Source: Gammaproteobacteria bacterium (GTDB lineage Bacteria; Pseudomonadota; Gammaproteobacteria; GCA-002705445; GCA-002716945). Taken from it: 35,587 nucleotides of DNA. The notes under the pieces were generated by a model. It made no database searches, was not told the DNA's origin, and saw only the letters and a list, made by a program, of their open reading frames with translations. Numbering within the stretch: the stretch's first letter is position 1; each line of letters opens with the position of its first letter. A program made the translations under genes and the position numbers. Shown here in pieces: positions 1-35,587 of this stretch. The stretch lies in contig PBFS01000002.1 in the NCBI GenBank assembly GCA_002718845.1, forward strand, positions 1-35,587, given 5' to 3'.

Positions 1-147
1 TATGCCTATTTCTAAAACAATATCAGAATCATTACAACTCATTTTCTCTATTAGAGCCCTTTGCCCAGGTTTAAATACTTTGCCAAAAGTATAGTCATAA
101 AAGCTAGATACTCTTTTATAAGATTTAATTATAGAGTTTTGATCCAA
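1..147 (-). CDS. PmtA-like SAM-dependent N-methyltransferase, N-terminal part (leaves the window)
   Basis: The first 49 residues are visible. They contain YKRVSSFYDYTFGKVFKPG, then the beginning of SAM motif I (DIVLEIGI) at residues 42-49. The tyrosine-rich start followed by FGKVF.PG and the VLE.G.G strand resembles Rhodobacter-type PmtA, which methylates phosphatidylethanolamine, and related UbiE-like enzymes. The start is a TTG at 147-145, chosen because an AAGGA Shine-Dalgarno sequence lies 7 nt upstream and there is no ATG in frame before a stop. The gene diverges from the membrane-protein gene at 193. The substrate cannot be decided because the C-terminal part is missing; another class I methyltransferase is possible. 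Confidence 0.7.
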   Translation of the reverse strand, partial: MDQNSIIKSYKRVSSFYDYTFGKVFKPGQRALIEKMSCNDSDIVLEIGI

Positions 148-154
148 TATGTTA

Positions 155-159
155 TCCTT
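155..159 (-). promoter_or_regulatory. Shine-Dalgarno AAGGA that sets a TTG start
   Basis: On the minus strand AAGGA (159-155) is followed by 7 nt and then TTG (147-145). It decides the start of the left-edge methyltransferase gene. Confidence 0.6.
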
Positions 160-192
160 GTAGTCATTATAAACAGAGATTATAACACTAAT

Positions 193-711
193 ATGTTATT
201 AAATTTAAAAGTTTTTATCGATATTTTACAGTTTTCCAAAGGCCCTCAAGATCTGCCAGCAAGCTCAAGTCTCTTAAGCTTTATAATTCTTGCTAATATG
301 GCAGTTGGATTAATTTCGCTGGACCCTAATATTGATTATACAATGAATATATTTTTTGCTTTAATTTATATCATAGTTACTATTTTATTTATTAAGGCTG
401 CTTTAACCATAAGAGATAATAATACTAAAACTAATAAATATTCAGTTAGATACCTGCAAGTTTGTTCGGGAACTTTGGGAATCCATGCGCTAATTACTTT
501 GATGACAGGTATTATTGTTTTACTATTATCTCCCACGGGAAATTTAATGTTGTCATTATTTTTTGTGATATCTATTTATGGTTGGTTTGTAAATGGTCAT
601 ATTTTTAAAAATGCTTTCGATACTACAATGATGTTTGGTCTAAGCATATCGATTTTACATAGCATGCTATTTTTGTTAGTAATAGTAATCTTAATTCAAA
701 TTTTAATATGA
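193..711 (+). CDS. small integral membrane protein of unknown function
   Basis: The product is 172 aa when started at the ATG at 193. A longer reading from a TTG at 61 would run through the start region of the divergent methyltransferase gene and is rejected. Four or five hydrophobic segments are visible (about residues 25-45, 53-72, 98-121, 125-142 and 149-171), with an Asn/Lys-rich hydrophilic loop in the middle, so it is an inner-membrane protein. It overlaps mpl by 4 bp (ATGA) and is probably translated together with it. I do not recognise the family. No Shine-Dalgarno is evident, and a TATAAC hexamer ends 6 bp before the ATG. Confidence 0.65.
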   Translation: MLLNLKVFIDILQFSKGPQDLPASSSLLSFIILANMAVGLISLDPNIDYTMNIFFALIYIIVTILFIKAALTIRDNNTKTNKYSVRYLQVCSGTLGIHALITLMTGIIVLLLSPTGNLMLSLFFVISIYGWFVNGHIFKNAFDTTMMFGLSISILHSMLFLLVIVILIQILI

Positions 712-2048
712 AAATTCATATCTTAGGAATTGGAGGGACATTTATGGCTGGTATAGCCATCCTAGCTAAACAACTTGGACATACTGTAACTGGTTCTGAT
801 AAAAATTTATATGACCCCATGAAGTCTGTTTTAATTAAAGAGAAAATTAGTTTTACTGAAGAATATAACCCAAAAATTCTAGATAATAAATATGATTTAG
901 TAATAGTAGGCAATGTAATGTCAAGAGGTATGAAAATAATTGAAACACTCTTGGAAAAAAATATTAAATTTACTTCAGGGCCTCAATGGTTATATGATAA
1001 TGTTTTATCTCATAAAAAGGTTATTGCTGTATCAGGCACACATGGTAAAACAACAACATCATCTCTAATAACTTGGATATTAAAATATGCAAAATTTAAT
1101 CCTAGTTATTTAATTGGTGGTTTGCCAATTAATTTAGAATCACCGGCTAAACTAACAAAGTCAGATTTTTTTGTAATTGAGGCGGATGAATATGACACTG
1201 CTTTTTTTGACAAACGCTCTAAATATGTGCATTATCATCCAAATATATTTGTAATAAATAATATTGAGTTTGATCATGCGGATATTTTTAAGGACATAGA
1301 TGACATTATAAAGAATTTTCATCATGTAATTAGAACTATACCTAGAAATGGAAAGATTATATATAACATAGACGACAAAAATATACGTAAACTTATTAAT
1401 GAGGGAGTGTGGTCTAAGGTTATTTCTCTATCAACTAAAAAATCAGTGAAACCTGATTGGCTATTAACAAAAGATAAAAACTCATTTTTTATATCACAAG
1501 GCAATAGAAAAAAAATAATTAAATCTAATTTAATTGGAATGCATAATTATAAAAATATATCATTGGCAATCATTGCGGCATTACAAATAAAGATTCCACT
1601 AAATAAATGCCTAGAAGCTATCAGTGTATTTTCCGGAGTGAAAAGAAGAATGGAGTTTGTTGGATATCTAGACAACATTATGATTTTTGATGATTTTGCT
1701 CATCATCCGACAGAAATTGAAAGTTCAGTGCAATCATTAAGAAATGAATATAGTAACAAAAAAATATTGTCAATATGTGAAATTAAATCGAATTCTATGA
1801 TATCAGGTACACATAAAAATAAACTTCCTGATGCCCTTAAAAAATCTCATCATAGTATTATAGTTAGATCTCATCTATTTAAATGGTTGCTAAAAAGTAA
1901 AAAAATAAAACTAATGGATTCTTATTTAAAAATAAAAGAATACATTATAAATAATAAATCTGATATTGATATTATTCTAATAATGAGTAACAAGAGTACA
2001 AAAGAATTGAGAGAATATATAACTAATGAAAAAAGTAATAAGAAGTAA
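708..2048 (+). CDS. mpl: UDP-N-acetylmuramate:L-Ala-gamma-D-Glu-meso-DAP ligase
   Basis: Mpl is a cytoplasmic Mur-type ligase that joins the recycled tripeptide L-Ala-gamma-D-Glu-meso-DAP to UDP-MurNAc, returning cell-wall peptide to peptidoglycan synthesis. The 446 aa length fits (E. coli about 457). An N-terminal Rossmann-like GIGGTFMAG is at residues 7-15, the ATP P-loop GTHGKTTT at 110-117, and the Mpl-typical EADEYDTAFFDKRSK shortly after the middle-domain start. FDDFAHHPTEI marks the start of the C-terminal domain. The EADEYDTAFFD block separates Mpl from MurC. It starts inside the stop of the preceding gene, and msrB starts inside its end. AmpD, which supplies upstream steps of the same recycling route, lies 4 kb away. 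Confidence 0.93.
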   Translation: MKIHILGIGGTFMAGIAILAKQLGHTVTGSDKNLYDPMKSVLIKEKISFTEEYNPKILDNKYDLVIVGNVMSRGMKIIETLLEKNIKFTSGPQWLYDNVLSHKKVIAVSGTHGKTTTSSLITWILKYAKFNPSYLIGGLPINLESPAKLTKSDFFVIEADEYDTAFFDKRSKYVHYHPNIFVINNIEFDHADIFKDIDDIIKNFHHVIRTIPRNGKIIYNIDDKNIRKLINEGVWSKVISLSTKKSVKPDWLLTKDKNSFFISQGNRKKIIKSNLIGMHNYKNISLAIIAALQIKIPLNKCLEAISVFSGVKRRMEFVGYLDNIMIFDDFAHHPTEIESSVQSLRNEYSNKKILSICEIKSNSMISGTHKNKLPDALKKSHHSIIVRSHLFKWLLKSKKIKLMDSYLKIKEYIINNKSDIDIILIMSNKSTKELREYITNEKSNKK

Positions 2049-2433
2049 TTCAGATTGGAAAACTAAATTATCTGATTCATCATATAAAATAACTAGAGAA
2101 AAAAATACTGAGACACCGTTTAGTGGTAAATATAATCTAAATAAAGAATGTGGGATTTACAAATGTATTTGTTGTAACAATATATTATTTGACTCCCAGA
2201 AAAAATTTGACTCTGGTACTGGATGGCCTAGTTTTTATGATACATCCTCAAATGAATCAATAATCGAAACTGAGGATAATTCTTTTGGTATGAAAAGAAT
2301 AGAGGTGACATGTAAGCTGTGTGATGCACATTTAGGCCACGTGTTTGATGATGGACCTTATCCAACATTTAAACGTTATTGCATCAATTCATTATCTTTA
2401 AAATTTTTCAAAAAATCTAACAATGTTAAATAA
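2026..2433 (+). CDS. msrB: peptide-methionine (R)-S-oxide reductase
   Basis: MsrB reduces the R form of methionine sulfoxide in proteins, with thioredoxin as usual reductant. The 135 aa protein is a complete single-domain MsrB. The structural zinc site is present as two Cys pairs (C47/C50 and C96/C99), GTGWPSFY is at 64-71, HLGHVFDDGP at 102-111, and the catalytic cysteine is C119 in the RYCIN block. The start overlaps mpl by 23 bp. A frameshifted origin is unlikely because the whole domain is in one frame. The next gene overlaps its end by 11 bp, so mpl, msrB and the LON-domain gene form one tightly packed unit. Confidence 0.93.
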   Translation: MKKVIRSNSDWKTKLSDSSYKITREKNTETPFSGKYNLNKECGIYKCICCNNILFDSQKKFDSGTGWPSFYDTSSNESIIETEDNSFGMKRIEVTCKLCDAHLGHVFDDGPYPTFKRYCINSLSLKFFKKSNNVK

Positions 2434-3025
2434 TACATGGCCAATATTTCCATTAACAAGCATAGTTCTACCAGGGGGTCTATTTCCATTAAGAATATTT
2501 GAAAGAAGATATTTGAATATGGTTAGAGATTGCATCAAAGATGAAAAAGGTTTCTGTATTGCCTTAGTCAAAAATGAAACGCAAGATAAATATGTTGATA
2601 AAATATACCAATATACCTCATTTGTAAAAATAATTGACTGGAATAAGTTAGAGGATGGGGTTTTAGGAATTACTGTAGAAGGAATGTCTATTGCAAAAGT
2701 TTTATCATCGAAATTAAATAAAGATAATTTACTTATAGGTGATATTGAATTTATTGAAACTGAAAAAGAATACCTAATTCCACAAAAATACTTAATCTTG
2801 TCTAAATTATATAAAAAAATATATCCTGGGATAAAAAATTTTGTAAGCTTTAAAAAAGAACGTTACTCTGATGCATCGTGGGTTAGTTTTAGATTGGTTG
2901 AATGTTTGCCATTAGATCTATCTACTAAAGCAAATTTAATATCTGCTAACAATGCATTAGAAAGACTTGAAATAATTAATGAAATTGTTAACAAGCTTTA
3001 TAAAGATGAAATCAAAAATTTATGA
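2423..3025 (+). CDS. LON substrate-binding-domain protein
   Basis: This 200 aa protein corresponds to the N-terminal (PUA-like) substrate-recognition domain of the Lon protease, without the AAA and peptidase parts. The opening residues [25 protein letters not shown] are the hallmark of the family, split here by an ordinary linker, and the helical C-terminal half ends in a charged tail. Free-standing LON-domain proteins of this size are common in proteobacteria; their function is not established. It is last in the mpl-msrB unit, and its final codons overlap the end of the convergent ilvD by 6 bp, leaving no room for a separate terminator. Confidence 0.85.
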
Positions 3026-4693
3026 ATAATTACTAGTAATGGCGCCGATATCCGCTTGACTCACTAACTTAGCATATTTAGATAGAACACCGTTTATAAT
3101 TTTTCTTTTAGGTTTTTTCCAAGATTTTAGGCGTTTCTTTATCTCGGCTTTACTCAATCTAATATTTAATTCTTTTGTAATAGAGTTTATTTCAATTCTA
3201 TCTCTATTTTTCACAATAGCTAATGGTCCACCGACATATGCCTCTGGTGCAATATGCCCTACAACAAAACCATGGCTTCCTCCAGAAAACCTTCCGTCTG
3301 TGATAAGAGCTACATCTTTTCCTAATCCCTTACCCATAACGGCTGATGTTGGCGATAACATTTCTCTCATTCCTGGGCCACCAATAGGTCCTTCATATCT
3401 AATTACAATTACCGTTCCTTTTTTAATCTTGTTATTTAAAATATCTTTTAAAGCAAGTTCTTCTGAATTATAAACCTTTGCTGAACCAACAAACGTATCT
3501 CCTTCTTTGCCAGAAATTTTAGCTACAGATCCTTGTGGAGATAAATTTCCTCTCAGAATTATTAAATGTCCATTTTTTTTAATAGGTTTATTAAAAGGCA
3601 TAATTATTTTTTGTTTTTTTGAATAACTAGAAACTTTTTTAAGGTTTTGCTTAATTGTTTTCCCTGTCACAGTAAGGCAGTCTCCGTGAAGCAATTTTTT
3701 ATCAAGCAATAATTTCATTAGAGGCGCTACCCCTCCTATTTTAACTAATTCTGACATTGAATAGCGTCCACTGGGTTTTAAGTCAGCTAAAACTGGAGTT
3801 TTATTGCCGATTCTATCAAAATCATTGAGAGATAATTTAACATCTGCAGAATTTGCTATTGCAAGAAGATGTAATACGGCATTAGTAGATCCGCCTAAAG
3901 CCATAACAACTGTTATTGCATTTTCTATAGATTTTTTATTTATTATATCTGAAGGTTTTATATCTTTTTTAACACAATTCATTAATGCTTTCGACGAATC
4001 CTTGCAGTCTAATTTTTTATTTCTAGAAATTGCAATTTGCGCTGAACTATTAGTTAATCTCATCCCTAATGCTTCAATTGCACAAGCCATTGTATTGGCT
4101 GTATACATTCCTCCACATGACCCAGGCCCAGGTATTGCTTTTTTTTCTATATTTAATAATTCTTTATTAGTAATTTTCCTATTAGCATTACTACCAACAG
4201 CTTCAAAAACTGACACTATATCAATATTTTTTGACTTATGCTCACCGGGCAATATAGTTCCTCCATAAACAAATATAGATGGTCTATTTAATCTTGCCAT
4301 AGACATAATGCAAGCTGGCATATTTTTATCACAACCACCGATTGCTAACAAGCCATCAAATCCTTCGCATCCCACAACAGTTTCAATAGAATCAGCAATA
4401 ACTTCCCTTGAAACTAACGAGTATCTCATACCTTCTGTTCCCATTGAAATGCCATCAGATACTGTAATAGTATTGAATATAATAGATTTTCCACCATTTA
4501 CATCAATTGATTTGGCAGCTATTTCCGCAAGTGTATTAATATGCATGTTACAAGGCGTAACCATACTCCAAGTTGAAGCTATGCCTATTTGTGGTAATTT
4601 AAAATCTTTGTCTTTAAAACCAACAGCTCTCAACATTGATCTGCTAGGAGACCTATCTTTTCCGTCAACTATTATTGATGAATACTTTCTCAT
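3020..4693 (-). CDS. ilvD: dihydroxy-acid dehydratase
   Basis: IlvD dehydrates 2,3-dihydroxy-isovalerate and 2,3-dihydroxy-3-methylvalerate to the 2-keto acids in branched-chain amino acid synthesis. The 557 aa length is typical of the shorter IlvD group. The three Fe-S cluster cysteines can be read as C48 (TPCNMH), C121 ([10 protein letters not shown]) and C193 ([14 protein letters not shown]). The C-terminal blocks GPGMREML and [11 protein letters not shown] are also intact. The three-Cys pattern fits a [2Fe-2S]-type enzyme; the cluster type is inference. It lies 3 bp downstream of rnd and is almost certainly co-transcribed with it. Related sugar-acid dehydratases (Edd) are less likely given this motif set. 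Confidence 0.93.
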
Positions 4694-4696
4694 TAT

Positions 4697-5764
4697 TTAT
4701 TGTACCAATTTACCAAAAATTTTAAATCTCCAACCTTTAAGAAAACGAATATCTGTGCAACCTCTTGCGAAATAATCAATATCTCTTTTATTGGCTATTA
4801 ATGCAGATGCAACATTATATTTCTCGCAAATTTTTAATATGGTTTCATTGCATTTACTAATTTTTTTATTATACGCGTTCAAATCTAATTTTAAAGATTT
4901 GTCTTCTTTAGATCTCTCATCTTTATTATTCATTATTGATAGTACCTTTTCTTTACTTGCAATAGACAGTGTTTGTTTAGAATTATCTAAAATTAAAGGT
5001 AATTCTTTCAATGTTGAGGTTGATATTTTGATTAGTTCTCTATCACTTAGGATCCACCTCCTAGGCATATTTTTCTTAATTGCTTTGATTTCTCTCCATT
5101 CTGATATTAATTGTAATCGTAGTAATTGATTATTTGATAAATTTATTGGTATTGTAATTTTTTTCCAAGCTTTTTTTGGATCTGTAATAATGTTAGATTT
5201 TGAAAGTTCAATGTTCTGTTCCTCATAAAACCATTCTAATCTGTCTAACTCCTTTAATCTGTTTAAAAACATTTTATACAGCGGTATAAGATATTTAACA
5301 TCGTTTGCAGCATATTCTATTTTTTCTTCTGATATTGGTCTTTTAAGCCAATCTGTTCTCCATGAACCTTCCTTTAACTCTACGTTAAAATTCTTTTTAA
5401 CTAAATTAGAATAACTAATGCTCATATTGCAATCAGTTAGATTAGATGCAATTTGTGTATCAAAAATATTTTTAGGATAACAACCAAAATAATGATGTAA
5501 TACTTCTAAATCCTGCTTAGAAGAATGGAGTATTTTTCTAATATTTATATTAGTAAGCAATTCAATAATTAGACTATTATTTTCAATCTCAAAAATATCA
5601 ATGCAGTAGTTATTTTTTTCATCACTCAATTGTAATAATGCTAATTGAGGAAAATACGAAGATTCTCTAATAAATTCTGTATCTAAGCCAATATTTTTAC
5701 TATTTTCTAGATCTTTAAATATATTTGACAATTTTTTGTCCGTATTAATAAGAAAATTTGGCAT
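4697..5764 (-). CDS. rnd: ribonuclease D
   Basis: RNase D is a 3'-5' exoribonuclease that trims tRNA and other small RNA ends. The DEDDy exonuclease domain occupies about residues 1-180, with D28 and E30 in GLDTEFIRE, D85 in SSKQDLEVLH, and Y151/D155 in YAANDVKYL. About 170 residues follow, including an HRDC-type region (LISEWREIKAIKKNMPRRW). The 355 aa length is near the usual 370. The gene begins the rnd-ilvD pair and diverges from ampD across 53 bp. Nothing links RNase D functionally to IlvD; the pairing looks like packing. Confidence 0.92.
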   Translation of the reverse strand: MPNFLINTDKKLSNIFKDLENSKNIGLDTEFIRESSYFPQLALLQLSDEKNNYCIDIFEIENNSLIIELLTNINIRKILHSSKQDLEVLHHYFGCYPKNIFDTQIASNLTDCNMSISYSNLVKKNFNVELKEGSWRTDWLKRPISEEKIEYAANDVKYLIPLYKMFLNRLKELDRLEWFYEEQNIELSKSNIITDPKKAWKKITIPINLSNNQLLRLQLISEWREIKAIKKNMPRRWILSDRELIKISTSTLKELPLILDNSKQTLSIASKEKVLSIMNNKDERSKEDKSLKLDLNAYNKKISKCNETILKICEKYNVASALIANKRDIDYFARGCTDIRFLKGWRFKIFGKLVQ

Positions 5765-5817
5765 AATTAAGATAATAATATGATAACAGTGATAGAGTAG
5801 TTCTTATAGAAATAATA

Positions 5818-6366
5818 ATGAAAATTGATACGAATACACACTTAATTAACAATGTGCCATTCTATGAATCAGATAACTGTGATAAGAGGCCTATTGGAAT
5901 TGAAGTAGATACAATTATCATACATTGTATAAGTCTACCTGAAGGGAAATATGCTAATAACAATATTATAGATTTCTTTCAAAACAAGCTTGATATAGGG
6001 AGAGATGAATCATTTAAGTTAATTGCGGGTTTAAAAGTTTCTGCACATATACTCATTCGAAGAAATGGTGATATAATTCAATTTGTTCCATTAAATTTAA
6101 GAGCATGGCATGCGGGAAAATCAGAATATAATAATCGTACAAAATTTAATGATTTTTCTATTGGTATAGAACTTGAAGGAACTGTTAGCTCGGCATTTGA
6201 AGAGAAGCAGTATCTCTCATTAATTAAGGTAATATCGGAAATTAAGACATGTTATCCTAAAGTTACAGATAATAATATTATTGGCCATAGCATGATTTCA
6301 CCTGAAAGAAAAAATGATCCAGGAAAATATTTTGACTGGAAAAGAATAAAGGGGAAGGTTAAATGA
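5818..6366 (+). CDS. ampD: 1,6-anhydro-N-acetylmuramyl-L-alanine amidase
   Basis: AmpD is a cytoplasmic zinc amidase that removes the peptide from anhydro-muropeptides during wall recycling. The 182 aa product matches the family length. Zinc ligands are visible as H36 (IIIHCIS), H157 (IIGHSMISPERK) and D167 (KNDPGKYFDW), with the catalytic E118/E120 region (SIGIELEGT) and K165. There is no signal peptide, consistent with a cytosolic AmpD rather than periplasmic AmiD. It overlaps ampE by 4 bp, the standard ampDE arrangement. No Shine-Dalgarno is evident before the ATG. Confidence 0.94.
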   Translation: MKIDTNTHLINNVPFYESDNCDKRPIGIEVDTIIIHCISLPEGKYANNNIIDFFQNKLDIGRDESFKLIAGLKVSAHILIRRNGDIIQFVPLNLRAWHAGKSEYNNRTKFNDFSIGIELEGTVSSAFEEKQYLSLIKVISEIKTCYPKVTDNNIIGHSMISPERKNDPGKYFDWKRIKGKVK

Positions 6367-7214
6367 CGACTGCATTGTTAATAATTTTTGCGCTAGTACT
6401 AGAATATATATATGATCCGATATCTAATATGAAAGATACACGCTTATTAAATACTTTGTTTGATAAGTTTAAAATATTATCTGAGGACTATATTTCTGAA
6501 AAATATAATATATATTTATTGTTCCCCATTAGTGTCTTTATTATTACTACTATTATTTTGTTTGTTTCAGGTTATTTTTTACACCCTTTATTTGAATTTT
6601 TGTTTAGCTTAATAATATTAATTTATTGTTTAAAACCAAGCGAATTTAATCTAATGGTTGAAAATTTAAAATTTTCTTTTAATGAGAATAAAGAATTAAA
6701 AACTGATGATAGATTTAAATATATTCTTCCGACTCAAAATAAAGAAAATTATGAGTCTATTGTTGATAACTTATTCTATAATTCCACAAGAAATACCTTT
6801 ACTGTAATATTTTCTTTTTTATTACTTGGTCCTGCTGGATGCTTAAGTTTTATAGTGTTAGATAATTATCTATATAACAAACAAATGAAAATAGATTTAC
6901 AAATAAAAAAGAAACTAAAGATTATAATATCAATTATTGAATATATACCTGTCCGTCTATCTATCTTTTCATATGCAATAGTTGCAGATTTTGAAGTTTG
7001 TATGAAATCTTGGAATTCCTTAAAAAAGAATTCTGATTTATATAAAGCAAATATAGCATCCATTAATCAAGTAGGCAGAGAATTGACTTCTAATACTATT
7101 AAGGATGATAATTTAGGTAATCGAATAGAATGCATACAAACTATAATTGCAAGATCTTTTTTAGCATGGTTAAGCTTAATTGCTCTTTTAGTTATCGGAG
7201 GTTTTTTTGTCTGA
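6363..7214 (+). CDS. ampE: AmpE-like inner-membrane protein
   Basis: The 283 aa protein has the same length as E. coli AmpE (284) and the same position directly after ampD with an ATGA overlap. Hydrophobic segments are seen near residues 1-17, 52-70, 72-90, 138-160, 180-205 and 264-283, with a hydrophilic loop at about 91-135. PF17113-type AmpE proteins carry residues such as NxxxRNTFTVIFWF/LLGPxG; here NSTRNTFTVIFSFLLLGPAG matches well. The biochemical role is not established; it was proposed as a sensor in beta-lactamase induction, but no ampC/ampR is present here. Its last 27 bp overlap the 3' end of convergent queH. Confidence 0.88.
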   Translation: MTTALLIIFALVLEYIYDPISNMKDTRLLNTLFDKFKILSEDYISEKYNIYLLFPISVFIITTIILFVSGYFLHPLFEFLFSLIILIYCLKPSEFNLMVENLKFSFNENKELKTDDRFKYILPTQNKENYESIVDNLFYNSTRNTFTVIFSFLLLGPAGCLSFIVLDNYLYNKQMKIDLQIKKKLKIIISIIEYIPVRLSIFSYAIVADFEVCMKSWNSLKKNSDLYKANIASINQVGRELTSNTIKDDNLGNRIECIQTIIARSFLAWLSLIALLVIGGFFV

Positions 7215-7856
7215 GTATGAATAGTAATTCTTACCTATAACTATCTTAGGTTTATTATTTCTTTCTCTCCAAATATTTGTGTCCCTGAGTGAATATATAC
7301 ATCCACAATATTCTTGCATATAAAAGTTCTCATGTTTAGAAACATCAAGCATTCTTTTAGATCCATTTTCTTTTCTCCAATTAAATGTCCAGTAAGATAT
7401 ATTTTTATATTTAGAAGCTGCATAAATTCCTGATTTATTAATTTGATCAAAATTTTTCCATCTTGAAATACCCAATGTACTAGAAAAAATATCAAAATTA
7501 TTTTTATATGCATATTCGGCTGTATTAGTAAATCGCATATCAAAACATGCAGAACACCTTGTTCCTCTCTCAGGATTCCATTCCATTCCTTTTGTCAAAT
7601 TAAACCATTGTTTTGGATTATAATCAGCATCTATAAAAGGTATATTGTTTTTCTCAGCAAATAGCATATTTTCCTCTTTACGAAAAATGTATTCTTTCGA
7701 TGGATGGATATTAGGATTATAGAAATATACAGTATAGTCTATACCTGATTCTTTAAGCCTTAACATAATGTCTCCCGAGCATGGGGCACAACATGAATGT
7801 AATAATAATTTTTTTTTATTATCAGGTAATTGTATTTTTACGTTATTACTATTCAT
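7188..7856 (-). CDS. queH: epoxyqueuosine reductase QueH
   Basis: QueH (former DUF208) catalyses the last step of queuosine tRNA modification, reducing epoxyqueuosine to queuosine, and is the non-orthologous replacement of QueG. Family cysteines are present: C22, C23 and C26 in LLHSCCAPCSG, C101 and C104 in GTRCSACFDMR, and C184 and C186 in EYCGCIYS. FFYNPNIHP-like YFYNPNIHPSKEY and STLGISRWKN are also diagnostic. The 222 aa length is normal. It overlaps tatD by 8 bp and is the last gene of the mcl operon-like run. The enzyme uses iron-sulfur chemistry, as the family is known to. Confidence 0.92.
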   Translation of the reverse strand: MNSNNVKIQLPDNKKKLLLHSCCAPCSGDIMLRLKESGIDYTVYFYNPNIHPSKEYIFRKEENMLFAEKNNIPFIDADYNPKQWFNLTKGMEWNPERGTRCSACFDMRFTNTAEYAYKNNFDIFSSTLGISRWKNFDQINKSGIYAASKYKNISYWTFNWRKENGSKRMLDVSKHENFYMQEYCGCIYSLRDTNIWRERNNKPKIVIGKNYYSYSDKKTSDN

Positions 7857-8649
7857 TGATATTAAAAAATAATTTTGTGTTTCTAATGGTTACATCTTTT
7901 ACATAGTTTATATCTTTATTCAAACACTTGGCAATAGTTTCTGCTACATATATTAAATATGATGGTTCGTTAATACCATCATGCTTAAAGTTAATGTTAT
8001 GTGGAATTAAATAAGGAGAATCCGTCTCAATCATAAGGCGATCCTCTGGTATATATTTGATTATTTCGTGTAAACGCTTTCCTCTGCTTTCATCAGTAAT
8101 CCATCCTGTGATGCCTATATAACAGCCCATATCAATATATGTTTTTAATTCTTCTTTAGTTCCAGTAAAACAATGAACAACATATTTAAATAATCCATCC
8201 TTATGTTTCTTTAACATATCTACAAAATCTTTAAACGCATGTCTTTCATGTAGAAAAATTGGCTTTTTAATGGTTTTGGCAATTTCTAAATGTTGCTCAA
8301 AACAAAAAAGTTGCTCTTCTTTTGATGAATATTCGCGATAGAAATCTAACCCGCATTCACCTAACGCTAGAACTTTGTCATTATTTAAAAAAGCTTCTAT
8401 TTCTGCTACATCTTTAGAACTGTAATCTTTTGCATTATGTGGGTGAAAACCAACTGTCGTATAAAATAAATCTGGGTATTTGCTTATTATTTCAAGCGCT
8501 TCTTTTGTATCTTGAGTGTTTGATGAAGTAATTATTACTTTCTCAATATTTGCAGATTTAATATTATCTACAATTACGTCTATTTTTTTATTTAACTCCG
8601 GATGGGTTAGGTTTGCACCTATATCGATTAAAAAATGAGCTGAATTCAT
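7849..8649 (-). CDS. tatD: TatD family metal-dependent DNase
   Basis: TatD-family enzymes are TIM-barrel, divalent-metal hydrolases with DNase activity. The 266 aa product is of the E. coli TatD type rather than YcfH or YjjV, because it starts LIDIGANLTHPEL (no HxH pair) and contains YIGITGWITDESRG. Metal or catalytic positions are readable as H69/H71 (VGFHPH), E98 (ALGECGLDF), H134 (IFLHERH), H159 (VVHCFTGT) and D210 (IETDSPYL). It begins directly after the mtkB stop codon with no spacer, so it shares the mcl-mtkAB transcript, though nothing ties its activity to that pathway. Confidence 0.92.
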   Translation of the reverse strand: MNSAHFLIDIGANLTHPELNKKIDVIVDNIKSANIEKVIITSSNTQDTKEALEIISKYPDLFYTTVGFHPHNAKDYSSKDVAEIEAFLNNDKVLALGECGLDFYREYSSKEEQLFCFEQHLEIAKTIKKPIFLHERHAFKDFVDMLKKHKDGLFKYVVHCFTGTKEELKTYIDMGCYIGITGWITDESRGKRLHEIIKYIPEDRLMIETDSPYLIPHNINFKHDGINEPSYLIYVAETIAKCLNKDINYVKDVTIRNTKLFFNINE

Positions 8650-9537
8650 TTATAAAGTTTTTAAAACTGATTCAACGGTATCGCCAATTACTGATGGGTT
8701 TTTTGCAATTATTATTCCAGCCTCTTTTAAAATTTCAACTTTCTCTGCCGCTGATTCCCCATAAGCACTAACTATAGCGCCCGCATGGCCCATTCTCTTG
8801 CCTTTTGGCGCAGTCAGACCTGCTATATAAGCTATGACAGGCTTAGATACATTTTCTTTCGCAAAATCTGCTGCTTCAGCCTCTTGTGGGCCACCAATCT
8901 CTCCTATCATTAATATTGCTTTTGTTTCATCGTCTTGTTCAAATTTTTCAAGATGATCTTTAAAAGAACTTCCATTTATAGGGTCTCCCCCTATTCCTAC
9001 GCTAGTAGAAATTCCTATGCCAAGATTTTTCATTTGTTGCGCTGCTTCATATCCCAGTGTTCCAGATCTTCCAATAACACCAACGTTACCCTCTTTATAG
9101 ATATGTCCTGGCATAATTCCTAACATACATTTTCCAGGACTTATGACACCGGCACAATTAGGTCCTACCATAGTCATTCTATCTTCATTTTTATACCTTC
9201 TCATGTAACGCTTAACTTTAATCATGTCATGTGCTGGTATTCCGTCAGTAATAGCCACAAGTGTTTTAATTCCAGCATCAGCTGCTTCCATAGCAGAGTC
9301 TGCTGCAAAAGCTGGAGGCACAAATAAGATACTTGTATCAGCACCAGTTTCTTTAACAGCTTCTTTTACTGTATTAAAAACAGGCTTATCTAAGTGTGTT
9401 TGTCCACCTTTTCCTGGTGTTACGCCACCAACAATATTAGTTCCATACTCAATCATTTCTTGCGCATGGAAAGTTCCTATTTTCCCGGTAAATCCTTGTA
9501 CAATTATCTTAGAATCTTTGTTAATTAATATAGACAT
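8650..9537 (-). CDS. mtkB: malate--CoA ligase alpha subunit (SucD paralogue)
   Basis: The protein has 295 aa and the succinyl-CoA synthetase alpha fold: an N-terminal CoA-binding Rossmann domain (VQGFTGKIGTFHA, GGVTPGKGG) and a C-terminal ligase domain with the phosphorylated histidine H251 in RMGHAGAIVSAYG. Compared from memory with Methylobacterium MtkB, long blocks agree, such as GVTPGKGG, TVKEAV, KRYMRRY, GPNCAG and GIGGDPINGSSF. Together with the adjacent malyl-CoA lyase gene this favours malate--CoA ligase (malate thiokinase) over succinyl-CoA synthetase. It overlaps mtkA by 1 bp (TAATG). A dual role as SucD cannot be excluded. Confidence 0.85.
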   Translation of the reverse strand: MSILINKDSKIIVQGFTGKIGTFHAQEMIEYGTNIVGGVTPGKGGQTHLDKPVFNTVKEAVKETGADTSILFVPPAFAADSAMEAADAGIKTLVAITDGIPAHDMIKVKRYMRRYKNEDRMTMVGPNCAGVISPGKCMLGIMPGHIYKEGNVGVIGRSGTLGYEAAQQMKNLGIGISTSVGIGGDPINGSSFKDHLEKFEQDDETKAILMIGEIGGPQEAEAADFAKENVSKPVIAYIAGLTAPKGKRMGHAGAIVSAYGESAAEKVEILKEAGIIIAKNPSVIGDTVESVLKTL

Positions 9538-10715
9538 TACCCTTTTTTCCTCAACTTTTTTAATTCTTGAACAGCTTTGTTAGCAGCTTCTTCAAGGGTT
9601 GATGCTTCAATATATTTTACTTTGCTATCTTTTAATATTTTCATGCCTTCGTTAACGTTTGTGCCAGCTAATCTTATAACTAGTGGTTGCTCAATTTTAA
9701 TTTGATTTAATGCATCAACTATTCCTTGTGCAACCCAATCGCACCTGTTAATGCCAGCAAAAATATTAATTAATATAACTCGGACTTTAGGATCGCTAGA
9801 TATAAGTTTAAATGCTTTAACAAATTTTTCTGGTGTTGCTCCTCCTCCAACATCTAAAAAGTTCGCAGGTTGTCCTCCAGCAAGTTTAATCATATCCATT
9901 GACGCCATTGCTAAGCCCGCCCCGTTTATAATATTTCCAATATCTCCATCAAGTGCTATATAATTTAGACCTCTATCAGCAGCATACGTTTCTTTTGGGT
10001 CTTCTTGTGATTTATCTCTTAATTCTGCAATCTCAGGTATTCGATATAATGCGTTATCATCAAAAGACATTTTGCAATCTAATGCTAAAACATGATCGTC
10101 GCCTGTAAGAACCAATGGGTTAACTTCCACCATTGTTGCGTCTGAATTACTAAATGCTTTATAACATCCCAAAATTGCTTCTGCGCATCTTGATATTGCC
10201 TTTGCTTCTATTCCTAAGCCAAATGCTATTTCTCTAGCTTGAAAACTTTGCATTCCTACTGCAGCTTCTACTTTAGCTCTTATTAAAGTCTCTGGTTTTT
10301 CTTTTGCTATTTCTTCAACACTCATTCCACCTTCTGATGATGCTACAACCATTATGCTTTCTGAGCTTCTATCAAACACCAATCCAAGATAAAACTCTTT
10401 TTTTATATCGGTTGCTTCTTCTACATAAATTCTCTGTACTGTTTTCCCAGCTGGACCTGTTTGACTCGTTACCAACGTTTTGCCTAGTAGTTTATTTGCA
10501 GCGTCAGATACTTCCTGTAAACTTTTGCAAACAATTATACCGCCGGCCTTTCCTCTTGCTCCAGCATGAATCTGAGCCTTTACCACCCACATTTCACCGC
10601 CTAATTCTGCAGCTCTATCCTTGGCATTTTGAGGACTGTATGCTATGCCTCCTCTAGGCGTAGATACGCCAAATTTTGACAATATTTCTTTTGCCTGATA
10701 CTCATGTATGTCCAT
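9537..10715 (-). CDS. mtkA: malate--CoA ligase beta subunit (SucC paralogue)
   Basis: The 392 aa protein has an ATP-grasp domain (about 1-240; [28 protein letters not shown]) and a CoA-ligase domain (about 245-392; [26 protein letters not shown]). With MtkB it would convert malate, ATP and CoA to malyl-CoA, ADP and phosphate. Features seen in Methylobacterium MtkA and less typical of SucC include [30 protein letters not shown] and [12 protein letters not shown]. The gene is tied by 1-bp TAATG overlaps to both mcl and mtkB. Its base composition is visibly less AT-rich than the surroundings, as expected of a well-expressed gene. Confidence 0.87.
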
Positions 10716-11656
10716 TATTTTTTAGACTCTATTAACTTATTAATATTTACAATATTTTCTGCCATCCTCTCAGATGCAGCATCTATCATTCTGCCGTCTA
10801 ATTGAGCAGCTCCTTTCCCTTCTGCAGCTGCTTTTTTTAATTCCTCAATAATTCTTTTTGCTTTTTCAACTTCTTCAGCTGGAGGAGAAAATACATTATT
10901 TGCATGCTCAATTTGCGATGGGTGTATAGCCCACTTACCCTCTATTCCAATAGCTGCGCCTCTTTTAGCAGCTAATATATATCCATCAGGATCGTTAAAA
11001 TCCCCAAATGGTCCATCAATTGGACGTAAACCATATGCTCTACAAGTTGCTACTAATTTTGCTAAACCATGATGCCATTGATCGCCAGGATAATCCGGAT
11101 TCAAACCACCTATCACTACTGTCCGTGCTCTTAAGCTTGCAGCATAATCTGCTACTCCAAAATGGAGAGCTTCTAGTCTGTCTGAAGACTGAGCTATGTC
11201 TTCTATATTTACCATGCCCAAAGCAGTTTCTATTAAACACTCTAATCCTACTTTATCTTTAAGCCCTCTTTCCTGCTCTATTTGAGTAACCATGCAATCC
11301 ACCATATAAACATCGCTCTTAACTCCGACTTTTGGAATTAAAATAGTATCTAAATATTCTCCAGCTTGAACCATAATTTCAACAACATCTCTGTACATGT
11401 AGTGTGTGTCTAACCCATTAATTCTGACAGAAATAGTTTTACCATTACCCCTCCAATCCATTTCTTTGAGCGCTTTAATTACATTTTCTCTTGCGGTTAT
11501 TTTATCATTAGGTGCCACTGCATCTTCTAAATCTAAGAAAATATAATCTGCTTGTGATTTAAGTGCTTTTTCAAACATTTTTGGAGATGATCCTGGTACA
11601 GCTAACTCACTTCTTTGTAAACGTGGATAGGCATTTTTATAGGATGTGTGACTCAT
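10715..11656 (-). CDS. mcl: malyl-CoA lyase (HpcH/HpaI family)
   Basis: Malyl-CoA lyase cleaves (S)-malyl-CoA to acetyl-CoA and glyoxylate; it is the step after MtkAB in the serine cycle, and in other pathways can act on beta-methylmalyl-CoA. The 313 aa protein keeps the CitE-like barrel: [10 protein letters not shown] (40-49), the CoA-contacting arginine R78 in [15 protein letters not shown], Mg2+ ligands E143 (LIETALGM) and D170 (GVADYAAS), [12 protein letters not shown] (215-226) and [10 protein letters not shown] (240-249). The C-terminal [10 protein letters not shown] carries the lid aspartate of true Mcl. It is first of a five-gene run, with GGAG upstream of the ATG. Citrate lyase beta is excluded by the THYMYRDV block and by the mtkAB partners. 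Confidence 0.9.
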
Positions 11657-11798
11657 ACTTTTTTAACTCCATTTCAATATCATATTTATTATAGGCTTGA
11701 TATGCATGTTGTTTATCTGTTATAACTCGATAAGTTTACGTAAGTATAGACTATTGTCAATTTATTTGGGGTAAAAATACTGAATTTAGGGTTTTATT
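11657..11798. other. divergent promoter region between mcl and the ABC transporter
   Basis: This 142 bp gap must hold promoters for both directions. On the minus strand a perfect TTGACA (11760-11755) could serve as a -35 for mcl, but no convincing -10 sits 16-18 bp from it; a TATAAT lies nearer the gene with a poor -35. No riboswitch or clear operator was recognised. Confidence 0.4.
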
Positions 11799-12722
11799 AT
11801 GAAAAATGCAGTAGATATTGTTAAATTAAACAAAATATACCGGAATGGCTTTAGAGCTCTTGAAAACATAAATCTATCTATTAAAAAAGGTGATTTTTTT
11901 GCATTTTTAGGTCCAAATGGTGCTGGCAAATCTACAGTTATAGGGATTATGTCATCTTTGGTTAGAATTACATCAGGCAAAGTATCTGTATTCGGGAAAG
12001 ACATACAAGACAATCCTGATTTTGCGAAAAGAAATATTGGATTAGTTCCACAAGAATATAACCTAAATCAATTTATTCCAATACAGGAAATAATGATTAA
12101 TGTTGCTGGTTATTTTGGTATTAATAAACATGATGCTAAATATCGTGCATCTAAGTTATTTCACCAATTAGGCATCTGGGAGAAACGATTTGATACTCCT
12201 AGGGAATTGTCTGGAGGAATGAAAAGACGATTAATGATTGCAAGAGCGCTTATACATAAACCAAAGATTTTAATTCTTGATGAACCTACGGCAGGTGTTG
12301 ATACCGAACTTAGATTAACAATGTGGGATTTCTTTCAAGAAATAAATAATAATGGAGTGACTATAATTTTAACAACTCACTATTTAGAAGAAGCTGAAAG
12401 ATTATGTAAAAACTTAGCTATAATTCACAAAGGCTCTATAATTCAAAATTCGTCTATGGATGAAGTTTATAATCTCAGAAAAGAGCATACTTATATTATT
12501 AAAACCGCAAATATTATTAATCAAAAATTAAATATAAGTGAGTTTTCACACAAATTAATAGATGCTCATACAATTGAGGTAACTGTAGATAATAATATCT
12601 CTATTACACAAATTATTGAAAAACTAAAATATTTGGATGTGAATGTAATGAATATTATTAGTAAGAGAAATAGATTGGAAGAACTATTTATGGAACTTAC
12701 TAAAGAGGAGCCAATAACATGA
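11799..12722 (+). CDS. ABC-2 type transporter, ATP-binding subunit (YadG-like)
   Basis: The 307 aa protein has one complete ABC ATPase domain: Walker A GPNGAGKST at 38-46, Q-loop glutamine Q85 (VPQEYNLN), signature LSGGM at 137-141, Walker B ILILDE at 157-162 and the switch histidine H194 (LTTHYLEEAE). About 75 extra residues at the C-terminus are typical of drug/polysaccharide ABC-2 exporters. E. coli YadG has the same length and is paired with YadH in the same way. The permease gene overlaps its end by 4 bp. The substrate is unknown; an export role is inferred from the family. Confidence 0.88.
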   Translation: MKNAVDIVKLNKIYRNGFRALENINLSIKKGDFFAFLGPNGAGKSTVIGIMSSLVRITSGKVSVFGKDIQDNPDFAKRNIGLVPQEYNLNQFIPIQEIMINVAGYFGINKHDAKYRASKLFHQLGIWEKRFDTPRELSGGMKRRLMIARALIHKPKILILDEPTAGVDTELRLTMWDFFQEINNNGVTIILTTHYLEEAERLCKNLAIIHKGSIIQNSSMDEVYNLRKEHTYIIKTANIINQKLNISEFSHKLIDAHTIEVTVDNNISITQIIEKLKYLDVNVMNIISKRNRLEELFMELTKEEPIT

Positions 12723-13489
12723 ATGTCTCATGGATGATTGCATATCAAACAATTGTTAAAAAAGAATTTGTAAGATTTGCAAGAATATGGATACAAACAA
12801 TACTCCCCTCTGTAATTACAATATTTTTATATATAACAATATTTGGAAATTTTATTGGTGATAGGATTGGCAATATAAAGAATTTTAGCTATGTAGATTA
12901 TATAATACCGGGTCTTATTCTTATGCCTATTATAACAAACTCTTATATGAATGTTGTTGGTTCTTTTTATAGTTCGCGTTTCCAAAAAAGTTGCGAGGAA
13001 TTGCTCGTAGCGCCTGTTCCTAATTGGGTAATATTACTTGGTTATATCTCAGGAGGTGTATTAAGAGCTTTTGTTGTTAGTATAGCGGTTTATTTTGTAA
13101 CAACATTATTTACTAAAATGCCTATTCATAATATTTACTTTGTTATTTTAATAACTTTTTTAACAGCCTTTTTATTTTCCACAGCAGGCTTTATTAATGC
13201 TGCTTATGCGAAAAGTTTTGATGATATAAATATTGTTCCAACTTTTATTCTAGCTCCATTGACCTATTTAGGTGGTACATTTTATTCCATAGATGCTCTA
13301 CCACAAATTTGGCAAGATATATCATTAGTAAACCCTATCGCATATATTGTTAGTTCTTACAGATATGCGTTTTTAGGTCTAGAGGAAACAAACATCTTGT
13401 TAGCGGTTCTTATAATAGTTACTTTCATAATTATTTTGTTTATAATAGCTCTAATAATACTTGCAAAAGGCATAGGTATTAAAAATTAA
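12719..13489 (+). CDS. ABC-2 type transporter, permease subunit (YadH-like)
   Basis: The 256 aa protein has six predicted membrane spans (about 25-45, 60-80, 105-130, 140-165, 170-190 and 228-250), which is the ABC-2 permease pattern. The block PLTYLGGTFYSIDALPQIWQ before the last span is the ABC-2 signature region. It forms a complete exporter with the upstream ATPase. It ends 2 bp before the B12 riboswitch P1 stem, so transcription could read through into the riboswitch unless the leader has its own promoter, which I could not identify. A link to B12 transport is not supported, because B12 importers use BtuC-type permeases. Confidence 0.86.
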   Translation: MNVSWMIAYQTIVKKEFVRFARIWIQTILPSVITIFLYITIFGNFIGDRIGNIKNFSYVDYIIPGLILMPIITNSYMNVVGSFYSSRFQKSCEELLVAPVPNWVILLGYISGGVLRAFVVSIAVYFVTTLFTKMPIHNIYFVILITFLTAFLFSTAGFINAAYAKSFDDINIVPTFILAPLTYLGGTFYSIDALPQIWQDISLVNPIAYIVSSYRYAFLGLEETNILLAVLIIVTFIIILFIIALIILAKGIGIKN

Positions 13490-13490
13490 G

Positions 13491-13606
13491 TCTTATGAAG
13501 TTGGGAAAATCCAGTGAATTTAGTCTGGTACTACACCCGTAACGGTAAAAAGTCCGAATACCAACATGATGAGAAACCCATAAAGCGGGATGCTTACATA
13601 GATGGG
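13491..13606 (+). ncRNA. cobalamin riboswitch, compact class-II (env8-like) form
   Basis: The leader shows the conserved B12 aptamer core: GGGAA at 13503-13507 and AACGGTAAAAAGTCCGAATACC at 13541-13562 (written here as the element ending in the CCGAATACC box). Stems are readable: P1 TCTTAT (13491-13496) with ATGAGA (13569-13574), GTTGG (13500-13504) with CCAAC (13561-13565), and CCAG (13511-13514) with CTGG (13525-13528). The long peripheral domain found in class I riboswitches is absent. A downstream hairpin (CCCAT 13577-13581 with ATGGG 13602-13606, inner AAGC/GCTT) presents CGGG (13586-13589), complementary to CCCG (13536-13539) in the upstream loop, as in the L5-L13 kissing contact of env8 RNA. 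It precedes a BtuB-like receptor gene. Confidence 0.85.
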
Positions 13607-13611
13607 CATTG

Positions 13612-13632
13612 ATTCTAGTATTTGGCTAGAAT
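13612..13632 (+). promoter_or_regulatory. leader hairpin, possible weak attenuator
   Basis: ATTCTAG (13612-13618) and CTAGAAT (13626-13632) form a perfect 7-bp stem with a 7-nt loop, followed by a short run of T. Only two G-C pairs are present, so termination would be weak; it may instead compete with the riboswitch or SD hairpins. Confidence 0.35.
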
Positions 13633-13646
13633 TTTCTATGTATTAG

Positions 13647-13669
13647 TATTCCTTATTATAAAAGGGGTA
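13647..13669 (+). promoter_or_regulatory. hairpin masking the btuB Shine-Dalgarno sequence
   Basis: The strong SD AAAGGGG (13661-13667, 6 nt before the ATG) can pair with TATTCCTT (13647-13654): T47-A69, A48-T68, two T-G wobbles, C51-G65, C52-G64, T53-A63 and T54-A62, with a 7-nt loop. This looks like the expression platform for translational control by the B12 aptamer. Confidence 0.55.
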
Positions 13670-13673
13670 TGTA

Positions 13674-15434
13674 ATGATTAAAAAGATAATTCTTGTAATG
13701 ATGTTTTCTATATCATCTATTAGTTTTGCTCAAACTGGTTTAGATGAAATTATTGTAACTCCAAACTTAAAGAAAACTACTATACACGAATCATTAAATA
13801 CAGTTTCAATAATAACAAAGGATGAAATAAGAAATTATGGTTACAAGTCTATAGATGAAATATTACAACATGTGAGCTCAATTAATATTGGAAGTAATGG
13901 TGGGTATGGACAAACAAAATCTATTTTTTTACGAGGCACGGAAAGTAATCATACAAAAGTCTTAATAGATGGTGTTAGTCTAAATCCTGGTACATTGGGT
14001 GTTCCTTCAATTCAACATGTTTCTCCACAAATAATAGAAAGAATTGAAATCTCAAAAGGTGGCATGTCAACATTATACGGAAGAGATGCTATAGGAGGAG
14101 TTATTAATATAATCACAAAGAATAGATTTGATAATGATGAAATAATTATTGAGGCTGGAAAAGATCAGACAAATAAATTTGGGCTTAGTAAGAGTTTTTC
14201 TAACGATATACATAATTTCACAATTAGTTTTATAGAATTACAATCAAATGGATATAAGGCAAAAGTAAATTCAACAAAAAATCATGCGTATATAAATAAA
14301 AATTTAAATCTTGTTTATTTATATAATGAAAAAAATAATAATCTTAAAATAAATTGGTATCAAAGTATTGGAAATACAGAATATGATAGCTTTGGCACTA
14401 ATTTAAATCATGACCATAAAGATTCTCTTGTAAAAGTAGCTTTAACTAAAAAATATAATAATTATAAAGATAAATTTATATTTATTAATAAAATAAATAA
14501 GATTGATCAGAAAGCGCTAAATGCTACAGACTATACACATACAAAAAGCACAGAACTTAATATTAATAGAAACTATTATAATTTGTTTAATACAGACACC
14601 ATTCTTGGTATAAATTTAACCAACGAGCAATTATCTGAACTATCATTCGGCACTGCATTTAAAAAAGGAAGTTGGATAAAGGAATTATATTTTCAATCTG
14701 AATATCAAATAAAAAAATCTATGTTTAACATTGGAGCTAGATATATTAATCATAATATATATAGTAATTTTTATTCTGGAAATATTAATTTTGGTCATGC
14801 TTTGACAGATAAAACTAAATTTATATTTGGTGTTTCTAAATCATTCAGGCCTCCTGATGGAACTGATTTATATGGATATGGCGGGAATAGTAATTTGCAA
14901 CCTGAAGAGTCTATCAATTCAGAAATATCTTTTAAAACAAAATTATCTAATGATAATGGCTTAATAATAACTTTTTTTAATAATAATATTAGAAATTTAA
15001 TTGAATCTGATGGAGCAACTATGCAAAATATCAATAAAGCTAAAATCAAAGGTCTGGAAATGACTTATTATAACAAGTACGGAAATTTAGATTATAAATT
15101 TGATTACACGCTATTAAATGCTAAGGATTTGAATAATGATACTGATTTATCTAGACGTCCAAAAAATAAATTAACTAGCAAAATGAGTTATAATTTTAAA
15201 AAAAATAATAAATTAGGCATTTCCATGGTTGCCTCTAGTAAGAGTGATAACTCGATTTATGACTCTAATGTATTAGGGGGATATACAATTTTTAATTTAA
15301 CGTATTTATATGATACTATTGGCTATACTTGGAAGTTTAATATGAACAATGTATTTAATAAAAAATATAGACAAGCTCATAACTATAATAGCGAAGGAAG
15401 ATCATATTATATCAGCTTTATAAATAATTTTTAA
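13674..15434 (+). CDS. btuB: TonB-dependent outer-membrane receptor, probably for cobalamin (BtuB-like)
   Basis: The 586 aa protein has a signal peptide (about residues 1-20, MIKKIILVMMFSISSISFAQ), a TonB box at 24-30 (DEIIVTP), a plug domain to about residue 150 (LLDGVSL-like VLIDGVSLNPGT, RIEISKGGMSTLYGRDAIGG) and a beta-barrel ending in a terminal phenylalanine, as outer-membrane insertion requires. E. coli BtuB has 614 aa. Assignment to B12 rests mainly on the cobalamin riboswitch directly upstream; sequence alone would leave siderophores or other substrates open. The DUF6580-like gene follows after 1 bp, indicating a two-gene operon under the riboswitch. Confidence 0.85.
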   Translation: MIKKIILVMMFSISSISFAQTGLDEIIVTPNLKKTTIHESLNTVSIITKDEIRNYGYKSIDEILQHVSSINIGSNGGYGQTKSIFLRGTESNHTKVLIDGVSLNPGTLGVPSIQHVSPQIIERIEISKGGMSTLYGRDAIGGVINIITKNRFDNDEIIIEAGKDQTNKFGLSKSFSNDIHNFTISFIELQSNGYKAKVNSTKNHAYINKNLNLVYLYNEKNNNLKINWYQSIGNTEYDSFGTNLNHDHKDSLVKVALTKKYNNYKDKFIFINKINKIDQKALNATDYTHTKSTELNINRNYYNLFNTDTILGINLTNEQLSELSFGTAFKKGSWIKELYFQSEYQIKKSMFNIGARYINHNIYSNFYSGNINFGHALTDKTKFIFGVSKSFRPPDGTDLYGYGGNSNLQPEESINSEISFKTKLSNDNGLIITFFNNNIRNLIESDGATMQNINKAKIKGLEMTYYNKYGNLDYKFDYTLLNAKDLNNDTDLSRRPKNKLTSKMSYNFKKNNKLGISMVASSKSDNSIYDSNVLGGYTIFNLTYLYDTIGYTWKFNMNNVFNKKYRQAHNYNSEGRSYYISFINNF

Positions 15435-15435
15435 T

Positions 15436-15948
15436 ATGAAGAATTTTGTCGCGCCCTTATTAATATTTTTACTTTTAATTTTATCAAGGTATATGAGTGA
15501 TATACCAAACTTTACTCCTACTATCTCCTTCATTCTATTTTCTAGCTATTTTATTAATAACAAATATACTTCTATGTTAACTGTATTAGCTTCTCAAATT
15601 ATTGCTGATATATATATTGGTACATATTCTTATGTATTTTTTGTCTACTTATCTTATGTAATAATTGTTCTGATTGGAGAATTCTATTTGAAAGAATTGA
15701 AATTTAAAAGTGTGATAATTTCCTCTTTTTTAGCTGCTTCAATATTTTTTATAGTTAGTAATTTTGGTTTCTGGTTCACTGAATCTTTATATAGTCATGA
15801 CTTAAATGGTTTAATAACATGCTATGTAGCGGCAATACCATTTTTTGACGATTCATTAATATCAGCATCGCTATATTCTTTAACTATATATATTATTTAT
15901 AAGTTTTATAAAAACTTATTTCCTGAAGCAAATATAGTAACTAAATAA
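15436..15948 (+). CDS. DUF6580-like six-span membrane protein, candidate inner-membrane B12 transporter
   Basis: The 170 aa protein is almost entirely hydrophobic, with five or six spans (about 4-18, 28-42, 45-62, 65-83, 92-112 and 135-157). Motifs are PNFTPTISFILF (24-35), ADIYIGTYSYVF (57-68), SNFGFWFTE (108-116) and GLITCYVAAIPFFDDSL (125-141). These match what I recall of the DUF6580 family, whose size and topology resemble ECF-transporter substrate-binding (S) subunits. The single cysteine C129 lies in the conserved CYxxAIPFF block. It is 1 bp downstream of the btuB-like gene and under the B12 riboswitch. A role in moving cobalamin or a cobalamin precursor across the inner membrane is inference. 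Confidence 0.7.
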   Translation: MKNFVAPLLIFLLLILSRYMSDIPNFTPTISFILFSSYFINNKYTSMLTVLASQIIADIYIGTYSYVFFVYLSYVIIVLIGEFYLKELKFKSVIISSFLAASIFFIVSNFGFWFTESLYSHDLNGLITCYVAAIPFFDDSLISASLYSLTIYIIYKFYKNLFPEANIVTK

Positions 15949-15949
15949 T

Positions 15950-17110
15950 TTAATCAAATTTTAATTGCCCACCAGTTTTATATTCAGTAACACGAGTTTC
16001 AAAAAAGTTTTTTTCTTTTTTTAGATCCATAATTTCTGACATCCACTCAAAAGGGTTGGTTGCTCCTGGGTATTGTTCAGGTAATCCTATTTGCGTTAAT
16101 CTTCTATTCGCAATAAATTTTATAAACTCTTCGTACAAACTAGCATTGATACCTAGTATTGGTTTAGGCATAGTGTCGTAGGCATATTGGGTTTCGAGTT
16201 TTACACCGTCTTTTACTAGTTCTATCATTTCAGTTTGAAAGTCTTCGCTCCACAATTCTGGATTCTCAAGTTTAATTTGATTAATCACATCTATTCCAAA
16301 ATTCATATGCATAGATTCATCTCTCAGAATATACTGGAATTGTTGTGCAACGCCTGTCAATTTATTTCTTCTACCCATGGAAAGTATTTGTGTAAATCCA
16401 ACGTAAAAGAATATACCCTCAAATATCACATAAAATGCAACAAGGTCGCGCAATAATCTCTGATTATTTTCTTTTGTTCCTGTTTTAAATGTAGGATCTC
16501 CTAAACTTTGAGTAAAAGGTAATGCCCATTCAGCTTTTGTTGCTACAGCAGGTATTTCTCTATACATATTAAAAATCTTACTTTCATCTAAACCTAATGA
16601 CTGTACACAATAAGTGTATGCATGTGTATGTATAGCTTCTTCAAATGCTTGACGCAATAAATATTGCCTACACTCAGGGTTTGTAATATGTTTATATACT
16701 GCCAACACCAAGTTATTTGCAACTAATGAATCAGCAGTTGAAAAAAATCCTAAGTTTACCTCTACAATATTTCTTTCATCTTCTGTAAGTCCTTTTGGGT
16801 CATTCCATAATTTGATATCATCATGCATTGGTATTTCTTCCGGCATCCAATGATTTGCTGAACCATCTAGATATTTTTTCCAAGCCCATTCATATTTAAA
16901 TGGTACTAATTGATTTAAATCAGCTCTACAATTTATAATTGCTTTATCGTCGACTCTAATTCTACCAGCACCCTGCTCAATATCTTCTATTCCAGTTAAA
17001 CCTTCTTGCAAAGATTCACTTGATAATGCTTCTTCAGCCTTTGTTGAGTCTGTTGATTTAGGCTCAGGTTTATTTAAAGCTTCTTTTATTGGGTCGTCCC
17101 AGTTATACAT
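15950..17110 (-). CDS. nrdB: ribonucleotide reductase class Ia, beta (radical) subunit
   Basis: NrdB holds the diiron centre and tyrosyl radical for deoxyribonucleotide synthesis. The 386 aa protein has the expected ligands: D127 (STADSL), E158 and H161 ([10 protein letters not shown]), E231 (IFEGIFFY), E265 and H268 (LRDESMHM). The radical tyrosine is Y165, so this is not the tyrosine-less class Ic form even though the surrounding [12 protein letters not shown] and FEEAIHTHA blocks resemble the Chlamydia-like group. An unstructured acidic N-terminal tail of about 55 residues precedes the ferritin-like fold. GGTGAT-type SD lies before the ATG. It is separated from nrdA by a small coupled ORF. 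Confidence 0.93.
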
Positions 17111-17114
17111 ATTA

Positions 17115-17267
17115 TCACCTTTCTTTATTTATTAATTTATGCCACCCTCTTAGCGTAGTAAAATTATTCTTTGTAAACTTTAATTCTTCTAACTCTCTTT
17201 GTATATTTGATATTGTATAAATTAATAATGTAACAATAATTACAATCGATGAAATTAAATATATCAT
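17115..17267 (-). CDS. 50-aa small membrane protein encoded between nrdA and nrdB
   Basis: An ATG at 17267-17265 overlaps the nrdA stop by 4 bp (ATGA), and the frame runs 50 codons to a TGA at 17117-17115, 4 bp before the nrdB start. The peptide begins [19 protein letters not shown], one transmembrane helix, and continues as a hydrophilic tail ([16 protein letters not shown], then [13 protein letters not shown]) that could form an amphipathic or coiled helix. The nrdB SD lies across its last codons. Family unknown; the coupling geometry and clean TM-plus-tail design argue that it is a real gene. A longer start two codons upstream (ATG CCA) is possible but less well placed. Confidence 0.6.
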
Positions 17268-20116
17268 TGGCATGCCTCGCAATCTGGGTCATCTACTAAA
17301 CATTCTTTTTCTTCTGATTGATTGCTCACGGCATTCAAAGAAGATCCTGTATTATCTGCGGTACTTTTTTCTACATGCGTTGCACCCAGAGACCTTAAAT
17401 AATATGTTGTCTTAAGTCCTCTTATCCAAGCAAGTTTATAAGCACTATCAAGTTTTTTTCCATCAGTATCAGAAATATATAAATTAAGTGATTGAGACTG
17501 ATCTATCCATTTTTGTCTTCTGGCTGCTGCTTCTACTAACCATCTTGTATCAATTTCAAAGCATGTTTGGTACAAAGATTTTAAATCATCAGACACTCTG
17601 CTTATAGATGTAAGTTGACCATCGAAATATTTTAAATCCTTTATCATAACCTCATCCCATATTTTTGCTCTTTTAAAATCTTCGATAAGATAAGGGTTGA
17701 TTACTGTGAATTCACCTGACAAATTAGATTTAACATATAGGTTTTGGTAAGTGGGCTCGATTGATTGTGAAACACCGCAAATATTAGAAATTGTTGCGGT
17801 TGGTGCTATCGCAAGAGTATTTGAATTTCTCATTCCATGCGTTTTTATCATTTTTCTTAATGTATCCCAATCAAGAGTTTGATCCATATTTACATCTAAA
17901 TACTTTCCTCTGATATCTTTAAATTTTTTCAAACTATCAATAGGCAATATACCTTGGCTCCATAGTGAGCCATCGAAAGTTTTATAAGATCCTCTTTCTT
18001 TTGCTAATTCCATAGATGCCTCGATAGCATAGTAACTAATATGTTCCATGCTTTTATCTGCAAACTCTACTGCCCCTTCAGACGCATAAGGTATTCTTAG
18101 TTTATATAAAGCGTCTTGGAAACCCATTACCCCAAGACCAACGGGCCTGTGTTTAAAATTAGACTCCTTAGCTTTATCAACGCTGTAATAATTATAATCA
18201 ATAACATTGTCTAACATTCTCATGGCTGTCTTAATTGTTTTTGCTAATTTTTTAGTATTAAGATTATTATCTTCATCTATATGAGAAGATAAATTCACAG
18301 AACCTAAATTACATACGGCTATTTCTTCTTTTGATGTATTCAATGTTATTTCTGTGCATAAATTCGATGAATGAACCACCCCTGTATGCTGTTGAGGTGA
18401 ACGTAAATTACAAGGGTCTTTAAATGTAATCCATGGATGTCCTGTTTCAAATAACATACTTAAAATCTTTCTCCATAAATCAATTGCTTTGATTTTCTTG
18501 AAGTTTGCTATTTTTCCTTCATCCGCTTTTTTTTCATAGAACTCATACTTCTTTTCAAAATCTAATCCTGTTAAATCATGTAAGTCTTCTGTGTCATTTG
18601 GTGAGAATAAAGTCCAACCAAGGTCGTTATATAGTCTTTTCATGAATAAATCAGGTATCCAATTAGCTGTATTCATATCATGGGTTCTTCGTCTATCATC
18701 TCCAGTATTTTTTCTTAATTCTAAAAATTGCTCTATATCTAAGTGCCATGTTTCAAGATACGCACACATTGCTCCTTTTCTCTTTCCACCTTGATTTACA
18801 GCTACTGCAGTGTCATTTGCAACTTTCAAAAAAGGTATTACTCCTTGGCTTTTACCATTAGTCCCTTTTATATATGAGCCTAAAGCTCTGACTTGAGACC
18901 AATCATTTCCTAATCCTCCGGCAAATTTAGACAACATAGCATCATCACTTATACACTCGAATATTCCTTTTAAATCGTCTGGTATAGTAGATAGATAGCA
19001 AGAAGAAAGTTGTGGCCTTAATGTTCCAGAGTTAAATAATGTTGGAGTACTACACATAAAGTCAAAAGAAGATATCAAGTTATAGAATTCAATAGTACGT
19101 TCTTCTCTATTCTTTTCATTAACAGCTAGACCCATTGCTACTCTCATAAAAAAAGCTTGGGGTAATTCAAATCTAGTTTCTTTATGATGGATAAAATATC
19201 TATCGTATAATGTTTGCAACCCAAGATACGTAAAAGACATGTCCTTTGAAGGATTTAAATGCTTGGTTATATAATCTAAATCATAAGTTAGCAACTCTTT
19301 GTCTAATAAATTAATCTCGCATGCTTTTTCCAAATACATCTTAAAGTATGTAGAATAATGTTTAGACATATTCTTTATAGTTGGAGATGAGTCTTTAAAG
19401 CCTAAGAAAGTCAAAGCTTCTTCATATATGCTGCTTAATAATAATCTAGATACAACATATGAATAATTTGGGTCTTTTTCTATTAAGGGGCGGACAGAAA
19501 TTAAAATCGAACTTGATAAGTCTTCTTTTTTTATTCCATCATAAATATTTTTATCTATCGTATCATACACCACGTCTGCTGATACATCAGGGATCCCTTC
19601 GCAGCATTCTGTAATAATAATTCTTAATTTATCAAGATCTAAGGCCTCGGTAGTGCCATCTTCGCGAATGATGGATTTTTTAATAGGCATATCTTCGATG
19701 CCTTCATGTTTATTTTGACTACGCGCTTGATTCCTCTCTTCTCTATATAAAACATAGGATCTAGCAACATCTTGATATCCAGCTCTCATAATTGCTAGCT
19801 CTACTTGATCTTGAATATCTTCAATATGAACTACGCCACCTTCTGGAAAACGTCTCTTAATTGCGGTATCCACCTTGTTTGCTAATAATTCTACTTCATT
19901 ATGTATTCTTGTAGATGCAGCTGCACTACTTCCTTCCACGCTTAAGAATGCTTTTGTCATTGCGACTATAATTTTACTTAAGTCATATGAGGTTACTTTG
20001 CCATTTCTCCTCATTACCCTGTATTTTCCAGGAATCGGGGGTATGTTGACACTGTTAGCAAATGTTTTTGATTCTACCGTATCAGGTAGTTTATTATTTT
20101 GTAATTCTTCTGTCAT
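17264..20116 (-). CDS. nrdA: ribonucleotide reductase class Ia, alpha (catalytic) subunit
   Basis: NrdA reduces ribonucleoside diphosphates. At 950 aa it is longer than E. coli NrdA (761) because it has two N-terminal ATP-cones: about residues 30-130 (KYRVMRRNGKVTSYDLSKI) and 145-235 (SIIREDGTTEALDLDKL), the arrangement known from Pseudomonas aeruginosa. Active-site residues are C373 (SSCYLSTIPD), N585, C587 and E589 (NLCTEI), and C602 (VCNLGSVNL). The C-terminal redox pair is C946/C949 (DCEAC). ATP-cones give overall dATP control of activity. Its stop codon overlaps the start of the small ORF that precedes nrdB. NrdR and DnaA sites lie upstream. Confidence 0.95.
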   Translation of the reverse strand: MTEELQNNKLPDTVESKTFANSVNIPPIPGKYRVMRRNGKVTSYDLSKIIVAMTKAFLSVEGSSAAASTRIHNEVELLANKVDTAIKRRFPEGGVVHIEDIQDQVELAIMRAGYQDVARSYVLYREERNQARSQNKHEGIEDMPIKKSIIREDGTTEALDLDKLRIIITECCEGIPDVSADVVYDTIDKNIYDGIKKEDLSSSILISVRPLIEKDPNYSYVVSRLLLSSIYEEALTFLGFKDSSPTIKNMSKHYSTYFKMYLEKACEINLLDKELLTYDLDYITKHLNPSKDMSFTYLGLQTLYDRYFIHHKETRFELPQAFFMRVAMGLAVNEKNREERTIEFYNLISSFDFMCSTPTLFNSGTLRPQLSSCYLSTIPDDLKGIFECISDDAMLSKFAGGLGNDWSQVRALGSYIKGTNGKSQGVIPFLKVANDTAVAVNQGGKRKGAMCAYLETWHLDIEQFLELRKNTGDDRRRTHDMNTANWIPDLFMKRLYNDLGWTLFSPNDTEDLHDLTGLDFEKKYEFYEKKADEGKIANFKKIKAIDLWRKILSMLFETGHPWITFKDPCNLRSPQQHTGVVHSSNLCTEITLNTSKEEIAVCNLGSVNLSSHIDEDNNLNTKKLAKTIKTAMRMLDNVIDYNYYSVDKAKESNFKHRPVGLGVMGFQDALYKLRIPYASEGAVEFADKSMEHISYYAIEASMELAKERGSYKTFDGSLWSQGILPIDSLKKFKDIRGKYLDVNMDQTLDWDTLRKMIKTHGMRNSNTLAIAPTATISNICGVSQSIEPTYQNLYVKSNLSGEFTVINPYLIEDFKRAKIWDEVMIKDLKYFDGQLTSISRVSDDLKSLYQTCFEIDTRWLVEAAARRQKWIDQSQSLNLYISDTDGKKLDSAYKLAWIRGLKTTYYLRSLGATHVEKSTADNTGSSLNAVSNQSEEKECLVDDPDCEACQ

Positions 20117-20201
20117 AATTTCCCTAAATTTTTATTATTATTCTTCAGATTTCTTATTTTTTTAGCATTGCACTCGTTATGAGTAACTTCTGTATCAGTA
20201 A

Positions 20202-20230
20202 ATTATAACACTAATTATTGGGGTTGTAAT
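20202..20230 (-). promoter_or_regulatory. nrdA promoter (-35 ATTACA, -10 TATAAT)
   Basis: On the minus strand ATTACA (20230-20225, 4/6 to TTGACA) and a perfect TATAAT (20207-20202) are separated by 17 bp, about 85 bp before the nrdA ATG. The first NrdR box fills the spacer. Confidence 0.6.
20208..20223. promoter_or_regulatory. NrdR box 1 (in promoter spacer)
   Basis: ACACTAATTATTGGGG is a degraded form of the NrdR palindrome. Its centre is 32 bp, about three helical turns, from the perfect box, which is the usual NrdR pair spacing, and it lies exactly between the predicted -35 and -10, where bound repressor would block RNA polymerase. Confidence 0.7.
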
Positions 20231-20239
20231 TATTTAGAA

Positions 20240-20255
20240 ACACAATATATTGTGT
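20240..20255. promoter_or_regulatory. NrdR box 2 (perfect palindrome)
   Basis: ACACAATATATTGTGT is a perfect 16-bp inverted repeat and matches the NrdR-box consensus. NrdR is the nucleotide-sensing repressor of ribonucleotide reductase genes; its own gene is not in this window. Confidence 0.85.
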
Positions 20256-20272
20256 TTTTTCTGTTTAAAACA

Positions 20273-20292
20273 TGTGTATAACCTGTAGATAA
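20273..20292 (-). promoter_or_regulatory. tandem DnaA boxes upstream of nrdA
   Basis: On the minus strand, TTATACACA (20281-20273) fits the DnaA consensus TTATNCACA, and TTATCTACA (20292-20284) differs by one base. They are in the same orientation, 2 bp apart. E. coli nrdAB also has two DnaA boxes upstream of its promoter, coupling dNTP supply to replication initiation. Confidence 0.55.
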
Positions 20293-20328
20293 ATAAATAT
20301 AAGAATTATCTAATATTCTAATGTAGAT

Positions 20329-21696
20329 TTACATCATTAATGTTGCTATTCCTAACAATGAAATAAAACCGATAATATCAGTGATAGTTGTCAAAATAAC
20401 ACCACCTGCTAAAGCTGGGTCTATATTCAACCTTCTTAGGATTAGGGGCAAACTAACTCCGCTTATTGCGCCTATAATTAAATTAATCATTAATGCTGCA
20501 GCAATAACTAATCCTAGAAAAATGCTATTAAACCAAAAATAAACTGCAGATGCTACGATGGAAGACCATAAAATACCATTTAAAACACCTATTGATGCCT
20601 CTTTAAATATTAAAAGTTTAGAGTTTGTTATTCCTATCTGGTTTGTAGCTTGAAATCTCATAACAAGAGCCAAACTTTGCATGCCTGCAATACCTCCCAT
20701 GCTAGCAACTATTGGCATAAGGATTGCGAGAGTAACTACTTTTTCTATAGTAGCTTCAAATATCCCTATTGCTGCCGCTGCAAGTACTGCGGTAATTAAG
20801 TTTGCTCCAAGCCATATTGTTCTTCTTTTGGTGCTCTGTATAATTGGGGCAAAAATATCATCCTCTTTATTTAATCCTGCCATGTTTAATACAGAATCAT
20901 CTGCTTCATCTCGTATAATATCCACTACATCATCAACAGTAATTCTTCCCAACAATACTCCCTCTTTATTAACAACGGCTGCAGATACTAAATCATGGTT
21001 TTCAAATATTCTAGCAACTTCATGTGTGTCCATATCTGGATCAATAATATTAGTGTCCTCAGTCATAATCTCAGATACTAATGATCCTGTATTTGCTACT
21101 AATAAATCTTGTATAGAAACATAGCCAAAATACTTATCCATGATATCTGTCACAAAAACAATGTCAGTTTGCTCTGGCAATTTTTTTAATCTTCTAAGAT
21201 ATTTAAGAAGCACTTCCACAGTAACGCTTGATCGAACATTAATTGTATCTGTATTCATAAGACCGCCAGCAGTATCATCAGAAAATGATAAAACTTTAGC
21301 AAGTCTATCTTGGTTTTGCTTGTCTAAACTCTTAATTGTTTTAGTAATTAAATTCTTTGGTAGTGATTGGATAATGTCAGCCAAATCATCAGTGTCTAAA
21401 TTCTCGGCAATTTTTGCAAGACCTTCAGTACCACTTTCATCTATAAGTTCATCCAATAAATTTCCTCTGACTTCTTCGCTTAATTCAGCCAAAGTTTCGC
21501 CTCTATTATGGTTTGTTACTAGATTCCATATCAAATCTCTTCTATTTCTAGGTGAACTTTCTATAACATCAGCTATTTCAGATGGGTATAACGAATTCAA
21601 TAAATTACGCGCCTGAATTATTGCGCCACTGTCTAAGACCGAAGTGAGTTCATCAAGCGTAATAGTATTTTCTTTTGTTTGGGTTTTTGCTTCCAT
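20329..21696 (-). CDS. mgtE: magnesium transporter MgtE
   Basis: MgtE is a homodimeric Mg2+ channel gated by cytoplasmic Mg2+. The 455 aa protein has the standard layout: MgtE N domain (about 30-130), paired CBS domains (about 140-262; SEIMTEDTNIIDPDMDTHEVARIF is split by the second CBS start), the connecting helix, and five membrane spans from about 293. The pore motif MPIVASMGGIAGMQS is at 327-341 and the conserved aspartate region TITDIIGF is near the C-terminus. The acidic N and CBS domains that sense Mg2+ are intact. It stands alone, with its own leader of about 99 bp. Confidence 0.93.
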   Translation of the reverse strand: MEAKTQTKENTITLDELTSVLDSGAIIQARNLLNSLYPSEIADVIESSPRNRRDLIWNLVTNHNRGETLAELSEEVRGNLLDELIDESGTEGLAKIAENLDTDDLADIIQSLPKNLITKTIKSLDKQNQDRLAKVLSFSDDTAGGLMNTDTINVRSSVTVEVLLKYLRRLKKLPEQTDIVFVTDIMDKYFGYVSIQDLLVANTGSLVSEIMTEDTNIIDPDMDTHEVARIFENHDLVSAAVVNKEGVLLGRITVDDVVDIIRDEADDSVLNMAGLNKEDDIFAPIIQSTKRRTIWLGANLITAVLAAAAIGIFEATIEKVVTLAILMPIVASMGGIAGMQSLALVMRFQATNQIGITNSKLLIFKEASIGVLNGILWSSIVASAVYFWFNSIFLGLVIAAALMINLIIGAISGVSLPLILRRLNIDPALAGGVILTTITDIIGFISLLGIATLMM

Positions 21697-21709
21697 GCAT
21701 ATATTATCT

Positions 21710-21725
21710 ACCTATTACTATAGGT
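21710..21725 (-). promoter_or_regulatory. short hairpin in the mgtE leader
   Basis: ACCTAT and ATAGGT form a 6-bp stem with a 4-nt loop, 13 bp before the mgtE start codon. No M-box Mg2+ riboswitch fits in this short leader. Functional role unproven. Confidence 0.25.
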
Positions 21726-21795
21726 TGCAAATTTTTTATTTAAATAAACTTATAATTTATAAAAGAGATTTATATTACGATAGAGAAATTTGTAT

Positions 21796-22911
21796 TTAGA
21801 AATCGTACCTTAACCCTATCATTGTAGATTCGATGTCTTCATTTATGCCATCTCCTGATCCGGCATCGCTTGACGAGTGTCCAAGATATATACTAGATGT
21901 TTTAGATAGTTTATATTTCATCCCAATATTATAACCATCTCTGTCATAACTTGCTCCTTGGCTAGCATCAGTATCACCATATGAATACTGAAGTTCCATT
22001 GATCCAGATTTATATCTAATACCATACCAATCTGCTTCACCATCAGAATTGCCTCCAGTGAACATTTTACCGTCTAAGCCAATATCTTCATGCATATACC
22101 AAACTCTAATTCTGCGGTTTCCTTCTATATTAAAATTTTTAGTAATTATATATTTTTCATTATAGTCTTGATTACCTGCACCAGTTACACTGTTATCCTG
22201 ATTTCTTGCGTAAGTAATACTTAACCCAGGAAAAAATAAATTTTTATATTCTATACCAATACCAGTATCCTGTTTTGTAACATTATTACTCGTATCTTCA
22301 CCAAAACCATAGATAGCGGCAAAACTAAAGTCACCAAGCTTTAATTCATAAAGCATTGATTCTCTCCAGTATGAACTATGCGCCATAGATCCTTGTGAAA
22401 TCATTCTAGCATCACGTGCTTGTGTAATTGTATCGTGAAATAAATCATGTTTTGCTAAATACTTATACGGGGACTCAAGTGATCCAAACTTAAATTGCCC
22501 AAACGGTGTTAAGAAACCAAGCCATCCTTGTTTAAGAACAAAAGTATTGCAAGGTGCTTTGCCATTAGCGTCAGTATTACAGTTTGTACTGTCACTGGTT
22601 GCCCAAGAATCTCCAATATCTATTGCATATTCAATTTTATAATTTAACGCATAACCATTTTTTATAAAGGATTTCCCTTTAATCCCAATTCTGCCCATGC
22701 CCTCATCATCTCTAATGTTTGAAGTCTTGTTATTATTACTAGTTGAATGATCTGACACATCATACTGTGCCCATAGTTTGCCGTAGAAAATAACCTCTGA
22801 TAAATTTTTCTGATTAATTCTAGTTTCTGCAAGCGTTAGGTTAGAGTTAAAAATTATATTTATAAATATTATAAGGGGAAATAATTTGTGAAATAGCTTC
22901 TTATAGACCAT
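21796..22911 (-). CDS. outer-membrane porin (Gram-negative general porin family)
   Basis: The 371 aa protein starts with a signal peptide (about 1-28, ending near TLAE), continues with ENFYGKL-like VIFYGKLWAQYDV, the early-strand block DEGMGRIGIKG, and LKQGWLGFLTPFGQFKFGSLESPYK (two adjacent strands), and ends MIGLRYDF with the terminal phenylalanine needed for barrel insertion. These are the hallmarks of 16-stranded trimeric porins. An internal Cys pair (NCNTDANGKAPC) sits in a surface loop. It overlaps the PiT-like permease by 11 bp, so they are one operon; porin and permease probably handle the same small anion, with phosphate the default guess. Confidence 0.85.
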   Translation of the reverse strand: MVYKKLFHKLFPLIIFINIIFNSNLTLAETRINQKNLSEVIFYGKLWAQYDVSDHSTSNNNKTSNIRDDEGMGRIGIKGKSFIKNGYALNYKIEYAIDIGDSWATSDSTNCNTDANGKAPCNTFVLKQGWLGFLTPFGQFKFGSLESPYKYLAKHDLFHDTITQARDARMISQGSMAHSSYWRESMLYELKLGDFSFAAIYGFGEDTSNNVTKQDTGIGIEYKNLFFPGLSITYARNQDNSVTGAGNQDYNEKYIITKNFNIEGNRRIRVWYMHEDIGLDGKMFTGGNSDGEADWYGIRYKSGSMELQYSYGDTDASQGASYDRDGYNIGMKYKLSKTSSIYLGHSSSDAGSGDGINEDIESTMIGLRYDF

Positions 22912-23857
22912 TAGGTACTATCACTTGATGAATTATAAGAACAATTGCAACACTTGCTCCTAGTCCAAATATCATTTTGCCAAAGTCTTTTGCAATAATT
23001 GGGAATACATATTTAAAACGATAATCGTCAATTACAGATGAGATAGCTAATTCTCGTCCCGATAATAACCCAACAAAAACCCAAGTTGTGGACATTGGTA
23101 AATTATTAAGCTCTATAAAGAAGAATAAAATAAAAGCATAAACAAGATTAATAATGGTAGTAGATCTTGAGAATCTTGCGCCATGTTTACTAATTACTAC
23201 TTCTTGAATTTTTCCTCCGCCTGTATAAAAAACGTATCCGAGAAGTAGAACGGTTGAAACTAATACTATTAATAAATCACCAAACATTAATTTCCTAGGT
23301 AAAAAAACTGCGATGTTTGCCATGTCATGTTGTAACCATGCAAACCATAACCAACCACTAGTTATCCACTGGCTTACTCTCCAAAATTTTCTATGCGTTG
23401 GATGATCTTCTTTTTCATTAATGAATCTTTCTAAGATAACCCATATAAGATATGCCAATATGGCAGCCACACCATAACCGATAATAGATTTCATAAGCAT
23501 TTGCTCAAGAACAGTTACGGTTGCAAAAGCTGATAAAACTAAAAAAGTTGTGGAGACTGGGATACCAGCACGTGTTAAAAAAAGTAAAATCCCTGGAGCA
23601 AGAGCATGGTACCATTGAATTTCCTGATGAGGAATTTGCGTTAATCTTTCATATGAAATATCGCCATCGTAAAAATACCAACCATAAGTAATGGTAAAAA
23701 CCAGCATAATTGAAGCTGCAAACCATAACTTATACCAAGCAAAATCTTCTTTATTAGCAGAAAGGAATGTGCCTAATGTTTGAATAGAGTCATTTGCAAT
23801 AACTGAATAAGCTGCAAGAAAAAACCCTAAATACATCCAAACTATACTGAGTTCCAT
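22901..23857 (-). CDS. PiT-family-like anion permease
   Basis: The 318 aa protein has about eight or nine membrane spans and the two inverted signature motifs of PiT transporters in divergent form: ANDSIQTLGTFL with GIPVSTTFLVLSAF in the first half, and HDMANIAVFLPR with NLPMSTTWVFVGLLSG in the second. Typical PiT proteins have GANDVANAxGT and VSTTH, and use Na+ or H+ to import phosphate; B. subtilis CysP of the same superfamily carries sulfate. The substrate is thus phosphate or another oxyanion. An AAAGGGG SD precedes the ATG at good spacing. The porin gene overlaps its end. Confidence 0.75.
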   Translation of the reverse strand: MELSIVWMYLGFFLAAYSVIANDSIQTLGTFLSANKEDFAWYKLWFAASIMLVFTITYGWYFYDGDISYERLTQIPHQEIQWYHALAPGILLFLTRAGIPVSTTFLVLSAFATVTVLEQMLMKSIIGYGVAAILAYLIWVILERFINEKEDHPTHRKFWRVSQWITSGWLWFAWLQHDMANIAVFLPRKLMFGDLLIVLVSTVLLLGYVFYTGGGKIQEVVISKHGARFSRSTTIINLVYAFILFFFIELNNLPMSTTWVFVGLLSGRELAISSVIDDYRFKYVFPIIAKDFGKMIFGLGASVAIVLIIHQVIVPNGL

Positions 23858-23896
23858 GAGACCCCTTTAAATTAAACCTCAATTTATAAACTTATA

Positions 23897-23911
23897 AAGA
23901 CTATCAGTCTT
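23897..23911. promoter_or_regulatory. inverted repeat upstream of the PiT-like gene
   Basis: AAGACT and AGTCTT flank ATC, forming a 15-bp perfect palindrome 40 bp before the permease start codon. A possible -35/-10 (TTTACA, ATTATT) lies just upstream on the minus strand, so this may be an operator or a leader hairpin. It is not a Pho box. Confidence 0.35.
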
Positions 23912-24017
23912 ATATGAGAATAATAATTTATCAGAGATTATTGTAAAGCAAAATTTTATTTAATTTTAATTAAAATTATATTATAGAATATAGGTTTTAT
24001 TTTATATAATCTATTAA

Positions 24018-25172
24018 ATGGTTGATATTATCATACACAAGTCTAAACAGTATATTAAAGAGGATATTGATTACTATTGTTCAGATATTCGTGACAAACA
24101 TGGGATGATTGCACCTAGCGACAATCTTGTTAGTTTATCCTGTGATTCTAATATTCTTCATTCCATTCCTTCTAACCATGAAATATCATCCATTTATTAC
24201 CCATTTGAGAAAAACATTTTTCATAGAATATATATTGGTATAAGTTTTCCACTATTTGCAAATAATTGGGGGGCTGCGTTTCTACGCCATCTTATGTGTT
24301 TAATAAATAAAGATGGTGCGGTTATACTGCCAGTGTATGCTGAAAGACAAGGAGTAGAAAAAAATTATTGGTCAAGAAGTTCACTAGAAGTGATATTTCA
24401 AAGTAGACAAAAATGGTGGGGGGAAAGTAATATTTGGGCTGAAAATGATGGGGTGATGTCTATGAGGATAGGCAAAAAAGAACCTCCTAAAAAAAATAGT
24501 ACTTTAAATTATTTGTTCGATTGTGAATCAGATAATATTAAAAGTAAAGATAATCCTTACGTTAACAAAAGAATAGCAAGACATCACAAAAATGGAACAA
24601 TGAGCGCAATTGTAGAACAGATAATTATTAATTACTTTGGTAGAAAAAAAGGTATTAGTTATTGTGATATACATGGAGATATTTTATTAACATCAGAAAT
24701 TTTAATGAGTGATTATATAACTGTGAATAGCATAACTCAAATAATAAATGGTGATTTAAATATAACTGATATCAAAAAATATCTAGAAGAAGGTTTTGAT
24801 AATAAAATACATATAATGTCACATCAAGATAAATTTCCAAACACAAATAATAACTTTGATGTTATAAGTATGTTAAATATTTTTGAAAATGAATCTGAAG
24901 ATTTTAAAAAGGATTGTATAAAAAAAGCTTTGAATAATTTAAATAGAAATGGTGTGTTAATCATGCAAGATAAATCATTTAATAATAAAGAATTTACCAA
25001 TAGCATTATTTCATCTATTTCTAACCTTGAACATGCTCAATACTCATCGATTGTAGCAACAAAACATAATAAAGGAATTAATATACCTCATTATTCAGAT
25101 ATAATATTTAAAGAGTTGCAGATAGAAAATGATAACAGACAAGATTTAATAAATATATTTTATAAAAAATGA
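24018..25172 (+). CDS. unknown protein, possibly tandem degenerate methyltransferase-like domains
   Basis: I do not recognise a family for this 384 aa soluble protein. Two halves each look like the later part of a class I methyltransferase fold: FLRHLMCLINKDGAVILPV (about 88-106) and KKALNNLNRNGVLIMQDKS (about 307-325), each resembling the 'leader.. L..GG.lil' strand. SYCDIHGDILLTSE (about 214-227) could be a decayed motif I, without the glycine-rich loop. FDVISMLNIFENE precedes the second half. The AGCS symporter gene overlaps its end by 4 bp. No SD is evident, and a TATAAT ends 7 bp before the ATG. Confidence 0.6.
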   Translation: MVDIIIHKSKQYIKEDIDYYCSDIRDKHGMIAPSDNLVSLSCDSNILHSIPSNHEISSIYYPFEKNIFHRIYIGISFPLFANNWGAAFLRHLMCLINKDGAVILPVYAERQGVEKNYWSRSSLEVIFQSRQKWWGESNIWAENDGVMSMRIGKKEPPKKNSTLNYLFDCESDNIKSKDNPYVNKRIARHHKNGTMSAIVEQIIINYFGRKKGISYCDIHGDILLTSEILMSDYITVNSITQIINGDLNITDIKKYLEEGFDNKIHIMSHQDKFPNTNNNFDVISMLNIFENESEDFKKDCIKKALNNLNRNGVLIMQDKSFNNKEFTNSIISSISNLEHAQYSSIVATKHNKGINIPHYSDIIFKELQIENDNRQDLINIFYKK

Positions 25173-26500
25173 CTTTAGAGAATACATTAAACTCAATTAG
25201 TAGTTTTATTTGGGGACCAATAACTCTTTTCTTCCTTTTAGGTGTTGGTATTTATTTAATGATTGGATTACACGCTTATCCAATTAAAAACCTCAAACAC
25301 GGTTTTAAAGTATTATTTAAGAAATCTGATGATAAAGATGATGGAGATATTTCGTCATTTGAATCCTTAATGACTGCATTATCTGCAACTGTAGGCACAG
25401 GTAACATAGCAGGCGTTGCAACTGCTATTTTTCTAGGTGGGCCAGGTGCTATTTTTTGGATGTGGATAACAGCATTATTTGGCATGGCTACAAAATATGC
25501 TGAAGCTTTTCTAGCAATATATTTTAGGGAAAAAAATACATCTGGAAATTATGTGGGTGGGCCAATGTATTATATTAAGAATGGTTTAAACCAAAAATAT
25601 CATTTCCTTGCTTATTTATTTGCTTTTTTTGGTATGATTGCAGCTTTTGGTATTGGCAATGGTGTTCAAGCTAATTCAGTTGCGCAAGTTTTATCATCGG
25701 AATTTAATATTTCTCAAATAACAATTGGTTTTACAATTGCAATTCTTGTAATGCTTGTGATATTAGGCGGAATAAAAAGTATTGGGAAAACCGCAGCTCA
25801 ATTAGTACCTATAATGTCAGCTATATATATATTGGGGGGTTTATATATAATTTTTATAAATATTTCTATCGTGCCTGATATTTTCTTATTAATTGTCAAC
25901 TCTGCTTTTACAACAACTGCTGCAACCGGAGGTTTTGCTGGAGCAACAATTTGGATGGCAATAAGGTTTGGTGTCTCTAGAGGTGTTTTTTCTAACGAAG
26001 CAGGTTTGGGTAGTTCTCCAATAGCTCATGCGGCTGCCAAAACTAATAACCCTGTTAAACAAGGATCAATATCAATGCTGGAACCATTAATAGATACTTT
26101 GGTTGTATGTACAATTACTGCTTTTGTAATTTTAATTAGTAATAGCTGGCTATCAGGAATAAATGGTGCTTCTTTAACTTCGCTAGCATTTAATGAAGGC
26201 CTGCCTGGTCTAGGTAAATATATTGTGATTATCGGATTAGTTCTTTTTGCTTTTAGCACAATAATAGGATGGAGTTATTATGGAGAAAAATGTGCTGAAT
26301 TTATTTTTGGTGAAGGTATAACTACTATATATCGAGTTTTATGGATAATAGTTATTCCTGTAGGTGCTACAATAGAATTAAATTTAATATGGCTAATAGC
26401 AGATATTATGAATGGTTTAATGGCGCTACCAAATTTAATTGCATTAATATTATTAAGTCCAATTGTTTTCTCTAAAACAAAAAGTTTATTAAATAAATAA
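25169..26500 (+). CDS. alanine/glycine:cation symporter (AGCS family)
   Basis: The 443 aa protein has about ten or eleven membrane spans and the AGCS signature at about 70-90 (ALSATVGTGNIAGVATAI), followed by GGPGAIFWMWITALFGMATKYAE (two blocks around 91-112). AGCS proteins import alanine or glycine with Na+ or H+; the exact substrate cannot be told from sequence. It lies between the unknown 384 aa gene (4-bp overlap) and nadC (1-bp gap). If Na+-driven, it would use the gradient that the downstream Mrp complex can maintain. Confidence 0.9.
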   Translation: MTLENTLNSISSFIWGPITLFFLLGVGIYLMIGLHAYPIKNLKHGFKVLFKKSDDKDDGDISSFESLMTALSATVGTGNIAGVATAIFLGGPGAIFWMWITALFGMATKYAEAFLAIYFREKNTSGNYVGGPMYYIKNGLNQKYHFLAYLFAFFGMIAAFGIGNGVQANSVAQVLSSEFNISQITIGFTIAILVMLVILGGIKSIGKTAAQLVPIMSAIYILGGLYIIFINISIVPDIFLLIVNSAFTTTAATGGFAGATIWMAIRFGVSRGVFSNEAGLGSSPIAHAAAKTNNPVKQGSISMLEPLIDTLVVCTITAFVILISNSWLSGINGASLTSLAFNEGLPGLGKYIVIIGLVLFAFSTIIGWSYYGEKCAEFIFGEGITTIYRVLWIIVIPVGATIELNLIWLIADIMNGLMALPNLIALILLSPIVFSKTKSLLNK

Positions 26501-26501
26501 A

Positions 26502-27329
26502 GTGAAATTAACAGCTACAGAAAAAAAACTTTTGCAAATACATGTTCAATCATCATTGTCTGAAGATTGTGTGAAAAAAGATATTACAAGCAGTTTACTA
26601 AATAAAATAGAAGTTAGCGCAGTCATAATCTTTAAAGAAGAAGGGGTGCTATGTGGAATAGATTGGGTGAATGAAGTATTTAAAAAAGTGAACTCTAAAA
26701 TAAAAATAAAATGGCTATACAAAGATGGGGATTTTATTAAAAAAAATAAAACAGTATGCATCATAAAAGGTAATAATAAATCGATTCTAACAGCTGAAAG
26801 AACGGCATTAAATTTTTTACAAACATTGTCTGGAATATGTAGTAATATCAAAAAATATCAAGATCAAATAAAAAATAAAAATATTAAACTTTTATATACA
26901 AGAAAAATAGTGCCTGGCTGGAAATATGCCATTGGCAATATTTGTAGTCTTATGTGTTGTAAACCTCATAGATCTAATCTTCAAGAGTCTATTTTAATTA
27001 AAGAAAATCACCTAAAATTTATAAAAAATATTGAGCAATATGTCAGAATAGCTAAAAAATCAAAAAAATTAATCATAGCTGAGGCAAAAACATTATCTGA
27101 ATTAAAATTGTTCAATAATTTAAAGCTAAATAGAATCTTATTAGACAACTTTACACCCAACCAAGTGAAAAAAGCTGTCAAGCTATCCAAGAGCACACCT
27201 ATTGAAATATCTGGAAATATTACTATAAAAAACATAAAAAATTATGCAATTAAAGGTGTGTCATTTATCTCTGTTGGTGCATTAACTAAAAATATCCATG
27301 CATTGAATATATCGTTACTCGTACGGTAA
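26502..27329 (+). CDS. nadC: nicotinate-nucleotide pyrophosphorylase (quinolinate phosphoribosyltransferase), divergent
   Basis: NadC turns quinolinate and PRPP into nicotinate mononucleotide, releasing CO2 and pyrophosphate. The start is GTG at 26502. The 275 aa protein keeps the important residues: R100 (AERTALNFLQTLSG), R134 and K135 (YTRKIVPG), H156 and R157, K167 and H170 (LIKENH), E194 (IIAEAKT) and D215 (ILLDNF). The glycine-rich turn usually found before the HR pair (GGGxxHR) is replaced by CCKPHR, and the alpha helix before it is altered too. ModD-like relatives are possible but keep the GGG turn. It ends 36 bp before mrpE. Confidence 0.8.
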   Translation: MKLTATEKKLLQIHVQSSLSEDCVKKDITSSLLNKIEVSAVIIFKEEGVLCGIDWVNEVFKKVNSKIKIKWLYKDGDFIKKNKTVCIIKGNNKSILTAERTALNFLQTLSGICSNIKKYQDQIKNKNIKLLYTRKIVPGWKYAIGNICSLMCCKPHRSNLQESILIKENHLKFIKNIEQYVRIAKKSKKLIIAEAKTLSELKLFNNLKLNRILLDNFTPNQVKKAVKLSKSTPIEISGNITIKNIKNYAIKGVSFISVGALTKNIHALNISLLVR

Positions 27330-27365
27330 TATGGTTAAAATAAAATATTCTATATATAATAAGGT

Positions 27366-27893
27366 ATGAATAATTCTTACAGCCAAAGAAATCATTTACT
27401 AAAAGTCTTTATTCTCATCTTTGTTTTTTGGTTTTTACTATCTGGTATGACCAATTTATTCATGATTATACTTGGTTTATTATCATCCTTCTTTGTTGTA
27501 TGGATTATAAATAAAATGGATTTAGTTGATCACGAAGTGAGTTTCCATAATTTTAGCATTAGCAAACTAATTATGTACTTTTTCTGGTTGCTGCGTGAAA
27601 TTATAATTTCTAATTTGAAGGTATGTTTATGTATTGTTGCTCCTAACAAAAAAATAAATCCAGAAATTATAAAAATTAAATCAAGCCAAAATTCTGAATT
27701 TGCTAATGTTCTATATGCAAACTCTATTACTCTGACGCCTGGGACCGTAACTATAGATGTAGATAAAAATAACTTTACAGTTCATACCCTTGATGCTCAA
27801 TTTAAAGAATCGTTAGAAACAAATATTATGGATGAGAAAATTTTATCTACAGAGCAGAATGTAAATAACAAAGGGAAGGGAGAAAATGATTGA
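27366..27893 (+). CDS. mrpE: Mrp antiporter subunit E
   Basis: First gene of the Mrp (multisubunit cation/proton antiporter) operon. The 175 aa protein matches MrpE/MnhE in length and has two or three spans at the N-terminus (about 14-50), then the cytoplasmic domain with SNLKVCLCIVAP (about 80-90) and the TLTPGTVTIDVDKN block (about 121-134), which is diagnostic of MrpE. A very short gap from nadC leaves open whether it has its own promoter; a TATAAT ends only 5 bp before the ATG. mrpF starts within its last 8 bp. Confidence 0.92.
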   Translation: MNNSYSQRNHLLKVFILIFVFWFLLSGMTNLFMIILGLLSSFFVVWIINKMDLVDHEVSFHNFSISKLIMYFFWLLREIIISNLKVCLCIVAPNKKINPEIIKIKSSQNSEFANVLYANSITLTPGTVTIDVDKNNFTVHTLDAQFKESLETNIMDEKILSTEQNVNNKGKGEND

Positions 27894-28152
27894 AGCTAAT
27901 ATTATAGTTATTGCATTAATTTCAATTGCACTTCTAATGTCTATATTTAGATTTATTTTTGCTGAAGAGATTTATACAAAAATTCTTGCCACTAATTTAA
28001 TTGGAACAAAAATTGTTTTATTAATTTTATTATCCGGAACATTATCTGTGGAAAAAGATTTTACTGACATTGCTTTAGTTTATGCTCTAATTAATTTTAT
28101 ATCAACAATAGTAATTTTAAAATATTATGAAGATAGGGAAAAACATCAATGA
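27886..28152 (+). CDS. mrpF: Mrp antiporter subunit F
   Basis: This 88 aa protein has three membrane helices (about 5-22, 35-50 and 60-80), the size and pattern of MrpF/PhaF. The ATNLIGTKIVLLILLSG block matches the family. A strong SD (AGGGAG) lies in the 3' end of mrpE and the start overlaps mrpE by 8 bp. Confidence 0.9.
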   Translation: MIEANIIVIALISIALLMSIFRFIFAEEIYTKILATNLIGTKIVLLILLSGTLSVEKDFTDIALVYALINFISTIVILKYYEDREKHQ

Positions 28153-28439
28153 GTATGATTGAAGTTATATTATTAATTTTGGGTGGATTGACTGCTCTGA
28201 TTGGAACAATTGGCTGTTTTAAATTTAAAGATTTCTTATCTCGAACTCATGCTGCTTCTGTAGTTGATACATTTTCAACTTTATTAATTATTTTATCTTT
28301 AATAATTCATAATGGTCTTACTTTATTAAGTATAAAACTTTTTCTTATATTAATTTTTTTATATATTACTGGCAGCACTGCTATACATGCACTAACACAA
28401 GCTTTTTTAAAATTTGGTAAAAATGAAATAACAAAATAA
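28149..28439 (+). CDS. mrpG: Mrp antiporter subunit G
   Basis: A 96 aa protein with three helices. The early GCFKFKDFLSRTHAASVVDT corresponds to the MrpG/PhaG signature (rmyDrlHa...). It overlaps mrpF by 4 bp, and its stop TAA shares one base with the ATG of the next gene. ITGSTAIHALTQAFLKFG (about 75-92) is also family-typical. Confidence 0.9.
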   Translation: MSMIEVILLILGGLTALIGTIGCFKFKDFLSRTHAASVVDTFSTLLIILSLIIHNGLTLLSIKLFLILIFLYITGSTAIHALTQAFLKFGKNEITK

Positions 28440-28969
28440 TGACTATTACACTATTATATATTCTGCTATCTATCTTAATTATAATTTCTATGTATGTAAT
28501 GATTAGTAGAAATTTATTTTCAGTTATTATATCTACAACAATATTCAGTATGATTTGTGCTCTTATATTTTTACTATTAGATGCAATAGATGTTTCATTA
28601 ACCGAAGCAGCGGTTGGTGCGGGTATTTCGACAATTTTATTTTTAAGCACAATAAGATATGTGGATATTATTGCAGCAGATACTAAAAAAAATACTGTGC
28701 CAATTGTAATATTATTTTTTTTACTGTTAATGTCAATGAGTGTGTTAATTTATGATTTGCCAGAACTTGGCAAGGTAGATGTTGCAAATAATTCTCAAGC
28801 TACTAAATACTATATTCATCATTCTAAAACAGAGATGGGCGTGCCAAATGTTGTAACCTCTGTATTGGCTGGCTATAGAGGTTTTGATACTTTGGGTGAG
28901 GTCATTGTTATTTTTATAGCTGGTATATCTGTATTAGGGATACTTAGAAATAATAAGAGGGGAATATGA
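28439..28969 (+). CDS. free-standing MrpA C-terminal module (DUF4040/MbhD-MbhE like)
   Basis: The 176 aa protein corresponds to the part of MrpA that follows the antiporter domain. AIDVSLTEAAVGAGISTILFL (positions about 48-68, split by the helix break) is the DUF4040/MbhD block, and VPNVVTSVLAGYRGFDTLGE (about 136-155) is the MbhE/MrpA C-terminal block. In Bacillus MrpA these are fused; here they form a separate gene, as in membrane-bound hydrogenases and 'split' Mrp operons. It starts by TAATG overlap with mrpG and ends by ATGA overlap with mrpB. Confidence 0.85.
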   Translation: MTITLLYILLSILIIISMYVMISRNLFSVIISTTIFSMICALIFLLLDAIDVSLTEAAVGAGISTILFLSTIRYVDIIAADTKKNTVPIVILFFLLLMSMSVLIYDLPELGKVDVANNSQATKYYIHHSKTEMGVPNVVTSVLAGYRGFDTLGEVIVIFIAGISVLGILRNNKRGI

Positions 28970-29388
28970 AACATCATACAATACCGAGAATTGTAACTAA
29001 ATTAATAATACCTTTAATATTACTTTTTGGGTTATATATACAATTTCATGGAGACTATTCAGCTGGCGGAGGATTTCAAGCTGGGGTAATTATAGCTTCA
29101 GGTTTCATATTATATAACATTATTTTTGGGTTAGAAGTTGGGCTTTCTATTCTAAGTATAAATATGACAAAAAATTTAATGGCTATTGGTATATTGCTTT
29201 ATATTGCAGTTGGTTTTATGGGAATTATTCAAGGTTTAAATTTTTTAGAATATAATGCTCTGCTAGATTCCTCTAAACAAGGTCAACTACTAGGAATATT
29301 TCTTGTAGAGCTAGGAGTTGGTCTAACAGTCAGTAACGTTATGATTTTAATTTTTTATTCTTTTAATAATCTAGGCGGAAAATTATAA
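28966..29388 (+). CDS. mrpB: Mrp antiporter subunit B
   Basis: The 140 aa protein is a complete MnhB domain with four helices. GLYIQFHGDYSAGGGFQAGV (about 22-41) is the MrpB signature (hG....GGGFqgG). It overlaps the preceding module by 4 bp and mrpC by 1 bp. Confidence 0.92.
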   Translation: MKHHTIPRIVTKLIIPLILLFGLYIQFHGDYSAGGGFQAGVIIASGFILYNIIFGLEVGLSILSINMTKNLMAIGILLYIAVGFMGIIQGLNFLEYNALLDSSKQGQLLGIFLVELGVGLTVSNVMILIFYSFNNLGGKL

Positions 29389-29711
29389 TGCTTTATGTAT
29401 TAAATATGACATTATTTCTCATTGGTCTTTTTATTATCATTAGAGAATCTAATCTAATAAAAAAGGTAATAGGTTTAAATATATTTCAATCATCAGTATT
29501 TATATTTTATATACTAATAAGCAAGGTTGAAGGAGGTGTTCCACCTATAATAAGCGCTGATCAATCTATATATTCTAATCCTTTGCCACATGTACTAATT
29601 CTTACAGCAATTGTCGTGAGTATTGCAACTACTAGCTTGGCATTAGCTTTAATTATTAAAATTAAAGATAAATATGGAACTATTGAGGAAGATGATATTG
29701 ACTTAGGCTAA
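29388..29711 (+). CDS. mrpC: Mrp antiporter subunit C (NuoK-like)
   Basis: A 107 aa protein with three helices, homologous to complex I NuoK. KKVIGLNIFQSSVFIF (about 25-40) and DPLPHVLILTAIVV-like NPLPHVLILTAIVVSIAT (about 64-81) are the MrpC motifs. The acidic tail EEDDIDLG is hydrophilic. Stop and next start are 3 bp apart. Confidence 0.92.
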   Translation: MLYVLNMTLFLIGLFIIIRESNLIKKVIGLNIFQSSVFIFYILISKVEGGVPPIISADQSIYSNPLPHVLILTAIVVSIATTSLALALIIKIKDKYGTIEEDDIDLG

Positions 29712-29714
29712 CTT

Positions 29715-31190
29715 ATGAATCAAATACCTATATTAATAATAACACTACCTTTGCTTTTAACTCCTATTCTTTTACTTATAAGAAAGATTAATATTGTTTA
29801 TGTCCTTACTTTAGTTATATCTTTAATTAATATAATTCTAATTTTAACCTTGGGCATAGAAGTATACAATAATGGCAATATTATCTATGAACTTGGAGGG
29901 TGGCCTGCTCCGATAGGCATTAGGCTGAATGCGGACTTATTGTCTTGTTACTTTTTAACATTTATAAATGTAATGAGTTTTTTATGTTTAGTGTCAAGTA
30001 AAAATATTATAAAGCATCAAATCCATGAGGATAACTTATACCTTTTTTACATTGCTTGGTTATTATGTAATATTGGATTTTCAGGCATTGTACTGACAGA
30101 TGATATATTTAATTTATTTGTATTCTTAGAAATTTCTTCTTTATCCAGTTACTTTCTTATTTCTCAAGCTAACTATAAAGGATCTCTTCTTGCCGCCATA
30201 CAGTATTTATTTATTGGAAGCATAGGCGCTGTATTCATACTTTTGGCAATAGGTATTTTATATGCTCACACGGGTACACTAAACATGCATGATTTGGCAA
30301 TGAAGATTGGACAAGCAAAATTTTCGAAATCAATTATATTTTCTCTAGGATTGTTACTAGCAGGTATTGGAATTAAATCTGCTTTATTTCCCCTGCATGG
30401 TTGGTTAATAAAAACATATGCTTATGCGCCATCTATCGTAACCACCTATTTTTCAGGTACTTCAACAAAAATCGGAATATATATTCTTTTAAGGGTTTTC
30501 TTAGATATTCTTAATTCTATTAGCCCCCTTGAATATTATAAACTAGCGCAATTTATACTATTTATATCACTTCTGGGTGTATTATTGTCTACTTTTTATG
30601 CGGTCAAACAACAGGAAGTAAAAAAGATGCTCGCATATTCTAGTGTGGCTCAGCTCGGTTATATAATCATTGCTATTATGTTATTAATTCCTGATGGCCT
30701 AACGGCGTCGTTGATACACGTTGTTAATCACTCAATAATTAAAACAGGTTTATTTTTAATAATTGCGATAATTTTTATAAACAACCAAAATGTAATGATT
30801 GAAGATTTATCTGGATTAGGGAAAAAATATCCAATATTAATGAGTTGTTTTGTTGTATTAGGTTTTGGTCTAATTGGGCTTCCAATAACATCAGGTTTCA
30901 TTAGTAAGTGGTATCTTGTTACTGCCATGCTTAAATCAGAATATTGGTATTTTACATTTATCGTACTACTGACTTCATTTATGACTTTATTTTATGTTTG
31001 GGCGTTAATAGAAAAAATATATTTTGCAACTAATAATAATTCTAGTGCGGTTAATAATATATCGATTTATCAAATTTTCTGTGTTATTACACTAACTATA
31101 ATGACCATATATTTAGGGTTAGAAACTTCCCTCACTTCCGGTATAGCTCAAAACATAAGCAGTGACTTTTATAGGATTATAGAAAAATGA
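29715..31190 (+). CDS. mrpD: Mrp antiporter subunit D, first antiporter-type subunit
   Basis: The 491 aa protein is a Proton_antipo_M (NuoL/M/N-like) membrane subunit with about 14 helices. The TM5 glutamate is visible in FVFLEISSLSSY, the TM7 lysine in GIKSALFPLHGWL, and a later lysine-bearing broken helix in KQQEVKKMLAYSSVAQLGYI. GLIGLPITSGFISKWYL is the conserved half-channel block. It is the best match to a classical MrpD. It overlaps the next gene by 4 bp. Confidence 0.9.
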   Translation: MNQIPILIITLPLLLTPILLLIRKINIVYVLTLVISLINIILILTLGIEVYNNGNIIYELGGWPAPIGIRLNADLLSCYFLTFINVMSFLCLVSSKNIIKHQIHEDNLYLFYIAWLLCNIGFSGIVLTDDIFNLFVFLEISSLSSYFLISQANYKGSLLAAIQYLFIGSIGAVFILLAIGILYAHTGTLNMHDLAMKIGQAKFSKSIIFSLGLLLAGIGIKSALFPLHGWLIKTYAYAPSIVTTYFSGTSTKIGIYILLRVFLDILNSISPLEYYKLAQFILFISLLGVLLSTFYAVKQQEVKKMLAYSSVAQLGYIIIAIMLLIPDGLTASLIHVVNHSIIKTGLFLIIAIIFINNQNVMIEDLSGLGKKYPILMSCFVVLGFGLIGLPITSGFISKWYLVTAMLKSEYWYFTFIVLLTSFMTLFYVWALIEKIYFATNNNSSAVNNISIYQIFCVITLTIMTIYLGLETSLTSGIAQNISSDFYRIIEK

Positions 31191-32629
31191 TATTAATGAT
31201 TCCGCATTTATCTTTTTTATTATTTAGCATATTTTTATTATATTTAATAAGAAATAAATCTTCTGCGGGTTTAATTCATATATTAGTTAGCTTTATTTCT
31301 TTTCTCTTTGCAATATATACATTAATTAATAAAAATATATTCTTATACAAAGAAATAAATGTGATTGAAGTTTTAGAAAATATAACAATTTCATTCAATT
31401 TAGATTATTTGGGGTTAGTTTTTCTTATTGTCTCTAATGGTTTATGGTTTATGACATCTATATATACTAATAGGTACTTGAAATTAAATAATTATCAAAG
31501 CCATGGAAAATTTTTTATTTTCTTCTTGATTTCAATGATGTCAACAAATGCAATCATATACTCTGCCAATCTCTTTACTACTTTTATTTTTTATGAAATC
31601 TTAACAATTGCCACTTACCCATTAGTAACCTTTAAATCAGATGAGAAATCTATTTCATCTGGTAAAAAATACCTATATTATCTTTTGGGTACATCGATAA
31701 TATTTTTGTTGCCTGCCATTATTATTACCTATAATGTAACCGGAACTCTGACATATACAGAAAATGGTATTTTCCCTACATATGATTCCAATTTAATAAA
31801 TATTCTAATCATTTTATTTTTATTCGGAGTTGCAAAAAGCGCAATCATGCCTTTTCATAAATGGCTTCCTACAGCAATGGTTGCTCCAACACCGGTAAGC
31901 GCATTACTACATGCTGTAGCTGTAGTTAAGTCAGGTGTTTACATTCTAATAAAAATAATTATTTATATATTTGGACTAAATGTTCTGAAAAATACAGGCT
32001 CTGATTTATTCATACTATTTGCATCACTTACAATTATACTGTCATCAATAATTGCTTTAAAGCAAGATAGTATAAAATTACGTTTGGCATACTCTACAAT
32101 TGGACAGCTTTCGTATATTATTTTAGGGGTCGCAATTTTAGCACCATATTCGATTTTAGCTTCTGTCTTACATATTATTTTTCATGCTTTAGGGAAAATT
32201 ACCCTCTTTTTGGCATCAGGTTCTATTACAACTCAAACAGGTATAAAAAATGTAACCGATATGGATGGCTTATCATCTCGTTTGCCGTATACATGTTTAT
32301 TAATGTCCCTAGGTGCATTTATTATGGTAGGTTTGCCTCCGACCATTGGCTTTATTAGCAAATGGTATTTAGTTATTGGGATAATTGAATCAAATAAATT
32401 ATATTTACTAACAATAATCATTGTTAGCACTATTTTAAATGCAAGTTATTACTTTCCTATAATTTATAGATCATACTTTATGCCCAAAAATATACGTTCA
32501 AAAGTGAAGAATGAAGAAGATATGCAATTAATTACACCTGTTATTATTATTGGTTTAATTTCTATAATTTTATTTTTTAATCTAGATTCAATTATAATGT
32601 TTCTTGAAGAGAGTATAATTTTAAAATGA
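31187..32629 (+). CDS. second antiporter-type subunit (MrpD/NuoM-like)
   Basis: The 480 aa protein is also Proton_antipo_M. It has the TM5 glutamate in FIFYEILTIATYPLV, the TM7 lysine in GVAKSAIMPFHKWLPTAM, and APTPVSALLHAVAVVKSG (two histidine/lysine-rich parts), close to the MrpA/NuoL-M consensus. It may stand in for the antiporter domain of MrpA, which is otherwise missing. The C-terminus is short compared with MrpA. It overlaps the small gene at 32626 by 4 bp. Confidence 0.87.
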   Translation: MILMIPHLSFLLFSIFLLYLIRNKSSAGLIHILVSFISFLFAIYTLINKNIFLYKEINVIEVLENITISFNLDYLGLVFLIVSNGLWFMTSIYTNRYLKLNNYQSHGKFFIFFLISMMSTNAIIYSANLFTTFIFYEILTIATYPLVTFKSDEKSISSGKKYLYYLLGTSIIFLLPAIIITYNVTGTLTYTENGIFPTYDSNLINILIILFLFGVAKSAIMPFHKWLPTAMVAPTPVSALLHAVAVVKSGVYILIKIIIYIFGLNVLKNTGSDLFILFASLTIILSSIIALKQDSIKLRLAYSTIGQLSYIILGVAILAPYSILASVLHIIFHALGKITLFLASGSITTQTGIKNVTDMDGLSSRLPYTCLLMSLGAFIMVGLPPTIGFISKWYLVIGIIESNKLYLLTIIIVSTILNASYYFPIIYRSYFMPKNIRSKVKNEEDMQLITPVIIIGLISIILFFNLDSIIMFLEESIILK

Positions 32630-32841
32630 AAACACGTAAAAATATAATCTATATTCTCTTTGTTTTTGTAAATATCACGCCTTATTTATATTCCTTTTAC
32701 GATTTTAAAAAAATTCATTTTGGAATAGATAATATTATTGGCTTTTATCCAATTTATGGTTTTCTAGCATGTATGGGATTAATTATTATAGCCAAAGCTT
32801 TTTCATTAATTTTTAAAAAGGATGACACATATTATGATTAG
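32626..32841 (+). CDS. 71-aa membrane protein inside the Mrp operon
   Basis: The peptide has two hydrophobic helices (about 6-24 and 37-62), joined by a polar loop (FYDFKKIHFGIDN), and ends in a charged tail (FKKDDTYYD). It starts in the stop of the second antiporter subunit and its last 20 bp overlap the third. The coupling shows that it is made with the complex. I do not recognise a family; it may be an accessory subunit or assembly factor. Confidence 0.7.
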   Translation: MKTRKNIIYILFVFVNITPYLYSFYDFKKIHFGIDNIIGFYPIYGFLACMGLIIIAKAFSLIFKKDDTYYD

Positions 32842-34498
32842 CAATCTCATAACGCATCCATCGACATCATTAATTCTAGGGGCTATGTTAATTTATATGT
32901 TCAAAGGAAAAGGAAATTATATAGCATTAATCTCATTACTGGCATCATTTATTATACTAATTTTCTTTACAGATCAAAAAGATTTAGTATTTACAACAAC
33001 AGGAATATCGATACACTATTTTTCATATAATAGTCTTTCATTTTTATTCTGTTTAGTTTTTTTGCTAATTGGTATTATTGGAAAAGTATTTTCAATTTAT
33101 AACAATAATGACAATGAAAAGGCATTAATTCTAATTTATATTTCATCTTCCATTGCTGTTATTTTTTCAGGTGATTTTTTAACTTTATATGTTTTTTGGG
33201 AGATTATGGCAATAACTTCAACTTTTATTATATGGTCTTCTGATTCTATGCAATCTGGAAAAGCAGGTCAAAGATATTTAATAATACATTTATTTGGGGG
33301 TTTAATATTATTGTTAGGTATTGTTGGTTTATATTTAGATACTAATGATTTAGCAATAAGAATTATAAACCTTGAAAGTTGGTACAGCTGGCTCATTTTA
33401 ACAGGCTTATTATTAAATGCTGGATCTCCGCCTTTTTCACAATGGATTTCTGATGCATATCCTGAGGGGAGTTATTCATCAACTGTATTTTTATCTGCGT
33501 ATACTACAAAAGCATCTGTGTTTGTACTAATTATGACTTTTGCAGGAAGTTATATTTTAGTTTTATTAGGCATTTACATGATTATGTATGGAATAATTTA
33601 TGCTCTTCTAGAAAATGATATTAGAAGGATATTATCATATAGCATTGTAAATCAAGTTGGTTTCATGATTGTGGGCATAGGTATAGGGTCAGAATTATCA
33701 ATCAATGGAACTGCAGCACATGCATTTTCACATATAATTTATAAAGGTTTGCTTTTAATGTCTGCAGGTAGTGTTATTTATATGACAGGTAAAAGAAAGT
33801 GTAGTGATGTGGGTGGTTTATACAAGACAATGCCAGTAACAGCTGCCTGTGGTATTATTGGCGCTTTATCTATATCTGCATTCCCGTTAACATCTGGATT
33901 TATTTCTAAGTCAATGATTGTAGATGCAAGTTATCATCAAAATTTAGAAATTATTTGGTTGCTTTTGCTAATTGGTTCAGCTGGGGTATTTTTACATGCT
34001 GGAATTAAATTTCCTTGGTTTGTATTTTTCCACAAAGATCAAAAAATTGATACTACGGATCCTCCATTTTTTATGAGAGGAGCAATGATCGCAGCATCTG
34101 CAATATGCATAATACTAGGTATGATGCCGAACTTATTATATGAAATATTGCCCTATAAAGTAAATTATATTCCATACACGGGAAATCATGTAGTTTCGCA
34201 ACTTCATCTACTACTATTTTCGGCATTAGCTTTTTTTATGAGTTTAAAATATTTAAAAAGAACTCAAACTATTACCCTTGATATAGATTGGTTTTATAGA
34301 GATAAATTAAAATATATAGATAAAATATATAATTATATAAGTGAAAATTTATCTAATTATGTTGAAAAAATTAATATATCGATATTGAAAAGTAGGTTTG
34401 AAATTTTTGAAAATTTTCTATTAAAACAAATAACTATATCTAATATGTTAACTTTAATATTAATAACATTGTTTATTTTTTTAGTCTTAAATATTTAA
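32822..34498 (+). CDS. third antiporter-type subunit (MrpD-like, without TM7 lysine)
   Basis: The 558 aa protein is Proton_antipo_M with a longer C-terminus (about 80 extra residues, ending in a hydrophobic helix). The TM5 glutamate is kept in LYVFWEIMAITSTF. At the TM7 position where K(S/A)A..P.H.W is expected, the sequence reads LLLNAGSPPFSQWISDAYP, so the lysine and the histidine are missing; TTKASVFVL keeps the next lysine. This resembles a known subgroup labelled 'Na+/H+ antiporter subunit D' in alpha- and gammaproteobacterial split Mrp operons. Its stop TAA overlaps that of the convergent pmbA. Confidence 0.87.
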   Translation: MTHIMISNLITHPSTSLILGAMLIYMFKGKGNYIALISLLASFIILIFFTDQKDLVFTTTGISIHYFSYNSLSFLFCLVFLLIGIIGKVFSIYNNNDNEKALILIYISSSIAVIFSGDFLTLYVFWEIMAITSTFIIWSSDSMQSGKAGQRYLIIHLFGGLILLLGIVGLYLDTNDLAIRIINLESWYSWLILTGLLLNAGSPPFSQWISDAYPEGSYSSTVFLSAYTTKASVFVLIMTFAGSYILVLLGIYMIMYGIIYALLENDIRRILSYSIVNQVGFMIVGIGIGSELSINGTAAHAFSHIIYKGLLLMSAGSVIYMTGKRKCSDVGGLYKTMPVTAACGIIGALSISAFPLTSGFISKSMIVDASYHQNLEIIWLLLLIGSAGVFLHAGIKFPWFVFFHKDQKIDTTDPPFFMRGAMIAASAICIILGMMPNLLYEILPYKVNYIPYTGNHVVSQLHLLLFSALAFFMSLKYLKRTQTITLDIDWFYRDKLKYIDKIYNYISENLSNYVEKINISILKSRFEIFENFLLKQITISNMLTLILITLFIFLVLNI

Positions 34499-35587
34499 GT
34501 AGTACCACCTATTGTAATATTATCAATTAAAATAGACCCTGTTCTAATGTTATTTCTTAGATCAAAATCATTCCCTATGGATTTAATATTCTCAAACATC
34601 TGAAGCAAATTAGAGGCTACAGTTATTTCTGTTACAGGATGCTCTATTTTTCCATTTTTAATTAAATAACCAAATGCACCTCTGGAATAATCACCAGTTA
34701 GGATGTTTGCTCCGCTCCCCATCATCTCTGTTATTAAAATTCCATCCTCTAATGTTTCTATTAAATTAGAAGGGTAAGGTAAATCAGACTCCATTGTTAT
34801 ATTAGTTATTACTCCATTGCCTGTACATTTCATATTAAGCTTTCTAGAAGAGTAAGTATCAAGCAAATAAGTGTTTAAGGTTCCATTCTGAACAATATCT
34901 TTTTCTATTGTTAAAACACCATCACAATCATACGGTTTTGTGCCTGAGCCATCAGCTAAATGAGGTTTTTCTTTAATGTTTATAAATTCAGGGAAGATTT
35001 TTTGATTAAGTTTTTCTAGTAAAAAACTAGACTTTTTGTATATTGAAGGCCCACTTATAGCTGACAAAAAGCTACCTATCAGAGATGATGCCATTTCCGG
35101 TGAAAAAATTACTGGGCAAGATCGTGTGCTTATTGTTTTAGCTCCTAGTCTTGATATAGTTCTTTTAGCAGCCCTAATGCCAATTTGTTTTGCTGTTTCT
35201 AATTTATTATAATCTCGTGCAGAAGAGTACCAATAGTCCCTTTCCATTAATTTATTCTCCTCCGCTAAAGTTATGCAGGACAAAGAATAGTCCGTAGATT
35301 TAAATGATCCAAATGCTTCTTTTGTATTTAATATCATATGCTCATTATTTGATGCAGAAAAAGTAGCTCCTTCTGAATTTACTATTCGTTTATCAAAGTT
35401 AAAAGCTTCTTCCTCACATGTTTTAGCTATACTAGCCATGTCATCTGTTTTTAAATCTTTTGGATAAAATATTCCCAAGTTTTTTGATGTAGATAAAGTA
35501 AAATTTGATTCTGGTAAACCTTGATATTCGTCAGGTTGAGTATTTTTAGAAATATTCTCTGCTTTTGCTATAGTTTTTTCAATACTT
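34495..35587 (-). CDS. pmbA: TldE/PmbA family protease-associated protein (5' end beyond window)
   Basis: 363 residues are visible, running from the window's right edge; the frame stays open beyond 35478, so the start lies outside. E. coli PmbA has 450 aa. PmbA/TldE forms a complex with the zinc protease TldD, which matures microcin B17 and degrades CcdA. Family blocks include LGIFYPKDLKTDDM (domain 1), AISGPSIYKKSSFLLEKLNQKIFP (two parts), ADGSGTKPYDCDG and DTYSSRKLNMKCTGN. No HExxH metal motif is seen, which fits the PmbA/TldE subunit rather than TldD. It overlaps the Mrp gene end by 4 bp (TTAA). Confidence 0.9.
   Translation of the reverse strand, partial: SIEKTIAKAENISKNTQPDEYQGLPESNFTLSTSKNLGIFYPKDLKTDDMASIAKTCEEEAFNFDKRIVNSEGATFSASNNEHMILNTKEAFGSFKSTDYSLSCITLAEENKLMERDYWYSSARDYNKLETAKQIGIRAAKRTISRLGAKTISTRSCPVIFSPEMASSLIGSFLSAISGPSIYKKSSFLLEKLNQKIFPEFINIKEKPHLADGSGTKPYDCDGVLTIEKDIVQNGTLNTYLLDTYSSRKLNMKCTGNGVITNITMESDLPYPSNLIETLEDGILITEMMGSGANILTGDYSRGAFGYLIKNGKIEHPVTEITVASNLLQMFENIKSIGNDFDLRNNIRTGSILIDNITIGGTT

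Follow-up and report, generated by a model that had tools for sequence, protein, structure and literature searches.

In the gammaproteobacterial DNA analysed here, an AdoCbl-II riboswitch, a BtuB-like receptor and a small DUF6580 membrane protein very probably constitute a riboswitch-controlled, two-component unit for vitamin B12 uptake, in which the receptor would serve the outer membrane and the DUF6580 protein is the candidate inner-membrane transporter. Most bacteria that require B12 import it. The genome from which the window, that is, the whole stretch of 35,587 nucleotides, derives has 973,508 bases and is 82.6% complete, and the analysis covered 25 genomes from its order, each of about 1 Mb. 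The features of the unit are the following.

13489-13571, + strand: AdoCbl-II cobalamin riboswitch aptamer (RF01689), from cmscan
13572-13673, + strand: leader from the aptamer to the receptor start, read from the sequence
13674-15434, + strand: BtuB-like TonB-dependent outer-membrane receptor, 586 aa, with PF07715 (Plug) and PF00593 (barrel)
15436-15948, + strand: DUF6580 protein, 170 aa, with six helices and an S-component fold, from PF20221, AlphaFold2 and Foldseek

The preliminary description had reported a receptor followed after 1 bp by a small six-span protein, and the open reading frames lie exactly in this way, with 1 base between the receptor stop and the DUF6580 start. The riboswitch, which that description lacked, is located directly 5' of the pair, between the receptor and upstream ABC-2 transporter genes (11799-13489). 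No other Rfam match in the window exceeds its threshold. The riboswitch scores 51.2 bits (window-wide E = 9e-10) against a gathering score of 36.5, and the match is full-length, covering model positions 1-81 of 81. In the leader, an AT-rich inverted repeat (13612-13618 and 13626-13632) followed by four T may be part of the expression platform; this repeat was not called by the terminator scan, and the promoter and terminator scan of the window gave nothing exceeding shuffles. The receptor contains the Plug (2.7e-26) and barrel (3.6e-31) domains, and among the NCBIfam models it scores highest with TIGR01779, "TonB-dependent vitamin B12 receptor" (5e-77; 260 bits), although the equivalog cut-off of 600 is not reached. 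Its assignment as a B12 receptor is supported by the riboswitch control.

The small protein matches PF20221 (DUF6580), a family that Pfam lists with no assigned function, at 2.5e-35 and 122.5 bits, with a curated cut-off of 27, and the same profile is matched by 79 out of 79 of its relatives. Six membrane helices are predicted, and a single cysteine (C129) is present. An AlphaFold2 model built on an alignment of 79 sequences shows six helices with a pLDDT of 94.1 and a pTM of 0.88. When this model was compared with the PDB by Foldseek, the six best matches were all ECF S-components (TmRibU, ThiT, FolT and PanT), being the only ones above a probability of 0.4; their probabilities are 0.96-1.0 with weak E-values (0.11 and above), as would be expected of small all-helical membrane proteins. 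A second model, of a CPR member of the family (L161), again matched S-components, with TM values up to 0.72, so the fold is found in two independent models at a TM of about 0.6-0.7. The resemblance to ECF S-components proposed earlier is thus borne out at the level of the predicted fold. Moreover, the invariant or near-invariant residues of the family (R18, N25, P28, D58, Y71, N109, W113, Y119 and Y130) map at one end of the bundle of helices, in or beside loops 1, 3 and 5. These loops have no lysine or arginine, which are present in loop 4 and in the C-terminal tail, and this suggests that the conserved site faces the periplasm, the side where S-components bind their substrates.

The association with the riboswitch is conserved in the order. 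AdoCbl-II is found in 20 of the 25 genomes and DUF6580 in 21, in both cases including all 11 of good quality, and each occurs as one copy per genome. In the 19 genomes having both, the riboswitch always precedes DUF6580 in the same orientation, at 1.9-2.2 kb in 18 of them and at about 4 kb in the remaining one. On the other hand, FecCD/BtuC permeases were detected in none of the 25 genomes, the window's own 82.6% complete genome included (control positive in 13 of 14), and the same holds for EcfT/CbiQ (0/25; 10 of 14 reference genomes positive). The absence of both leaves no other recognised inner-membrane route in the order among those tested, and the idea that BtuCDF has been replaced agrees with the lack of a BtuC-type permease in the window genome and in all its order relatives, according to the profile counts. 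CobS, the cobalamin synthase, is likewise found in 0 of 25 genomes, with positive control genomes. Therefore, this order retains a B12 sensor and is missing the final step in the synthesis of B12.

A comparison at the level of the class leads to the same picture. DUF6580 occurs in 36 of 229 evenly drawn genomes, and FecCD permeases, counted as genuine only at E < 1e-30 (matches from 1e-4 to 1e-12 probably represent related ABC permeases), are present in 1 of these 36 genomes versus 116 of the 193 without DUF6580. The corresponding Fisher p-value of 1.3e-11, and that of 1e-10 obtained among genomes bearing RF00174 (1/22 with DUF6580 versus 107/141 without), serve as guides because the genomes are not phylogenetically independent. 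The exception is a single genome (G049), where DUF6580 and a FecCD permease coexist. Of the 22 class genomes with RF00174 and DUF6580, 11 have the two no more than 5 kb apart, while 0.11 would be expected by chance placement, and a frequent gene order is riboswitch, BtuB-like receptor, in some cases a TonB-like gene, PduO adenosyltransferase and DUF6580. Chance adjacency of riboswitch and DUF6580 is ruled out by these class-wide statistics together with the 19 collinear genomes of the order.

The family extends well beyond this class. A scan of one genome per species, over about 85,000 species, gave at least 561 DUF6580 sites. The best 80 of them, which are not a random sample because they were picked by similarity to the window, belong, according to their record labels, to Gammaproteobacteria, SAR11, SAR86, Flavobacteria, Bacteroidales, Ignavibacteria, Marinimicrobia, Omnitrophota, Planctomycetes, CPR and others. 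The link to streamlined marine bacteria drawn in the preliminary description is consequently correct in that such bacteria carry DUF6580 and too narrow in that Bacteroidales, Ignavibacteria, Omnitrophota, Planctomycetes and CPR carry it as well. Outside the order, a cobalamin-class riboswitch was found in 36 of 65 distinct DUF6580 loci scanned (on the strand of the gene, 24 upstream and 9 downstream; on the opposite strand, 3), and about a third to half of the loci have no riboswitch nearby. The expected co-occurrence with cobalamin riboswitches is therefore strong in the order, in the class and in other phyla. Apart from cobalamin riboswitches, the only ones detected in a search with 4227 families over all DUF6580 loci were of the SAM-II (three) and SAH (one) classes. 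The SAM-II elements lie directly 5' of DUF6580 in three marine Flavobacteriia (L130, L132 and L145), suggesting that in these cases the gene is controlled by SAM or methionine status rather than by B12 itself.

The genes that recur next to DUF6580 are also related to B12. Across 104 loci, a BtuB-like receptor is found in 35 and a PduO adenosyltransferase in 19, a representative of the latter matching TIGR00636 at 6e-61. In four CPR loci (L121, L147, L161 and L189), the order is an NrdR-like gene, an NrdJ-type reductase, DUF6580 and PduO; the NrdJ of L161 passes TIGR02504 (adenosylcobalamin-dependent), and in L121 and L161 an AdoCbl-II riboswitch is located just 5' of DUF6580. These loci represent a compact module for B12 uptake and use in reduced genomes. 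Bacteria of the CPR have no outer membrane, and the presence of DUF6580 without a receptor therefore fits the prediction for an inner-membrane transporter. In a further locus (L097), an adenosylcobalamin-dependent reductase of the RTPR type follows DUF6580. Also, B12-binding radical SAM-like proteins are encoded near DUF6580 and the receptor in four SAR11 loci (L116, L125, L134 and L158), where they possibly represent the use of B12.

Based on these data, a sequence of events can be proposed for the unit. At low intracellular cobalamin, the AdoCbl-II riboswitch would permit expression, as expected of its class, and the BtuB-like receptor, energised by TonB as in its family, would carry cobalamin into the periplasm. 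There, DUF6580, with its predicted fold, would bind cobalamin in a periplasm-facing pocket presumably lined by R18, N25, P28, D58, N109, W113, Y119 and Y130, and would then move it inward. Since neither an ECF ATPase module nor BtuCD is present, transport by DUF6580 would probably proceed through binding and reorientation, and net uptake could be kept up if cobalamin is bound or modified once it reaches the cytoplasm. The role of DUF6580 as the inner-membrane route for B12, advanced in the preliminary description, is supported computationally by the riboswitch linkage, the absence of BtuC and the S-component fold. BtuCDF, a type II ABC importer, has the same presumed job, which is to bring cobalamin from the periplasm to the cytoplasm after BtuB; DUF6580, however, is an unrelated small protein with neither an ATPase nor a periplasmic binding protein, and it and the FecCD permeases exclude each other in the class.

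Among the known systems, BtuM from Thiobacillus denitrificans, a solitary B12 S-component, shares with DUF6580 a small six-helix S-component fold, a genomic link to B12 and an organism without an ECF module (PMC6072759). BtuM and some BioY proteins work alone (PMC11109136). BtuM requires Cys80, located in loop L3, as a cobalt ligand (PMC6072759), whereas C129 of the window protein is in helix 6 and its loop 3 has no cysteine. Cysteine occupies the C129 column in 67 of 80 members from a diverse set and in 32 of 54 from the class set. Nonetheless, alanine or serine takes its place in members such as L129, L144 and the alanine-bearing gammaproteobacterial L151, which stand behind a cobalamin riboswitch together with a receptor and an adenosyltransferase, so ligation by cysteine cannot be the mechanism of the whole family. 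From the earlier suggestion of a BtuM-like cysteine, the single C129 is real, but it is not in the loop used by BtuM and it is replaced in B12-linked members; this replacement and the helix 6 position rule out the BtuM-type cysteine as a general mechanism, although cysteine ligation is still possible in the members that bear the residue. BtuM is not among the PDB matches listed for DUF6580, either by sequence or by fold.

The second relevant system is CbrT, the S-component of the ECF-type B12 transporter from Lactobacillus delbrueckii (PDB code: 6FNP), which also combines an S-component fold with a B12 context, and whose nrdJ-cbrS-cbrT-pduO cluster is mirrored by the CPR layout of NrdJ, DUF6580 and PduO (PMC5997447). 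One alignment profile (A1) matches CbrT (6fnp_A) at 1.3e-4, with an R...PNxxP region common to both, and no match was obtained with four other alignments (A2-A5) or with the single sequence; for this reason, sequence homology is not used as a main argument. CbrT works with an ECF ATPase module, whereas the order of the window has no EcfT and the AxxxA motif of helix 1 is nearly absent from DUF6580. By the tests made, DUF6580 is neither a BtuM nor a member of the ECF family.

The substrate deserves separate consideration, because the riboswitch and the neighbouring genes indicate a B12 economy in general and not strictly the complete vitamin. DUF6580 could then transport cobinamide, alpha-ribazole, another lower-ligand precursor or cobalt instead of complete cobalamin. 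S-component-fold proteins for precursors exist. Known B12 binders, including CbrT, take cobinamide too (PMC5997447). This alternative is nevertheless unlikely: CobS, which would be needed to finish cobalamin from a precursor, is missing from every genome of the order, the pairing of DUF6580 with a TonB-dependent receptor is kept in the 35 loci mentioned above, and in CPR the partners NrdJ and PduO require a complete corrinoid.

A different possibility is that DUF6580 belongs to an ordinary ECF transporter, sharing an ATPase module encoded elsewhere in the genome. The predicted fold is consistent with this, as are the weak matches of single members to PF12822 ECF_trnsprt (1.1e-4) and PF07155 (0.002). 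We regard it as very improbable, given that the EcfT/CbiQ search was negative in all 25 genomes with 10 of 14 controls positive, and that the helix-1 AxxxA motif, which docks S-components on EcfT (PMC11109136), is present in only 3 of 80 DUF6580 members. The rarity of this motif and the missing EcfT indicate that, most probably, DUF6580 works alone. Finally, it is scarcely credible that the upstream ABC-2 genes, which neighbour the unit both in the window and in relatives from the order (for instance L104, L105, L106, L108 and L109), or an unrecognised ABC system import B12 with DUF6580 as an accessory, because their permease matches ABC2_membrane (PF01061 7e-35), a family made up mainly of exporters, these genes precede the riboswitch and so are outside its control, CPR loci hold DUF6580 without them, and they do not recur beside DUF6580 outside the order as the receptor, PduO and riboswitch do.

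Thus, DUF6580 is most likely a solitary candidate cobalamin importer with an S-component fold. Its treatment as a candidate family of ECF-independent cobalamin transporters with this fold is well supported, and PF20221, a family without a function in Pfam, is now linked to B12. Points against it are the weak Foldseek E-values, the CbrT match obtained from a single alignment, the loci outside the order with no riboswitch nearby, the genome G049 and the failure to detect a B12-dependent enzyme in the 99% complete relative described below. The wider proposal, that DUF6580 is a widespread ECF- and ATP-independent cobalamin importer replacing BtuCD across many phyla (SAR11, streamlined marine Gammaproteobacteria and CPR) and operating without the cobalt-cysteine bond of BtuM, is somewhat favored by the present analysis. 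In the 5.39 million open papers searched, a collection that leaves most subscription papers and bioRxiv preprints outside, no mention of DUF6580 or PF20221 was found, and the open papers on novel B12 transporters contained nothing on it. If the proposal is true, a function would be assigned to an orphan family, and abundant ocean bacteria as well as CPR would have a named protein for the inner-membrane step of B12 uptake. Moreover, B12 dependence would become predictable in genomes that seem to have no transporter because BtuCDF is missing, and DUF6580 would offer a compact model of the S-component fold operating without its ATPase. Complementation of an Escherichia coli mutant, suggested in the preliminary description, would take place in a host that has no ECF module (PMC6072759); a suitable strain is already in existence.

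As for the use of B12 in the host, all three contigs of a relative (G015, L202-L258; 1.1 Mb, 99% complete) were read. This genome keeps DUF6580, one TonB-like protein and one detectable TonB-dependent receptor, the B12 one; MetH, MetE, QueG, methylmalonyl-CoA mutase, NrdJ, PduO/BtuR and a B12-binding radical SAM protein were undetected in it. Some members of the order have B12-binding radical SAM proteins, two of them adjoining DUF6580 (L107 and L193), and a search for PF02310 proteins in the incomplete genome of the window was negative. The weak PF02310 matches in L196-L199 and L201 were discarded as B12 proteins, being in fact IMP dehydrogenase. A use in methionine synthesis is unsupported in the order, where neither the MetH activation domain nor MetE/Meth_synt_2 was found. 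Queuosine synthesis was likewise rejected, since the relative is without QueG and the window encodes the epoxyqueuosine reductase QueH (7188-7856, - strand; PF02677 3e-63), a B12-independent alternative to QueG, and so was ribonucleotide reduction, for which the window carries class I NrdAB.

Two further observations concern the rest of the window. At 8650-11656 (- strand), a pair of subunits of the succinyl/malate-CoA ligase type is followed by an enzyme of the HpcH/citrate-lyase family, a gene set suggestive of a serine-cycle-like malyl-CoA module. Also, at 24018-25172 (+ strand), there is an open reading frame of 384 aa without a Pfam match at 1e-5.
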